From assembly GCF_900141665.1 (NCBI RefSeq), contig NZ_FQYI01000003.1:33501-97500 (forward strand): DNA of 64,000 nucleotides. The letters are read 5' to 3'. The notes beneath the pieces are model-generated. The model saw only the letters and a list, made by a program, of their open reading frames with translations, did no database searches and was not told the DNA's origin. Origin of the DNA: Cruoricaptor ignavus. Lineage in GTDB: Bacteria > Bacteroidota > Bacteroidia > Flavobacteriales > Weeksellaceae. Shown one piece after another: positions 1 through 64,000 of the stretch; positions within the stretch are counted from its first letter, which is position 1; the number at the start of each line of letters is the position of its first letter. The position numbers were made by a program, and so were the translations under genes.

Positions 1-936
<936 letters not shown>

Positions 937-956
937 GAAATTTTTGTCTAATATTT

Positions 957-983
957 AAGCCACAGAGATTGCGGCTTTTTTTG
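957..983 (+). terminator. Probable terminator after guaB
   Basis: AAGCC at 957-961 pairs with GGCTT at 973-977, and seven T residues follow. The stem is short, so this is a moderate call. It lies between guaB and the convergent helicase gene. Confidence 0.5.
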
Positions 984-1089
984 CTTCTTACTTTCAATCT
1001 TTTGTACTTTATAATCCTTCTCACAAACCACAAAAGATGGACTGAATTATAAAGATTTATTTTTTAGAATTCATTATAGCACTTTGCAT

Positions 1090-4000
1090 TTACTCAACCG
1101 ATATTGTATAAAGAATTGGATTGTTGTCTTTCTTCCTTATTGGGAATTTATCAATAGCATAGATTTCGTCATAGCCGATATTTTCCACAGCGATCCAGCC
1201 GTGTTCGATGCCGGCATCAGGCCGTATGATTATTTTTTGGCTTCCGTTAATAAATTCGAAATAACGGTAGTGAGGTATGTTTCCTTCAATTAATCCAAAA
1301 TTTGGAAGATCAAATTCATTTTCTGCGATTGATTCTAAAAATTTATCCCTTTCCTCTGAGTTTTCAAATTCGTGAAAAAATTTGGAAGGTTTTTTCTGAT
1401 TTGCGAAATCCTTGATGTTTACTTTTACGCTCTCCAAATTGAATCCTGTTTTATCTTTTAGTTTTTCAAGGAACTGTAGCATTAGCAGCACAGCGAAGGG
1501 AGATTTTACATACCTGTCGTAATAGGCTGCCTGGTAAGTGTTTCCCGCCATTAAATCTTGTAAGTTGATTCCTTTTTTTGCTAATTCTTCTAAAACTATT
1601 TCTGCAATCTCATCTGAGTTGATTTCCTGGTGGGTTTTTATATAAATTTCTGCTACAGAACTTCCGGTATTGAAAGTAGGCTCTGGCACTTCGGAAAATT
1701 CCGGCAGTGATGCTTTGTGCAAAATGTATGAAGCTCCTGAAATAATTGCTCCCCAATTCTCATCCGGTTTATTGGAAAATTCCTCAGCGTAATAACCAAT
1801 TAACTCGCCATTCTTTAGCTTCATTATAGCTACGCGATGCAAAGGCAGGTTTTCTCCGGAAACCTTCAGTATGTTGCCATATCTTTCTGAAGTGAAAAAT
1901 GTAATTTTATCGTGCTGATTTCTATAAATAGGTTCATCGGTTATAACGAAATTTATTTTGGTATTTTCACTCAGGTGCTTTATGATTTTGGAGGATTCCA
2001 AATCCCAGTGCTCGAAATTGCTGTCTGTATAGAGCCATATTTCTTCAATATCATTACGGTAGATGTATTTGTTAATATCATCCCGCACATTTCCAATAAG
2101 TTTTTTAATGCCAAGCATTTTTTCGGCAAGTTCTTTAGGCACACTTTGGTCTAGCGCTCGCTTAAGCCAATCGATAGCAAGGTGCCTGTCCAGCCAATTA
2201 AGGTGATGATTTGAATTTCTATCGATTAGGCATTTGGTACAGGCAGTCTGGCAATCGCAGTTTTCAAGTTTGTTTAGTGATTTTTCCAGAATTTTTTCAA
2301 GATATAGTGAGAATTGTGGCGCATATCCTGCACCGCCGGTTGCTGTATCAAAAATGAACAGAGATGAATAGGAGCCATACTGTTTGAGGTTGAAACTGAG
2401 CTCCTGCTCGTCTATAGCCAAGTATTCAGCAAGCATTTTTGTGAACATAACGCCTAAGGAATACAGCAGCTTTTCATCGTTGGAAAAATTATTCCCTTCA
2501 TTTTTCACTCTGATTTCCACAAAATCTGTTTGGAATCTTCCGCCAAGAATTACATTATGTTTTATACTGTTGCCATCTCCGCTGCATATCGTGCCATCCT
2601 GATCTTTACCACCTCTCAGCCTTCGGTGGCTTTCCAGTTTTTGCGGGTCAAGTGATGCTCTCCCACAAACCAGGCATACTGAAAAACCATCGCCCTTACC
2701 TTTATTGTAGTATAGTATTTCTGCATTCCTATCGCTTTCTCTGATATCGATTAGTGAAGATTCATCGTTTGCCCAAGGCTTAATGTTTAGCAGTAGCGGC
2801 TCTACCGTGCTTAGACTGGTAGTTTCTTTTATTTTTCGTGATTTTTCGCTGTATAAATCTACGGCAAAACCGGCGGGCTCTATCAGTTCTGTAAAAGTTC
2901 CGGCTCCTCTAGTTGCCATAGATATGCCTACAAAGTCTGTGTGTTGGCAATTGGCGCAAGGTTGTTGTATGTTGTTTTCCTGGTCGCCCTCTACAACTCT
3001 TTGGTAGCCGCATTTTCTGCATTGTTGTACCACGGCGTGCCTATCCTGTCCGCCATAGATGTTTTGGGAAATAATTCCTCCCGAAATATATTTCCAGTTG
3101 TTTATTACAATTTCATTGCCTGGTGCATAGGCGGCCAAGGCTCTTGTAATGTGGTAGGACGGATTTTCTTTGTTCTGATTTTTCTTTAAATCATTTATCG
3201 TGGTGGTTTCAATTTCTACTAAGCCCGTAGGAATTCCTGCGCTTGGCGCGAAACCTTCTTCTACCAGGTTAGTAAGGGCATTCCTACTTAAGTACCGCCC
3301 CAACTGAAAATTTACCGCTTTGTAAGCTGGAGAATTTTCTCCATACTCTCTCCTAAGATTTTGCAGTGTATTTTCGAAATTCGTTTTTCTGGTTTCAGCC
3401 TTGTTTTTTAGTTTCTCAAAATTTTGTTTTACATTATGAATGTATGTTGAATTTTTCAGGCCTGCCATAGGTGTGCCTTTTGTAAGCTTTTCTATTTCAT
3501 TAGAAAACTCGGTATCTTTCAAATTGATTAACCAATCAGAGAATCTGTTTGCCAGCGGCTCTGCACCTTCAATGCCAAAGAAGAAAGTGTCAATGCTGTC
3601 TTTCACATTTACGCCACCAATCTCTTTTGATTGGATGAATTTTCCAAACAGCAGTGCGTTGATGTGCCGCGAAACAACTTCCGGGCTTCTGAACTGTAGC
3701 ATAGGTGGTGCAATCTCGTGTTCCAACGCCCACTTAGGATTGTTGAAAACATTATACCCAATAGGATTAGGAGTGCAAATGGTAACGGCAAGAGACTTCT
3801 GCTCCTGGCGCCTTCCCGCTCTACCGCTTCGCTGAAGATAGTTTGCAGGGCCTGGCGGCACATTGTTCATTAGCACCGTGGAAATCCCACCAATATCTAC
3901 ACCCATTTCCATCGTGGTGGAGCAGTTCAGGATGTTCAGCTTACCTTCGTTAAACTGCTCTTCAAGTTTCTTTAATGTTTTGTCGCTTTGTTGAGCAGAA

Positions 4001-6921
4001 TGCTCTCCTGCCAAGAACAATGGCTTTATATCCAAAACTCTTTCCTGAAGGTCGCTCCAAACGCCTTGCTCTCTGAGTGTTTTTGAATTTTCAGAAATCC
4101 ATATCCTCGTTTGATGGTGATTTTGTTCATTTTCACCATTCAAATTGAACGGATAGGGCAGTTTAGGAATATCAACTTCTTTAGTTATCCTGAAATTTTC
4201 TACATTCTCTGGCGTGAGCCCTCCAGTAATCCACGGTGAGTAACTGCGGAAATGCCTGTCTATCAGCCGCCGTTTTACCGGGCATAAATATGCTTTTGAA
4301 TTTATGCTGAATTCGCTCTTTTCCTCCAGATTTAATTGAAACTTATTTTTACCGGTATTTGTTAATAAATTCGCTTGTAATGTTTTGCGAATTTCAATAA
4401 TAAGTACATTGATTTGGTCAACTTTTTCTGGAGACAGATCTTCGTAATCGTGCCAACCGAGCCCAGCACAAATAAGCATTACAAGTCTGTTTTGCCGCTT
4501 GCTGTTCTCCTGCGCTTTTGGCCAGTCTTCCTCTTTTACTGTTTGATATTTCCGATAGAACCCGCTCGTTAATTGTGAAGCTGTCTCAGGGATGCTATAA
4601 TAAAATTTAGCTCTGATGAAGTAGTCTACGGTAATTTTCAATAAATCTTTCCATTCATCTATAGTTATTCCCAGTTCATTCGCGATTGCAGGGCGATTGG
4701 CAATGGCGTCAATTTTAGGGTAAGATAATGATACAAGTCCCAGATTCTCCAGAGAGTTTTCTCGTGGAAGCCTTCTGCCGAATTGGTCGTAAAGCAATGC
4801 GGTAAGGAAATCTTTCCAATTATCTCCGTATGTAAATCTGCTATCACTCAGGTTGTTTAAGAAAATGGTTTTCAGTTCGCTGCTTCTATCCAAATTAATT
4901 CTATATATTAAATCCTTCCAATTAATTTTGGGCAGTGCATTGTTAACTTTAGCTTTTTCTTTATCTATTTCCTTTTTCAGGTGATCTCTGATTATTTGCT
5001 TCTCTGCGTTATCAAACTGTTTCTGAAGGTAATGCAGAATAGAGTTTGGATCAGCATTTGGGTTTTCCCCGTTCTTAAGCAGAAAGTGGTAAACCATCGA
5101 TTTAATCCAGTTTTTTTCCGTGTCTTGATTTTGGAGCGCAGAAATTTTCGCGGTCCCCTGCCTGCTGTCAGTAAAGGAAATATATTTTCTACCTTCCCAA
5201 AGTGCTTTGTCATCATTTGTCGTTCCTTCCGTTTCCCCCAGGATAATATCGGAAAGAAGCCGATTAGTGAAGGCGGTAGACATCCTGAAGTGATAAGCAT
5301 TAGCGGCGCTTTCTCCGCAGAATGGGCATCTGTCAGGGACTTGGTGAGAGATTAAAAAACTTTTGCCATCATAATCTAAACGACCATCGGTTTCAATTGC
5401 ACAGGGACTATACGATTCATGGGCATACTTTTTATTTGGCAAATTAGGTAAAATGATGATTTTATTTCCTTTTTGCTCAGATATATTGTCTATTTCTTCA
5501 TCGTCTTCTTCCTCGTGAATGTTGAATGCCGTTCCATCTTCAATGGTAATCTGCCTGATTTTGTCTCGTTTGTCTTGTTCAAAAATCTCTCCTTCCATCA
5601 TATAATTTCCGCAGGATTTGCAGGAGATCAGTTCCAGCAAAGGCCAGCCGCATTCACAATTTTTGGCGGCAATGGTGTGCAGTGTTCCGGGTATATGCTT
5701 CGGCTTAAACTCTTTATGCTTTTCGCATTTTGGATTTGTGCAGCAGAATAGCCCACCCAAGCTTCTCAGAAAGAAATGTGCACGAAGCGGCACCGCATCG
5801 GTTTCCGATATAATGTCGGCAGATTTTAGAAGGTTATCCCTTAAATTAGCTGGTGAATAAGTCTCCAGATTTTGAAGAGGCATAAAGTTATTCTTAACTA
5901 TATCGCTTCGCAGTTGCTCTATTTTTTTAATATCAAATCGGCTGTCGGCCAGTTTGTTTTCGTCGAAAGTTTTATTTAAAACCCTTTTGCCTTCTATCAC
6001 GGCGATATTTTCTTCAGGAATGCCGCACAGGTTTGCCATAAATTTTTTCAGCGCATCATCGTTTCCGCTGCCTACGGTTGCCGAAGTAAGTGCAAAGCGA
6101 ATATCTTTTATATCTGTTTTAAATGCATCCACAAGCCTACGGATAAGTAGTGCCATCTCTGCGGCTGAAGAACCCGTGAGGGTGTGCGCTTCATCCAGCA
6201 ATATCCACCGCAATTTTCCCGCAGATTTCTCCAATATAGGGGTATCCTGCCTGCGAAGAAGAATGTACTCCAGCATTGATGGATTTGTGAAAAGGATGTT
6301 TGGCGGCGTGTCCCTAATTTTCTTCCGGGAAATCAGCTGCGGGTAGGCTTGCGAATCTTGATTATTCTTGCTGTTCTCCTCAGTTTTACTGTTGTACATG
6401 GCGTATGTTATGCCGCCAAGTTTTTGGCACCAGGCATCCATTCTCTTTTGCTGGCTGGCGATCAAGGCGTTTAGCGGATAGAGGAATATCGCATTAATGC
6501 TGTTGGAATTTTTACAGTTGGCATATAAATCTTGGAGAACAGGCAACATAAAACATTCTGTTTTCCCAGAGCCTGTTCCTGTAGTTACTACTATGGATTT
6601 TTTTTCATTAAGCAGTTTTTGCCAGCTTTGAACCTGGTGCTTGTAAGGCTTTCTGTCTTTTGGAAAGCGGTACTCACCCTTTACCTTATCAATGGCGGAA
6701 ATAAAATTTTTCTCAAAAATCTCAGGTGCATATTCTTCCATAAGCTTTTCAGCACTTTCCCAGGGAAAAGTGTTTTGCAGCACTGGCTCTGCAAGCAGAG
6801 GCTGATCTTTGAAAAGATATTCCAGGTAGCGCTGCATTTCTGCATCACCCATTGCCCAAAGTGCGTTGATGGAATCTTTCAGCCTGCCATCAACTTTATT
6901 GTAGAAATTATCGAAATTCAT
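1090..6921 (-). CDS. Large DEAD/DEAH-box helicase with DUF1998 region, putative defence protein
   Basis: A 1943-residue superfamily 2 helicase. The Walker A motif TGTGSGKT is at about residues 114-121, DEAH at 243-246 and SAT at 280-282. The second RecA domain has TMEMGVDIGG followed by QRSGRAGRRQ near residues 1006-1045. Putative zinc-binding cysteine pairs occur near 395-445, 535, 1300 and 1415. A cysteine cluster typical of DUF1998 (CDCQTACTKCLIDR) is near 1555. DUF1998 helicases include MrfA, a DNA repair helicase, and DISARM relatives. About 380 residues after that cluster match nothing I recognise. The start lies 2 nt after the stop of the upstream gene, so the two are almost surely co-translated. 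The DNA is visibly AT-richer than the flanking core genes, which suggests transfer. A role in phage defence is inferred from the pairing, not shown. Confidence 0.88.
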   Translation of the reverse strand: MNFDNFYNKVDGRLKDSINALWAMGDAEMQRYLEYLFKDQPLLAEPVLQNTFPWESAEKLMEEYAPEIFEKNFISAIDKVKGEYRFPKDRKPYKHQVQSWQKLLNEKKSIVVTTGTGSGKTECFMLPVLQDLYANCKNSNSINAIFLYPLNALIASQQKRMDAWCQKLGGITYAMYNSKTEENSKNNQDSQAYPQLISRKKIRDTPPNILFTNPSMLEYILLRRQDTPILEKSAGKLRWILLDEAHTLTGSSAAEMALLIRRLVDAFKTDIKDIRFALTSATVGSGNDDALKKFMANLCGIPEENIAVIEGKRVLNKTFDENKLADSRFDIKKIEQLRSDIVKNNFMPLQNLETYSPANLRDNLLKSADIISETDAVPLRAHFFLRSLGGLFCCTNPKCEKHKEFKPKHIPGTLHTIAAKNCECGWPLLELISCKSCGNYMMEGEIFEQDKRDKIRQITIEDGTAFNIHEEEDDEEIDNISEQKGNKIIILPNLPNKKYAHESYSPCAIETDGRLDYDGKSFLISHQVPDRCPFCGESAANAYHFRMSTAFTNRLLSDIILGETEGTTNDDKALWEGRKYISFTDSRQGTAKISALQNQDTEKNWIKSMVYHFLLKNGENPNADPNSILHYLQKQFDNAEKQIIRDHLKKEIDKEKAKVNNALPKINWKDLIYRINLDRSSELKTIFLNNLSDSRFTYGDNWKDFLTALLYDQFGRRLPRENSLENLGLVSLSYPKIDAIANRPAIANELGITIDEWKDLLKITVDYFIRAKFYYSIPETASQLTSGFYRKYQTVKEEDWPKAQENSKRQNRLVMLICAGLGWHDYEDLSPEKVDQINVLIIEIRKTLQANLLTNTGKNKFQLNLEEKSEFSINSKAYLCPVKRRLIDRHFRSYSPWITGGLTPENVENFRITKEVDIPKLPYPFNLNGENEQNHHQTRIWISENSKTLREQGVWSDLQERVLDIKPLFLAGEHSAQQSDKTLKKLEEQFNEGKLNILNCSTTMEMGVDIGGISTVLMNNVPPGPANYLQRSGRAGRRQEQKSLAVTICTPNPIGYNVFNNPKWALEHEIAPPMLQFRSPEVVSRHINALLFGKFIQSKEIGGVNVKDSIDTFFFGIEGAEPLANRFSDWLINLKDTEFSNEIEKLTKGTPMAGLKNSTYIHNVKQNFEKLKNKAETRKTNFENTLQNLRREYGENSPAYKAVNFQLGRYLSRNALTNLVEEGFAPSAGIPTGLVEIETTTINDLKKNQNKENPSYHITRALAAYAPGNEIVINNWKYISGGIISQNIYGGQDRHAVVQQCRKCGYQRVVEGDQENNIQQPCANCQHTDFVGISMATRGAGTFTELIEPAGFAVDLYSEKSRKIKETTSLSTVEPLLLNIKPWANDESSLIDIRESDRNAEILYYNKGKGDGFSVCLVCGRASLDPQKLESHRRLRGGKDQDGTICSGDGNSIKHNVILGGRFQTDFVEIRVKNEGNNFSNDEKLLYSLGVMFTKMLAEYLAIDEQELSFNLKQYGSYSSLFIFDTATGGAGYAPQFSLYLEKILEKSLNKLENCDCQTACTKCLIDRNSNHHLNWLDRHLAIDWLKRALDQSVPKELAEKMLGIKKLIGNVRDDINKYIYRNDIEEIWLYTDSNFEHWDLESSKIIKHLSENTKINFVITDEPIYRNQHDKITFFTSERYGNILKVSGENLPLHRVAIMKLKNGELIGYYAEEFSNKPDENWGAIISGASYILHKASLPEFSEVPEPTFNTGSSVAEIYIKTHQEINSDEIAEIVLEELAKKGINLQDLMAGNTYQAAYYDRYVKSPFAVLLMLQFLEKLKDKTGFNLESVKVNIKDFANQKKPSKFFHEFENSEERDKFLESIAENEFDLPNFGLIEGNIPHYRYFEFINGSQKIIIRPDAGIEHGWIAVENIGYDEIYAIDKFPIRKKDNNPILYTISVE

Positions 6922-6923
6922 TT

Positions 6924-9900
6924 TTATTGCAGTTTGTTGATGGAATACAAAAGTATTTGATTGTACCAGTTTTTATCCATTTCTCTTGCATAGAGGTAGT
7001 TTCGGCGGATTTTAAAACCATCTATAGAATTCTCCCAAATTTTTCGGTTTTTATCCTTGATGGAAAGGGCTGCAGCTATAGGAGCTTCTAGTAAAAGTCG
7101 GATTTTTTCGTGATCATCAGCTTTATGAATTAAAGTATCAACTTCCTCAAGATACCAATATGTTTTTGGGATTTCATTCAAAACTTGGTTGCCAAGTCTT
7201 TGCCTTAGCCCTTGAAGGTTTGCCGGAGTTGGCATTAAATGCTGCATATTTGACTGCGTAAAAATATCATAGCACATATTATTGATTTCTACCTTGGTGC
7301 TTTCTTTCAGGAAGGGTAATACTGCGGAGATTTCCACGGAAGCCCATCCTGCCGCTGAAATCCATTCTTTTTCCGGAACCCAGTGGAACAGGAACCCGGT
7401 ATCTTCTTCCAGTTTCCTCAGCTGATTATGAAATTCCTCAGCGTTTTGGTACGCTCTCAGTTTCTCATTCAAAAAGAAGAACGCTCTTGCGGCTACTTTT
7501 GGATTTATGGCCACAGTCCGTAAAATATCGAAGGCGGCAAACGGTAATTTATAATAATCGCAGGTTGTAAAATAAATGTTGAACTTATACCAGGCCTCGG
7601 AATCTATTTCGCTTTTCGAAAGCTCGTCAGCATAGCTACTAATTCTTTCAAGCCTATCATGCTCATCTGTTGGCACATTGTCCGGGTCGGTTGTTACAAA
7701 AATTGGCAGCAGAGTGCTTTGAGCATTTTCATTGCTCTCCACTACTAAAAATTTATCAGAAGGCAAGTTATCAGGGAACCGGAAAATACCATCAGTTTTT
7801 TCAAGGGAGATAGTGTCTATCTGTGATGCGCTGCAATCTAAAGGAATGGCGATAAGATCCGCCTCGGATTCCCTTTCAAAACGCAGAAGAGTTTCGTCGT
7901 TCTCGCAGCTTTGTTCCAATCTGTTATTGTATCGGCCAATGTTAAAACTGGCTGTTCTTCTTAAGTTATTGCGGTGATTTTCGCGAATTTCAAATAGGAT
8001 TTTGCAATCATCATCCATCAAATCAGAAATTGAAAACAACCTGCGAAAATCATTGAGATAATCTATAATCGGAATATTGCCTTTGGCACATTCTCTAATT
8101 ATTTTAATTTCACCATTGCAGGTATTGCTCATTCTTACAGAAACTTTCCCATTCTTCCTGTTTACCAGCCTGCAGCCGTGAAGGTCAGAGATATTTAGTT
8201 CTGAACGTTGGTTTACAATATTGTTCTCATTATCAATCACTTGGATGCCTTCAAAAGGCGGTGCAATTTCTATAAAAAGCGCCCTGTTGTCTTCCCTTGA
8301 TTTTAACGCGAAGCGTAGGGTTCTCGGGCTTTTTAGCCTGTTCGTCAAACTGATCTTAAATTCGCCATTGTTGATTTCTTCTATATCCCAGAGTTCATTT
8401 GGCTTTGGCTCAATAGAAAAATCAGCGCTGGCATGAAAGCTTATAGTGGCAGAATCCGTAGTGGCATCCTGATTTTGAATTTCAAGATTTCCAATGTTAA
8501 ATACCACAGCTTCCTCCATCATATTGCCGAAATGAATTCTTAAATATAGTAAGCCGTAGGGTAGGAATTCTTTTCGTTTGCGAGTTATCCAGTTAATTTT
8601 GTCCTTCGAATATTCGATCTTGCTTGCCTCAAAAGTTTTCTCATCATCGTCATCATCCACTTCATTTTCATCCCCACCTTTTTTAAACACATAAATATGG
8701 GATATCGTATTCTTTACAACATGAAGGTTGGATTTTATGATTTCCTGAGGTAGAATATCGGTAATAATTTGGAAATCAAAGGTTTGTGCGTTTGTTTTGA
8801 ATTCCTTGGTTTCTCCCGTTTCGTTGTATATCAGTGTTTCTGAGTCTTCTACTTCAATGGCTTGCAATTTCTGCCCATTGATGATTATTTCAGTTTGCTC
8901 CTTTTCGGAAGAAAAACCTTCTGGAAAAGTGAGCAGGGCTTCTTCCCAAGCTGTTTTGGTAGATTTTTCTAGAATGTATTCATCCTCAGATCTTTTACCC
9001 CAGTAGTTGGGCTGCGATGTCGATGGTAAGTGCGTTATTAAATTATCAACTCTGTACGAATTTCCTTTGCTGTCCATAAGGAAAACTTCCGGTAAAATGT
9101 CTTCATTATTCCATCTTACCATCGTAGAATTACTCCAGGTTAGGCTGTATTTGCCACCGATATTTTTATAAAAACTACAGAGGAGGTAATCTCCCACAAA
9201 AAGATTATAATGATTTGCAAGGTGGTCATCCATGTTTTTAAGCTCCCGAGAGAGATTTTTAAAGGATTTAGCATCCATAGATCCTGGTTCATTCGTAGCC
9301 AGCAAAACGATATAAGTATCTTCTTGTTTTTTGAGAATCCAGTCCGCCTTCAGTGATGTTTTTCTGGTGCGTTTCTCATTTTGGTTTTGAATATTGTTTC
9401 GTAAAAGTGTCCTTAGATTTTCTTCCAGATTATCGTAGCGTTCATCTGAATTTATACTTTTAATCAAATCCAGACTGCTGCGGTATACATACTCGTTACG
9501 CATACTTTTGGGCAAAAGCTTTACAAGGAAATAATCGGATTCAATGTCAGCCTCCGAGTCGGGATTCTTTCTCTGCAATTTTAAAAGAAAACGGGTATAC
9601 GAATCGTAATTATTACCACTTTTGATGTGATTTAGTGGTAGGCCTCCCTGAGAAAGCAGCGTGCGGAAGTAAAGTTTGTTCTGCCTTCTGATCCAAGCAA
9701 TACCGATTTTTTCAGCACCTTTCCGCGCATGTTTATAGAAATCTTCTGCGCCATAATCGGTGTTCAGTTCGAGCGATTCGTAGATTTTTTCTTTCGATGG
9801 AGTGCCGCCGCTGTATAAATAGCGCCACCAAAAAGCATAATATAAACTGGCATCTCTCGGATCAAGCCTTGCAAGGTAAGGCGTTTTTTTAATGTGAATA

Positions 9901-10022
9901 GAAAGAGTTGTGAATTCCTTTTCCGAAATGATAATCTGCTGGATAGACTTAACACTGTTAGCACTAATTCCTCGCTTGTCGAGTAAATCATTAAAGAAAG
10001 ACATGGTCTTATAATTTGACAT
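6924..10022 (-). CDS. STY4851/ECs_5259 (YjiT-like) family protein, partner of the helicase
   Basis: A 1032-residue cytoplasmic protein with no signal peptide or membrane segment. The N-terminal 160 residues carry ALYYAFWWR-like and LLSQGGLPL segments (residues about 58-70 and 123-131) that I recognise from the enterobacterial STY4851/ECs_5259 family. Those proteins are commonly annotated next to a large helicase; I recall this from annotation and have not searched. The middle has an acidic run (DDDDDE near residue 460). No catalytic motif is evident. An alternative ATG lies six codons downstream at 10004, because an 18-bp tandem duplication repeats the start region. The gene directly precedes the helicase and shares its AT-rich composition. 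Its biochemical role is unknown to me. Confidence 0.72.
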   Translation of the reverse strand: MSNYKTMSFFNDLLDKRGISANSVKSIQQIIISEKEFTTLSIHIKKTPYLARLDPRDASLYYAFWWRYLYSGGTPSKEKIYESLELNTDYGAEDFYKHARKGAEKIGIAWIRRQNKLYFRTLLSQGGLPLNHIKSGNNYDSYTRFLLKLQRKNPDSEADIESDYFLVKLLPKSMRNEYVYRSSLDLIKSINSDERYDNLEENLRTLLRNNIQNQNEKRTRKTSLKADWILKKQEDTYIVLLATNEPGSMDAKSFKNLSRELKNMDDHLANHYNLFVGDYLLCSFYKNIGGKYSLTWSNSTMVRWNNEDILPEVFLMDSKGNSYRVDNLITHLPSTSQPNYWGKRSEDEYILEKSTKTAWEEALLTFPEGFSSEKEQTEIIINGQKLQAIEVEDSETLIYNETGETKEFKTNAQTFDFQIITDILPQEIIKSNLHVVKNTISHIYVFKKGGDENEVDDDDDEKTFEASKIEYSKDKINWITRKRKEFLPYGLLYLRIHFGNMMEEAVVFNIGNLEIQNQDATTDSATISFHASADFSIEPKPNELWDIEEINNGEFKISLTNRLKSPRTLRFALKSREDNRALFIEIAPPFEGIQVIDNENNIVNQRSELNISDLHGCRLVNRKNGKVSVRMSNTCNGEIKIIRECAKGNIPIIDYLNDFRRLFSISDLMDDDCKILFEIRENHRNNLRRTASFNIGRYNNRLEQSCENDETLLRFERESEADLIAIPLDCSASQIDTISLEKTDGIFRFPDNLPSDKFLVVESNENAQSTLLPIFVTTDPDNVPTDEHDRLERISSYADELSKSEIDSEAWYKFNIYFTTCDYYKLPFAAFDILRTVAINPKVAARAFFFLNEKLRAYQNAEEFHNQLRKLEEDTGFLFHWVPEKEWISAAGWASVEISAVLPFLKESTKVEINNMCYDIFTQSNMQHLMPTPANLQGLRQRLGNQVLNEIPKTYWYLEEVDTLIHKADDHEKIRLLLEAPIAAALSIKDKNRKIWENSIDGFKIRRNYLYAREMDKNWYNQILLYSINKLQ

Positions 10023-10035
10023 GGTCTTATAATTT
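10000..10035 (-). repeat. Perfect 18-bp tandem duplication across the start codon
   Basis: Plus-strand bases 10000-10017 and 10018-10035 are identical (GACATGGTCTTATAATTT). Each copy carries one ATG on the minus strand. The two start codons are in frame and 18 nt apart, so initiation at either gives a protein differing by six residues. Confidence 0.95.
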
Positions 10036-10066
10036 ATTGTGAATTTACGAATATTTTATTTTTTTT

Positions 10067-10074
10067 CAAAAATA
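10067..10074 (-). promoter_or_regulatory. Candidate -7 box for the YjiT-like/helicase operon
   Basis: On the minus strand this reads TATTTTTG, a match to TAnnTTTG, about 44 nt before the ATG at 10022. No TTG lies at the usual -33 distance. Instead two TTTACAA copies, 10 nt apart, occupy 10076-10092. Confidence 0.45.
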
Positions 10075-10098
10075 ATTTGTAAAGACTTGTAAACTGAA

Positions 10099-10116
10099 TT
10101 TTGCAACATTGCAAAA
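10099..10116. promoter_or_regulatory. Perfect palindrome upstream of the YjiT-like gene, possible operator
   Basis: TTTTGCAACATTGCAAAA has two perfect 8-bp arms around 2 bp. It sits 1 nt past the ruvC stop codon and about 25 nt upstream of the candidate -7 box of the helicase module. No T tract suggests a terminator. A dimeric repressor site is an inference. Confidence 0.45.
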
Positions 10117-10117
10117 C

Positions 10118-10678
10118 CTACCTCACCCTCCCAGGATTCTCCTTTAAAAAGCTTTCCCAGCCGGTATATTTTTTATCGGAAACGGAATTTCCTGAATTGA
10201 AATGATGGCAAACCGCCACAGCCAATCCGTCCGAAGCATCCAGGTATTTCGTGGGGAATTCCTTCAGGTTCAGCAGGTTCTGCAGCATCCCAGCTACCTG
10301 TTCCTTGCTGGCGTTGCCATTCCCAGTTATGGCCATTTTCACTTTTTTCGGTGAATATTCTGTAATCGGGATGTCCCGGTGTAGCGATGCTGCCATTGCC
10401 ACGCCCTGTGCCCTGCCCAGCTTCAGCATACTCTGCACATTTTTCCCGAAAAACGGCGCCTCCAGGGCCACTTCGTCCGGATGAAATTCATCTATCAGGC
10501 TCAGCGTTTTCTCGAAAATATATTTCAGCTTGGTTTCGTGGTTCGGATATTTTTTCAGCAAAAGTTCGTGGATGGACACCAGCTGCATCTGCCCCTTCTG
10601 CACGGAAATAATGCCAAAGCCCATCACGGTAGTTCCCGGGTCGATGCCGAGAATAATCTTTTCTGGTTCGGTATGCAT
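10118..10678 (-). CDS. ruvC: Crossover junction endodeoxyribonuclease RuvC
   Basis: RuvC cuts four-way Holliday junctions symmetrically, acting with RuvAB in recombination. The 186-residue length is normal. The acidic catalytic residues are visible in ILGIDPGTT (Asp near 11), VALEAPFF (Glu near 72) and DASDGLAVAVCHH (two Asp near 147-150). ruvA lies far away in this window at 51729. A TATTTTTG box ends 4 nt before the ATG, so the mRNA may be leaderless. The helicase module lies just downstream on the same strand but has its own candidate promoter. Confidence 0.96.
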   Translation of the reverse strand: MHTEPEKIILGIDPGTTVMGFGIISVQKGQMQLVSIHELLLKKYPNHETKLKYIFEKTLSLIDEFHPDEVALEAPFFGKNVQSMLKLGRAQGVAMAASLHRDIPITEYSPKKVKMAITGNGNASKEQVAGMLQNLLNLKEFPTKYLDASDGLAVAVCHHFNSGNSVSDKKYTGWESFLKENPGRVR

Positions 10679-10682
10679 TTTG

Positions 10683-10690
10683 CAAAAATA
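10683..10690 (-). promoter_or_regulatory. -7 box of ruvC, four bases before the ATG
   Basis: Minus strand TATTTTTG matches TAnnTTTG. The next bases are CAAA and then the ruvC ATG, so transcription would start at or next to the start codon. A TTG lies 15 nt upstream (10706-10708), a shorter spacer than usual. Confidence 0.5.
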
Positions 10691-10731
10691 ATATCGCTAA
10701 ATTTACAACCGAAAAACTAAAAATTCAAATT

Positions 10732-11115
10732 ATGAAAAAAGTGCTTTTAAGCCTGTCTTTCATGGCGGCTATTGCGGTGGCGAACGCTCATCCTGTAATT
10801 GCGGCTGATAAAGTAACTCCTGCAAAAATCCAGCAGAAACATGTGGTAATCGATGGAATGGGTGTGAAGAAATCTATCACTATGAACGGCGGAACGCTGG
10901 AAGTGAACGGTGCAAATTGCGACATTACCGTGAAGGGTTTTGCCAATGAAATCATCGTGAACGGCTCGAATGTAAATGTGCGGATTGACAAGGTAAACCG
11001 TGTGGAAATGAACGGCGTGAATGCGAAAGTATACTACAAAACCACCGACAATAAATCTGGAAAAGTGGCAAGCGAAGTGAACGGCCTGAATGCGAAGGTT
11101 ATTAAAGTGAAGTAA
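10732..11115 (+). CDS. Small secreted DUF3060-like protein
   Basis: A 127-residue protein with a signal peptide (hydrophobic residues 4-18, ending near ANAHPVIAA). The mature part has short repeating strands with alternating Val, Asn and Gly (VEVNGANC, IVNGSNVNVRI, EMNGVNAKVYY, EVNGLNAKVIKV). This suggests a small beta-helix or beta-sandwich, as in DUF3060 proteins. No catalytic residue is evident. It is divergent from ruvC and followed by a clear terminator, so it is probably monocistronic and acts in the periplasm or outside the cell. Function unknown. Confidence 0.75.
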   Translation: MKKVLLSLSFMAAIAVANAHPVIAADKVTPAKIQQKHVVIDGMGVKKSITMNGGTLEVNGANCDITVKGFANEIIVNGSNVNVRIDKVNRVEMNGVNAKVYYKTTDNKSGKVASEVNGLNAKVIKVK

Positions 11116-11137
11116 TCTTCTTTAAAAAATATCTCAA

Positions 11138-11168
11138 GATCCTTGCTTTCTGGCAGGGATTTTTTTTC
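11138..11168 (+). terminator. Rho-independent terminator
   Basis: ATCCTTGC (11139-11146) pairs with GCAGGGAT (11153-11160) with one wobble pair, and eight T residues follow. It ends the transcript of the secreted protein gene. Confidence 0.8.
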
Positions 11169-11200
11169 AACCTAGCAAACTTTGCACCTTATCGCGAAAT

Positions 11201-12331
11201 TTATTGCGCCACCTTCTTTATCATCTCGCTACGCACTTTTTCGGCGGCAAGTTCCACGGCATCTGCAGCGGTTTTCATCTCTTTGTGCGGCTGGAAAAAT
11301 CCGTTCTTGCTTTTCCGCTCGTCCGCAATGTTAGAGAGGATGATTACCGAAGTTTTTGTCTTCGGGTAAAAAATATTTAGCGATGGCGAACCCTTCACAT
11401 AGCCTGTGTGGAAAAAGGCTTCCGGCGCAGTAAGGTTCAGCATAATGCCGTAGCCGTAGCCTACATTTCCTAGAATTTCGTGTTCGCGCGACGCATACTT
11501 CTTGGTGAGAAGTTTCAGGCTTTCGGGCTTCAAGATTTTTCCGCCGAAAAGTGCCAAGTTCCATCGGTTCAAATCATTCACCGTTGAAAGAATTCCGCCG
11601 GCAGAAGTTGAGATAGAATTTTCCGCAAGCCGTGCAGGCATATTTTCCACGATGCTGTATTGCGCGGCGTTTCCGGTATAGGCGCTGCCAAAATTTTGAT
11701 TGTCAAAAGTTTTCGGCGTGAAGGTGTGGTGCATCCCTGCCTTCGCGAAAAGCTCCGCCGCATTTTCATCAAAACTTCTCCCGGAAACCTCCTCGATTAA
11801 TTCGCCCAAAAACCGGTAGCCTTTATTGCTGTAGCTGAATTTTTCGCCGGGCTTCGAAAGCAGCCCGTTTCCAAAATCGCTAATTCCTGAAGTGTGCGTA
11901 AGCAACTGATGAACCGTAATATCCTGATAGGTAATATTTTGAAAATCAGCTAGATAGGTAGAAACTTTATCGTTCACGCTTAGTTTTCCCTCTTCCTGCT
12001 GAAGCAAAATTAAAACCGCCGTAAACTGCTTGGAAAGCGAAGCAATCGCAAAAACCGTGCTGCTGTCTATGGTTGTTTTCTGCTTAAAATCTTCAAAACC
12101 CTGCTGTTTTTCGTAGAGTAAATTTCCATCCTGAAAAACCGAAATGCTGCCGTTGAAATCATATTTCGAAAAAACGGAATCCATCTTCGCTGCATACATC
12201 GCTTGCTGAAAATTCACCAAAGTGCTGTTAATCAAAGCGTTGCGCAATTGCTGGGCGTCAGGTTTTTTTCGGCAGGATGTGATCATAAGTAAAAGCAGTG
12301 TTGCTATTATGCTGAAAGTTTTATGTCGCAT
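11201..12331 (-). CDS. Serine hydrolase lipoprotein of the beta-lactamase/class C family
   Basis: A 376-residue protein. The N-terminal signal ends in a lipobox (MITSC), so it is probably a lipid-anchored envelope protein. The penicillin-binding fold motifs are present: SLSK (SxxK, near residue 98) in FAIASLSKQFTAV, YSN (near 167) and HTG (near 317). The family includes class C beta-lactamases, D,D-peptidases and esterases. The sequence alone does not separate these, and I would not call it a resistance gene. It stands alone, with a divergent gene upstream. Confidence 0.85.
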   Translation of the reverse strand: MRHKTFSIIATLLLLMITSCRKKPDAQQLRNALINSTLVNFQQAMYAAKMDSVFSKYDFNGSISVFQDGNLLYEKQQGFEDFKQKTTIDSSTVFAIASLSKQFTAVLILLQQEEGKLSVNDKVSTYLADFQNITYQDITVHQLLTHTSGISDFGNGLLSKPGEKFSYSNKGYRFLGELIEEVSGRSFDENAAELFAKAGMHHTFTPKTFDNQNFGSAYTGNAAQYSIVENMPARLAENSISTSAGGILSTVNDLNRWNLALFGGKILKPESLKLLTKKYASREHEILGNVGYGYGIMLNLTAPEAFFHTGYVKGSPSLNIFYPKTKTSVIILSNIADERKSKNGFFQPHKEMKTAADAVELAAEKVRSEMIKKVAQ

Positions 12332-12359
12332 TATCTAGTTACTTTATTTTTAAAGTTTA

Positions 12360-12391
12360 TTGAATCCTGCCGCGGCAGATGCTTAACTTTG
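12360..12391 (+). promoter_or_regulatory. Promoter of the small membrane protein gene
   Basis: TTG at 12360-12362, 21 nt, then TAACTTTG at 12384-12391. A CTGCCGCGGCAG palindrome lies within the spacer. Confidence 0.6.
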
Positions 12392-12404
12392 CAAAAATAA
12401 GAAG

Positions 12405-12737
12405 ATGCCAAAATTTTTCCCATGGCTGGTGGCCGCCGGCACCGTTCTGGTAGGTTTTGTAGAATATTTCTGTGGGGATAATTCCAGTGTTTCAGAAGTT
12501 ATCTTCTCTGCTATTGTTTTCGGCACAGCGTGGCTGGCGGCGTACCTGGCAGACCGCCCGGGCTGGCCATTCTGGAAAAAACAGCTGCTGACACTATTAC
12601 CGCTGCTGCTGATCGCCGGAGCAGGGCAGGTATTTTTCTCCGAAGAAATCTGGGTGTTGCAGGTAATAAAATACGCTGCCATCGTGATGCTTTATTTTCT
12701 GCTCGCCAGCCTCAGCAGCCGTAAGACGCTGAGGTGA
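12405..12737 (+). CDS. Small integral membrane protein, function unknown
   Basis: A 110-residue hydrophobic protein with about four predicted membrane helices (residues about 5-20, 30-48, 58-76 and 84-103). A basic, tryptophan-rich loop (DRPGWPFWKK) lies between helices two and three. No family is recognised. A good promoter lies just upstream, and the gene is divergent from the serine hydrolase, supporting a real, separately expressed gene. Confidence 0.65.
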   Translation: MPKFFPWLVAAGTVLVGFVEYFCGDNSSVSEVIFSAIVFGTAWLAAYLADRPGWPFWKKQLLTLLPLLLIAGAGQVFFSEEIWVLQVIKYAAIVMLYFLLASLSSRKTLR

Positions 12738-12825
12738 ATGATCATTGTGTAAACAGCTAAAGTATTTCTCGAAAACTTTATTCCTTAAATTTCAAACTTT
12801 TAGCGGTTAATCCAAAAAAAAGCTG

Positions 12826-12833
12826 TACCTTTG
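12826..12833 (+). promoter_or_regulatory. -7 box of the rplM-rpsI promoter
   Basis: TACCTTTG matches TAnnTTTG. The -33 region has only TTTAG. It lies about 46 nt upstream of the rplM start, the expected place for the ribosomal protein operon promoter. Confidence 0.6.
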
Positions 12834-12879
12834 CGCACTCTATTTGGGAGAGGAATGTTTAATCTATAATCTTGTAAGT

Positions 12880-13335
12880 GTGAATACATTAAGTTACAAA
12901 ACGATTTCAGCGAACAAGGCTACCGCTAATAAAGAATGGGTTGTGGTAGACGCTGAAGGACAGCCGCTGGGGCGCCTTGCCTCCACGGTTGCCAGGATTT
13001 TGAGAGGTAAGCACAAGGCAAACTTTACACCGCATGTAGACTGCGGCGATAATGTAATTGTGCTGAATGCCGGCAAAGTGACGCTTTCCGGTAACAAGTG
13101 GGAAGATAAAACCTACATCTGGCACACGGGTCACCCGGGAGGGCAGAGGTTCCGTACCGCGCAGGAGCAGCTGAAAAAAGATCCGCTGAAAATCCTCGAA
13201 AGATCTGTAAAAGGTATGCTTCCGAAGAACAGGCTGGGTGCTGCCATCCTGAAAAATCTGTATCTGTACGAAGGCGCGGAGCACAAGCACGAAGCTCAAC
13301 AGCCGAAAACCATTAACATCAACGAATTTAAATAA
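12880..13335 (+). CDS. rplM: 50S ribosomal protein L13
   Basis: L13 is an early assembly protein of the large subunit. I place the start at GTG 12880, giving a 151-residue protein beginning with NTLSYKTISANKAT, as in other flavobacterial L13 proteins; the longer frame to TTG 12844 has no family support. Conserved segments are WVVVDAEGQPLGRLAS, HVDCGDNVIVLNA and KMLPKNRLG-like residues near 115-122. rpsI follows after 3 nt, the usual pair. Confidence 0.96.
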   Translation: MNTLSYKTISANKATANKEWVVVDAEGQPLGRLASTVARILRGKHKANFTPHVDCGDNVIVLNAGKVTLSGNKWEDKTYIWHTGHPGGQRFRTAQEQLKKDPLKILERSVKGMLPKNRLGAAILKNLYLYEGAEHKHEAQQPKTININEFK

Positions 13336-13338
13336 TAT

Positions 13339-13725
13339 ATGGCAACAGTTCACAAAATCGGTAGAAGGAAGACTTCTGTGGCAAGGGTGTATGTAAAGCC
13401 CGGCAGCGGAAACATCACCGTGAACAGGAAGGATGCGAAGGAATACTTCAATACGGATGTACTGGTGTACAAGCTGAATCAGCCGTTCCTCCTTACGGAA
13501 ACTGCAGGGCAGTATGATGTTACTGTAAATGTTTTCGGCGGCGGTATCACAGGGCAGGCAGAGGCTATCCGCCTGGGTATCTCCCGCGCTTTGACGGAGA
13601 TTAATGCTGAGTACCGCCTGATCCTTAAGCCTGAAGGCCTCCTTACCAGAGATTCCAGAATGGTGGAAAGAAAGAAACCGGGACAGAAAAAAGCGAGAAA
13701 GAAATTCCAGTTCTCGAAGCGTTAA
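13339..13725 (+). CDS. rpsI: 30S ribosomal protein S9
   Basis: S9 is a small-subunit protein whose C-terminal tail reaches the P-site tRNA. The 128-residue length is normal. The start is ATG 13339, 3 nt after the rplM stop. The family signature appears as [19 protein letters not shown] (near residues 64-82), and the end is the conserved basic tail [12 protein letters not shown]. It is co-transcribed with rplM. rpsB follows after 194 nt that contain a hairpin. Confidence 0.97.
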
Positions 13726-13849
13726 GATTTTGCAGAAAGCAATATGCTTTATGCAGTATGCATTTAAAAGAATTCTTTAACCGCTTGAAGCCTAAAACCT
13801 TCTGCATTTGGCCTAAAGCAAAACAATCTGCCGTTTAGTTTAGCATCCA

Positions 13850-13876
13850 AACCTTACTCCCACTCATCGTAAGGTT
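13850..13876 (+). promoter_or_regulatory. Hairpin in the rpsB leader, candidate ribosomal protein control element
   Basis: AACCTTAC (13850-13857) pairs perfectly with GTAAGGTT (13869-13876) around an 11-nt loop, ending 43 nt before the rpsB ATG. No T tract follows. Autoregulatory leaders are common for ribosomal protein operons, but I cannot match this one to a known class. Confidence 0.4.
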
Positions 13877-13919
13877 GATTGCCGAAGTAGCGGAAAGTAA
13901 ACTAAAAAACAAAAAACCA

Positions 13920-14684
13920 ATGGCAAGAGCAAATGTAAAAGACCTCCTCGAGGCAGGGGTGCACTTCGGACACATGACCCGCAAGTGGAACCCGAATATG
14001 GCTCCATATATCTTTATGGAGAAAAACGGTATTCACATTATAGACTTACATAAAACTGCTGTGAAACTCGATGAGGCTTGCGAGGCACTCGAGAAGATCG
14101 TAGGTTCCGGCAGGAAAGTTCTCTTCGTAGCGACAAAAAAACAGGCGAAGGAAATCGTAGCAAAGCATGCCCAGGAGCTGAATATGCCCTATATCACCGA
14201 GCGCTGGCCAGGCGGTATGCTTACCAACTTCGTGACCATCCGCAAGGCTGTGAAGAAGATGAACGCTATCGACAAGATGAAGAAAGACGGTACTTTCGAA
14301 ACTTTGTCCAAAAAGGAGAGGCTACAGGTAGACCGCCAGCGTGCAAACCTTGAGAAAAACCTAGGCTCCATCGCAGATATGGTGCGCCTGCCGGCTGCCC
14401 TTTTTGTGGTAGATATTATGGCAGAGCATATCGCGGTAACAGAAGCTAAGAAACTTGGCATCCCTGTTTTCGCTATCGTGGATACCAATTCCGATCCGCG
14501 CAAAGTGGACTTCGTGATCCCTGGAAATGATGATGCATCCAAATCAGTGGATATGATTCTGTCCGTAGTTTCGGACGCGGTAAAAGAAGGACAGACGCAG
14601 AGAAAGGCTGAAAAAGAAAAATCTAAAGAAGAAGGGCAGGCTGTAACTGCCGATGCAGACGAAGATTTCGATACAGAAGCTTAA
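13920..14684 (+). CDS. rpsB: 30S ribosomal protein S2
   Basis: S2 joins the small subunit late, near the mRNA exit region. The start is ATG 13920, giving 254 residues beginning MARANVKDLLEAGVHFGH, the conserved N-terminus; fifteen upstream in-frame codons have no family support. Conserved segments include TRKWNPNMAPYIF, RWPGGMLTNF and PVFAIVDTNSDP. The acidic C-terminus (EEGQAVTADADEDFDTEA) is typical of flavobacteria. A strong terminator follows. tsf, normally the next gene, lies instead 2.8 kb away on the other strand. Confidence 0.97.
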   Translation: MARANVKDLLEAGVHFGHMTRKWNPNMAPYIFMEKNGIHIIDLHKTAVKLDEACEALEKIVGSGRKVLFVATKKQAKEIVAKHAQELNMPYITERWPGGMLTNFVTIRKAVKKMNAIDKMKKDGTFETLSKKERLQVDRQRANLEKNLGSIADMVRLPAALFVVDIMAEHIAVTEAKKLGIPVFAIVDTNSDPRKVDFVIPGNDDASKSVDMILSVVSDAVKEGQTQRKAEKEKSKEEGQAVTADADEDFDTEA

Positions 14685-14707
14685 TCTTTTAAGATTTCAA
14701 TACAATA

Positions 14708-14743
14708 AAACCGGTTCTCTACATAGAGAGCCGGTTTTTTTAT
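14708..14743 (+). terminator. Rho-independent terminator after rpsB
   Basis: AACCGGTTCTCT pairs with AGAGAGCCGGTT (one wobble pair) around ACAT, followed by a T tract. It ends the rplM-rpsI-rpsB region. Confidence 0.9.
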
Positions 14744-14748
14744 TTGTT

Positions 14749-14808
14749 TTTTTCCATTATTAGCCAATACTGAGCCGTTGAAGCACTCCCGATTTTTTGC
14801 CGCGCTAC
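14749..14808 (+). repeat. Imperfect direct repeat, copy A (upstream of the broken astacin gene)
   Basis: Shares TTTTTCCATTATTAG, then about 20 divergent bases, then ACTCCCG, a T6 run and GCGCTAC with copy B at 15713-15774. Both copies directly follow a terminator hairpin. The pair brackets the protease remnant. Confidence 0.7.
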
Positions 14809-14848
14809 AGTGCACAAAAACAGGCATTAATGTTAACAAAAATTAATA

Positions 14849-14879
14849 TTGTGATTTAAATAAATTTTTTATACATTTG
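14849..14879 (+). promoter_or_regulatory. Promoter of the astacin-like gene
   Basis: TTG at 14849-14851, a 20-nt spacer and TACATTTG at 14872-14879, a full match to the Bacteroidota consensus, 22 nt before the ATG. The pseudogene has kept its promoter. Confidence 0.7.
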
Positions 14880-14901
14880 AAACACACCAAAACTTTTTCA
14901 T

Positions 14902-15677
14902 ATGAAAACAAAAAACTTTTTCCAATTAGTGCTGCTTGCCCTTACGATCATAGGCTGTACAAGCAGAGAAGATGAAAGTATTTATCATCCAACCGATCCT
15001 TTGCGACCAGCGAACAGTGCAGAGCTTATTACCTTCCCAAATGGAACCACTATTGAAAAAAGAGATGGCAACTACATTTGGTTAGGGGATATACTGCTAT
15101 CTGAGGGTGACATAGAAGAACTGAAGTCCGATGGGATTTTGTGGGACGAGTGGGAGGTAGACAAATCATTAATTTAGCCAGCAACCAACATCCAAGTGTT
15201 GCTATTCATGAGATTGGGCATGCTATAGGGCTCTTTCACGAACAAAGTGCTAACAATAGGGATAATTTCATTACAGTAAATTATTCAAATATACGTCCCG
15301 AAAAAAGAACTAATTTTGATAAAGTAAGAACTAATTATTACTCTATTGGCAGCGTAGATTTTAATTCAATAATGTTATATTCGTCCTATGTTTTTGATCC
15401 ATCATTTGTTTATGACACATCCATTCCGGTTATGACCAAAAAAGATGGTTCCACATGGTGGGACAATACTGTTCTTTCAGATTCAGATAGAAAATGGGCT
15501 AATACTTTTTACCTGCCATATATCGCTCGGTCTGATGTTTATAGAGAATTGGCTGATGTAGTATATAAGCCAGACAATACCATTATGACACCGGAAGAAA
15601 GGTTGGAGTTACAAGCACAGCTTAATAATGGCAATCCTACTCCGCCTCCAGGTGGTAGAATACCAAATAATCCATAA
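14902..15677 (+). pseudogene. Astacin-like M12A metalloprotease lipoprotein, broken by internal deletion and frameshift
   Basis: The first frame (14902-15177) encodes a lipoprotein signal (lipobox IIGC) and a propeptide-like region. The second frame (readable from about 15141 to 15677) starts at VGRVGGRQIINLAS, normally found late in the catalytic domain. It then carries the zinc-binding signature HEIGHAIGLFHEQSANNRD and the downstream region with SIMLYSS (the Met-turn). The first half of the catalytic domain, expected between them, is missing, and the frames differ by +2/-1. The junction is near 15134-15145. No intact protease can be made. A sequencing error alone cannot explain the missing segment, although an assembly error could. 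Confidence 0.8.
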
Positions 15678-15691
15678 AATTATAATATCTC

Positions 15692-15717
15692 TAAAAGTCG
15701 CCAATTGGTGACTTTTT
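15692..15717 (+). terminator. Probable terminator after the astacin remnant
   Basis: AAAGTCGCC pairs with GGTGACTTT around AATT (one wobble pair), with T residues following. The T tail runs into repeat copy B. Confidence 0.7.
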
Positions 15718-15774
15718 CCATTATTAGTCTTTGACGTATCTGTAGATGTACTCCCGCTTTTTTCGCTGCGCTAC
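15713..15774 (+). repeat. Imperfect direct repeat, copy B (downstream of the broken astacin gene)
   Basis: Partner of copy A at 14749-14808, spaced 964 bp start to start. The shared blocks are TTTTTCCATTATTAG, ACTCCCG, T6 and GCGCTAC with nearly the same internal spacing (36 against 37 nt). Confidence 0.7.
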
Positions 15775-15864
15775 CCAGAAAGGGCTACGCTCAAGGGCCG
15801 CATGTGGTTCGCTACATATTGAAAAGACCTGGCAATTCTATTTTTTGTCAAGACAAAACATGCA

Positions 15865-16545
15865 TCAGTGAATCCGGAACTTAATATAGGTAATTGTTTT
15901 GCCTTTTTCTTCGAAAAGCGTTTCGTAGTAGGTTTTCACTTCGCGAAGCAGCGGCGTTCCCGGTTCGTATTCCGCTGCGCCGTAAATATCGTGGTGCGCC
16001 GAAAGAATCTCGTGCCCTAATCCCTGCAGAAGCCCTATGGTGTAGCCGTGCAGGAATTCTGAATCCGTTTTCAGGTGGATGATGCCGCCTCTTTTCAGGA
16101 TGTTTTTATATTTCGCCAAAAATTCCGGATTTGTAAGGCGGTGCTTCGTGCGGCGGAATTTTATCTGGGGATCCGGAAAGGTAATCCAGATTTCATCCAC
16201 TTCATTTTCTGCAAAAAAATATTCGATAAGCTCAATCTGAGTGCGCAGAAACGCCACATTTCCCAGCTCTTCCGCCAAAGCCTGTTTTGCGCCGTACCAA
16301 AACCTCGCACCTTTAATATCGATGCCGATGAAGTTTTTCTCCGGGAAAGCCTTGGCAAGGCCCACGGAATATTCGCCTTTTCCGCAACCCAGCTCCAAAA
16401 CCAGCGGGTTTTCATTCCCGAAAAATTCCTGCCGCCATCTGCCTTTCAGGTGAAATCCCTGCAAAGCCTCGTCTCTTGTAGGCTGCAGCACATTTGGCAG
16501 TGTGCGGTTCTCGGCAAAGCGGGCAAGTTTGTTCTTTTTTCCCAT
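15865..16545 (-). CDS. trmB: tRNA (guanine-N7-)-methyltransferase
   Basis: Transfers a methyl group from S-adenosylmethionine to N7 of G46 in tRNA. I place the start at ATG 16545, giving 226 residues starting MGKKNKLARFAENRTLPN as in relatives; a longer start at 16569 would overlap the upstream gene. The SAM-binding motif ELGCGKGEYS is at residues 51-60, with NFIGIDIKGAR near 71-81 and the family motif TFPDPQ followed by RHRLT-like residues near 120-140. It follows the upstream secreted-protein gene by 5 nt, so the two form an operon. Confidence 0.95.
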   Translation of the reverse strand: MGKKNKLARFAENRTLPNVLQPTRDEALQGFHLKGRWRQEFFGNENPLVLELGCGKGEYSVGLAKAFPEKNFIGIDIKGARFWYGAKQALAEELGNVAFLRTQIELIEYFFAENEVDEIWITFPDPQIKFRRTKHRLTNPEFLAKYKNILKRGGIIHLKTDSEFLHGYTIGLLQGLGHEILSAHHDIYGAAEYEPGTPLLREVKTYYETLFEEKGKTITYIKFRIH

Positions 16546-16550
16546 TAGTT

Positions 16551-17333
16551 TTAAAATTGATTCCGCCACTTGGAGTCAGCGAGCCTTCGCTGATAAATAG
16601 GCAGGTACTTTTCAATGTGAGGTTTTATTCCTTCAAAATTTTTTCTTTCCAGATAAGGCTGCAAATTATCCGACTGATATACGAACTGAAGAAAGTTATC
16701 AGTTAAACTTTCTGGAATTTTCAGTTTGGTGAAATATTCCACACCGAAATACTTTTTAATATTCTCAATATTCGCAGTCATTTCCTGGTGATTTTTCAGC
16801 CGTTGCTTCCGCACTCTGTCGCCGCTTAGCCAATCGTAAATGGCATCAATGCTGAACGAAATTCCACCGTCTTTCAACGAAGCCAGGCTTTCCGGCGAGC
16901 TGCCGTTTTTCGGCGAAGGTAAGCCGATGATTTCCGCAACCTGCAAATCTTTTTGCTTGGTTTGCAGCGCCAGAACATCCGTTTTCAAAACGCCGGTAGG
17001 TTTAAAGGTAATTACAACTTCCTCAATCTCACGGAATTGCGACTGAAGCTCAATTAAATTATTTGCCGACTGAAGCAGCGCATTAGTGAGTTTCACATCT
17101 TTCCGTTCAGAAATCATCGAGGTGAAGCGGATGACATCGCCTTCTTCCGCGGCAATACGGAAAACGCCGCGGTTATCTGAAAGCACAGTTTTCATCGTGC
17201 GAAGATTCGTCACGACAATATGGTTCAGGTAAACCACGGAATTTTCCCGCATCATTACCTGCCCTTCGAAATTTTGGGCGAAAAAATTCTGCGCAATAAA
17301 TATCAGGAAAAAACCAACAAAAATCTTCCGCAT
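16551..17333 (-). CDS. Secreted protein with carboxypeptidase-like regulatory domain
   Basis: A 260-residue protein from ATG 17333. It begins MRKIFVGFFLIFIAQNFFAQ, a typical signal peptide. Residues about 22-105 resemble the carboxypeptidase-regulatory beta-sandwich found in many Bacteroidota surface proteins (NFEGQV, VVTNLRTMKTVLSDNRGVFRI, GDVIRFTSM). The remainder is mostly helical with no known motif. It is the first gene of an operon with trmB and lies upstream on the same strand as nothing else close. Function unknown. Confidence 0.8.
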   Translation of the reverse strand: MRKIFVGFFLIFIAQNFFAQNFEGQVMMRENSVVYLNHIVVTNLRTMKTVLSDNRGVFRIAAEEGDVIRFTSMISERKDVKLTNALLQSANNLIELQSQFREIEEVVITFKPTGVLKTDVLALQTKQKDLQVAEIIGLPSPKNGSSPESLASLKDGGISFSIDAIYDWLSGDRVRKQRLKNHQEMTANIENIKKYFGVEYFTKLKIPESLTDNFLQFVYQSDNLQPYLERKNFEGIKPHIEKYLPIYQRRLADSKWRNQF

Positions 17334-17399
17334 AAGTAGGCAAAAATACTGCAAACGCTAAGCATTTGGTGAAAACCGCCTGTTAAAGTTTTGCCAAAA

Positions 17400-17431
17400 A
17401 ATAAAAAAACTCTGCCCTAAAAAAGGCAGAG
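17400..17431 (-). terminator. Rho-independent terminator after tsf
   Basis: On the minus strand CTCTGCC pairs with GGCAGAG (17410-17416 with 17425-17431) and a seven-T run follows. It directly follows the tsf stop codon. Confidence 0.85.
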
Positions 17432-17453
17432 CATTGCTGTGAAAAATTTTAAA

Positions 17454-18419
17454 TTAAAGGCTCACCCTGATGAAGCCAAGCACTTCTACACCGTCTCCAA
17501 AAGACGCCACATAGTCAGAAACTTTTTTGCTTTCGTCTTTGATGAAATTTTGGTCAAGCAGCGCTCTTTCCTGATCAAGGCTCGTATTATCGCTGATGAA
17601 TCTCTGCATTTTCCCTGGCAAAATTCTATCCCAGATTTGCTCTGGCTTGCCTTCCGCACGAAGCTCCGCCTTAGCATCTTCCTCAGCCTGCTTCAAGATT
17701 TCCTCCGTAAGCTGTGAGTAGGAAATGTAGCGTGGAACATTCTTCGTAGGCTTGCCAAGGCGCACCAGTTCCTCGTTATCTTTTTCGATGGCTGCAATTC
17801 TTGCCTCGGTTTCGCTCGCTACAAATTCCGGCGTGAAATTTTTGTAAGACAATGTATCCGGCGCCATAGAAGCTACCTGCATTGCAAGGTCTTTGGAAAG
17901 CTCCGCCGCTTTGTCGAAATCTTTGGAAAGGGAAACAATGGCGCCGATTTTCTTGCCGTGGATGTAGTGCCCAAGGTATGGCCCTTCGATTTTTTCGAAC
18001 GCGCCAATCTCGATTTTTTCGCCTATTACACCAGTTTGCTCGATAAGTTTTTCGGAAACCGTGATGCCGTCGAAATCTGAAGCCAGGAATTCCTCTTTGC
18101 TTGTAAATTCTAAAGCCTTCTCGGCAAGCTCGTTGGCAAGTTTCGTGAAATCTTCGTTCTTCGCCACGAAATCCGTTTCGCAGTTCAGGGAAATAATTAC
18201 GCCGCGCGTTTTATCGTCGCTCACTTTTGCAATAACCGCACCCTCTGTAGATTCTCTGTCGGCGCGGTTTGCCGCCACTTTCTGGCCTTTTTTTCTAAGG
18301 ATTTCGATGGCTTTTTCGAAATCGCCTTCCGCCTCCGTTAGGGCTTTTTTGCAGTCCATCATTCCTGCACCCGTTGTGTTTCTTAGTTTCGCGACATCTG
18401 CCGCTGCCGGTGTGTACAT
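17454..18419 (-). CDS. tsf: Translation elongation factor Ts
   Basis: EF-Ts exchanges GDP for GTP on EF-Tu. The protein has 321 residues. The N-terminal UBA-like domain contains [16 protein letters not shown], and the core has the conserved [13 protein letters not shown] (near residues 76-88) that contacts EF-Tu. The coiled-coil and C-terminal parts are complete. It has its own candidate promoter (TATCTTTG at 18468-18475) and terminator. It is separated from rpsB by 2.8 kb and inverted relative to it, unlike the usual rpsB-tsf order. Confidence 0.96.
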
Positions 18420-18467
18420 ATATTTGTCTTTACTTTATTAAAAATCCTCCCTGAGATTTGGGCTACG

Positions 18468-18475
18468 CAAAGATA
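18468..18475 (-). promoter_or_regulatory. -7 box of the tsf promoter
   Basis: Minus strand TATCTTTG matches TAnnTTTG, 48 nt before the ATG. No clear TTG at the -33 distance. Confidence 0.5.
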
Positions 18476-18551
18476 CTAAAATCAGCAAAATATTTTCATA
18501 TTTTTGCGTTTAAAAATTATGATAACAGTAAAACGCAGGAAATTTTCCGGA

Positions 18552-19103
18552 ATGAAGAAAGCTGTCACGCTCTTCTTTATACTCAGCAGCGCATCATTTT
18601 TTGCCCAAACTAAATATACCGCAGAGCAGGTTGAAAAATCCAGCGATCCCCAGGTGATTGCGAATTTTATAAAAAACAATCCCGATCATCCGAAGACACC
18701 TTTTTTCCGCCAAAAACTTGCGAGCATCGTTTTAAACGGGAACGATGCGGCGAAGCCGAAAATAGAGCCGACGAGCAAAGAGAAAATGGCGAGCAATGTA
18801 AAGAAGGAAATACGCAGCGGCAATACCGATGCCCACACGAAAAAGACGGTGGATATGCTGAACCACCTTTTCAGTAATGACCCGAACAAGCGCGAAGCCT
18901 ATGTGGTGATTGAGAATAAATCGAAGTGTAACCTGATTATCAAATTTGCCGGGAAGAAGTACTACAACCTGGATGTGAAAGCGCACGACCAGAACTACAT
19001 CCTCATCGACAAAGGCACTTACACGCTCACCACCAATGTTTGCGATGCGAAATATTCCTCCACCAAAAACATCAGGCAGGATATTGTGATAACGCTGAAG
19101 TAG
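18552..19103 (+). CDS. Secreted DUF6759-like protein
   Basis: A 183-residue protein from ATG 18552 with the signal peptide MKKAVTLFFILSSASFFAQ. The mature part begins with a helical, lysine-rich stretch containing a TSKEKMASNVKKEI segment. It ends in a beta-rich domain (residues about 110-183) with two cysteines (NKSKCNLIIKF and TTNVCDAKY). Similar proteins are annotated DUF6759 in Chryseobacterium; that match is from memory. No enzyme motif is visible. The gene is divergent from tsf. Confidence 0.7.
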   Translation: MKKAVTLFFILSSASFFAQTKYTAEQVEKSSDPQVIANFIKNNPDHPKTPFFRQKLASIVLNGNDAAKPKIEPTSKEKMASNVKKEIRSGNTDAHTKKTVDMLNHLFSNDPNKREAYVVIENKSKCNLIIKFAGKKYYNLDVKAHDQNYILIDKGTYTLTTNVCDAKYSSTKNIRQDIVITLK

Positions 19104-19167
19104 GTTTAGGATTTAAGAAGCGAGAACCAAGAATCAAGACTTTCATCGTAGCTTATTATTCTTGACC

Positions 19168-20124
19168 TCAGCCTTTGAACTCACCAATTTCAATAAACTT
19201 TTCCTGCCGCTGTTCCACCAGTTCTTGCGGTGTGAATTTGGAAAAAGTTTTGATATTGCTCAGGATGGAAGCCTTCACCGTTTGGAAAGTTTGCTGCGGA
19301 TCATAGTGCGCTCCGCCAAGCGGCTCCTTCACAATACCGTCGATAATCTTATTTTTCAGCATATCCTTCGGCGTCAGCTTCAGCGCATTGGCCGCCTCTT
19401 CCTTATGGTTCCAGTTTCTCCACAAAATCGATGAGCAGCTTTCTGGTGAAATTACTGAATACCAGGTGTATTGCAACATATAAACCTTGTTGCCCATACC
19501 TACGCCAAGCGCACCGCCGCTGGCACCTTCACCGATTATATAGGTGATGATGGGCGTTCTCAGCTTTGCCATTTCGAAAAGGTTTTGTGCGATGGCTTCT
19601 CCCTGTCCACGCTCTTCCGCTTCCAGACCTGGATAAGCACCCGGCGTATCTACGAAGGTAATTACTGGGATTTTGAATTTCTCGGCAAGCTTCATCAGGC
19701 GTAGGGCCTTCCTGTAGCCATCTGGATTTGGCATCCCGAATCTTCTGTGCTGGCGTTCCTTCGTCGTTCTGCCTTTTTGCGTCCCGATGAACATCACGGA
19801 ATTTCCGTCAACCTTCGCCAAACCGCCTACCATTGCAGGGTCATCGGCATAGCTTCTGTCGCCGTGCAGCTCGATGAAAGTGCCCGCATCAGCAATACCG
19901 TTGATGTAATCCAAAGTGTAGGGCCTGTTCGGATGCCTTGAAAGCTGCACCGTTTGCCACGGCGTAAGGTTGCCGTAGATTTGCCGCTTGGTTTCCTCGA
20001 TTTTATCCTCAATATTTTGGCACGCCGCCTTCATATCCACGCCGCTTTCGCTGCTCAGCACGGTGCAGCGCTCGTACTGCTCCAGCAGTTCCTTCACCGG
20101 CATTTCAAACTCCAAAAACTCCAT
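19168..20124 (-). CDS. accA: Acetyl-CoA carboxylase carboxyltransferase subunit alpha
   Basis: AccA with AccD moves the carboxyl group from biotin on AccB to acetyl-CoA, forming malonyl-CoA for fatty acid synthesis. The 318-residue length is normal. Conserved parts include [48 protein letters not shown] and the [10 protein letters not shown] oxyanion region, then [13 protein letters not shown]. accB and accC occur together at 26834-28761; accD is not in the window. gltX lies 32 nt upstream on the same strand. Confidence 0.97.
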
Positions 20125-20156
20125 TCAAAATTTTTCTTCAATCAAAAGTAAACAAA

Positions 20157-21668
20157 TTATCCGAGACTTGGCACGGCGGCCTCAATCCTCGCCAGGCTTT
20201 CCTCTTTTCCTAAAATCGCCATAATGTCTGGAACATCTGGGCCTTTCAGTTCGCCCACCAATGCAAGTCTCAGCGGCATCATCACTTTGCCTATTCCTAC
20301 GGCTTTTTCTTCCGCTACTTCGTGGATTTTCTGTTTTAAATTTTCTGGCGAAAATTCCGCGTCCGAAAGTTTTTGGGAAAATGTTTTCAGGATTTCCGCA
20401 GAGCCTTCGTTCCACGCTTTTTTTGCGGCTTTTTCGTCAAAACTTTCGGGTTTTTGGAAGAAGAATTTTCCTTCATTATAAATGTCCTGAGGAAAATTCG
20501 CGCGCTCTTTCATCAGCGCAATTACCTTTAAAATCTGCCCGTCAGAGAGTGCGGAATTTTCCACGCCGTCCAATTTTTTCAGCATTTGCAGAATTTCCTC
20601 GTCCGAAGTTTTCTGCAGGTACTGATGATTGAACCACTCGGCTTTTTCCTTGCTAAATCTAGCGCCAGCCTTATGCACTTTTTCCAGGTCAAATTCGGAA
20701 ATCATCTCATCCATAGATAGAATTTCCCTGTCGCCAGAAGGTGTCCAGCCAAGCAGCGCCAGGAAATTGATGAAGGCCTCCGGCAGATAGCCTGCATCCC
20801 GATAGCCTTTATAAGTTTCGCCGCTATCTTTGTCAAAAAAATTCAGCGGGAAAACCGGGAATCCGAATTTTGCGCCATCCCTTTTTGAAAGTTTTCCCTT
20901 GCCTTCCGGCTTCAGAATAAGCGATAGATGCGCAAATTTTGGCGGTTCCCAGCCGAGGGCTTCGTAGAGCAGTGTGTGCAAGCCGAGCGACGGCAGCCAT
21001 TCTTCACCACGAATAACATGTGAAATCTGCATTTCGTGGTCGTCTATCACATTGGCAAAATGATAAGTCGGCATTCCGTCGTTCTTCACTAAAACCTTGT
21101 CGTCCAGAGAGTTAGTGTTTACTGAGAAATTTCCACGGATGATGTCGTCCAGATTTAGGATTCTGTCAAAAGGCATTTTAAACCGCACCACATAAGGCGT
21201 TTTTTCCGCCAGCAACCGCTCCACATCCTCTTTTGGTAGCGCAAGGCTATTGCGTAGGTTGTTGCGTGTTTGATAGTTATACGAAAAAACTTCGCCGCGG
21301 CTTTCCGCGGCTTTCCGCGCTTTTTCCAGTTCTTCCGGCGTATCGAAAGCTAGGTAGGCATAGTCCGTCTGCAGGATTTGCCCGGTATATTTGTCGTAAA
21401 TTTCTCGCCTTTCCGATTGGCGGTACGGCGCAAAAGGACCTCCTTTGCTCGGGCTTTCGTCGGGGATTATTCCGCACCATTGCAGCGCTTCCTCAATGTA
21501 TTCCTCAGCGCCTTCCACAAATCTCGCAGAATCGGTATCCTCGATTCTCAGCACAAAATCGCCGCCCCGATTTTTGGCGAAAAGATAATCGTACAGTGCC
21601 GTTCTCACGCCGCCCAAATGCAGCGCACCGGTAGGACTTGGCGCAAAACGCACCCGAACATTGCTCAT
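20157..21668 (-). CDS. gltX: Glutamyl-tRNA synthetase
   Basis: Charges tRNA-Glu with glutamate. This is a 503-residue class I synthetase. The HIGH-type motif appears as APSPTGALHLGG (residues 9-20) and the KMSKS-type motif as KLSKRDG near residue 260. The anticodon-binding helical domain fills the C-terminal third. A TATTTTTG box lies at 21685-21692, 16 nt before the ATG. accA follows after 32 nt on the same strand. Confidence 0.97.
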   Translation of the reverse strand: MSNVRVRFAPSPTGALHLGGVRTALYDYLFAKNRGGDFVLRIEDTDSARFVEGAEEYIEEALQWCGIIPDESPSKGGPFAPYRQSERREIYDKYTGQILQTDYAYLAFDTPEELEKARKAAESRGEVFSYNYQTRNNLRNSLALPKEDVERLLAEKTPYVVRFKMPFDRILNLDDIIRGNFSVNTNSLDDKVLVKNDGMPTYHFANVIDDHEMQISHVIRGEEWLPSLGLHTLLYEALGWEPPKFAHLSLILKPEGKGKLSKRDGAKFGFPVFPLNFFDKDSGETYKGYRDAGYLPEAFINFLALLGWTPSGDREILSMDEMISEFDLEKVHKAGARFSKEKAEWFNHQYLQKTSDEEILQMLKKLDGVENSALSDGQILKVIALMKERANFPQDIYNEGKFFFQKPESFDEKAAKKAWNEGSAEILKTFSQKLSDAEFSPENLKQKIHEVAEEKAVGIGKVMMPLRLALVGELKGPDVPDIMAILGKEESLARIEAAVPSLG

Positions 21669-21684
21669 CAGAAAAAATTTGTGG

Positions 21685-21692
21685 CAAAAATA
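21685..21692 (-). promoter_or_regulatory. -7 box upstream of gltX
   Basis: Minus strand TATTTTTG, 16 nt before the ATG. No TTG at standard spacing, so a moderate call. Confidence 0.45.
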
Positions 21693-21707
21693 CGAAACTT
21701 CAAAGGA

Positions 21708-21822
21708 GTTTGAGGTTAAGGCTTAGATTAAGGTTGAGGTTTAGAAAACTAATGAAGAATATTTTACAAATCGGTTACTCAGTTTCAAACTCAAACTTAA
21801 CCTAAGCCTCAGTCTTAATCTT
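21708..21822. repeat. Imperfect inverted repeat between gltX and the glycosyltransferase cluster
   Basis: Bases 21708-21742 (core GAGGTTAAGGCTTAG) and 21786-21822 (core CTTAACCTAAGCCTC) are reverse complements with several mismatches, separated by about 43 nt. It is AT-rich with a TTAAGG-like period and could fold into a long hairpin in either strand. The right arm runs a few bases into the stop of the 68-residue protein. Confidence 0.55.
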
Positions 21823-22021
21823 TATTCTCCATTTTTGTCATCAGGTTGAAGCCTTCGGTGGTTATCGCCACGGAAATTGAGCCATCGTCCGCAGAGGTCA
21901 TCATCCGGATTAATCCTGCTTCTTCCAGCTTTTTCAGTTCGGAAACCAGCTCAGGATTTTCCGCCTCGCTTGTTCGGAAGTTCTTGTCTTTCAATTGTTT
22001 AAGTAATTCTTCAGGTTGCAT
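21815..22021 (-). CDS. Small helical protein, function unknown
   Basis: A 68-residue protein from ATG 22021, 1 nt after the stop of the upstream gene, so probably co-translated. It begins MQPEELLKQLKDKNFRTSEA and has a LVSELKKLEEAGLIRMM segment followed by a short beta hairpin (SISVAITTEGF). This pattern resembles a minimal winged helix, but it is too short to assign DNA binding. Confidence 0.6.
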   Translation of the reverse strand: MQPEELLKQLKDKNFRTSEAENPELVSELKKLEEAGLIRMMTSADDGSISVAITTEGFNLMTKMENKD

Positions 22022-22022
22022 T

Positions 22023-23012
22023 TTATAAATTTTTAATTGTGTTCCACCAGTTTTCGAAGGAATATTTTTCAACGATTTTCTGCTCTACCGTTTCATATTC
22101 GCTCGAAAGAAATTCTTGTATTTTCTCTCTTGTCAATTCTTCAATATTGCTGAAAATCAAAATGTTATTCGGTCGGTAAAAATCTACCAACTCTGCCGTA
22201 GGATTGTTGGTGATAATTTTTTGCCTAAAATACAGCGCTTCATAAAACCGGAAAGATAAGCCGCTGTGTCCATCAAATTTAAAATCCAACAAGCATTTTG
22301 CACGGCAGGAAATTTTCACCATTTTCTTGTAGCTAAGTATTTGATTATCAATGATTAACCCGTTTTTATTCGCTTCAATTTTTTTCTTCTGATTGTTGAT
22401 GAAAAGTTTAAAGTAGGTTTTGAAATTCAGCTCATTGGCTATGTTCGCAAAGCGCTTCAGCAGCGGTTTCCGCTCGTCATCCAAGGTTCCGAAATACACC
22501 AAATCCAAATCCTTCTCGCAACTTTTTGATATATCAAAATAAAAATTGTGGGTGAGCTTTAGATTTCTGAATCTTGATTTATATTTATCGTAATCATCCT
22601 TGTCAAAAATTGCGAAAACATCAAAACGGTTTACCAGGCCATCTGGCAAGTTAAAGCGTGAAAATCCGTCCCATTGATAAGCAATAGTTTTTCTGCAAAT
22701 ATGTTGAAGCTGCGCCGCAATTTTTTCCGTAAACTGATCCGGACGAATTACCAAGCAGTAATCAAAATAGTTTTCAGGATAATTTAATTCCGCTAAGATA
22801 TTTTCTTCTAACGCATTGGTTTTCAGTTGGTTTTTAAAATTTTTATTTTTAAAAAAAGTCTTCCTGAAAAAGTTTTCAATGCGCTGCTGAAAGTTGGCAT
22901 ACCGAAACGCCGGCACATCAAGGTAGGTCACTTCGTAGCCCATTTTTTCCAAACTTTCCCGAATCATTTCGTGGAAGCCAAAATGAGAAGTCATCATCAG
23001 AAGCAGCCTCAT
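22023..23012 (-). CDS. CgeB-like glycosyltransferase family protein
   Basis: A 329-residue cytoplasmic protein. The N-terminus MRLLLMMTSHFGFHEMI and the DLVYFGTL segment (near residue 170) followed by a C-terminal glycosyltransferase-like lobe resemble CgeB-type proteins. In the C-lobe, GHSGLSFRFYEALYFRQKIITNN (near 245-267, key residues G, S, F, E, A) fits a nucleotide-sugar site. The start overlaps the stop of the upstream GT2 gene by 4 nt (ATGA). A role in surface polysaccharide synthesis is inferred from context. Confidence 0.75.
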   Translation of the reverse strand: MRLLLMMTSHFGFHEMIRESLEKMGYEVTYLDVPAFRYANFQQRIENFFRKTFFKNKNFKNQLKTNALEENILAELNYPENYFDYCLVIRPDQFTEKIAAQLQHICRKTIAYQWDGFSRFNLPDGLVNRFDVFAIFDKDDYDKYKSRFRNLKLTHNFYFDISKSCEKDLDLVYFGTLDDERKPLLKRFANIANELNFKTYFKLFINNQKKKIEANKNGLIIDNQILSYKKMVKISCRAKCLLDFKFDGHSGLSFRFYEALYFRQKIITNNPTAELVDFYRPNNILIFSNIEELTREKIQEFLSSEYETVEQKIVEKYSFENWWNTIKNL

Positions 23013-23800
23013 TTCACGATTCCGTTTTCCGTCCAGAAACCTTTACGCTTCAGCGCTTCTTCCAAAATTTGATGGTTTTTTTCCAAATTTTCCTTGCTGC
23101 TTTCCTTGTGGTAAAGGTGGTATTGCACCGCTGCAAACTTCACTTTCCTGCGGTAACAGCCCTTTTTTATCAGCCGAATTACCAGGTCAGAATCTTCTCT
23201 GCCCCAGCCAACAAAACTTTCATCATAACCATTGATATCCTGCAAATCCTGCCGCCAAAAACTCATATTGCAGCCACGAATTCTAGTCGTCATTTTTTCC
23301 AGCGGACTGTTTTCTGGCTTTGCGAATTTATTAAAAATCGGGAAATATATTGCGTTTTGTGCATTTTTAATTCCCTTGGAAAACGGCGATATTTCTGCCT
23401 GATTTTTTGCTAGAATCTCTTTCGTGAATTCTGCCGACAGCAAAACTCGTGAGCCTGTGATGAAGCAATTTTTCTTCGCTAAATTTTTATGGTCTTTCAC
23501 AAAATTCCGGTGCAGAATAACATCGCCATCAATTTGTATAATGTAATCGTGCTGCGCTTTTGCAATGGCCTTGTTGCGAATTTCCGCCAAACGAAATCCT
23601 TTGTCCTCGTGCCAAATGTGATGAACCGGCACCCGATTTTCCGACTGAAATTTTCGGATTAAATCTGCTGTTTGTTGCGAAGAACCATCATCTGCAATCA
23701 GGATTTCATCAGGCAGAACACTTTGCGAAACCGCGCTTTTCATCACGGTTTCCAAGGCTTCCGGCCAATTGTATGTGGCGATAATCAGCGAAGTTGTCAA
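23009..23800 (-). CDS. Family 2 glycosyltransferase
   Basis: An inverting GT-A glycosyltransferase of surface glycan synthesis. I choose TTG 23800, giving 263 residues beginning TTSLIIATYNWPEAL, the usual GT2 N-terminus; a longer frame to 23881 would run into the divergent gene. Motifs are ILIADDGSS, the metal-binding QIDGDVI (DxD type) and GWGREDSDLVIRL, typical of the galactosyltransferase-like C-terminal part. The TTG start is an inference. The gene is translationally coupled to the CgeB-like gene downstream. Confidence 0.85.
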   Translation of the reverse strand: MTTSLIIATYNWPEALETVMKSAVSQSVLPDEILIADDGSSQQTADLIRKFQSENRVPVHHIWHEDKGFRLAEIRNKAIAKAQHDYIIQIDGDVILHRNFVKDHKNLAKKNCFITGSRVLLSAEFTKEILAKNQAEISPFSKGIKNAQNAIYFPIFNKFAKPENSPLEKMTTRIRGCNMSFWRQDLQDINGYDESFVGWGREDSDLVIRLIKKGCYRRKVKFAAVQYHLYHKESSKENLEKNHQILEEALKRKGFWTENGIVK

Positions 23801-23850
23801 TCGGAATATTTTACCAAAATTATAAATTTGCGGCAGATTTCCCAAAGCTA

Positions 23851-24993
23851 ATGACCGCCGAAAAAAAATTTTCCACGCCAATCGCGTTTTTCATCATCGA
23901 TTATACTGCTTCAGGCGGTGTGGAAAAAGTAACCGCAGATTTAATGCAGGGCTTTGCTGATAAGGGTTTTGTCAATCTTCATCTGCTTTCGCTTCAGCCG
24001 TCGAAGGAAATTCCTACGATGAATTTCCCGGTAAAATTTCGTGCTGAAAATAATTTAGGTAATAAAAATAATTTCGCAAAAAATCTATTTGATTATTTAA
24101 AAAATCACAATATTGAATTTTTGATATTTCAGGGTGATAATGTTAGTATTTCGCTGAAAATTCTACAGGTTTGCAACGCAATAATGGTACAGGCTTATCC
24201 GCAGTATCACGGTTCGCCGTTTGCCTACCTAAAAAAATATTCTGATGCTGAGCGGAAAAATTGGGATAAGAAAATTGTGGCTGGCCTGCAGTTTCCGTTT
24301 AAAAAAGCGAAATTAAAACGCTATATTTCAAATTCTAAAAATGGGATTTTTTGCGTGAGCGAAGGCTCTGCCAAAGAACTGAAAAAAATATTTCCAAGTT
24401 TGGCGGATAAGGTTAAAGTCCGCCGAAATCCGATAAATTTTAATTTTCCAGGATTAGAAAAAAAGCAAAAAATCGTCAGTTTTTTATCAAGAATGGAAAA
24501 TCGGCATAAGAACGCTTTTCTGAGTGTGAAGGCTTGGCAAAAAATCCACCACAATTTTCCGGATTGGTCGCTGCATTTGGCCGGTGAGGGCGCTTTGTTG
24601 AAAAAGATGAAACAATTTGCGGCTGAGCAAAATATCGAAAATATCGTTTTCCACGGCTTTCTGCAAAACCCTGAAAATCTTTTGGCAAAAAGCGCAATTT
24701 CCATCAGTTGTTCAAACTGCGAAGGCTACTCAATGTCCATTGCAGAAGCCATTGTGCACCGCAATGCCATTGCCGCAACGAAAAGTGACGGCGGAATTCA
24801 GGATATGCTGATCGACGGGCAAACTGCATTGCTTTCGCCGAAGAATGATGCCGAAGGTTTGGCGGAAAATATTGCCAGGCTTATCCAAGATGCAAATTTG
24901 CGTAGACAGGTTGCTGAAGCGGCTTTGGAAAACTTGAAACAACAAATGCCGACTGATGTATCGGCATTGTGGATTAATGAATTTTTTGGCTGA
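23851..24993 (+). CDS. Family 4 glycosyltransferase
   Basis: A 380-residue GT-B retaining glycosyltransferase from ATG 23851 (MTAEKKFSTPIAFFII). The N-lobe has the Gly-rich acceptor loop TASGGVEKVTADL. The C-lobe has SFLSRMENRHKN, LHLAGEGALL, IVFHGFL and the EGYSMSIAEAI motif (EX7E). It is divergent from the GT2 gene across about 50 bp. Its TGA stop is followed immediately, with no spacer, by the stop codon of convergent rocD. Confidence 0.88.
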   Translation: MTAEKKFSTPIAFFIIDYTASGGVEKVTADLMQGFADKGFVNLHLLSLQPSKEIPTMNFPVKFRAENNLGNKNNFAKNLFDYLKNHNIEFLIFQGDNVSISLKILQVCNAIMVQAYPQYHGSPFAYLKKYSDAERKNWDKKIVAGLQFPFKKAKLKRYISNSKNGIFCVSEGSAKELKKIFPSLADKVKVRRNPINFNFPGLEKKQKIVSFLSRMENRHKNAFLSVKAWQKIHHNFPDWSLHLAGEGALLKKMKQFAAEQNIENIVFHGFLQNPENLLAKSAISISCSNCEGYSMSIAEAIVHRNAIAATKSDGGIQDMLIDGQTALLSPKNDAEGLAENIARLIQDANLRRQVAEAALENLKQQMPTDVSALWINEFFG

Positions 24994-26241
24994 TTAATTG
25001 CGGAATTCTAAAACCGTTTTTTCGATGATGCCCACACAATCCAGCAGCTGCTCTTCGGTGATGACAAGTGGCGGTGCAAGGCGGATGATGTTTCCGTGCG
25101 TTGGTTTTGCGAGTAAACCATTGTTTTTCAGTTCGATACAAAGATTCCAAGCAGTAGGTGAGTGCTGAGAATCGTTGATGATGATGGCGTTCAGCAGGCC
25201 TTTTCCGCGCACATTTGAAACAAGGTCGGTTTTCGCAATAACCTTCCTGATTTCTTCCCTGAAAATTTGCCCAAGTTTTTCCGCTTTTTCGGATAGCTGC
25301 TCTTCCTGCACCACATCCAGCGCAGCCATTGCCACAGCGCAAGCCAGCGGGTTTCCGCCAAAAGTGGAGCCGTGCTGCCCAGGCCTTATCACATTCATAA
25401 TGTGGTTGTTAGCCAGAACTGCGGACACCGGATACATACCGCCAGAAAGCGCTTTGCCGAGAATCAGAATGTCGGGCTGTACATTTTCGTGGTGGCAGGC
25501 AATCAGTTTTCCGGTTCTTGCGATGCCGGTTTGCACTTCGTCGGCTATGAAAAGTACATTATGATTTTTGCAAATATCGTAAGCATTTTTTAGGAATCCT
25601 TCATCTGGAACAAAAACGCCTGCCTCACCCTGAATCGGTTCCACCAGAAACGCTGCGATGTTCTGCGCATCGTTCTTCAAAACATCCTCCAGTGCATCGG
25701 TATCGTTGTACGGAATTCTGATAAATCCCGGTGTGAAGGGCCCGTAATTATCGTGTGCATCGGGATCGTTCGAAAAGGAAACGATGGTGGTCGTTCTTCC
25801 GTGGAAATTATTTTCACACACTACAACTTTGGCACTATTCCCTTTGATGCCCTTTACTTCATACGCCCATTTTCTCGCCAGTTTGATGGCGGTTTCCACA
25901 GCTTCTGCACCGGAATTCATTGGCAGAACTTTGTCAAAACCGAAAAGTTCCGTAATTTTTTTCTCGTATTCACCAAGTTTGGAATTGTGGAAAGCACGGG
26001 AAGTTAGGGCCAAAGTTTGAGCCTGATTTGTCAGTGCTTCCACGATTTTGGGATGCGAATGTCCTTGATTTACAGCGGAATACGCTGAAAGAAAATCGTA
26101 GTACTTCTTGCCTTCCACATCCCAAACGAAAACGCCTTCTCCCTTTTCCAAAACAACTGGCAAAGGATGATAATTGTGCGCACCGTGCTTGTCTTCCAGC
26201 TCGATGAAATATTGTGAATTTTTTTGCGAAATATTTTCCAT
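24994..26241 (-). CDS. rocD: Ornithine-oxo-acid aminotransferase
   Basis: A PLP enzyme converting ornithine and 2-oxoglutarate to glutamate semialdehyde and glutamate, linking arginine breakdown to proline. The 415-residue length is normal. Visible are [39 protein letters not shown] and the PLP lysine in [12 protein letters not shown]. The N-terminal [21 protein letters not shown] is typical of RocD. The toxin-antitoxin genes lie upstream on the same strand. Confidence 0.96.
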
Positions 26242-26259
26242 TTTAATAATTTTTGAAAG

Positions 26260-26538
26260 TTAATTGTTGTCATAATGTCCGTAGGCTGAAAGCACCAAAA
26301 CCACTACCTTATCCTCCTGAATTTCGTAAATCAATCTATGCTTTTGTGATATTCTTCTTGACCAGGTTGGTTTCGAAAAATGTTTTAGCTGTTCAGGTTT
26401 GCCAGTGCCAGATTTTGGGTGTTGTTCTAATTCTTCCAGAAGTTTGTAAAGCTTTCTCAAGCTGCCTTTGTCGCCAGATTTTTCTAGCCTTAGAATATCA
26501 TCTTTGGCTTCCTGCGAAATTTCAACAGAATATTTCAT
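26260..26538 (-). CDS. Txe/YoeB family mRNA interferase toxin
   Basis: A 92-residue RelE-superfamily toxin that would cut mRNA on the ribosome. Key residues of the YoeB site are seen: Glu49, WSRRISQKHRLIYEI (residues 59-73, with Arg68) and the C-terminal GHYD (His88, Tyr89). It overlaps the antitoxin stop by 4 nt (ATGA), so the two are translationally coupled with the antitoxin first. It appears intact. Confidence 0.92.
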   Translation of the reverse strand: MKYSVEISQEAKDDILRLEKSGDKGSLRKLYKLLEELEQHPKSGTGKPEQLKHFSKPTWSRRISQKHRLIYEIQEDKVVVLVLSAYGHYDNN

Positions 26539-26765
26539 AGGATACTTTTAAAAAGCTCCTGCTTCAATTCTGGTGTCAGCCTAATGGATTTCCCTTCTTC
26601 CGCTTGTTTCCGCGACTTCTCGATTTTCGCAAAAAATTCCTCCTTCGTCATTTTCGTTTCGTCTTTTTTGCGCTTCACCCTGAAATCCAAATTCATTTCT
26701 TTGAACAGTGATTTCAAAAGTGCCGACTGCTTCTTGCTTTCCGGGCTGATGATAATATCTTCCAT
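26535..26765 (-). CDS. Antitoxin of the YoeB-type module (DUF2683-like)
   Basis: A 76-residue protein from ATG 26765. The N-terminus EDIIISPESKKQSALLKSLFKEM is typical of small Bacteroidota antitoxins, and the C-terminal half is a lysine- and glutamate-rich helix likely to wrap the toxin. It is unlike the E. coli YefM antitoxin. It is the first gene of the pair. The promoter at 26780-26807 would be the site of autoregulation. Confidence 0.85.
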   Translation of the reverse strand: MEDIIISPESKKQSALLKSLFKEMNLDFRVKRKKDETKMTKEEFFAKIEKSRKQAEEGKSIRLTPELKQELFKSIL

Positions 26766-26779
26766 CGCTTTGTTTTTTA

Positions 26780-26807
26780 CAAATTTACTCAAATTTCTTT
26801 CAAACAA
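26780..26807 (-). promoter_or_regulatory. Promoter of the toxin-antitoxin operon
   Basis: Minus strand TTG (26805-26807), 17 nt, TAAATTTG (26780-26787), 14 nt before the antitoxin ATG. The -33 element lies in the T tail of the accC terminator. Confidence 0.75.
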
Positions 26808-26829
26808 AACTGCTTCCCGAAGGAAGCAG
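26805..26829 (-). terminator. Rho-independent terminator after accC
   Basis: Minus strand CTGCTTCC, a TTCG tetraloop, GGAAGCAG, then TTTTGTTTG. The perfect 8-bp stem begins 5 nt after the accC stop. Confidence 0.9.
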
Positions 26830-26833
26830 CACT

Positions 26834-28186
26834 TTAATAATCGTATTTTTTATCCATTTCAAAATCATCCATAAAGGCCGTGGTGTAGTTGCCCTCAAGA
26901 TACCGCTCATCATCCATCAGCTGCCTGTGGAACGGAATTGTGGTTTTCACACCTTCAATGTAAAACTCCTCCAAAGCCCGGCGCATTTTTGCAATCGCCT
27001 CTTCCCTTGTTTGGGCGGTGGTGATGAGCTTCGCAATCATCGAATCGTAATTCGGGGGAATGGTGTAGCCCGCGTAAACATGGGTATCCACCCTTACCCC
27101 GTGCCCACCAGGAATATTCAGTCCGGTGATTCTTCCCGGGCTTGGCCGGAAATCGTTGTAAGGATCTTCCGCATTGATCCGGCACTCTATGGAGTGAAGC
27201 TTCGGGTAATAATTTTTGCCGGAAATCTTAGCTCCTGCGGCGAGCATTATTTGCTCCCGGATGAGGTCGTAATCTACCACCTGCTCGGTAATTGGATGCT
27301 CCACCTGGATCCGCGTATTCATCTCCATAAAGTAGAAATTCCGATGTTTATCCACCAAAAACTCTATCGTGCCTACGCCTTCATAGCCGATGTATTCTGC
27401 AGCTTTCACGGCAGCCTCGCCCATTTTCTCGCGAAGTTCATCCGTCATAAATGGCGAAGGGGTTTCCTCCGTAAGTTTCTGATTCCTGCGCTGAACAGAG
27501 CAGTCTCTTTCCGAAAGATGGCAGGCTTTGCCATACTGATCACCAGCGACTTGTATCTCAATATGCCTCGGCTCTTCGATCAGTTTTTCCATATACATGC
27601 CCCCGTTGCCGAAGGCTGCCTCTGCCTCCATCACTGCAGAATCCCAGTTCTCCTTAAGTTCCTCTTCATTCCATACCCTGCGCATACCCTTGCCGCCGCC
27701 CCCTGCAGTAGCCTTAATCATCACGGGATATCCTATTTCTTCGGCAATTCTCACCGCATCATTATAGCTGTCAATCAGGCCGTCAGAGCCTGGTACGCAC
27801 GGCACGCCTGCTTCCTTCATCGTAGCCTTGGCATTGGCTTTATCGCCCATTCTGTCGATTTGTTCCGGGGTAGCTCCAATGAATTTTATACCATTTTTTT
27901 GGCAAACTTTTGAAAATGTTGAATTTTCAGACAGGAAGCCATAGCCCGGATGAATAGCATCAGCATTCGTAATTTCTGCCGCGGCAATGATGTTTGGAAT
28001 TTTAAGATAAGAATCCTTGCTCATAGCAGGCCCGATGCACACGGCTTCGTCCGCAAAGCGCACATGCAGGCTGTCCTTATCGGCTGTAGAATATACCGCT
28101 ACCGTTTTGATGCCCATCTCCTTACAGGTTCGCAGGATGCGCATCGCAATTTCGCCGCGGTTAGCTATCAGTATTTTTTTGAACAT
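26834..28186 (-). CDS. accC: Biotin carboxylase subunit of acetyl-CoA carboxylase
   Basis: Carboxylates the biotin on AccB using ATP and bicarbonate. The 450-residue length is normal for the ATP-grasp enzyme. Motifs are [16 protein letters not shown] (1-16), [14 protein letters not shown] (the glycine-rich loop near 160), the [14 protein letters not shown] active segment near 285, and RINAEDP. The gene follows accB by 71 nt and ends with a strong terminator. Confidence 0.98.
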
Positions 28187-28257
28187 TTCGGTAATTTTAA
28201 ATTTTAGATGACAATGATGATCAACCTTCTGGTCTACAGACGGTTTTCACCTAAAAT

Positions 28258-28761
28258 TTATGAAGGATCTACAAGGAATAGAGGCTGGTCGTACTCCACA
28301 GGAGTAGCGTCGTCCACTAGGATTTTTACGATTTTCCCGCTGACCTCGGATTCAATTTGGTTAAAGAGCTTCATAGCTTCTATTACGCAGACCACGGTGC
28401 CGGGAGCTACGGCGTCGCCTACCCCTACGAACACATCTTTGTCCGGGGAGGGTTTCCGGTAAAATGTGCCGATCATCGGCGATTTTATGGTGATAAATTT
28501 GCTCTCATCCTCAGCGGGGGTTTCCGGCTGAGATGGCACTTCCGGATGCGCCGGTGTAGCCGCCGCAGGAGGCGGAGCCACCATCGGGGAATGAACAGGC
28601 GGTGGGAAACTGTGCTGAACCGGTTGTGCAAAACCCGTGTTCTCAGGAGTGTAGAGCGGAGTTTTAATTGTAATTTCGAAGTCCTTCGTTTTATACTTTA
28701 CCTCGGAAACCTCCGCCTTGGAAACAAATTTAATTAGATTCTGTATTTCTCTGATGTCCAT
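28258..28761 (-). CDS. accB: Biotin carboxyl carrier protein of acetyl-CoA carboxylase
   Basis: A 167-residue carrier. The C-terminal biotinyl domain has the attachment lysine in CVIEAMKLFN (near residue 129), joined to the N-terminal region by a proline- and alanine-rich linker (residues about 55-90). It precedes accC as usual. A TACATTTG box at 28781-28788 lies between it and rpmF, so it can be transcribed apart from rpmF. Confidence 0.97.
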   Translation of the reverse strand: MDIREIQNLIKFVSKAEVSEVKYKTKDFEITIKTPLYTPENTGFAQPVQHSFPPPVHSPMVAPPPAAATPAHPEVPSQPETPAEDESKFITIKSPMIGTFYRKPSPDKDVFVGVGDAVAPGTVVCVIEAMKLFNQIESEVSGKIVKILVDDATPVEYDQPLFLVDPS

Positions 28762-28780
28762 CTTTTCGGAAAATTATGGG

Positions 28781-28788
28781 CAAATGTA
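28781..28788 (-). promoter_or_regulatory. -7 box of the accB-accC promoter
   Basis: Minus strand TACATTTG, 19 nt before the accB ATG and just after the rpmF terminator. A TTG lies only 11 nt further upstream, too close for a standard -33 element. Confidence 0.5.
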
Positions 28789-28796
28789 GCTAATTT

Positions 28797-28837
28797 ACGC
28801 AAAAAATCACTCATCTTTCTCAGAAAACGAGTGATTT
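28797..28837 (-). terminator. Terminator after rpmF
   Basis: AATCACTC (28805-28812) and GAGTGATT (28829-28836) pair perfectly around a 16-nt loop, with a T tract on the minus strand. Confidence 0.75.
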
Positions 28838-28858
28838 GTATAAAATGTTTTCAGTATT

Positions 28859-29062
28859 TTAGATTTCCTCCGTCTGCTCGCTGGATTTCTCCATTACCAC
28901 TTTGCCGCGGTAGTAGAGTTTCCCTTCGTGCCAGTGTGCCCGGTGGAACAGGTGTAGCTCGCCGGTGGTAGCGTCTTTCGCCAGAGTAGGGCGCTCCGCC
29001 TTGTAGTGCGTTCTGCGCTTATCTCTTCTTGTGGATGACTGTCGTCTCTTAGGATGTGCCAT
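28859..29062 (-). CDS. rpmF: 50S ribosomal protein L32
   Basis: A 67-residue L32 starting [20 protein letters not shown], the conserved N-terminus. The zinc-ribbon cysteines of other L32 proteins are absent, as is usual in this group. It follows the YceD-like gene by 57 nt, a common pairing. Confidence 0.96.
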
Positions 29063-29119
29063 TTTCTTTTATTTTTTAATTGATGAGCGATGAGATGCCA
29101 TCATCTCATCATTAAATAC

Positions 29120-29653
29120 TTAATTTTTATTTTTCAGATTTTTCAATGCAGCCCAGCGAGGATCTATAGTCGTTTCATCAAAGTTCTCCTCCACCGGAAC
29201 TTCGCTTACGCTGTACCGCTCAACAAGCTTGAAATCTTCCTCCGTAGCCTGCGGGCTGATTTTCTTCATCGGTACCGAAAGCATTACCTCTTCGTAAATG
29301 AGCTGTGCCACATTAAAAGCGTGGTTCCCTGCAGGGATGGTGATCACCTCCTCATTACTGTCATCATATTCCTCGCCAAATTTTACAAGGACTTTTATGC
29401 TGCTGTCGATATCGTAATCAAACGGGTCAGCAGTAATGTCGCACATCAGCTCAATAACCCCGTATGTGCGTACTGTAAATTCCAGAAAAGTGGAATGTTT
29501 GTCCAGCAATACATCCGCGGTCAGTCTCGGGTTGGTAAACTCTCTTTCGGTATCAAAAAGTTCAAAGAACGCCTCGCTTATCTCAAATCGGAATGAGTGC
29601 TTCCCAGTTTTCAGGCCGGAGAACTCTACATCATAGTTTCTTAACCTGTCCAT
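29120..29653 (-). CDS. DUF177 (YceD) family protein
   Basis: A 177-residue YceD/DUF177 protein. The family gene is very often next to rpmF, as here, and in other bacteria it affects 23S rRNA processing. Conserved features are the central LMCDITADPFDYD stretch (with a single Cys rather than the Cys pairs seen elsewhere), the EEVITIPAGN turn and DPRWAALKNLK at the C-terminus. Its role here is by analogy. Confidence 0.9.
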   Translation of the reverse strand: MDRLRNYDVEFSGLKTGKHSFRFEISEAFFELFDTEREFTNPRLTADVLLDKHSTFLEFTVRTYGVIELMCDITADPFDYDIDSSIKVLVKFGEEYDDSNEEVITIPAGNHAFNVAQLIYEEVMLSVPMKKISPQATEEDFKLVERYSVSEVPVEENFDETTIDPRWAALKNLKNKN

Positions 29654-29712
29654 AATTGAGTGTGCAAAAGTATTAATAATTTGCTAAACTGCAAAATGTT
29701 ACGGCTGAAAAA

Positions 29713-30798
29713 TTAAGCATCCTCCGCCGGCAGATCCTCATCCACATCATTTTCTGCAGCAGATTTCCTGGTTCGGAGCTGCCCGGAGGTAAGTTCTGCG
29801 TACTCCGTGCGGTTTTTAAAAATTTTAATTCCGGCGAAAATCGCTTCCGAAAAACTGCGCTCATCCGCCAAATTTTGCCCGGCAATGTCGTAAGCCACAC
29901 CGTGATCCGGCGAGGTGCGTACGAAGGGCAATCCTGCGGTAAAATTCACCCCATCTGCATAGTTCAGCGTTTTGAATGGCGCGAGCCCCTGGTCGTGGTA
30001 CATCGCGAGTACCGCATCAAACCGGCTGTATTTCGACGGCTGGAAGAAACTGTCGGCAGGGTAGGGGCCAAATGCCAGCACGCCCTGCCCGCGCATTTCC
30101 TCAATCACCGGGGAGATGATTTCTATCTCCTCCCTGCCTATGGAGCCCCCGTCGCCGGCATGCGGGTTCAGCCCCAGTACCGCAATTTTTGGCTTTTCGA
30201 TGCAAAAATCCTCTCTCAGCGATTGGTGCAGAATCTTAATCTGCTTGCGGAGCCGCTCCTTTGTAATGCTCTGCGCCACCTGCGAGATGGGGATATGGTG
30301 CGTGGAAACCGCTACCTTCAGATTGTCGGTCACGAGGAACATCAGGCTGTTTTTCCCAGATTTCTCCTCTAGGTAGGTGGTATGCCCGGCGTGGCGGAAG
30401 CCAAGTTTCAGCATTTCATCTTTGTTGATGGGCGCCGTCACCAGGATATCCACTTCGCCTGCCATCAGGGCATTTGTAGCGGCTTCCAGGGAGTCGATCG
30501 CCATTCTGGTTGATTCTTCCGTGGGCGCGCCAAGGCTCACGCTCACGCTGTCTTTCCAGAGGTTTACCATATTCAGCTGCCCTTCCTGCGCGCGGGAGGC
30601 CTCGGTGATGTAGTTATAGGTCTGCTGTATTTTAAAAATATTTTTCTGATAAGTGAACAGCTTGCCGGAGCCGAAAATCACGGGGGTAAAAAGCTCCGTG
30701 ATGGCTTTGTCCTTTAATGATTTAATGATGATTTCCGGACCGATGCCATTAAAATCACCCACAGAGATGCCCACCCGTATTTTGCGGTTTTTGGTCAT
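29713..30798 (-). CDS. pdxA: 4-hydroxythreonine-4-phosphate dehydrogenase
   Basis: NAD-dependent oxidation and decarboxylation in the de novo pyridoxal phosphate pathway. It has 361 residues with a C-terminal tail of about 20 acidic residues. Metal-binding histidines are in FRHAGHTTYLEE (near 135), LNPHAGDGGSIG (near 210) and AMYHDQGLAPFKTL (near 265). The N-terminus RKIRVGISVGDFNGIGPEI is typical. It precedes the YceD-rpmF pair on the same strand, 59 nt away. Confidence 0.96.
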   Translation of the reverse strand: MTKNRKIRVGISVGDFNGIGPEIIIKSLKDKAITELFTPVIFGSGKLFTYQKNIFKIQQTYNYITEASRAQEGQLNMVNLWKDSVSVSLGAPTEESTRMAIDSLEAATNALMAGEVDILVTAPINKDEMLKLGFRHAGHTTYLEEKSGKNSLMFLVTDNLKVAVSTHHIPISQVAQSITKERLRKQIKILHQSLREDFCIEKPKIAVLGLNPHAGDGGSIGREEIEIISPVIEEMRGQGVLAFGPYPADSFFQPSKYSRFDAVLAMYHDQGLAPFKTLNYADGVNFTAGLPFVRTSPDHGVAYDIAGQNLADERSFSEAIFAGIKIFKNRTEYAELTSGQLRTRKSAAENDVDEDLPAEDA

Positions 30799-30882
30799 TT
30801 ATTTATCTTTGAATTCTGATTCTGCGGCAAATTTATTACTTAATTTTATAATATTTCTGCCGCTTCGGTTAGCCGTTTTGAA

Positions 30883-31473
30883 ATGTTTACAGGAATTATA
30901 GAAAGCACCGCCACCGTAATGCATCTGGAGCACGGCGGCTCGAACATCACCTTTACCCTGCAGGTGCCCTTTGCCAAAGAATTAAAAACCGACCAGAGCG
31001 TGGCTCACGATGGCTGCTGCCTTACTGTAGAGGCGGTGGAGGGAGATATGTACAAGGTAACTGCGATAGACGAGACCCTGCGGAAAACAGCCCTCTCCGG
31101 ATGGAAGCCCGGAACGATGGTGAATGCGGAACGCTGCGTGAAATTGGGCGATAGGCTGGATGGCCACCTCGTGCAGGGGCATGTGGATGCGGTGGGCGTT
31201 ATCGAAAGCATTGAGGACCGCGGCGGAAGCCATTTCATAACAATAAATTACGATGCTGATTTCATCACGGTGCCCCAGGGTAGTATCGCGGTAAACGGGA
31301 TCAGCCTGACGGTGGCGCAAAGCGGGGGGCGCAAGTTTTCCGTGGCTATCATCCCCTATACCTGGGAGTTTACCAACCTGAAATTTCTCCGGCCGGGCAG
31401 CCGTGTGAATCTTGAGTTTGACATCATAGGGAAATATTTAGCAAAATTCTCAGCGGGATATGCCGGCAGGTAA
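30883..31473 (+). CDS. ribE: Riboflavin synthase, alpha chain
   Basis: Converts two lumazine molecules into riboflavin and a pyrimidine. The 196-residue length is normal, with two lumazine-binding repeats: MFTGIIES with DGCCLTVE in the first, and HLVQGHVD with VNGISLTV in the second. I see no FMN riboswitch upstream. The histidine kinase start overlaps the 3' end by 14 nt, so the genes are coupled. It is divergent from pdxA. Confidence 0.97.
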   Translation: MFTGIIESTATVMHLEHGGSNITFTLQVPFAKELKTDQSVAHDGCCLTVEAVEGDMYKVTAIDETLRKTALSGWKPGTMVNAERCVKLGDRLDGHLVQGHVDAVGVIESIEDRGGSHFITINYDADFITVPQGSIAVNGISLTVAQSGGRKFSVAIIPYTWEFTNLKFLRPGSRVNLEFDIIGKYLAKFSAGYAGR

Positions 31474-32911
31474 TTACAGCGGTTTCAGCCTGCGCAACAG
31501 GATTTTTGCAGCGATGATGAGCATCACCTTCCTCGCCTTGCTGCTTACCTCGGCGGTGTCTTACATCATATTGAAAAAAAATCTGGAGGAGCAGAGCGCG
31601 GCAGATATGCGCCGGAAGGCGGATGCGATGATGGCCTCGCTGGACTACGCCGTAAGCGAGAAAAAACTCGAAACTGAAGATCTGCCGGTGGTGCTTCAAA
31701 ATAAAATTTACGAAATCGCCGATATCAGCAAGCACGATGTGCTGCTGTACGACCTGAAAGGCAACTTCTTGGTTTCCAACAGGGAAGGTGATAAATCATC
31801 GGCCAAGAAACTCCCGGAGGGCATTACCGACGAGGTTTTGATGAAGGAAAGAATTACCCACAAGGAGCGGGATCCGCAGACCGGCCAGGAATTCTACTCC
31901 TCCTATATTATCCTGAAAAACAATGTGCTGGAGCCCGTCGCGATCGTCTATTTCCCATATTATCATAACGCAGGCCTGTACCGCGAGGTGATGAATCAGG
32001 GGTTGAAGTACATCATCCTCGTGAATGCGGTCATCATATCTCTCGCGCTGCTGGCCAGCTACCGCATCTCCCGCCGCCTTACCAACAAACTGACGATATT
32101 TACGGAAAAAGTGGAGGGCATTAACCTGATGTCCAACGACCTGCAGCCCATAAAATATTATAAAAATGATGAGCTGAATATTCTTGTAAAAGCTTACAAC
32201 AAAATGATTCTGGAGATACAGGATCAGAAGGACAGGCTGGCGCACATAGAGCGCGAGGGCGCCTGGAAGGAAATGGCGAAGCAGGTGGCGCACGAGGTGA
32301 AAAACCCGCTGACGCCGATGCGGCTGACCGTCCAGAATTTCGAGCGGAAATTTGACCCGGAAGATCCGAAAATCCGAGAGAAGGTCAAGAAAATGAGCAC
32401 AATGGTGATCGATCAGATAGACCTCATCGCCACCGTAGCCACCGCGTTCTCCCAATTTGCGCAGCTCCCGGAGCGCAACGATGAGGTTTTCAACCTGAAT
32501 GCAGAGGTACAGAAGGTACTCGATGTTTTTAACGATGAGAATGTCTTTATGCACGCCAACCGGGAGAATATCATGATAAAGATGGATAAAATCTACCTGA
32601 ACAGGATCGTGACCAATCTCGTGACCAACGCCCGCCAGGCCGCAAGGGAGGGCGTGGAGCCGATAATAAATGTGGATCTCGAGCAGATACAGAAACGAAT
32701 TACCCTCACGGTGGAGGACAACGGCACGGGCATCCCGGAAGATAAAATCGGCCGGATTTTTGAGCCGAATTTTACCTCAAAATCTTCCGGTATGGGGCTT
32801 GGGCTTACGATGGTAAAGCGTATGGTGCAGGATGGAGGCGGGGAAATCCGAGTGGAAACGGAGCTGGGGAAGGGCACGAAATTCATCATCACCCTGCCGA
32901 GCAACCTGTGA
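31460..32911 (+). CDS. NtrY-like sensor histidine kinase
   Basis: A 483-residue membrane kinase. Transmembrane helices are near residues 17-37 and 178-200, with a periplasmic sensor between and a HAMP-like region after. The phospho-accepting His is His278 in VAHEVKNPLTPMRL, an NtrY-type box. The ATPase domain has NLVTNARQAA (N box), VEDNGTGIP, EPNFTSKSSGMGLG and a C-terminal GKGTKFIITLP. No response regulator gene is adjacent, so its partner is unknown. It overlaps ribE at its start and the methyltransferase gene at its end. Confidence 0.92.
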   Translation: MPAGNYSGFSLRNRIFAAMMSITFLALLLTSAVSYIILKKNLEEQSAADMRRKADAMMASLDYAVSEKKLETEDLPVVLQNKIYEIADISKHDVLLYDLKGNFLVSNREGDKSSAKKLPEGITDEVLMKERITHKERDPQTGQEFYSSYIILKNNVLEPVAIVYFPYYHNAGLYREVMNQGLKYIILVNAVIISLALLASYRISRRLTNKLTIFTEKVEGINLMSNDLQPIKYYKNDELNILVKAYNKMILEIQDQKDRLAHIEREGAWKEMAKQVAHEVKNPLTPMRLTVQNFERKFDPEDPKIREKVKKMSTMVIDQIDLIATVATAFSQFAQLPERNDEVFNLNAEVQKVLDVFNDENVFMHANRENIMIKMDKIYLNRIVTNLVTNARQAAREGVEPIINVDLEQIQKRITLTVEDNGTGIPEDKIGRIFEPNFTSKSSGMGLGLTMVKRMVQDGGGEIRVETELGKGTKFIITLPSNL

Positions 32912-33603
32912 TGGAAGTTTTCCGGCTGCAGCAGTTTTCCGTAAGGCAATCGGCGGAAGTTTTCCGTGTGGGAACCGATGCGATGCTCCTCGGTGCGATG
33001 GCTGATGTGCCAGGGAAAAAATCTGCGCTGGAAATTGGAACCGGTACTGGAATTATCAGTTTGATTTTGGCGCAAAGAAATCCGCAGCTTGAAATTCTGG
33101 CGATTGATATTGATGAAAACGCGGCAAATCTCGCCGAAGAAAATTTCCGCAACTCGGTTTTTAGCGACAGGCTTTCCGTTCAGCAGGCTGATTTTAATTT
33201 TTTCAATCCTGAAGAAAAATTTGACTTGATAATTTCGAATCCACCGTTTTTTGACGAGAATATTTCTGCAAAAGACAAAATTGCAAGGCAGAAAGTTGCG
33301 CTGAGTTTTGAGGATTTAATTCAGAAGTCTATGGATTTACTCAGGGAAGAAGGCGTTTTTTCTGTAATTATTCCTTCCGCTGATTCTCAGCATTTCATTG
33401 ATTTTGCTGAAAATTGCAGGCTACATCTCATCCGAAAGATTAATATTTTCGGAATTGAAGGCGGAAGTTTGCGCCGCAACATTCTGGAATTTTCACTGGC
33501 AAAAAAGGAAATTTCCGAACGGGATTTCACCATAGAAAAACGCCCCAGAATCTATTCGTACGAATATCTGGAACTCACGAAAGATTTGCATCTCTTCCGC
33601 TGA
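32911..33603 (+). CDS. trmN6: tRNA1(Val) adenine-37 N6-methyltransferase family
   Basis: A 230-residue SAM methyltransferase of the YfiC/TrmN6 family. It begins at ATG 32911, which overlaps the kinase stop by 1 nt (TGATG). The N-terminal FRLQQFSVRQSAEVFRVGTDAMLLGAM is diagnostic. SAM motif I is LEIGTGTGIISL, and the catalytic NPPF is at residues 110-113, as expected for N6-adenine methylation. It would act on the base next to the anticodon of tRNA-Val. Confidence 0.92.
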   Translation: MEVFRLQQFSVRQSAEVFRVGTDAMLLGAMADVPGKKSALEIGTGTGIISLILAQRNPQLEILAIDIDENAANLAEENFRNSVFSDRLSVQQADFNFFNPEEKFDLIISNPPFFDENISAKDKIARQKVALSFEDLIQKSMDLLREEGVFSVIIPSADSQHFIDFAENCRLHLIRKINIFGIEGGSLRRNILEFSLAKKEISERDFTIEKRPRIYSYEYLELTKDLHLFR

Positions 33604-33605
33604 AC

Positions 33606-34316
33606 TTACTCAAAAAGTTCGGAAGTTTGCAGCACGGTTACCTTGCCGTCTTCACAGCGAATGGCTTCTCCCGGGAAATTCTGGATCATATGGTAATCGT
33701 GCGTTGCCATCACCACCGCAGCGTGGTTTTCGGCTGCCACCTGTTTCAGCACCGTCATAATCTCGTTGGAAGTTTCCGGGTCGAGATTTCCGGTAGGCTC
33801 ATCGGCCAGAATTAACTTCGGATGGTTCAGCAGCGCCCTTGCAATGGCCACCCTCTGCTGTTCCCCGCCGGAAAGTTCGTGCGGCATTTTGTGGCGCTTG
33901 CTCTTCATCCCAACGCTTGCCAAAACTTCGGAAATCCGCTCATCTATTTTGCGCTTGTCCTTCCAGCCAGTGGCCTCCAGCACGAAGCGCAGGTTGCGCT
34001 CAACATTTCTATCTGGCAGAAGCTGGAAATCCTGGAACACGATGCCGAGATGCCGGCGCAAATTCGGGACATCGGAAGTGCGGAGTTTCTCCAGATCGAA
34101 GCCCACCACCTGGCCTTGCCCTGCTGAAAGCGGAATCTGGCCGTAGAGTGTTTTCAGCAGGGAGCTTTTTCCTGAGCCCGTTTTCCCGATGAGGTAGCAG
34201 AAACGCCCCTTCTTCACGCTGATGTTCACATCGTTCAGCACGGTAAAATTCTTCTGCGCGATTTTCGCATTCTGCAGGCGGATGATGTTCTCACCTTCAA
34301 TGTGGGTGTGTGGCAT
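33606..34316 (-). CDS. ftsE: FtsE-like ABC transporter ATP-binding protein
   Basis: A 236-residue ATPase subunit. Walker A GKTGSGKS is at 44-51, the Q-loop Gln is 95, the signature LSGGEQQR is at 148-155 and Walker B LILADEP is at 168-174. FtsE with FtsX couples cell division to wall hydrolysis. No ftsX is adjacent, so the name rests on sequence resemblance. An LolD-like or other type VII ABC ATPase is the main alternative. It lies 2 nt from the end of the convergent methyltransferase gene. Confidence 0.82.
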   Translation of the reverse strand: MPHTHIEGENIIRLQNAKIAQKNFTVLNDVNISVKKGRFCYLIGKTGSGKSSLLKTLYGQIPLSAGQGQVVGFDLEKLRTSDVPNLRRHLGIVFQDFQLLPDRNVERNLRFVLEATGWKDKRKIDERISEVLASVGMKSKRHKMPHELSGGEQQRVAIARALLNHPKLILADEPTGNLDPETSNEIMTVLKQVAAENHAAVVMATHDYHMIQNFPGEAIRCEDGKVTVLQTSELFE

Positions 34317-34383
34317 TTTTTAGAAATGAGAATCAAAAATAACCAAAACTTCCAACTTCGGAAATTTTTTGTGAAAAATTTAA

Positions 34384-34419
34384 CAACAAAAAATGCCTGA
34401 AAAATTTCTTTTTCAAGCA
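34384..34419 (-). terminator. Terminator after rpmH
   Basis: TGCTTGAAAAA pairs with TTTTTCAGGCA on the minus strand with one wobble pair and a GAAA-like loop, followed by T residues. It ends the rpmH transcript 25 nt after the stop. Confidence 0.75.
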
Positions 34420-34443
34420 CGGGATTTTAATTGCTGTGCCCAT

Positions 34444-34599
34444 TTACCTTTTGGCGCGGCATACGCTCACCGAAAGCCTTTTGCGGCCTTTAGCGCGCCT
34501 TGCAGCAAGCACCCTTCTGCCGTTTGGCGTGCTCATTCTTTCGCGGAAACCGTGCTTGTTTCTCCTCTTTCTATTGGATGGCTGGAATGTCCTTTTCAT
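34444..34599 (-). CDS. rpmH: 50S ribosomal protein L34
   Basis: A 51-residue protein, too short for most gene-finding cutoffs. It reads [20 protein letters not shown] and then [20 protein letters not shown], a complete L34, ending [11 protein letters not shown] with an unusual cysteine. Start ATG 34599 and stop TAA 34444-34446 are clear. It has its own promoter at 34644-34673 and terminator, so it is monocistronic. dnaA or rnpA, common neighbours of rpmH, are not here. Confidence 0.97.
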
Positions 34600-34643
34600 T
34601 TCAAATATCTTTTAGCGTAATACTGCCCTAAATTTTCAGACCG

Positions 34644-34673
34644 CAAAGGTAAAACTTTTTTTTAAATGTGCAA
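34644..34673 (-). promoter_or_regulatory. Promoter of rpmH
   Basis: Minus strand TTG (34671-34673), 19 nt, TACCTTTG (34644-34651). A full consensus match, giving a leader of about 40 nt. Confidence 0.8.
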
Positions 34674-34714
34674 AAGAATTTTAGTCTTTAAATTTTATAG
34701 CAGAGAACTTTTTT

Positions 34715-34742
34715 TTGTATTCAATCGTTTATCGTATATTTG
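34715..34742 (+). promoter_or_regulatory. Promoter of the large secreted repeat protein gene
   Basis: TTG at 34715-34717, 17 nt, TATATTTG at 34735-34742, 19 nt before the ATG at 34762. Confidence 0.75.
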
Positions 34743-34761
34743 CACGCTAAATTTTTTCCAA

Positions 34762-37581
34762 ATGAAGAAAATTCTCAACCTGTTATTCTTCCTGGCTACT
34801 GCGCTGCTTTATGCCCAGCTTGAAGATTTTACAGTAACCGCTACCAAGGTAAGGGATGTAGAGTGCCCGAACGCCGGAAGCATATCCTGGGAAGTCTCCG
34901 GGGATACTACCGGTGTTATGATCTATACAGTGATAGATTCCCAGGGCAAAAAAGTTCTGTCCACAGATGAACTGCAAACGAGCAACCTACCGGCAGGAGA
35001 CTTCCGTGTGGTGGCTACGCAGACTTCCGGGCAATATACCAAGCAGGCCACCAGTAATGTGGTGCACCTGGATAATAAATATATTCCGCTGGATATTACC
35101 AATATATATGCGCAGCCTGCATACTGCGATAACGGAGTTATTTATGTAGATGCCACAGGAACAGGAGAGCTAAAGTACAGCTATAGAAAAGAAGGGGAAA
35201 CAAGCTGGACAGAAACCAACACCACCGGTGAATTTGCCGGGCTTTCTGTTGGTACATACGAAATATTAGTGGTAGATGGGTGCGGTGCCTCGAGGACAGA
35301 TATAGCCGTAGTAAGCAAAGGGAGGTCCCGATGGGGTGTTTCTACTCCTCGGTATGAAGTGATAGACTGCGAAAAGGTCGTTATAAATAATTATTTTAGG
35401 GGTATCATACCATATCCTTATACTGTAACTATTACAGCTAAAAATCCAAAAACAGGCCAAACGGAAACCTTTGGATTAAATGAAGACGGAGAGCTCATAG
35501 TGCCATACTGGGTGGCAAACGAGGGCTATAGCATTACAATAAAAGATAACTGCGGGAAGACAGAAACTAAAACAATAGGGAAGCCTAATAATGTGTATAA
35601 CATTTCTCAATTTCAAACCGGCAGTTGTGGTAATCCTTATCTTAATATATCCCCACCTTATAGTTTTAATAAAACTTTCAAAGTGGTAGAATTTACTAAG
35701 GCTCCGTCAGGATTTAACCCACAGAAGCTAAATGACGACCACGGTAAGTTTTTAAATTCTCATACTTATGGAAAAGCTGATGGAGTACCTGTAGGAGACT
35801 ACGAATTCATAATAGAGGATCAGTGCGGTGTGCAGACAACCCAGAGTATAACCATTACGCAATATGATGTTGTTAGAGATTTTAAAGTAGAAACTAACTT
35901 TACATCTTTGTGTAATGCGCGGGCAGAGGCGCTTGTTGTATCCGCTCGGGTAGGAAGCGCTTATCAAATCGGGACTGTAAAAATCACCGCTGCCCCAGAG
36001 TCCTTCGTGGAAAAATATGGCGCTTTGCCGTATACAGTGCCAGAAGAATACTTCGGTGTGTCCGGCTACAGCGGAGTGCGCAGGATGCAATTGCCGGTAG
36101 ATTTAGAGATGGATAAAACTGAAAGCTTCAGCATAGAAGTAACCCCTGAGTGCGGCGGCGACTTTACACATCAGCGTACTATTGAAGTCACAAACGAACC
36201 GCTTACTATCCCTGATCCCCCAACCATAGAAGATTATTGTGGCGCAGTAATAGTCCGCGGTAATGCAGAGATCCAAAAATATTCACCTGAAATGGGCTGG
36301 GGTTGGGATCACGGTAATGGATTTAAAGAAGGAAATTATAAACCTATAAACAGGGACTATGTCTTCCGAGAGCCCGGTAAATACAGAGCTATCGATACGC
36401 GAATATATTATCCCCTAATAAATGGTGTGTACTACCAAGATAGGTGCCCACCGACACCATTAGAAGAATTTACCATAGGTGAAGGAAACCTAAAGTTCAT
36501 TAATGCCTATGCATTTCCTTGCGAGGATGGGGAGCATACCTTAGCCATAGCAGCGGAAGGCACAGGGCTGCAGTATGCGCTGGTATCCGGCCAGAATAAT
36601 GATGCCACGCTACTTACTGAGTATCAAGATTCGCCATACTTCACCGGCCTTCCCGGCGGCACCTATTTCATAAGGATAAAGGACAGCTGTGGCAACTTTA
36701 TTACAGAAAAGAAAGAAATTACCCAGCTCAGCCCGCCAGAAATAGAGGTAAGCGGCAGCTGTGAGGATGGTAAATCCAACTTCCATCTGCAGATCAGCGC
36801 GCTGGATTTCCTTCAATTCAAATGGTATAAGTATAAAGATGCCCAGGGCAACCTTATAGAGAATCCTCAGATTATTTCCACCGAATCATTTATTGATATA
36901 GTAGACTTTAAACCAGAAGACGCAGGAACCTATAAAGTTGAAATAAGTTCAGATGATGCCACAGCCTGCGTGGAGAGCTCTGAAGTAATAATCTTTAGCC
37001 CGGATGCCGCTACCAACCCTAAGGCAGGCACCGGCAAAACGGTTGAGATAAACTATGACGGTAGCCAGCAGTCACTCATAAATCTTTTCGATTACCTGGA
37101 GGGAAGCTACGAAAGCTTCGGTACCTGGGAGGAAGTCGGCTCCATAAAAAGCTATATGCAGGAAGGAAATTATTTCGATATTACCTGGGCTGGCAATGGC
37201 ACTTACCAGTTCCGATATACTGTAAATGCAGTGTGCGGCGGCGGTAGCGACAGCACGGTAGTAACCATCCACCTTAATAAGCTGTGCTACAAAGAGCCGA
37301 AAACCGATGGCACTAAGCGGCCAACGCTGGCAGGCATCACAGCTTTAGAAAGGGCGGGCACACTGAGTGGTGATAACTGGCCTATGGTGCGCCAGAGCGG
37401 ATGGGTTGCCCTGGAAGCCAATAAAAAAGGATTTGTATTGAACAGGCTTAGTACAGCGCAAATTAACGCGATTGCGAATCCGCAAGCCGGAATGATGGTG
37501 TACGATACCGATGAGAAGTGCATGAAAATCTACGACGGCACTGGATGGAAGTGCCTAACGAAGCAAACCTGCCCGAATTAA
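34762..37581 (+). CDS. Large secreted protein with repeated beta domains and a DxCG motif
   Basis: A 939-residue protein from ATG 34762 with the signal peptide MKKILNLLFFLATALLYAQ. The body has several beta-rich repeats, each ending in a G-x-Y-x-(V/I)-x-D-x-CG motif: VVDGCG near residue 170, KDNCG near 262, EDQCG near 352 and KDSCG near 640. A weaker PECGG lies near 461. The C-terminus (AGMMVYDTDEKCMKIYDGTGWKC) is a short module also found in the next gene. I see no T9SS sorting domain, so the export route is unclear. An adhesin-like surface role is a guess. The following gene starts 28 nt downstream. Confidence 0.78.
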   Translation: MKKILNLLFFLATALLYAQLEDFTVTATKVRDVECPNAGSISWEVSGDTTGVMIYTVIDSQGKKVLSTDELQTSNLPAGDFRVVATQTSGQYTKQATSNVVHLDNKYIPLDITNIYAQPAYCDNGVIYVDATGTGELKYSYRKEGETSWTETNTTGEFAGLSVGTYEILVVDGCGASRTDIAVVSKGRSRWGVSTPRYEVIDCEKVVINNYFRGIIPYPYTVTITAKNPKTGQTETFGLNEDGELIVPYWVANEGYSITIKDNCGKTETKTIGKPNNVYNISQFQTGSCGNPYLNISPPYSFNKTFKVVEFTKAPSGFNPQKLNDDHGKFLNSHTYGKADGVPVGDYEFIIEDQCGVQTTQSITITQYDVVRDFKVETNFTSLCNARAEALVVSARVGSAYQIGTVKITAAPESFVEKYGALPYTVPEEYFGVSGYSGVRRMQLPVDLEMDKTESFSIEVTPECGGDFTHQRTIEVTNEPLTIPDPPTIEDYCGAVIVRGNAEIQKYSPEMGWGWDHGNGFKEGNYKPINRDYVFREPGKYRAIDTRIYYPLINGVYYQDRCPPTPLEEFTIGEGNLKFINAYAFPCEDGEHTLAIAAEGTGLQYALVSGQNNDATLLTEYQDSPYFTGLPGGTYFIRIKDSCGNFITEKKEITQLSPPEIEVSGSCEDGKSNFHLQISALDFLQFKWYKYKDAQGNLIENPQIISTESFIDIVDFKPEDAGTYKVEISSDDATACVESSEVIIFSPDAATNPKAGTGKTVEINYDGSQQSLINLFDYLEGSYESFGTWEEVGSIKSYMQEGNYFDITWAGNGTYQFRYTVNAVCGGGSDSTVVTIHLNKLCYKEPKTDGTKRPTLAGITALERAGTLSGDNWPMVRQSGWVALEANKKGFVLNRLSTAQINAIANPQAGMMVYDTDEKCMKIYDGTGWKCLTKQTCPN

Positions 37582-37608
37582 TTAAAAATTCTAACGAAAT
37601 TTCTTAAA

Positions 37609-38199
37609 ATGAAAAAAGCGATTGTAATATTAACACTTGGAATATTCGGATGGTCTTCAGCGCAGGTAGCCTTTGGCAAGGATGAGATTTCTCACCCGTC
37701 TGCTGCGCTTGAGTTTGGAAACGGCGCCAAGGGACTCATTCTGCCGTATGCAAATTCTGTGTCTGCACTGGCTGATACAGAAACAGGCCAACAGGTGGTA
37801 CCCGGTACGCTGATTTACGATGCATCGGACAACATCATACGCTACTGCAAAGAGGGCGATTGTGCGGATAAAGCGCAGTGGTTGGACCTCAGCAAAAATG
37901 TTCAGAATGTAAAGTATCGGGATGTGGCTATTGCTGATACTACGGGAAAGGTAGATTTAAGCATTCAAAACGGAAAAACAGATAATAAATCTGCAAGGGT
38001 GGTAATTGGCTCCAATGAGGATGCGGAAGAAGCCTCCGGCATCCTGGTGCTTTCAGATACGGACAAAGTAATGATTCTACCAAAAATGGAAAGTCCGCAC
38101 CTGAACATCATCAATCCAGAGCCAGGCACCATCGCTTACGACACAAAGGCCAACCAAGTAGCGGTGTTTAACGGCACCGTCTGGAGCTTCTGGCGATAA
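37609..38199 (+). CDS. Small secreted partner protein
   Basis: A 196-residue protein with the signal peptide MKKAIVILTLGIFGWSSAQ. It carries two short modules of the type GTLIYDASDN and GTIAYDTKANQVAVFNGTVW (residues near 66 and 177). The second resembles the C-terminus of the preceding large protein. The shared module and 28-nt spacing suggest an operon whose products act together at the surface. Function unknown. A strong terminator follows. Confidence 0.75.
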   Translation: MKKAIVILTLGIFGWSSAQVAFGKDEISHPSAALEFGNGAKGLILPYANSVSALADTETGQQVVPGTLIYDASDNIIRYCKEGDCADKAQWLDLSKNVQNVKYRDVAIADTTGKVDLSIQNGKTDNKSARVVIGSNEDAEEASGILVLSDTDKVMILPKMESPHLNIINPEPGTIAYDTKANQVAVFNGTVWSFWR

Positions 38200-38224
38200 A
38201 ACTGCTATTGACTCGCATTCTTGA

Positions 38225-38256
38225 AACTCTGCTAAGGTTTTAGCAGAGTTTTTATT
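38225..38256 (+). terminator. Rho-independent terminator
   Basis: AACTCTGCTAA (38225-38235) pairs perfectly over 11 bp with TTAGCAGAGTT (38240-38250), followed by T residues. Confidence 0.9.
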
Positions 38257-38293
38257 ACCAATTCTGATCGCCAAACGCTTTTAACTTTTCCTT

Positions 38294-38301
38294 TATCTTT
38301 G
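38294..38301 (+). promoter_or_regulatory. -7 box of the nrnA-like gene, four bases before the ATG
   Basis: TATCTTTG, then CCCA, then ATG. The predicted transcript would begin at or beside the start codon. No TTG at the usual spacing. Confidence 0.5.
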
Positions 38302-38305
38302 CCCA

Positions 38306-39313
38306 ATGTTTACAGCTGCAGAAATTTTAGATATCAATCAGCTTTTGGTGCCGGAAAATAAAATCGTCATCATCACGCACTACAATCCGGATGGCGATGC
38401 CATAGGGAGTTCGCTCGGGCTGAAGCATTACCTGAAGGCTAAAGGCCTTTCGCCAGAAGTGGTGGTGCCGAACGATTTTCCAAAATTCCTGAAATGGATG
38501 CCGGAAGCGAAGAAAATCACCATCGCGGATTACAAGCGAAAAAAGGCGGCAGAACTAATTGCGGAGGCCGATGTACTTTTTATTCTGGATTTCAATGCGC
38601 CAATCCGTGCAGGCCAGCTAGTGGCACCTTGGATTGAAAAATCGCGCGCCAAAAAAATCCTTATCGATCATCATCAGCAGCCGGAGTGTTTCGACTTCGT
38701 ATATTCCGATGTCACGATTCCCGCCACATCTCAGATGGTTTACCACTTCATCGAAGCGATGGAAGAAGAGCGGCTGGTGAACCTGGATATCGCGCAGTGC
38801 CTGTACACTGGTATTATGACGGATACCGGCGGTTTCCGCTTCCGTTCTACGAGTGCTGCCACGCACAGAATCGTGGCCAACCTCATCGATAACGGTGCCG
38901 ATCCTGCGATGATTTCTGGCAATACCTGGGATACCAACACGGTTTCGCGGCTGCATTTGCTGTCGCTGATTTTGGGCAGAATTGAAATCGTGAACGATGG
39001 AAAGGTGGCAATTCTTTGGCTGAAAAGGGACGAGCTGGAGCGCTTCGGCTTCGAGAAGGGCGATACGGAAGGCTTTGTGAATTATGGGCTGAGCATTTCC
39101 GGTGTGCAGCTTTCGGCGTTTTTTATGGAGGATTTGTATGAGAATTTCATAAAGATTTCCTTCCGCTCAAAAGATTTGGTGGATGTGAACCAGCTGGCGC
39201 GAAAGCATTTCAATGGCGGCGGGCACATCAATGCTGCGGGCGGTAAATATTATAAGGACATCTACGAAACTATTGAAGATTTCAAGGAAATAATCCTCGA
39301 TGAAGAGTTTTAA
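38306..39313 (+). CDS. nrnA: DHH-family phosphoesterase, NrnA-like
   Basis: A 335-residue enzyme of the DHH/DHHA1 family that degrades short oligoribonucleotides and 3',5'-bisphosphoadenosine or cyclic dinucleotide products. Metal-binding residues are in ITHYNPDGDAIGSS (His25, Asp29, Asp31), ILDFN (Asp95) and IDHH (121-123). DHHA1 has NGGGHINAAGG near 300. Which substrate matters in vivo is not shown by sequence. The gene is monocistronic, flanked by terminators. Confidence 0.92.
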   Translation: MFTAAEILDINQLLVPENKIVIITHYNPDGDAIGSSLGLKHYLKAKGLSPEVVVPNDFPKFLKWMPEAKKITIADYKRKKAAELIAEADVLFILDFNAPIRAGQLVAPWIEKSRAKKILIDHHQQPECFDFVYSDVTIPATSQMVYHFIEAMEEERLVNLDIAQCLYTGIMTDTGGFRFRSTSAATHRIVANLIDNGADPAMISGNTWDTNTVSRLHLLSLILGRIEIVNDGKVAILWLKRDELERFGFEKGDTEGFVNYGLSISGVQLSAFFMEDLYENFIKISFRSKDLVDVNQLARKHFNGGGHINAAGGKYYKDIYETIEDFKEIILDEEF

Positions 39314-39332
39314 ACAATAGTTTAAAAATTTT

Positions 39333-39360
39333 AAGGAAAGCGAATCGGCTTTCCTTTTTT
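39333..39360 (+). terminator. Rho-independent terminator
   Basis: AAGGAAAGC pairs perfectly with GCTTTCCTT around GAATCG, followed by T residues. Confidence 0.9.
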
Positions 39361-39430
39361 ATTGTAAATCTGAATTTATAGCCTCAAATGCTGATTTCAT
39401 AGGCGGTTTTAAAAATTCTTTGAAAAATAT

Positions 39431-39462
39431 TTGGTAGATTCAAAAATTTGTTTTTAAATTTG
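39431..39462 (+). promoter_or_regulatory. Promoter of the T9SS substrate gene
   Basis: TTG at 39431-39433, 21 nt, TAAATTTG at 39455-39462, 26 nt before the ATG. Confidence 0.7.
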
Positions 39463-39488
39463 ATGCACAATCATTAAATCTTTATCAA

Positions 39489-41036
39489 ATGAAAAAACAA
39501 TTACTTGCTGCGCTTGTTGCATTGCCACTAATTGCACACGCACAATTTACGGAAGGTTTCGATGCTGGAACCAAGCTTCCTGCAGGCTGGTCTGTAATCA
39601 ACCAGGGTGATCCCAACGGTTTCGTTTTTGGCCCTGCAGCATCGGAATCCACTTACTCCCTGCCAAACGCTGCGTTCATTCAGTATCACGCTACAGCGCA
39701 CGATGACTATCTGGTGACTCCGAAATTTACGGTAACTGCCGGCGTGACGGACAGGCTGAGCTATTTCGTGAAAAACCAGGACCCTAAGTATGTGGAAGAC
39801 TACGCCGTGAAGCTTTCCACAACTGGCGCTACGGCTGCTGATTTTACGACCGTGCTAAAAGCTACCGAACCGGCACCAAGTGTTTGGACGAATGTGACCA
39901 TCGACCTGAGCGCCTTCGTAGGGCAGGAGGTGTACATCGCTTTCCACGCCACCTCTGCGGATAAATTCCGCCTGCTTTTTGATGATATTTCCGTTGGTAC
40001 GGCGCCTACACAGGCACCGGCTGCCGTTACGCTGAAAACACCTGCCAATGGCTCCACCTTAGCTACCTACAATAATGCAAGGCTCACCTGGCAAGTTGCC
40101 AATGCTCACCATAGCGATACTTATGAAGTATATTGCGATGATAAACCTAATCCTACCACTAAGATAAGCAACGGTAAGTTCTTCGCTAATGTTGATAAGC
40201 TGAAAGATAATACCACTTATTACTGGAAGGTTGTAGCGAAGAATGTTGTCGGCGAATCCGTTTCTGAAATCTACAATTTTACTACTGCTAAAAATCCGGC
40301 TTTACCATATTGCGGCCCAATCGTCTTTACGCAGTATGTGGACCCGATTTCTTCAGTTACCTTCGGAGGTATGACTAATACTTCATCAAGTTCCACAATA
40401 GGTCAGCCTTCCCACGAGTTTTTCCTGGATAAAATCGCAACCGTCTCTCAAGGATCAGAGCAGGAAATCGTATTCGCAGGGAACACCGCCGGCCCGTATA
40501 CTTCCCGCTTTATAGTGTTTATTGACTGGGATCAGGATGGTAAATTCAACAATACCACCGAAACTTATTTCGCAACATCGACAGACAAAGTCACGCTTGC
40601 GAATTCCACCGGTGAGGACGGCAAAACCGCCAAAGGCGTAATAAAAGTGCCTGCCGATGCCAAGCTTGGCGAGACAAGGATGAGAATTAAGAAAAACGAC
40701 GGCGCCGGACCATTTGCAAATCCTTGCTTCTCAGGAAATGGCAATAATGTAAATTTCGGTCAGGCAGAGGATTACACCGTGAAAGTAGTGAGCACACTTG
40801 GTCTTACAGAAGTTAAGGATGCGAAAACTGCCATTTATCCAAACCCTGTGAAGGATGTGATGAACATCGGCACTGCGGATAAGGTACTGGGTGTGAGCAT
40901 CTACTCTGCGGAAGGTAAGCTCGTGAAGACTACCGATGCTAAGTCCGTGAATGTAGCCGATTTGGCGAAAGGCGTTTACATCGTGAAGGTGAAGACCGAT
41001 AAGGGCGAAACTACTCACAAGGTGGTGAAGGACTAA
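39489..41036 (+). CDS. Secreted protein with choice-of-anchor J, GEVED and type A T9SS sorting domains
   Basis: A 515-residue protein. Residues 1-19 are a signal peptide (MKKQLLAALVALPLIAHAQ). Residues about 20-175 look like a choice-of-anchor J/cleaved-adhesin domain (FTEGFDAGTKLPAGW, YLVTPKF, VYIAFHATS). A fibronectin type III-like domain (about 180-270) and a GEVED domain (about 330-430, VFIDWDQDGKFNN, GQAEDYTVKV) follow. The C-terminal 75 residues are a type A sorting signal (IYPNPVKDVMNI, GVYIVKVKTDKG). It should pass through SprA, encoded at 52340. Its ligand or role is unknown. Confidence 0.9.
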   Translation: MKKQLLAALVALPLIAHAQFTEGFDAGTKLPAGWSVINQGDPNGFVFGPAASESTYSLPNAAFIQYHATAHDDYLVTPKFTVTAGVTDRLSYFVKNQDPKYVEDYAVKLSTTGATAADFTTVLKATEPAPSVWTNVTIDLSAFVGQEVYIAFHATSADKFRLLFDDISVGTAPTQAPAAVTLKTPANGSTLATYNNARLTWQVANAHHSDTYEVYCDDKPNPTTKISNGKFFANVDKLKDNTTYYWKVVAKNVVGESVSEIYNFTTAKNPALPYCGPIVFTQYVDPISSVTFGGMTNTSSSSTIGQPSHEFFLDKIATVSQGSEQEIVFAGNTAGPYTSRFIVFIDWDQDGKFNNTTETYFATSTDKVTLANSTGEDGKTAKGVIKVPADAKLGETRMRIKKNDGAGPFANPCFSGNGNNVNFGQAEDYTVKVVSTLGLTEVKDAKTAIYPNPVKDVMNIGTADKVLGVSIYSAEGKLVKTTDAKSVNVADLAKGVYIVKVKTDKGETTHKVVKD

Positions 41037-41058
41037 ACCCTCGGTAATCTGCAAAACG

Positions 41059-41092
41059 AAGGACTGCTGTTTTACGGCAGTCCTTTCTTTAT
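41059..41092. terminator. Bidirectional terminator
   Basis: AAGGACTGC pairs perfectly with GCAGTCCTT around about 9 nt, with T residues after it on the plus strand. It lies between two convergent genes. Confidence 0.8.
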
Positions 41093-41844
41093 TTCAGTTC
41101 GCGGCAGATGATTTCCGCGCAGATTTCCGGGCGTTCCCAGTGGCCGTTGTGCGCGCAATCGAGGAGGTACGCCTTGATGTTCGCCTTATCCGGCAGGCCT
41201 TTCAGCGTGGCAAGGGAGTCAATGGCGGGATCGTGCCTGCCCAGCATTACAAGGATTTTCCCCTGAAATTCCTGCAAAACACTCTGGCGGTCTGGGCGTT
41301 CCATAATGCCCTTTACCGCTGCCAGTGCGCCCAGGTTGTTCGTTTGCAACGCCATTTCCTTCGCAATTTCTACAAAGCCTTCCATCTCGTCCGCTTCGTG
41401 CGGGTGGAAGTTCATCGGCACACCCGCCGCCACATACCGCTCGTATTCTTGCTCTATGATGCGGAAACTCTTCCTGCGCGTCTCCTTTTTCTCATCACTA
41501 TCAGGTAGATAAGTTGAAAAGAACAAGGAGAATCCTGCCAAAACTTCCGGCCATTTTTCAGCGAAGGCTAAGGCGGTGTAGCCGCCCATACTGTGCCCCA
41601 GCAGGTAGAAATCCGTGAGGTTCAGCTCGTCCGTTACCTGCTTTACCTTGGTTGCCATCATTTCCACGGTAGAAATCTCTTCCGTCAGTTCCGATTTTCC
41701 GTGCCCAGGCAAATCTATTTTCACAAGCCTGAAATATCTTTCCAAGCGACTTTGCATCCCGTCCCAAATGTGGCTGTTCTCCATCAGGCCGTGCAGCAGC
41801 ACCAAGGTCTTATCCGCATTGCCAGAAATTTCATAGTGGAGCAT
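41089..41844 (-). CDS. Alpha/beta hydrolase
   Basis: A 251-residue cytoplasmic hydrolase. It has the oxyanion HG in LLHGLMENS (residues 16-24), IDLPGHGKS (43-51), nucleophile Ser85 in LLGHSMGGYT, the acid Asp in GRHDPAID near 208 and a C-terminal His in CAHNGHWERP near 237. The substrate is unknown; esterase or MhpC-type hydrolases are the close relatives. The DNA upstream holds an inverted repeat. Confidence 0.88.
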   Translation of the reverse strand: MLHYEISGNADKTLVLLHGLMENSHIWDGMQSRLERYFRLVKIDLPGHGKSELTEEISTVEMMATKVKQVTDELNLTDFYLLGHSMGGYTALAFAEKWPEVLAGFSLFFSTYLPDSDEKKETRRKSFRIIEQEYERYVAAGVPMNFHPHEADEMEGFVEIAKEMALQTNNLGALAAVKGIMERPDRQSVLQEFQGKILVMLGRHDPAIDSLATLKGLPDKANIKAYLLDCAHNGHWERPEICAEIICRELK

Positions 41845-41883
41845 AAGTATAAGTTTAAAAGTTTAAGGATAATATTTAAGGCC

Positions 41884-41956
41884 CTTCGACAAGTTCAGTG
41901 TGACAACGCGTTTCCCCAGGTAATTTATGCCATCTGTCACGCTGAGCCGGTCGAAG
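41884..41956. repeat. REP-like inverted repeat
   Basis: CTTCGACAAGTTCAGTGTGA (from 41884) and the reverse complement of 41935-41956 match at 18 of 22 positions. The intervening 29 nt could form a loop. Sequences of this CTTCGACAAGCTCAG type are common intergenic repeats in flavobacterial genomes. Confidence 0.65.
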
Positions 41957-42010
41957 CGTAAGGAGTTTTAATTAATTAATACTATCAATCCAAATAAAAT
42001 CCCCCGCCAT

Positions 42011-44110
42011 CTATCTCACTGTGCCCTTCTCTTTCCACCATCTCACCCCACACTCCAGGAATTTTTTGAAGTCCTCCTTCGGCATATAGCCGGAGACTGG
42101 CGAGTTGATCACACGGCCGTCCGGCGTTACCAGCACATAGTGCGGCTGGGAGTTGTTGTTGAAATTCACCTGCTGGAACATACTCCAGCGGTCGCCCACG
42201 CTGCGTATTTTCTTCATCTGGCCGCCGCCCAGGTCTATGCTCGTCTGCTGCTCCTGTGGCAGTTCCTCGCGGTCGTCCACATATAGGGATGCCAGTACCA
42301 CCTCGTTCTGCAGTATCGGCAGTATGTCCGGTTCGCTCCATACGAATTCCTCCATCTTGCGGCAGTTCTCGCAGCCATAGCCAGTAAAGTCTATCAGCAC
42401 GGGCTTCTGCTCCTTTTGCGCCAGCGCTACGGCGTCGAAATAGTCGTGCTGTGGGTGCATCCCCAGTATGCCGTCCTCCTCATTGTGGAACCAGCTCACA
42501 TTCACGGGTGGCAGGATGCCGGAAAGCATCTGTAGCCTTGGCCGCTCACTTGGGAACAGGCCCTGTATCAGGTATATGGTAAAGCCGATGCTCAGCACGC
42601 CGAGTCCCTTCCTTGCCGGTGAGATTTTAGCGTTCTTATCATCGTGCGGAAAGCGGATGATGCCGAAGAGATACAGCACCAGCCCGATGGTGATGAGTAT
42701 CCACAGCAGGATGAAGAGCTCGCGCGAAAGCAGGAAGGTTTTGCTCACCAGGTCTGCCTTGGAAAGGAACTTCAGGGCAAGTGCCAGCTCCACGAAGCCC
42801 AGCACCACCTTTACCGTGTTCATCCAGCCGCCAGACTTCGGCAGGCTTGCCAGGGCGTTCGGGAAGAGCGCGAGCAAGCCGAACACCAATGCCCACGAAA
42901 GACCGAAGCCCGCCAGCGCAAAGGTAAGCAGCATAGGCACATCCGACGAGCCCGTAACCGCGCTGCCCAGCAGGGAACCGAGGATAGGCCCCGTGCACGA
43001 GAACGAGACGATGACCAGCGTAAGTGCCATAAAGAATATGCCGATGATGCCGCCGGCTTCCTCCGCCTTGCTGGATTTATTGGCGATGCTGCTCGGCAGG
43101 GCAATGTCGTAATACCCGAAGAAACTGCCCGCGAAGAACAGGAATATCAGGAAAAACGCGATGTTCAGCCATACCGATGTTGAGATTTGGTTGAAGATAT
43201 TACCCGCAATACCGTCGATAATGTGGAAAGGCACGCTGAGCAGCACGAAGATCAGCAGGATGAAGAAGCCGTAAAGAAGCGCGTCCCTCCTGCCTTTCGC
43301 CTTATTCTTCGCCCCCTTTGTAAAATAGGAAACCGTGAGCGGAACCATAGGGAACACGCACGGCGTAAGCAGCGCAATGAAGCCGCCCAGGAAGCCAAGC
43401 AACAGATAGCTAATGAAGTTTTCGGAAAACTCCCGCTTCGGCGTGCCGCAATCTGTAAGCGGATTCTGGAAATCCAGCGTGGAAATGCGTAAATCCTTAG
43501 AGTTCAAAGTTGAAACAGGGTTTAAAGTTGAGGCAGGATCAGAGGCCGGGTTTATATTTATGGCTTGGCTATCAACATTATTTGGTAAAGCAATCGGTGT
43601 TTTTAAACTTGCTTCCTGCTCCGCCTTAGCAAAGTCCTCTACCTTGTTTCCGCCACTAAGCTTCGACTGAAATTCGAGCGTGTTCGGCGCAAGGCATATG
43701 CGGTCGTTACAGGTTTGGTAGGTGATTTCCGCAATGGCGGTGGCAGGTTTCGCTGGTTCCTTCAGCTTAAATTTCCGCTTGAATTGCGCCGTGTTGGAAT
43801 AGTATACGATTTGCGCACCGAAGGCTTCCGAGAATTCGTCGTATTTCTTCCCGACTTCCACGGTATTGCCTACGGGCAGTATGTTCTCGCCGCCCAGCTT
43901 CATCTCGGTAGGTATGCCCGAATCTGGCGGCAGGTCTTTGGAGTAGATGTGCCAGCCAGGCTCCAGCGTTGCGGTAAGCACGGCTTCGTACTCGCCGTTT
44001 TGTAGGGCATTTACGGCATATTTAAACTTTACAGGGTCCTTAATCTGCGCTTGATTTAAAGCGAAAAGAAGAATTGTAAACCAAAAAGAAAAAAAGGATT
44101 TAAGTTGCAT
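42011..44110 (-). CDS. dsbD: Thiol:disulfide interchange protein DsbD
   Basis: A 699-residue inner-membrane reductant carrier. After a signal peptide, the N-terminal periplasmic domain has a Cys pair in TYQTCNDRICLAPN. About eight membrane helices follow, with the central Cys residues in LTPCVFPMVPLTV and FSCTGPILGSLLG. The C-terminal thioredoxin domain has FTGYGCENCRKME. Electrons would pass from cytoplasmic thioredoxin to envelope proteins. A proline- and serine-rich insert with repeated NPVSTLN-like residues (about 165-215) joins the first domain to the membrane part. It is divergent from copA. Confidence 0.93.
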   Translation of the reverse strand: MQLKSFFSFWFTILLFALNQAQIKDPVKFKYAVNALQNGEYEAVLTATLEPGWHIYSKDLPPDSGIPTEMKLGGENILPVGNTVEVGKKYDEFSEAFGAQIVYYSNTAQFKRKFKLKEPAKPATAIAEITYQTCNDRICLAPNTLEFQSKLSGGNKVEDFAKAEQEASLKTPIALPNNVDSQAININPASDPASTLNPVSTLNSKDLRISTLDFQNPLTDCGTPKREFSENFISYLLLGFLGGFIALLTPCVFPMVPLTVSYFTKGAKNKAKGRRDALLYGFFILLIFVLLSVPFHIIDGIAGNIFNQISTSVWLNIAFFLIFLFFAGSFFGYYDIALPSSIANKSSKAEEAGGIIGIFFMALTLVIVSFSCTGPILGSLLGSAVTGSSDVPMLLTFALAGFGLSWALVFGLLALFPNALASLPKSGGWMNTVKVVLGFVELALALKFLSKADLVSKTFLLSRELFILLWILITIGLVLYLFGIIRFPHDDKNAKISPARKGLGVLSIGFTIYLIQGLFPSERPRLQMLSGILPPVNVSWFHNEEDGILGMHPQHDYFDAVALAQKEQKPVLIDFTGYGCENCRKMEEFVWSEPDILPILQNEVVLASLYVDDREELPQEQQTSIDLGGGQMKKIRSVGDRWSMFQQVNFNNNSQPHYVLVTPDGRVINSPVSGYMPKEDFKKFLECGVRWWKEKGTVR

Positions 44111-44192
44111 TTATTCAGAAATCATAAAATTTGGGCGAAGTTACAGTTTTAAATTAAAAAACCCCGGAAAAGCCCATTAGATGATTTTTGGT

Positions 44193-44200
44193 TAATTTTG
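44193..44200 (+). promoter_or_regulatory. -7 box of the copA operon
   Basis: TAATTTTG, 7 nt before the copA ATG. The -33 region is weak. Confidence 0.4.
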
Positions 44201-44207
44201 TGTTGCA

Positions 44208-46610
44208 ATGGCAAAATTCAGCATCAATATCCCCTACCGGGGGGAAATAAACCAATCAGCAGCTCAAGACCTGCGGGAGAAGTTAATTAGCCTGAAGGGC
44301 GTGGAGGATCCGTCTTTTGATGAAGATTCTCACCAGCTGCAGCTAACGGTAAAGGACAGCGAGGCAATTGCTGCGGCGGTTGTAGCCCTGAGGGGAGCTG
44401 GTGTGCAAATACCCTCCCAGCGTGCAAGCTTCCCCGTTCTTGGGATGACTTGCGCGGCCTGCGCCTCCAGCACGGAAAATGTGGCGAAGTATACCGAGGG
44501 CGTCCTAGATGCCTCCGTGAATTTCGCCACAGGAAACCTGAAGGTAGAGTACCTGCCCAGCCTCACCGGCCCGGAAGAAATCCGCCGTAGCGTGCAGGAA
44601 GCCGGCTACGACCTGCTGATTGAGGATAAAGCCAAGGAGCAGGAAAAGCTCAGGGAAATTCAGGAAGAAAATTTCAGTAAGCAGAAAACCAAAACCCTTC
44701 TTGCCGCCGCGCTTTCGCTGCCGGTGGCGGTGCTTGGGATGTTCTTTATGGACTGGAGGTATACGCCGGTTGTTTCGGCAATACTCTCTGCGCCGGTGGT
44801 TTTTTGGCTGGGGCGCAGTTTCTTTGTCAACGCCTTTAGGCAGGCGCGCCACGGCAGCGCGAATATGGATACCCTGGTGGCACTGAGTACCGGTATCGCT
44901 TATTTCTTCAGCCTTTTCAACCTGCTTTTCCCACAGGTTTGGGAGTCGCGGGGTATGGAGGCTCATGTGTATTTTGAGGCAGCGGCAGTCATCGTTACCT
45001 TTGTCCTGCTCGGTAAATTAATGGAGGAGAAGGCGAAGGGAAACACCTCCGCGGCGATAAAAAAACTCATCGGCCTGCAGCCTAAAACTGTGACAATCAT
45101 CACTGCAGACGGGCAGGAGATCATAAAACCCATTGAAGAAATCTCAGTAGGAGAGGCAGTCTTAATTCGCCCCGGAGAGAAAATTCCTGTGGATGGTGTG
45201 GTGCAGTCTGGAGAATCTTTCGTGGACGAGAGCGCGCTTACTGGCGAGCCTCTTCCCGTACGAAAATTGCAGGATTCCGAGGTGTTTGCCGGCACATTAA
45301 ACCAAAAAGGAAGCTTTGTTTTTAAGGCAATAAAGGTGGGCAGCGATACCGTTCTGGCACAAATCATAGACACCGTGCAGGAGGCGCAGGGCAGCAAGGC
45401 GCCGATCCAGAAACTTACCGACAAAATTGCTTCGGTTTTCGTGCCGTCGGTGCTGGGGATTGCTGCTTTAACCTTTTTTATATGGATGATATTTGGCGGA
45501 GACGATGGATTTGCGGGTGGGATACTTGCGGCTGTCACGGTGCTCGTCATAGCCTGCCCCTGCGCGCTTGGTCTTGCCACGCCTACCGCGGTGATGGTTG
45601 GCATCGGGAAGGCGGCAGAAAACGGCATCCTGATAAAAGATGCGGAAAGCCTGCAGATGATCGGGAAAATAGACACCGTGGTTCTGGACAAGACGGGAAC
45701 CATCACCGAGGGGCATCCCCAGGTTACGGACATCCGGTGGGCGAAGTATGCGGACGAGGTGAGCCGCCAGGTGCTCTTCACGCTGGAAAAGCATTCCGAG
45801 CACCCGCTTGCGGAAGCCATTGTAGCGCATTTTCCAGGGTTCCGCAGCCTTCCCCTCGCAAGTTTTGAAAGTCATACAGGCGAGGGCATTTCGGGGGAGT
45901 ATAACGGGAAAAAATACCTTGCAGGGAACCAAAAGCTGATGAATAGAAATAATGTTCAGGCGGGGGAATTTCAATCTTACGACGCTCTTGCCAGCAGGGG
46001 GACCACGCAAATTTATTTCGCAGATGATTCTCAAGTTCTCGCAGTCGTCAACATCGAGGATAAAATAAAGGAAGGCTCGGCAGCCGCAGTCGCCGAAATT
46101 CAGGAGGCGGGCATCGATGTATGGATGCTCACCGGGGACTCCGGCAATGCTGCAAAAAAAATCGCCGCGCAGGCGGGCATCAAAAATTTTAGGGCAGAAC
46201 TTTTACCCAACGACAAAGCCGATTTTATAAAAGAACTGCAGCTGAAGGGAAAAAGAGTGGCGATGGCGGGCGACGGGATCAACGACAGCACCGCAATGGC
46301 CGTGGCGGATGTGAGCATCGCTATGGGGAAGGGATCCGATATCGCCAAGGATGTAGCGAAGATGACCATCATCTCCTCCGACCTGCGGAAGCTGCCGCTG
46401 GCGGTAAGGCTTTCGGGACAAACGACGCAGACCATAAGGCAGAACCTGTTTTGGGCGTTTATTTACAATATCATCGGCATACCTGTGGCTGCAGGGGCGC
46501 TGTATCCTGTCAACGGATTTTTGCTGAATCCTATGCTGGCTGGCGCTGCGATGGCTTTCAGCAGCGTGAGCGTGGTGCTGAACAGCCTGCGCCTGAGGTA
46601 CCGGAAGTGA
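44208..46610 (+). CDS. copA: Copper-translocating P-type ATPase
   Basis: An 800-residue P1B-type ATPase that exports Cu+. The first 70 residues look like a heavy-metal domain that has lost its CxxC. The second metal domain has [10 protein letters not shown] (Cys82, Cys85). Membrane helices follow, with the transport motif IACPCALG (Cys450, Cys452), the phosphorylated Asp494 in DKTGTITEG, a nucleotide-binding domain with [10 protein letters not shown], and [11 protein letters not shown]. The chaperone gene follows after 39 nt. Confidence 0.96.
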
Positions 46611-46649
46611 AATTTTTCCATACATTTGATTAACTAAAATTCTTTAAAA

Positions 46650-46865
46650 ATGAAAGAACTGAAATTTAAAACCAACCTGAACTGCGGCAACTGCGTAGCG
46701 AAAGTGCAGCCCGCTTTCGATGCCGAGGAGGGCATCCTCGAGTGGAATGTGGATACTGAAAATCCTGATAAAATTTTAACCGTTAACGCCAACGAGGAAT
46801 TGGAGGAGGAAGACATCATAGTAATGGTGCGGAAAAAAGGTTTCCAGGCAGAGGTGTTGAAATAA
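46650..46865 (+). CDS. Copper chaperone-like heavy-metal-associated protein
   Basis: A 71-residue HMA-domain protein with the metal-binding CGNC at residues 12-15 in TNLNCGNCVAKVQ. It would carry copper to CopA. The next gene starts at the base right after its TAA stop. Confidence 0.88.
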   Translation: MKELKFKTNLNCGNCVAKVQPAFDAEEGILEWNVDTENPDKILTVNANEELEEEDIIVMVRKKGFQAEVLK

Positions 46866-47339
46866 ATGAGAATTGCATTCCTGGTTATCTTTTTTTTTCC
46901 GCTCAGCATCTTTTCACAGATTAAGGCAAAAATAGTAGGGGTGAAGGACGGCGATACCGTAGTGGCCTTGCTGGAAGGCAACCAGCAGATGACCCTGCGC
47001 CTCGCTGATGTGGACTGCCCAGAAAAAGGCCAGGCATACGGCACCCAGGCGAGGAAATTCACCTCCGACCAGGTTTTTGGTAAAAATGTAGTATTTTACA
47101 TAGAAACCACGGACCGCTACGGTAGAGCGGTGGCGCGGATCTACGACGGAAGCAGATACCTTAGCGAAGAGATCATCCGCGCGGGGTACGGCTGGTGGTA
47201 CGAGCGGTATTCCAAGAATATATATTTGAAAACGGTGGAGGCGGAAGCGCGCCGCGCTAAGCGTGGATTATGGGCAGATCCGCACGCTGTGCCACCCTGG
47301 GACTACCGTAGGATGCAGCGAGGCAAAAAAGCAGCATAA
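46866..47339 (+). CDS. Secreted thermonuclease-family nuclease
   Basis: A 157-residue staphylococcal-nuclease-fold protein with a signal peptide (MRIAFLVIFFFPLSIFSQ). Catalytic Arg and Glu are in LRLADVDCPEKGQ, and the second Arg is in DRYGRAVARIY. The Ca-binding Asp is in VKDGDTVVAL. It would cut nucleic acids outside the cytoplasm. It directly follows the copper chaperone, so it is probably co-transcribed, though no functional link is evident. Confidence 0.92.
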   Translation: MRIAFLVIFFFPLSIFSQIKAKIVGVKDGDTVVALLEGNQQMTLRLADVDCPEKGQAYGTQARKFTSDQVFGKNVVFYIETTDRYGRAVARIYDGSRYLSEEIIRAGYGWWYERYSKNIYLKTVEAEARRAKRGLWADPHAVPPWDYRRMQRGKKAA

Positions 47340-47443
47340 TTTTTTTGGAATGTCTTGCATAAGTCGGGTGGAAGTTATAAATTCGCATTATTCTTAAGAG
47401 CTGCTAAGTTCGGAGAAGAATTTTTTTCATCATTTGTGTTTTT

Positions 47444-47474
47444 GGGCCGTGCATCTTGCACGGTCATTTTTATT
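47444..47474 (+). terminator. Terminator after the nuclease gene
   Basis: CCGTGC (47447-47452) and GCACGG (47458-47463) pair around ATCTT, followed by TCATTTTTATT. Confidence 0.75.
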
Positions 47475-48525
47475 GATCAGACTCATACCCCACCAGCAGG
47501 TATACGAAGTAGGAGTAGGATATGCTTCCATCCTGCCGGTTGGATTTCAGAAAGAAATCATTCGTGAAACCAAAAATCCGCGCTATCGGACCTTGGTTTC
47601 TCTCCCGAAATTCTATTTCTGCAAGCCGGTCTCGCTGCATGCCTGGGCTGTAGCGAGAAAGAATATTCAGTACAAACTCAGGTTCCTCATCAGCCAGCGC
47701 ATTCAGCAGGCTTTTCAGCGCAAAGTATCCTGAGGTATAGCGCAGCTCCGCATTTTGCGAATCTTTTCCGCAGAGGAACCCGATGAAGCTTGCCTCCTGC
47801 TCGCGGGCATAGCCCAGCTGGTGGGCTGCCTCGTGGGGCAGCGTGGCGGCGAGCATCGTGTGGGGCATTTCAGGGTCGTATTGCGCCTCCGCGGTGAAGG
47901 GATTGTAGTAGCCAAGGATACCGGTACTGCTCATTATTCCGCGGAAAAGGCTGGGTTTTATGCTGATGATTCCCGTATTTTTTTGTTGTAAATCTTCCTT
48001 CAAAAAAAACTGCCGGAGGATGATTTCTGATTTTAATTCCTCTATATCGCGGATTTCCATAGTACCGCTTACGCTTTCTTTCACCTTATCTCGGTCCCGT
48101 TTGCAGGTTTCGAGATATTTTTCTGCCAGATTTTTTAGCAAGGAAGTAGGCGGGCTGCCAGCGTCGCCTATCTCTGCGATGGGTTTCTGATGATACAGCA
48201 TCCCCCAAAAAATAGTGTAAAGAAAATAGGCGGCATTAGCGAAAACTAAAATTGCAGAAATGGCGCTTCGCCGATATTTTTTCAGAAATAAAAGGACGGA
48301 GCAGATTGCGAGAAAAAATCCGCAGAGAAAATAAAGTGCGTCCCCAACGGAAAACGGCACGCCGCAGAACAGCCTCTGGTGCCCACCTTTTTGCCAATGG
48401 AAGAAATTTGCGAAATACCCTACCGCTGCTTCGGACAGCGACAGGGCGGAGAACAGCACCACCTGCCCGATTAGGAGAAACCCCAGCCGGGCAGTTTTGG
48501 ATTTGAGGAGTTTACTTCGCCTCAT
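47470..48525 (-). CDS. DUF3810 membrane protein with HExxH-like motif
   Basis: A 351-residue protein. Three membrane helices lie in the first 110 residues (near 13-33, 58-80 and 88-108). The C-terminal domain has LPHEAAHQLGYAREQEASF (near 229-247). HEAAH with the later Glu fits a zinc protease, and the DUF3810 family shows this pattern. The start overlaps the end of the upstream transporter gene by 14 nt. A peptidase role is inferred from the motif only. Confidence 0.82.
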   Translation of the reverse strand: MRRSKLLKSKTARLGFLLIGQVVLFSALSLSEAAVGYFANFFHWQKGGHQRLFCGVPFSVGDALYFLCGFFLAICSVLLFLKKYRRSAISAILVFANAAYFLYTIFWGMLYHQKPIAEIGDAGSPPTSLLKNLAEKYLETCKRDRDKVKESVSGTMEIRDIEELKSEIILRQFFLKEDLQQKNTGIISIKPSLFRGIMSSTGILGYYNPFTAEAQYDPEMPHTMLAATLPHEAAHQLGYAREQEASFIGFLCGKDSQNAELRYTSGYFALKSLLNALADEEPEFVLNILSRYSPGMQRDRLAEIEFRERNQGPIARIFGFTNDFFLKSNRQDGSISYSYFVYLLVGYESDQ

Positions 48526-49972
48526 CGCCCGTGCCTATGCCCTGCTTCTTTAAAATTTTCCTGGCAAAATAGCCATAGAACGCGAGGTATGCATAGCAGG
48601 CCACCGGGATGATGTAGGATAAATGCGTGTAGGTAGTGTCGAAAATTCCGGCAGGCCGGCTTTGGTCAAGGTCGCACACCGCGCCCTGGATCAGCGGGAT
48701 CACGCCGCCGCCGAGGATCATCATAATTAGGAAGGAGGATGCTTTCCCTGTGTTTTTGCCAAGCCCGGCAATCGCCAGATCGAAGATGGAAGGCCACATA
48801 ATGGAGCAGAACAGCCCGCCGGAGATGAAGAAGTACACCGCCAGTTTTTTATCCGGTAAAACCAGTCCGCAGAGCATCATCAAAATACCCGCAATGCCGA
48901 AAACCATCAAAGTTTTCCCAGGATTTTTGCCCCCGATGAAGCTCATCAGAATAAATAAAATAATCCAGGCGGGATAGATGAAGAACTGCGAAACATCGTG
49001 CCCGCCGGCGCGGTTGGCCAGTATGAATACCGCAAACGCAAGGAACGGTACCGCAAAATGCATCAGGAGGGAGGCGGGTTTGCTAAAACTAAACACATTA
49101 ATCCCGCCATTCCACCGCCCGATCATCAGGCTGCCCCAGTATAGGGAGATAAACGGCGCGATGCGGCTTTCCGGGATGCTGCCGAATTCAGGCGTGTTCA
49201 GCAATGCCGCCAGGTTGCTGGGGATGGAGACTTCCACACCTACATAGACGAAAATCGCGAGCATCCCCAGATACAGCTGCGGGTAGCGCGAGATGCGGAA
49301 TTTTTTCATCGGGGTGTTATCTGCCACTATCTCCTGCACGCTGGTAGGGTCCTCTATTTTGGAGAAAAGCAGGAATGCGCCCACCAGCAGGAACGCGATG
49401 CCGAGGATAGCAAATGGCAGCCTCACATCCTGCAGGGCAAGTTCCGTGTGCCCGCCGGAGGTCCCGAAAAGCGCGATGCCGAGGATCACCGGGCCGATGG
49501 TGGTCCCCAGGGAATTTACTCCCCCGGCAAGCGTCAACCGGTGTGCGCCTGTCTCCGGGCTGCCCATCTTTATCGCCAGGGGGTTTGCCACAATCTGCTG
49601 CACGGAAAAGCCCAGGCCTACGATGAATAATCCCGCCAAAAACATCCAGAAACTTCCGGCAGATGCTGCGGGGACAAAAAGAAAAGCACCGCAGGCGGAA
49701 ATCGCCAGGCCGATGGCGAGAGCCTTTTTATAGCCAATTTTTTGAAGAATGTCCATCCGCAGGGAGATTAGAAAAAATATGAGAGAACCGACGAAGTATG
49801 CCGCATAAAACGCCCACTGCACCAGCTGCGACTCCAGCTGGCTGAGCGTGAAACTTTTCTTGAATACGGGAATCAGGATGTCGTTGTTGGCGGCTACAAA
49901 ACCCCAGAAAAAAAAGACGATAATCAGCGAGATGAATTGGGACCACTTGGTCTGCTCAGAATGTTGATTCAT
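48512..49972 (-). CDS. MFS sugar transporter, FucP/NagP-like
   Basis: A 486-residue transporter with about 12 membrane helices. The N-terminus has the FFFWGFVAANNDILIPVF segment with an Asn-Asn-Asp near residues 29-31 typical of FucP-type glucose/galactose/fucose carriers. Substrate is unknown. A gene for a BadF-type kinase related to N-acetylglucosamine kinase lies 0.9 kb away, divergent, which hints at amino-sugar uptake. It has a TATCTTTG box at 49993-50000. Confidence 0.88.
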   Translation of the reverse strand: MNQHSEQTKWSQFISLIIVFFFWGFVAANNDILIPVFKKSFTLSQLESQLVQWAFYAAYFVGSLIFFLISLRMDILQKIGYKKALAIGLAISACGAFLFVPAASAGSFWMFLAGLFIVGLGFSVQQIVANPLAIKMGSPETGAHRLTLAGGVNSLGTTIGPVILGIALFGTSGGHTELALQDVRLPFAILGIAFLLVGAFLLFSKIEDPTSVQEIVADNTPMKKFRISRYPQLYLGMLAIFVYVGVEVSIPSNLAALLNTPEFGSIPESRIAPFISLYWGSLMIGRWNGGINVFSFSKPASLLMHFAVPFLAFAVFILANRAGGHDVSQFFIYPAWIILFILMSFIGGKNPGKTLMVFGIAGILMMLCGLVLPDKKLAVYFFISGGLFCSIMWPSIFDLAIAGLGKNTGKASSFLIMMILGGGVIPLIQGAVCDLDQSRPAGIFDTTYTHLSYIIPVACYAYLAFYGYFARKILKKQGIGTGDEAK

Positions 49973-49992
49973 TATGAAATTCTTAAGGGAAA

Positions 49993-50000
49993 CAAAGATA
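49993..50000 (-). promoter_or_regulatory. -7 box upstream of the sugar transporter
   Basis: Minus strand TATCTTTG, 20 nt before the ATG and just after the plsC stop. No TTG at standard spacing. Confidence 0.45.
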
Positions 50001-50001
50001 T

Positions 50002-50739
50002 TTAATTTTTTTTCAAATAATACTGCCTCAGCGCATCGGAAATCATCCCGTGAGCGGCTTCTTTTGTTTTGAGGAAATCTGGATTGGGCTGCAGAATATC
50101 CAGAAAGAAAGCCATCGCCTTACCAGGATAGCCTCTGGAATTATCAAACGGGAACATTTCCTTCAGCCCGCCCAGCGCAAGTACGGCTATCGGCACATTT
50201 TCGCCTGCAGAAATGCTGAATGCCCCGTTTTTAAAATCATCCAGGAGCACGGAGGTATCATCCGGTACGCCGCCCTCGGGGAAAATTATCACGCTGGTGC
50301 CTGCCCTCAGGCGCTCCGCGGTTTTCCCGTATACCGCGTGCCGACTTCGTGCGGATTTTCTGTCAACCAAGATGCAGATCCTTTTATAAATGGTTGCAAA
50401 AAAAGGAATCTTCGCAAGCTCCGCCTTGCCCACAAAGGATACGGGGTGCCTTGGGAAAAGTATCGGGATCAGCATTATATCCATTATTGAATAATGATTG
50501 GAAATTATGATATACGGCTGGTTATCAATAAGTTGCTTCGATGTTTTTCGGATAAGTTCATAGCGGAAGCCCGCCGCTGCGAAGACGCATCTGCACCAGG
50601 TTCTTACGAAGAAGTAGGCGAATTTGTAGTGCTCTTTCCGGATGGAAAGCAGGTATACCGGCAGGAAAAACAGGAGGAAAAGCACCGCGGCTACGAGTAT
50701 AATCCACAGGCGCCAGAGATAGTTGAATATTGCAGGCAT
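50002..50739 (-). CDS. plsC: 1-acyl-sn-glycerol-3-phosphate acyltransferase
   Basis: Adds the second acyl chain in phosphatidate synthesis. The 245-residue protein has an N-terminal membrane segment (WLWIILVAAVLFLLFFLPVY, near 8-27). The catalytic NHYSIMD (NHx4D) is near residues 81-87 and the FPEGGVPDD substrate motif is near 153. A TACTTTTG box ends 4 nt before the ATG. The transporter gene follows after 29 nt. Confidence 0.93.
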   Translation of the reverse strand: MPAIFNYLWRLWIILVAAVLFLLFFLPVYLLSIRKEHYKFAYFFVRTWCRCVFAAAGFRYELIRKTSKQLIDNQPYIIISNHYSIMDIMLIPILFPRHPVSFVGKAELAKIPFFATIYKRICILVDRKSARSRHAVYGKTAERLRAGTSVIIFPEGGVPDDTSVLLDDFKNGAFSISAGENVPIAVLALGGLKEMFPFDNSRGYPGKAMAFFLDILQPNPDFLKTKEAAHGMISDALRQYYLKKN

Positions 50740-50743
50740 TCTG

Positions 50744-50751
50744 CAAAAGTA
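50744..50751 (-). promoter_or_regulatory. -7 box of plsC, four bases before the ATG
   Basis: Minus strand TACTTTTG, then CAGA, then ATG. A leaderless transcript is predicted. Confidence 0.5.
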
Positions 50752-50826
50752 AACAACACGGCGGAATGTGAGTTTTAATTATTTGTTTAATTTTTGCAAA
50801 TCCGCTACTTTAGCAAAAATTTGACT

Positions 50827-51684
50827 ATGATAGCCATTGCGGACGGGGGCTCTACGAAATGCGACTGGGTAATTCTGGACAATGCCGGCGGGGTGATGCT
50901 GCAGGCAGTGACGGATGGGTTCAACCCGAACCTGATCCCGCGCGGAGAAATTTGCACCAGGCTGCTCGCCCAGCCTGTTCTGAATTCAGTTAAAGCTGAG
51001 GTTACCAAGGTATTTTTCTATGGGTCCGGCTGCGGCCTGCTGCAAAACAGGGAGATCGTGCGGGAGGAATTTCAGAGCTTCTTCACACGGGCGGAAATTA
51101 CGGTGAAAGACGATCTTACCGCGGCGGCATACGCGGCATACGAAGGTACTCCGGCCATTATCTGCATCCTGGGCACGGGCTCTAATTCCTGCTTTTTCGA
51201 TGGTAAGGAAATCCGTAGAGATCTGCCCTCGCTGGGCTACCTGCTGGGGGACGAGGGCAGCGGGAGCGCGATAGGAAAGCAGCTTCTGAAGAAATATTTT
51301 ATGAAAAAACTGCCTCCCGATCTTCACGAAGAATTCACGAAAGAATACGGGCTCACCATTGAGGAAGCAATTGCAAAAATTTACCACAACCCGAGGGCAA
51401 ACGCCTGGCTGGGCGGGTTCAATAAGTTTGCCGCGGAGCGCAGGCAGCATCCTTTTATCCAGGAGATGATCTTCGCGGAATTCAGAAACTTCCTCCACTA
51501 CCAGGTGCTGCCCTACCCGGAGGCGCACTCTGCGGAGATAAATTTCATCGGCTATATCGCCTTTATCTACGAGGAAATCCTGCGAGCGGCTGCCGCGGAA
51601 TTCAACCTAAATGTGGGAAATATCCTCCAAAAGCCCATCAGCAAGCTTGTGGATTATCATAAAAAGCATATGGAATCATCTTAA
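50827..51684 (+). CDS. BadF/BadG-type ATPase, N-acetylglucosamine kinase-like
   Basis: A 285-residue ASKHA-fold protein from ATG 50827 (MIAIADGGSTKCDWVILD). The phosphate-1 loop is ADGGSTK, the phosphate-2 segment ILGTGSNS and the adenosine motif LGDEGSGSAIG. The family includes N-acetylglucosamine kinases and 2-hydroxyacyl-CoA dehydratase activators. The absence of the activator's cysteine cluster favours a sugar kinase. It is divergent from plsC and precedes ruvA by 44 nt. Confidence 0.87.
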   Translation: MIAIADGGSTKCDWVILDNAGGVMLQAVTDGFNPNLIPRGEICTRLLAQPVLNSVKAEVTKVFFYGSGCGLLQNREIVREEFQSFFTRAEITVKDDLTAAAYAAYEGTPAIICILGTGSNSCFFDGKEIRRDLPSLGYLLGDEGSGSAIGKQLLKKYFMKKLPPDLHEEFTKEYGLTIEEAIAKIYHNPRANAWLGGFNKFAAERRQHPFIQEMIFAEFRNFLHYQVLPYPEAHSAEINFIGYIAFIYEEILRAAAAEFNLNVGNILQKPISKLVDYHKKHMESS

Positions 51685-51728
51685 AAGATTGGCAAAATGT
51701 GCTTATATTTACCCGCTAAATTATCTGC

Positions 51729-52313
51729 ATGATTTATTCAGTTCGGGGTATGGTCATAGAGGTTGCGCCTACCTATGCTATTTTAGAAGTCGGCGGAATT
51801 GGCTACCACATTGGGATAAGCCTGCAGACCTCGTCCCAGCTAAAAAAGGGCGGGGAGGCATTCCTCTACACGAGGCAGATTATCAGGGAGGATGCGCATT
51901 TTCTCTACGGTTTTGCTTCCGTAGACGAGCGCGAGGTTTTCGATCTCCTCATCAGCGTTAGCGGGGTGGGGCCCACCTCGGCTATGATTATGCTTTCCTC
52001 GCTTACGGGGGCGGAAATTGCCAATGCCGTGAGTGCCGGGGTAAGTTCTGAACTTCAGAAAATAAAGGGCATAGGAGCAAAAACCGCGGAGCGGATCATC
52101 GTAGACCTGCGCGAGCGAATGAGAAAATATAGCACTACCGAAGAGGAGATTTCTGTTCAGAATGACAATAAAGTCCGCGGCGAGGCGTTATCTGCCTTGG
52201 AGGTGCTGGGTATCCAGCGGCGCATCGCAGAAAAAGCAGCGGATAAAATCCAGAAACAGGAGCCGGATATTTCGGTGGAAAATCTTATTAAGCAAATTTT
52301 AAAAAGCATTTAA
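51729..52313 (+). CDS. ruvA: Holliday junction branch migration protein RuvA
   Basis: A 194-residue protein that binds four-way junctions and loads RuvB. Domain I begins MIYSVRGMVIEVAPTYAIL. The helix-hairpin-helix motifs are LLISVSGVGPTSAMIML and KIKGIGAKTAERIIVDL. The C-terminal RuvB-binding domain is complete (SALEVLGIQRR). sprA follows after 26 nt; ruvA-sprA-gcvH is a common flavobacterial order. Confidence 0.97.
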   Translation: MIYSVRGMVIEVAPTYAILEVGGIGYHIGISLQTSSQLKKGGEAFLYTRQIIREDAHFLYGFASVDEREVFDLLISVSGVGPTSAMIMLSSLTGAEIANAVSAGVSSELQKIKGIGAKTAERIIVDLRERMRKYSTTEEEISVQNDNKVRGEALSALEVLGIQRRIAEKAADKIQKQEPDISVENLIKQILKSI

Positions 52314-52339
52314 TCAGTTCATAAACATAACAGAGCTAA

Positions 52340-55300
52340 GTGTACAGTAGCAGCGTGAAACATACATTCAATAAATTTTTAGAGTGTGGAAGGCCGGCGG
52401 CAATCCGGATACTATTTTTACTGGTTATTAACCTTATTAATACAGCTGTAGCGCAGGAGCGCCCGCTGGACAGCCTCAGCATCCGGCAGGATTATACCCT
52501 GCCCAGCCCGGTACGCTACGAAGCCTATTACGATGTGGCTACAGGCAAGTACCACCTCTACCCGAAGGTCGGCAGCATCACGGTGGGGGCGCCTACCGTG
52601 ATGTCCCCGGAGGAGTACCGCGCCTATATGCTCAGCACGCAGCTGGCGGAATATTACCGCCAAAAATCCGATGATAATAATATCGTTTTCAGAAAGGACG
52701 AAAAAGAAGCTGAGAAGCGCGGCCTGATCCCGGCAGTGAAGATAAACAACCGCCTTTTTGAATCCATTTTTGGAAGCAATAAAATAGAGATAATTCCTCA
52801 GGGGTTCGCATCCTTCGACCTCGGCGCGCTGCATCAGAAAATTGACAATCCGATGATCCTGCCGCAGAACCGCTCCAGCTTTGCCATCGACATCCAGCAG
52901 AGAATCCAGCTGGGGCTTACTGGTAAGGTGGGGGACAATCTCCAACTCCGCGCCAATTACGATACGCAGAGCGGCTTCGCCTTTGAAAACAAACTCAATG
53001 TGGCGTGGCAGGCAAGAGGTACCTGGCGCGACCTGCAAAACAAAGGCCTGAACGACCGCACCACCGGCGGCGAGGATAAAATAATAAAGAAAGTAGAGTT
53101 CGGTAATGTGAATCTGCCTCTCTCTACCAGCCTCATCCGCGGCTCGGAATCGCTTTTTGGCTTAAAAACGCAGTTCCAGCTTGGGAAAACATTGGGTACC
53201 GTGGTGCTCTCCCAGCAGCAGGGGGAGGCGAGGAACATCGTGGTGCAGGGTGGCGGCGCGGTGCAGACATTCAAGATCAATGCCTCCGATTATGAAGATA
53301 ACCAGCACTATTTTTTAGGGCATTATTTCCTTGATAATTATGACCGAGCGCTGCAAGATTATCCGCTGATCAATTCCACCATCAGCATCAACAGGATTGA
53401 GGTCTGGGTGCTGGAGCAGGGCTCTGGCAATTTGCAGGAGCAGAAAAGCATTCTCGGCATCCGAGATCTCGGGGAAGGAGCATCGGGCTATCCGGACAAC
53501 TCGCAGAATGGCCTCTACCAAAATATCGCCGGGCTGGGCACATCAATCCGCGATGTGAATCTCGCATACAACGCCGTGCTTGGGCAGAATTTCCCAAATG
53601 CGGCGGGCGCTCCGGAACGCTATACCGACGGCGAGCAGTTTATTTTCAACCGCAGAGCCAGAAGGCTTCAGACCAATGAATTCAACTACAATCCTCAGCT
53701 GGGCTACATTTCATTAAACCAAAGGCTTAATGACAATCAGCTGCTTGCGGTGGCGTATTCCTACACTGTAAACGGGCAGAAAACTGTGTACAAAGTGGGT
53801 GAGTTCTCTGACGAAAGCCCGGTGCTTATCGTAAAATTACTGAAGCCAAACTCCACTGTTCGCACCTCCTCGCCCATGTGGGACCTGATGATGAAAAACA
53901 TCTACCCTATGGAGGCGAACCAGATCAGCGCCGATCAGTTTATGCTGAATGTGTACTACCGCGACAGCCAGGCTGGCAAGGTGAATTATCTCCCGGGGAC
54001 CGCCGTGCAGGATGTGCAGCTGCTGAAACTATTCAACTGGGACAGGCTGAACATTAATAATGATATGTCCGGCGATGGCGTGGCGGGAGACGGCCTTTTC
54101 GATTTCGTTCCGGGCATCACCATTAATGCCAATGATGGGAAGCTGATATTTACCAAAGCCAAGCCTTTCGGCTCTTATCTTGAAAATGTTCTGGGAAGCA
54201 GCGATCCGAAATTCGTTTTCAATGACCTCTACACTATGCAGAAGGAGGTGGCGGCGCAGCAAAACCTGGCGCAGCGCTACACCATCGAAGGGCGGTACAA
54301 GGGTGCGCAGGGGAGCGGCATTTCGCTGGGTGCCATCAATGTGCCCCGCGGCTCGGTAAAAGTGACATCAAACGGCCAGCAGCTGATGGAGGGTGTGGAC
54401 TACACCGTGGATTATATGCTGGGTTCGGTGAATATCATTAATGAGGCCCTGAAAAATTCTGGGCAGGCGATCAATGTATCGCTGGAAAATCAGCTGACTT
54501 TCAATACGCAGCGCAGAAGCTTTATGGGGCTGAACCTTGAGCGGCAGTTTAATGAGCGCCTCCTCCTCGGTACCACCATCGTGAACTATTCCGAAAAACC
54601 AATTACCCAAAAAGTAAACTTCGGCAATGAAGCGGTGAATAACACGATGGCAGGCTTCAACCTGATGTACAACAACGAATTCCCGTTCCTCACGAGGCTC
54701 ACGGATAAAATTCCGCTTGTAAAAACGGATGCTGCTTCGCGCTTGAATTTCCGTGCGGAGGGTGCCTACCTGATTCCTGGGCAGGATAAAAATGCAGGAA
54801 ATCAATCCTATATTGATGATTTTGAACAATCTTCTACCAAAATTTCCCTTAAAGAGCCGGGCTTGTGGGGGCTAGCATCCAAGCCTGAGCAAAACAGAAA
54901 CGATCCTCAGTATGCCAATGCCGGCCTGGTAAACGATGTGCGCGAGGGCTACGGCAGAGGGCTTCTTTCCTGGTATAATATCGATCCGCGCTTCTACGGC
55001 GTCGGCGGGAAAGCTCCGGCAGGCATCAATGCGGAGGCGGTTTCCAACCACGCATCTCGGCGGGTGCAGACTTCCGAGCTGATGAACAACCGGGATTTCG
55101 TAGCCGGAGAGCAAACCTACACCAACACGCTGGATATTACTTTCTACCCTAAAGAGCGCGGCCCTTATAACCTTAACCCGATTGACGAGCCGGCAAACCA
55201 GCGGTGGGCGGGGCTGATGCGACCTATTTCCGTGTCCAACTTTACCGGTTCCAATATCGAGTATGTGGAATTCTGGCTGATGGATCCCTATGCTGACGGG

Positions 55301-58300
55301 CGAAATCTTGGTGCCTCGCCAAAATTGAAACTCCACCTCGGGAATGTTTCTGAGGATGTGCTGAAAGACGGCAAACTGATGTATGAAAACGGTATGCCTA
55401 CGGCCTCCAGCGCGGTTTCTACATCCACCAGCAACTGGGGCGTTCAGCCGAACCAGTTCCCGGTACTGTACGCCTTTTCCACCGAGGGCGAGGAGCGCCG
55501 CGCGCAGGATGTAGGCTACGACGGGCTGAACAATGAGCAGGAAGCGCAGAAATTCGGTACCGGATACATTAATCCGATAACTGGGGAGCCCGACCCCGCG
55601 GCGGATGATTTCGTTTTTTATCTTTCTAATAAATTCACCGGCGCGCAGGCGTCTTCCGTGCCAGAGCGGTACAAATATTTTCGCAACCCGGATGGCAATT
55701 CCCAGTCCGGATCGCTGGAAGTAGCCACGCAGATGCCAGATGCTGAGGACATTAACCACGATTATAACCTTGATCTTAATGAAAACTATAACCAATACAC
55801 CATAAACCTCGACAGGAACAGCCTCGCAGTCAACAGAAATTTTATTGTTGATGAAAAAGAAGTTCCCGTGCGTTTCCAGAACGGACAGAAGGGCAGGAAT
55901 AAATGGTACCTATTCCGCGTGCCAGTGCAGCAGTTTGATACCAATGCCGGTGCGGCTTCCGAGGATGTATTGAATAATGTACGCTTTGCGAGAATCATCC
56001 TCGATGGCTTCGATGATACGGCAACGCTGAGGTTCGGTACGCTGGATCTTGTACGCTCCGAGTGGCGGAAGTACAACAAAAATATTGCAGCGGGCAGCCT
56101 TCCGGGTGCTGCTGATAACGAAGGTTCGATGCTTGTGGACAATGAGAATTTCTTCGTGGGCAGCGTAAATCTGGAGGAGAATGCGCTGGGGGCGCCGCCT
56201 TATGTGATGCCTCCGGGCATTGATCGCCAGGTTCTGCAAACGGCTGGCGGTATGCAGCGGCAGAATGAAGCATCCCTTTACCTTAAAGTTACCAACCTGA
56301 AAAACGAGGCGCGCGCTGTGGTAAAAAATACCTTTGTGGATATGCGGAGGTACCGCAAGCTGGAAATGTTCGTACACGCCGAGGACATCCGCGGTGCAGG
56401 AACTAGCAGCCAGCTGGATCGGGATATGAAGTTCTTTGTGCGTTTCGGTAGCGATGCCACGGATAATTACTATGAGTACGAAGCCTCTTTGAAATATACT
56501 CCGCGTACTGCCAGAACTGCCACTGAGATCTGGCCGCTGGAAAATATGGTTAATATCAACCTCCAGGATTTTGTAGACGCCAAAATAAAAAGAGACCAGG
56601 CCGGCGGAAACCTTATTGGCAGCAGGTTTCTCTATGCCGAGGCAAGCGACGGCGACCGGAAGATATTCGTGAAAGGCCGCCCTGTACTTGGGAATATTAC
56701 CACTATGATGATCGGGGTGCGCAATACCTCCGGCGTCGGCAAAGATGTGGTACTTTGGGTAAACGAAATGCGCATCTCCGGAATCGAAAATGAGGGAGGC
56801 TACGCGGCGAATGCCAGCCTGGATTTCAACCTGGGGGATTTTGCAATGGTGAATGCCGGCGGGGCGTACTCCACGGTAGACTTCGGGAGCATCATCTCAA
56901 AACCTGCCGAGCGGAACCAGAGCACCAATTCTGCGCTGAACATCAGTACCACGGTTAATCTCGATAAATTTATCCCGGAAAAGGTAGGGATGCGGATCCC
57001 GGTAAATTACACCTATGCCCAAACCATCGAGGATCCTAAGTACAACCCAATCGATATCGATGTAGAATTCGAAAAGGCGGCAAACAGAGAGGAGCTGAAG
57101 CAGGTCGCGAGAACTTACACGCAGCAGCGCAGCATCGGTGTGGTGAATATGCGTAAGGAGCGTACGAACACTGAGCGGAAATCCCGCTTTTATGATGTGG
57201 AAAACCTGGCGCTTACACTGAATTACAGCGATGATTACTACCGGGATGTCTACACCACCAAAAACTATCGCCAGTATCTGAGAGGCAATCTGGATTACAA
57301 CTACAGCTTCCGGCCGTGGGTGCTGAAACCGTTTAATAAAATGGTGAGCGATACCGCAAAATCCGCGAAATATCTGCAGTGGTTTAAGGAATTTAATTTC
57401 AACCCTGTGCCTACGAGAATCTCTGTGCGTACGGAGCTGGACAGGAATTACAACGAGCTCCAGTTCCGGAATATTGAGGCGCTGATGAACGGCGTCGCCG
57501 GCTCAGACTTCGATGTGATCCGCAACCGCGCGTTCTACTTCGGGTGGCAGTATGCTGTAGGTTTTAATTTTACAAGGTCATTAAAGCTGGAGATCAATTC
57601 CGCTACTAGGACTTTGAACGACAATATCAGCCCGACTGCGATGGACAGCCGCAGCATTTTCGAGCAGCCTTTCCGCTCCGGGCGCCCCGTGCTTTACAAT
57701 CACAGGGTGCAGCTGAATTACCGACTGCCGTTTGAGTATCTGCCATTTATGAACTTCCTCACTGCGGAGGTGGGCTACGGCTTCCAATACAACTGGAACG
57801 CCCGCTCTACGGTGCTTACGCAAAGCAATGCCGGGAATCTGGGGAATCTCGCGCAGAATACCAATACGATTGTAGGCACGGCGACTGCCAATATACCGCA
57901 GTTCCTGAATAATTTCGCCTACTTCAGGAAGATAGAGGAGGTAAGGAATAAGCGGCGCCAGGAAATCGATTCCCTGAATAACGCCTATGCAGAAAGCGCC
58001 CTGAAGAAAAGCAAAAAGAATAAGTTTTTCGTATTTAATACTTACAAAGGTTATACTTTCAAAAACCGCCTGACACCGATGCAGACTATGGCTTCGGCGT
58101 TGTTTTCAGGCAGGCAGCTTGATATTAATTATAATGAGAACAACGGCACGGTGCTTCCTGGCATATTGAGTTCACCGAATTTCTATGGCTACGGGCAGAA
58201 TATCGGCGGGCCTACAGCTGGCTTCCTGCTCGGCTCGCAGGCGGATATCCGGAGAACGGCCATCGAGCGCGGATGGATTTCTTCGTCTCCATATATGAAT

Positions 58301-59416
58301 GATCCCTATTCGCAGCAAAATTCAAAATCTTTCGATGCAAACCTCCAGCTCAGCCCGCTGAACGATTTGAGAATAGATATCAATGCGCTTTGGAGGCACA
58401 ACAGAAACCTCATGCAGGGAGGCTACAACCTAGATGCCGATCCCGCTACGCCGCATTTTGATTTTGCCTTCGAAAACGAGCTGGTTACTCATTCCAAATC
58501 TGTTTGGCTGCTATCTACTTCATTTAAAAATTCAGGAGATTTATTCCCGAGAATTATTGAAAATGCTAGAGCGCTCTCTCAGCAAATGGGCACGGTGCCT
58601 GGTGCGGCAGGCTTCGCTCAAGGATATTCATTGGGGAATGCGTATATACTGGTGCCTGCCTTCCGAGCAGCAGTGGAAGGGCGCAGCCTGGAGCCCATGG
58701 ACAACCCGAAAAAATCCGGCTTCCCGTTGCCAAACTGGAATGTCGTTTATTCCGGCTTCCGCAACCTGCCGATGGTGGCAAGTCAGTTCTCTAAATTTGA
58801 CATCCAGCATTCCTACAAATCCACCTATACGGGTACGGGGGTGCAGTCGAACATCGATTACTACAACGATCCTGGCGGGTTTGATGTAAATGGCGACAGG
58901 CTCAATCCTTATATTTTCAGTCAGGTAGGCTATGTGGAATCCTTTGCCCCGCTTATCGGAGGAGATTTTACGCTTAGGAACAATATGCAGTTCCGCGCGA
59001 TGTACAACCGCGACCGAATGCTGCTCCTTGGCTTGGTAAACAATACCCTTACGGAGGACTACAGCAAGGAATATGTCTTTGGCTTCGGCTACATCGTGAA
59101 GGATTTAAGGATGAAACTCAATATGGGTGGCAAGCCGCGTAATGTTGTAAGCGACCTGAATGTCCGCGCAGATTTCTCTCTTAGGGATAGCGAAACACGA
59201 ATTACCAACATACTCCTGGAGGATTCTCAAGTCACAGGCGGGCAGAAACTTCTGGGGATAAAATTCAGCGCGGATTACAATGTCTCCGAAAATTTTAACC
59301 TGAGATTCTTCTACGACCAGCTGGCTACCAAATACAAAATCTCCACAGCCTACCCGCTCTCCACCATTCGAGCGGGGCTCTCCGCTACCTTCAATTTTAA
59401 CGGCGGCATAAGATAA
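52340..59416 (+). CDS. sprA: Type IX secretion outer-membrane translocon SprA (SovA)
   Basis: A 2358-residue outer-membrane protein, close to the length of other SprA proteins (about 2400). It forms the very large beta-barrel through which T9SS cargo passes. I take GTG 52340 as start because no ATG precedes the signal peptide (IRILFLLVINLINTAVAQ, near residues 23-40). Two SprA-type N-terminal modules are visible (LQLRANYDTQSGFAFENKLN near 196-215 begins the first). The C-terminus ends in a barrel strand (LSATFNFNGGIR). An intact gene implies a working T9SS; the other T9SS genes are not here. Confidence 0.96.
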   Translation: MYSSSVKHTFNKFLECGRPAAIRILFLLVINLINTAVAQERPLDSLSIRQDYTLPSPVRYEAYYDVATGKYHLYPKVGSITVGAPTVMSPEEYRAYMLSTQLAEYYRQKSDDNNIVFRKDEKEAEKRGLIPAVKINNRLFESIFGSNKIEIIPQGFASFDLGALHQKIDNPMILPQNRSSFAIDIQQRIQLGLTGKVGDNLQLRANYDTQSGFAFENKLNVAWQARGTWRDLQNKGLNDRTTGGEDKIIKKVEFGNVNLPLSTSLIRGSESLFGLKTQFQLGKTLGTVVLSQQQGEARNIVVQGGGAVQTFKINASDYEDNQHYFLGHYFLDNYDRALQDYPLINSTISINRIEVWVLEQGSGNLQEQKSILGIRDLGEGASGYPDNSQNGLYQNIAGLGTSIRDVNLAYNAVLGQNFPNAAGAPERYTDGEQFIFNRRARRLQTNEFNYNPQLGYISLNQRLNDNQLLAVAYSYTVNGQKTVYKVGEFSDESPVLIVKLLKPNSTVRTSSPMWDLMMKNIYPMEANQISADQFMLNVYYRDSQAGKVNYLPGTAVQDVQLLKLFNWDRLNINNDMSGDGVAGDGLFDFVPGITINANDGKLIFTKAKPFGSYLENVLGSSDPKFVFNDLYTMQKEVAAQQNLAQRYTIEGRYKGAQGSGISLGAINVPRGSVKVTSNGQQLMEGVDYTVDYMLGSVNIINEALKNSGQAINVSLENQLTFNTQRRSFMGLNLERQFNERLLLGTTIVNYSEKPITQKVNFGNEAVNNTMAGFNLMYNNEFPFLTRLTDKIPLVKTDAASRLNFRAEGAYLIPGQDKNAGNQSYIDDFEQSSTKISLKEPGLWGLASKPEQNRNDPQYANAGLVNDVREGYGRGLLSWYNIDPRFYGVGGKAPAGINAEAVSNHASRRVQTSELMNNRDFVAGEQTYTNTLDITFYPKERGPYNLNPIDEPANQRWAGLMRPISVSNFTGSNIEYVEFWLMDPYADGRNLGASPKLKLHLGNVSEDVLKDGKLMYENGMPTASSAVSTSTSNWGVQPNQFPVLYAFSTEGEERRAQDVGYDGLNNEQEAQKFGTGYINPITGEPDPAADDFVFYLSNKFTGAQASSVPERYKYFRNPDGNSQSGSLEVATQMPDAEDINHDYNLDLNENYNQYTINLDRNSLAVNRNFIVDEKEVPVRFQNGQKGRNKWYLFRVPVQQFDTNAGAASEDVLNNVRFARIILDGFDDTATLRFGTLDLVRSEWRKYNKNIAAGSLPGAADNEGSMLVDNENFFVGSVNLEENALGAPPYVMPPGIDRQVLQTAGGMQRQNEASLYLKVTNLKNEARAVVKNTFVDMRRYRKLEMFVHAEDIRGAGTSSQLDRDMKFFVRFGSDATDNYYEYEASLKYTPRTARTATEIWPLENMVNINLQDFVDAKIKRDQAGGNLIGSRFLYAEASDGDRKIFVKGRPVLGNITTMMIGVRNTSGVGKDVVLWVNEMRISGIENEGGYAANASLDFNLGDFAMVNAGGAYSTVDFGSIISKPAERNQSTNSALNISTTVNLDKFIPEKVGMRIPVNYTYAQTIEDPKYNPIDIDVEFEKAANREELKQVARTYTQQRSIGVVNMRKERTNTERKSRFYDVENLALTLNYSDDYYRDVYTTKNYRQYLRGNLDYNYSFRPWVLKPFNKMVSDTAKSAKYLQWFKEFNFNPVPTRISVRTELDRNYNELQFRNIEALMNGVAGSDFDVIRNRAFYFGWQYAVGFNFTRSLKLEINSATRTLNDNISPTAMDSRSIFEQPFRSGRPVLYNHRVQLNYRLPFEYLPFMNFLTAEVGYGFQYNWNARSTVLTQSNAGNLGNLAQNTNTIVGTATANIPQFLNNFAYFRKIEEVRNKRRQEIDSLNNAYAESALKKSKKNKFFVFNTYKGYTFKNRLTPMQTMASALFSGRQLDINYNENNGTVLPGILSSPNFYGYGQNIGGPTAGFLLGSQADIRRTAIERGWISSSPYMNDPYSQQNSKSFDANLQLSPLNDLRIDINALWRHNRNLMQGGYNLDADPATPHFDFAFENELVTHSKSVWLLSTSFKNSGDLFPRIIENARALSQQMGTVPGAAGFAQGYSLGNAYILVPAFRAAVEGRSLEPMDNPKKSGFPLPNWNVVYSGFRNLPMVASQFSKFDIQHSYKSTYTGTGVQSNIDYYNDPGGFDVNGDRLNPYIFSQVGYVESFAPLIGGDFTLRNNMQFRAMYNRDRMLLLGLVNNTLTEDYSKEYVFGFGYIVKDLRMKLNMGGKPRNVVSDLNVRADFSLRDSETRITNILLEDSQVTGGQKLLGIKFSADYNVSENFNLRFFYDQLATKYKISTAYPLSTIRAGLSATFNFNGGIR

Positions 59417-59432
59417 ATTTTTAAAAACCTAT

Positions 59433-59461
59433 TTGCAGAGACAATTTATTTAATAAATTTG
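59433..59461 (+). promoter_or_regulatory. Promoter of gcvH
   Basis: TTG at 59433-59435, 18 nt, TAAATTTG at 59454-59461, 14 nt before the ATG. gcvH can be expressed apart from sprA. Confidence 0.75.
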
Positions 59462-59475
59462 CTAAAACGAAAAAA

Positions 59476-59853
59476 ATGAACACACCGGCAGAACTCAAGT
59501 ACACAAAAGACCACGAGTGGGTAAAAATCGAAGGAGATACAGCCACCATCGGGATCACGGATTTCGCGCAGAGCGAATTGGGCGACATCGTCTTTGTTGA
59601 TGTTGACAGCCTAGAAGAAGAACTCTCCGAAGGCGAGGTTTTCGGTAGCGTAGAAGCGGTAAAAACTGTATCCGATCTATACCTGCCCGTTTCCGGTACC
59701 GTAGTAGAGTTTAACGAAAAATTAGAAGAGCAGCCAGAACTTGTCAACTCAGACCCTTACGGCGAAGGCTGGATCATCAAAGTGCGTTTAGCTGAAGATG
59801 CCGACCAAAGCGGCCTCCTCTCGGCAGAAGATTATCAGGCACTCCTTGGATAA
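59476..59853 (+). CDS. gcvH: Glycine cleavage system H protein
   Basis: A 125-residue lipoyl carrier that moves the aminomethyl group among the P, T and L proteins. The lipoylated lysine is in [13 protein letters not shown] (near residue 63). It begins [20 protein letters not shown], typical. The VanZ-like gene overlaps its end. Confidence 0.97.
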
Positions 59854-60211
59854 AATTCGGAAAATATCACTTATATTAATGCCCATTTATTGGGCATTTC
59901 TCACTTATATGCTCCTAAAACCCGGCGAAGAAAGTACAGAATTCGTCTGGATATACTCCGAGTTTGATAAAATCGTGCATTTCTGCATATTCGCCGCGCT
60001 TGGCATTCTCCTACTTGCCGCCTATCCAAAAATACACCGGAGGAATTATTTCTGCATAATGTTCATCTACGCTATACTGACTGAAATACTGCAGGACGAA
60101 ATGCGCGTGGGACGCTCGGCAGAACTTCTAGATGCCGTCGCCGATTTCATAGGCGCTGCGGCAACCTGGCTCTTATGGCGGTTCATTACAAGTCGCTCAG
60201 CTGCATCGTAA
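59846..60211 (+). CDS. VanZ-like membrane protein
   Basis: A 121-residue protein with four predicted helices (residues about 8-25, 40-58, 65-82 and 95-113). It has [19 protein letters not shown] and [27 protein letters not shown], the two signatures of the VanZ family. I choose TTG 59846, which overlaps the gcvH stop by 8 nt; ATG 59879 is an alternative. Despite the name, resistance is not implied. The sprA-gcvH-vanZ order is common in flavobacteria. Confidence 0.82.
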
Positions 60212-60284
60212 TTCCTCGTTCTGCTCGTTGGAGCTTGGGGGTGTTTGTCTTTTTTACTGCCGTGTTGGTCTTTCTTTAAAATTT

Positions 60285-60330
60285 TTCTACCTGAAAACCA
60301 GCGACTTGGGCTCGGCGGGTAGATTTTTTT
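60285..60330 (+). terminator. Probable terminator before the rRNA operon
   Basis: TCTACCTG (60286-60293) pairs with CGGGTAGA (near 60316-60323) with one mismatch, and a run of T residues follows. It would stop sprA-gcvH-vanZ transcripts. Confidence 0.5.
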
Positions 60331-60341
60331 TAAATTATCTC

Positions 60342-60371
60342 TTGCCTGTTCGGGAAATCCCCTTATCTTTG
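60342..60371 (+). promoter_or_regulatory. rRNA operon promoter P1
   Basis: TTG (60342-60344), 19 nt, TATCTTTG (60364-60371). The transcript would start with a possible hairpin (CTCCC with GGGGGAG, near 60374-60396). Confidence 0.75.
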
Positions 60372-60455
60372 CACTCCCGATTTGGTATTGGGGGAGCGTT
60401 GCGAGGGGATAATAAGCCCTATTTGAAATTTTTTAAAAAAAACTTGGCGGAGCGT

Positions 60456-60487
60456 TTGGAAGTTTGAGTGACAAATTCCTACCTTTG
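60456..60487 (+). promoter_or_regulatory. rRNA operon promoter P2
   Basis: TTG (60456-60458), 21 nt, TACCTTTG (60480-60487). A hairpin (ACCCG with CGGGT) follows, as after P1. Confidence 0.75.
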
Positions 60488-60568
60488 CCCACCCGTTTTT
60501 CGGGTCAAGCGCGGGGGGATTTTTGCTGGGGCTCCGGGACGAAAAAAAATAATTTTTTTCAAAAAGTT

Positions 60569-60598
60569 TTGGTAGTTTCAAAAAAGTTCTTACCTTTG
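60569..60598 (+). promoter_or_regulatory. rRNA operon promoter P3
   Basis: TTG (60569-60571), 19 nt, TACCTTTG (60591-60598), the promoter nearest the 16S gene. The 60212-60740 interval holds no gene; it holds the terminator, the three promoters and the 16S leader. Confidence 0.8.
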
Positions 60599-60644
60599 CA
60601 ACCGCAAATCACGAGAGGCCTTTGGCCTGGTGGTTTGGAAGAGA

Positions 60645-60659
60645 GAGGATCATTGAAAT
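60645..60659 (+). promoter_or_regulatory. boxA-like antitermination element before 16S
   Basis: GAGGATCATTGAAAT, matched at 14 of 15 positions by 62663-62677 before 23S. Its placement before both large rRNA genes fits a boxA signal. Confidence 0.55.
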
Positions 60660-60682
60660 CAACGATACATACAACCAGGTAA

Positions 60683-60694
60683 GGGGCGGCGCCC
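60683..60694 (+). other. 16S precursor processing stem, left arm
   Basis: GGGGCGGCGCCC pairs perfectly over 12 bp with GGGCGCCGCCCC at 62306-62317 after the 16S gene. Such flanking stems are processing sites for RNase III. Confidence 0.5.
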
Positions 60695-60740
60695 GGGTAT
60701 GCTTTATGGCGTATTCGATGGGGCGCCGCGGAACGGAAAT

Positions 60741-62249
<1,509 letters not shown>

Positions 62250-62305
62250 TAGAGGCTTTATCAAGTCAATAAGCACACGGTCCTTCATGGGCCCCGCGCG
62301 CCGGG

Positions 62306-62317
62306 GGGCGCCGCCCC
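62306..62317 (+). other. 16S precursor processing stem, right arm
   Basis: GGGCGCCGCCCC, the perfect complement of the left arm at 60683-60694. The 62250-62421 spacer holds no gene besides this GC-rich structure. Confidence 0.5.
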
Positions 62318-62421
62318 GCCCTGTTGTTGTATAGTATCGGATCATATAAAGGAAAAGGAGGATTCACGCCCGGGCGCGAGCCCAGCGCATTGTCGCGGGC
62401 CACGGGTCAGGCGGGTAGAGG

Positions 62422-62495
62422 AGTCTCGTAGCTCAGCCGGTTAGAGCGCTACACTGATAATGTAGAGGTCGGCAGTTCGAGCCTGCCCGAGACTA
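62422..62495 (+). tRNA. ileT: tRNA-Ile (GAT)
   Basis: 74 nt with a perfect acceptor stem (AGTCTCG with CGAGACT), the CTGATAA anticodon loop (GAT) and the GTTCGAG T-loop. No CCA is encoded. It is the first tRNA in the 16S-23S spacer. Confidence 0.97.
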
Positions 62496-62504
62496 CGGAT
62501 GCCT

Positions 62505-62578
62505 GGGGAATTAGCTCAGCTGGCTAGAGCACCTGCCTTGCACGCAGGGGGTCAAGGGTTCGAATCCCTTATTCTCCA
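62505..62578 (+). tRNA. alaT: tRNA-Ala (TGC)
   Basis: 74 nt with acceptor GGGGAAT paired to ATTCTCC (one G-T pair), anticodon loop CTTGCAC (TGC) and GTTCGAA in the T arm. No full CCA is encoded. Ile-Ala is the usual spacer pair. Confidence 0.97.
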
Positions 62579-62662
62579 CAGCCGCGGAATGCGGCCTGCC
62601 GGAAGCCCTTGGGGGGCGCTGCGAAGGATGCAGCGTGGGTCCCTGGGGTGGGAGGCGAGATC

Positions 62663-62677
62663 GAGGATCATTGACAT
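62663..62677 (+). promoter_or_regulatory. boxA-like antitermination element before 23S
   Basis: GAGGATCATTGACAT, nearly identical to the copy before 16S. The TTGACATA core resembles spacer elements known in other Bacteroidota. Confidence 0.55.
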
Positions 62678-62738
62678 ATACGGTAAGACATCACAAAGAG
62701 ACGACCGGGCGCCGGGAGGCGCACCGAGAACCTTAGGG

Positions 62739-64000
<1,262 letters not shown>

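Follow-up and report, generated by a model that had tools for sequence, protein, structure and literature searches.

The window analysed here, a stretch of 64,000 nucleotides from Cruoricaptor ignavus, contains two long genes, druH followed by druE, which lie adjacent on the minus strand with a 2-nt gap between guaB and ruvC (Table 1). A previous sequence-only reading had placed genes of 1943 and 1032 aa in this interval, and open reading frames occur at exactly these positions, both full length and free of stops. The region had also been described as visibly AT-richer, which is real but modest: in 1-kb windows, the GC content is 0.35-0.44 over the pair vs 0.51 in guaB, but the DNA to the right of the pair, mostly at 0.43-0.49, also shows a dip to 0.37 at 14.5-15.5 kb. 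An exact 18-bp tandem duplication (GACATGGTCTTATAATTT x2, window positions 10000-10035) spans the start of druH and results in two in-frame ATGs (MSNYKTMSFF). As the DruH proteins of relatives start at or near the second of them, the true start of the window gene may be position 10004. Elsewhere in the window, a 2358-aa ORF (52340-59416) was judged by eye to be SprA-like (gliding or secretion protein).

Table 1. Features of the druH-druE locus, in window coordinates; residue numbers are those of the window proteins unless E. coli is named
Feature	Position	Strand	Remarks
guaB (3' part)	19..936	+	Left flank; Aligns at 78% to the relative without the insert (G001)
druE	1090..6921	-	1943 aa; DruE helicase-nuclease
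C-terminal double PLD-like nuclease region, residues 1586-1943	1093..2166	-	Candidate active site D1802, H1884-x-R1886, R1900-x-D1902
DUF1998/MZB zinc-binding domain, residues 1493-1565	2227..2445	-	Cys 1555/1557/1561/1564 invariant in 30/30 Bacteroidota DruEs
Helicase motif VI QRSGRAGRR (R1034, R1038)	3808..3834	-	Invariant in 30/30; corresponds to E. coli R1135/R1139
SF2 helicase ATPase motifs	6184..6579	-	Walker A GTGSGKT (K120), R160, DEAH (D243/E244); identical in 30/30 Bacteroidota DruEs
druH	6924..10022	-	1032 aa; DruH-like, relative of the YjiT/STY4851 family; proposed phage sensor
DruH N-terminal block around RTLLSQGGLP, residues 112-129	9636..9689	-	Aligned to essential residues of E. 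coli DruH
ruvC	10118..10678	-	Right flank; Aligns at 74% to the relative without the insert (G001)

The helicase matches the PADLOC model DruE3 (PDLC00036) over its full length (2107 bits, residues 1-1942) and retrieves the structure of E. coli DruE (9tu7) with E=3.7e-196. Pfam confirms the DEAH helicase and DUF1998 domains proposed earlier, the latter as MZB (PF09369, E=3e-12). Its partner matches the DruH3 model (PDLC00045; E=4.2e-36, residues 26-888), as do 23 of the 23 aligned Bacteroidota DruH relatives, and DruH has been described as the type III-specific component of Druantia (PMC13192584). A PDB search with the single DruH sequence gave nothing useful, but a profile of the Bacteroidota DruH family did find the E. 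coli DruH structure 9tud (E=5.7e-21). The YjiT-like character previously proposed for the N-terminus of this protein is detectable with the STY4851/ECs_5259 (YjiT) model NF038336 of NCBIfam (E=2.5e-19). At 68.7 bits, the match falls short of the curated cutoff of 150, and its best-scoring stretch is residues 520-890, not the N-terminus; a shared N-terminal block does appear in the alignment to E. coli DruH. The E. coli protein, which has been assigned to the YjiT family (PMC13192584), is itself a full member of NF038336 with 977 bits, which indicates that the YjiT lead points to DruH itself.

Judged by these matches, the two genes encode a Druantia type III system (DruH-DruE), a known two-protein phage-defence type and not a new kind of system. 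The suggestion that they form one defence module with a YjiT-related partner holds. On the other hand, the module can no longer be regarded as unclassified: PADLOC already covers Druantia type III, and there is cryo-EM work on the E. coli system (PMC13192584) and genetic work on that of Mycolicibacterium (PMC13316683). The absence of a Bacteroidota characterisation still stands, as no experimental study of a druHE member from this phylum was found in the literature searched. The identity of the pair is settled: it is a Druantia III from Flavobacteriales, divergent and apparently intact. Novelty is limited to the lineage of the host and to how far DruH has diverged (19% identity to the E. coli protein), with no new defence principle.

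Membership in another system based on a YprA-family helicase (DISARM, Dpd or ARMADA) is barely credible. A YprA-type helicase is common to all of them, and the window protein indeed shows weak matches to DpdJ (about 94 bits, the best non-Druantia PADLOC model) and to DrmA (47 bits), but these are dwarfed by the full-length DruE3 score, DruH is specific to type III, and the genes next to the pair include no drmB, drmC, dpd or methyltransferase-type partner. The three systems were rejected on the basis of these scores and of the neighbouring genes, and the DruE3 and DruH3 matches contradict them. The earlier comparison with DISARM holds at the family level only: in place of a split drmA and drmB with drmC and a methyltransferase, the window has a single fused helicase without such neighbours.

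The closest point of comparison among characterised systems is provided by E. coli Druantia III (9tud, 9tu7; PMC13192584), which shows the same order druH-druE and a YprA-type DEAH helicase carrying DUF1998 and, at its C-terminus, two PLD-like domains. In the reference pair of the E. coli plasmid NZ_CP127005, annotated as STY4851/ECs_5259 and DEAD/DEAH helicase, DruH has 1119 aa and DruE 2104 aa, again in this order and beside ZorA2, ZorB2 and ZorE; wherever ATPase and ssDNA positions were checked, the numbering of PMC13192584 agrees with this DruE, except for residues 97 and 1536, which read differently. The window proteins are 29% (DruE) and 19% (DruH) identical to their E. coli counterparts, and the window DruE is ~160 aa shorter. 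The Druantia III of M. smegmatis (PMC13316683) is likewise a two-component DruH-DruE system, in which the helicase and DUF1998 motifs are required, but its DruE has 1667 aa and, according to its authors, no canonical nuclease domain, whereas a PLD region is present in the DruE of the window. Within the Bacteroidota, the plasmid NZ_CP033935 of Chryseobacterium balustinum carries the same pair in the same order, with a DruE 45% identical to that of the window.

In the alignment of the window DruE to that of E. coli, K120, R160, D243 and R1034 correspond to E. coli K121, R165, D251 and R1135, whose mutation abolishes defence (PMC13192584), and the ssDNA contacts N156, R207, N221, Y227 and R231 are conserved between both proteins. 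In contrast, R1258, R1372 and R2075, also needed in E. coli, align to N1163, Y1256 and P1927 and are not conserved. Regarding the C-terminal region, the structure model of residues 1586-1943 (pLDDT 90.7) finds its best matches mostly in the phospholipase-D family, including PLD3, Tdp1, SauUSI, NgoAVII R protein and NucT, with low TM-scores over the whole model. Druantia III DruE has been described as having a pair of PLD-like domains (PMC12458937), with which these folds agree; the last of the two is the one expected to carry the active-site residues. As D1802, H1884-x-R1886 and R1900-x-D1902-x-G are invariant in 30 Bacteroidota DruEs, this invariance together with the modelled fold suggests that H1884 and R1886 would be catalytic.

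In DruH, the N-terminal block keeps T121/L122 and G126/G127 at the positions of E. coli T131/L132 and G136/G137, and among the Bacteroidota relatives G126/G127 are invariant (23/23) and T121/L122 near-invariant. Of the remaining N-terminal residues reported as essential in E. coli together with these four (W88, W115 and E75; PMC13192584), the two tryptophans align to K77 and I106 in a poorly aligned stretch, and the E75 position is not kept. For R1064 and K1067, which contact the nucleotide, the window protein shows no aligned counterpart at 19% identity, a level that makes the alignment unreliable beyond the N-terminal block. More generally, several of the E. coli assembly and DruH dimer residues are not conserved in the window proteins. 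In the structure model of DruH (mean pLDDT 78.9), helical regions at the N- and C-termini enclose a chain of beta-domains; the 50 Foldseek matches listed were proteins with Ig-like chains at low TM-scores, and E. coli DruH 9tud was not among them. This predicted helix/Ig-like/helix layout is consistent with the published E. coli DruH, which contains Ig-like domains (PMC13192584).

A scan with one genome per GTDB species gave 31 DruH loci, all in Bacteroidota, and DruE directly follows DruH on the same strand in 30 of them; in the remaining one, the contig ends inside or just past DruH. The trees of DruE and DruH have been reported to be congruent (PMC13192584), and the nearly one-to-one pairing seen here is in agreement with this. 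For the 30 pairs, with mean identities of 49% for DruE and 36% for DruH, the distances of both proteins correlate with r=0.976 (0 of 2000 permutations as high), a value that is not corrected for shared host descent. Such co-diverging natural pairs offer a comparative set for the phage-sensing surfaces of DruH and for the residues linking DruH and DruE.

The two genes form one mobile module with a patchy distribution, and the pair is no general neighbour of ruvC. Neither of the two findings named beforehand as refuting the sequence-only reading, a lack of YjiT-like similarity and a universal, vertically inherited pair, was thus obtained. DruE occurs in 6 of the 198 genomes of Weeksellaceae (one copy broken) and in 3 of the 395 genomes sampled from the phylum, that of the window included, whereas DruH occurs in 7 of the 198, one of them marginal. 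In the relative G001, guaB and ruvC are convergent and only ~0.1 kb apart without the pair, compared with 9.2 kb in the window. The comparison of this interval proposed in the sequence-only reading does not fix the boundary to the base, as homology does not extend past the gene ends; moreover, the presence of a single genome from the genus of the window means that insertion and loss are not fully separable. The interval is variable across the family (L050, L052 and L053; G001, G004 and G012): in G004 it measures ~1.8 kb and includes a DUF4407-like gene, and in G012 it holds ~5 kb with other genes. Insertions may be tolerated at this site. No tRNA lies near the pair, and visual inspection of the window ORFs showed no integrase; repeats or a target-site duplication flanking druHE were not convincingly detected, and a viral contig collection yielded no DruH relatives.

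A housekeeping role in DNA processing, inherited vertically next to ruvC, would fit an intact pair between core genes, but it is extremely improbable and was rejected in view of the sporadic distribution and the empty guaB-ruvC site; in addition, the other copies lie elsewhere, one on a plasmid and several by WYL regulators and type I restriction genes. Proximity to defence genes is observed for copies in relatives, C. balustinum-type loci among them, but not for that of the window, which stands alone among core genes with no defence island around. A WYL-domain regulator, absent from the window, is found near druHE in the Weeksellaceae loci L051:4002-5000, L055:6252-7343, L057:6593-7582 and L061:5922-6911, adjoining druH in three of these loci and located beyond druE in L055, which suggests that this regulator is optional for Druantia III. 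Next to the druE of the closest relative, the region L054:5030-8689 encodes a ShosA/DprA-like homologue (PADLOC E=2e-45), together with HAD/phosphoribosyltransferase-like and exonuclease VII-like proteins, both named by eye, and is possibly another defence operon.

The relative G001 also offers an example of decay. Its druHE copy (L051:5125-11307) is broken, with druH stopping near residue 231 and druE, from residue 274 on, fused in frame to a transposase-like N-terminus. Three more full-length copies of this N-terminus exist in G001, a Pfam search with the piece gave no named family, and the arrangement looks like a deletion mediated by an insertion sequence. A similar fate as an inactive remnant is very unlikely for the window pair, whose genes are full length and free of stops, with intact catalytic residues; judged by its sequence, the locus is intact and probably active. 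All in all, there is little doubt that the window carries a complete Druantia type III anti-phage system, a two-gene cassette acquired downstream of ruvC whose mechanism would be that of its characterised relatives.

Regarding this mechanism, E. coli DruE works as a dimer: it is a helicase with 3' loading, assembles on long stretches of ssDNA and cuts DNA. DruH probably senses late phage structural proteins and has a nuclease activity that depends on its dimerisation (PMC13192584), and the mycobacterial pair blocks the circularisation and replication of phage DNA (PMC13316683). A stable DruH-DruE complex was not seen in E. coli (PMC13192584), whereas an interaction of both proteins is required in M. 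smegmatis (PMC13316683). By analogy with the E. coli and mycobacterial systems, the most likely scenario for the window pair assigns to DruH the sensing of a late phage structural protein, and to DruE the unwinding and cleavage of the phage DNA. The process would start with the recognition of a baseplate, tail or internal virion protein by DruH, a protein built of helical ends around an Ig-like chain. Activated DruH would then nick or otherwise expose the phage DNA, and DruE would load on the 3' ssDNA, translocate and assemble. Finally, the C-terminal PLD domain of DruE would cut the DNA, and phage DNA replication or maturation would be blocked. The conserved parts of both window proteins support the same general scheme.

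A possible, though not favoured, alternative is that the pair is Druantia III-like but functionally divergent, with a different DruH trigger or coupling and without the nucleotide-dependent dimer or the RecBCD step. This would be a variant of the preferred reading, and the confidences given to both overlap. The low identity of DruH to the E. coli protein, the non-conservation of R1064/K1067 and of several essential N-terminal residues, and the non-conserved DruE residues needed in E. coli all point in this direction, and a phylogenetically distinct Druantia III-like branch has been described (PMC12458937). Moreover, no RecD over the cutoff was found in the genome, indicating that any dependence on RecBCD may differ from that of E. 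coli. A ZorA2 query of the genome, run without a positive control, found no homologue; neither the RecBCD nor the Zorya link need hold here. These points, and the place of the window copy outside a defence island, also count against the preferred reading. That the Bacteroidota branch as a whole is activated or coupled differently, with other DruH triggers and without a nucleotide-bound C-terminal dimer or RecBCD, is rather doubtful. Against a functional divergence of the window pair speak the conserved GGLP and T-L core of the DruH N-terminal surface and the conservation of the tested ATPase, motif VI and PLD residues of DruE, which also keeps the PLD-like region that is mostly missing from the III-like branch (PMC12458937).
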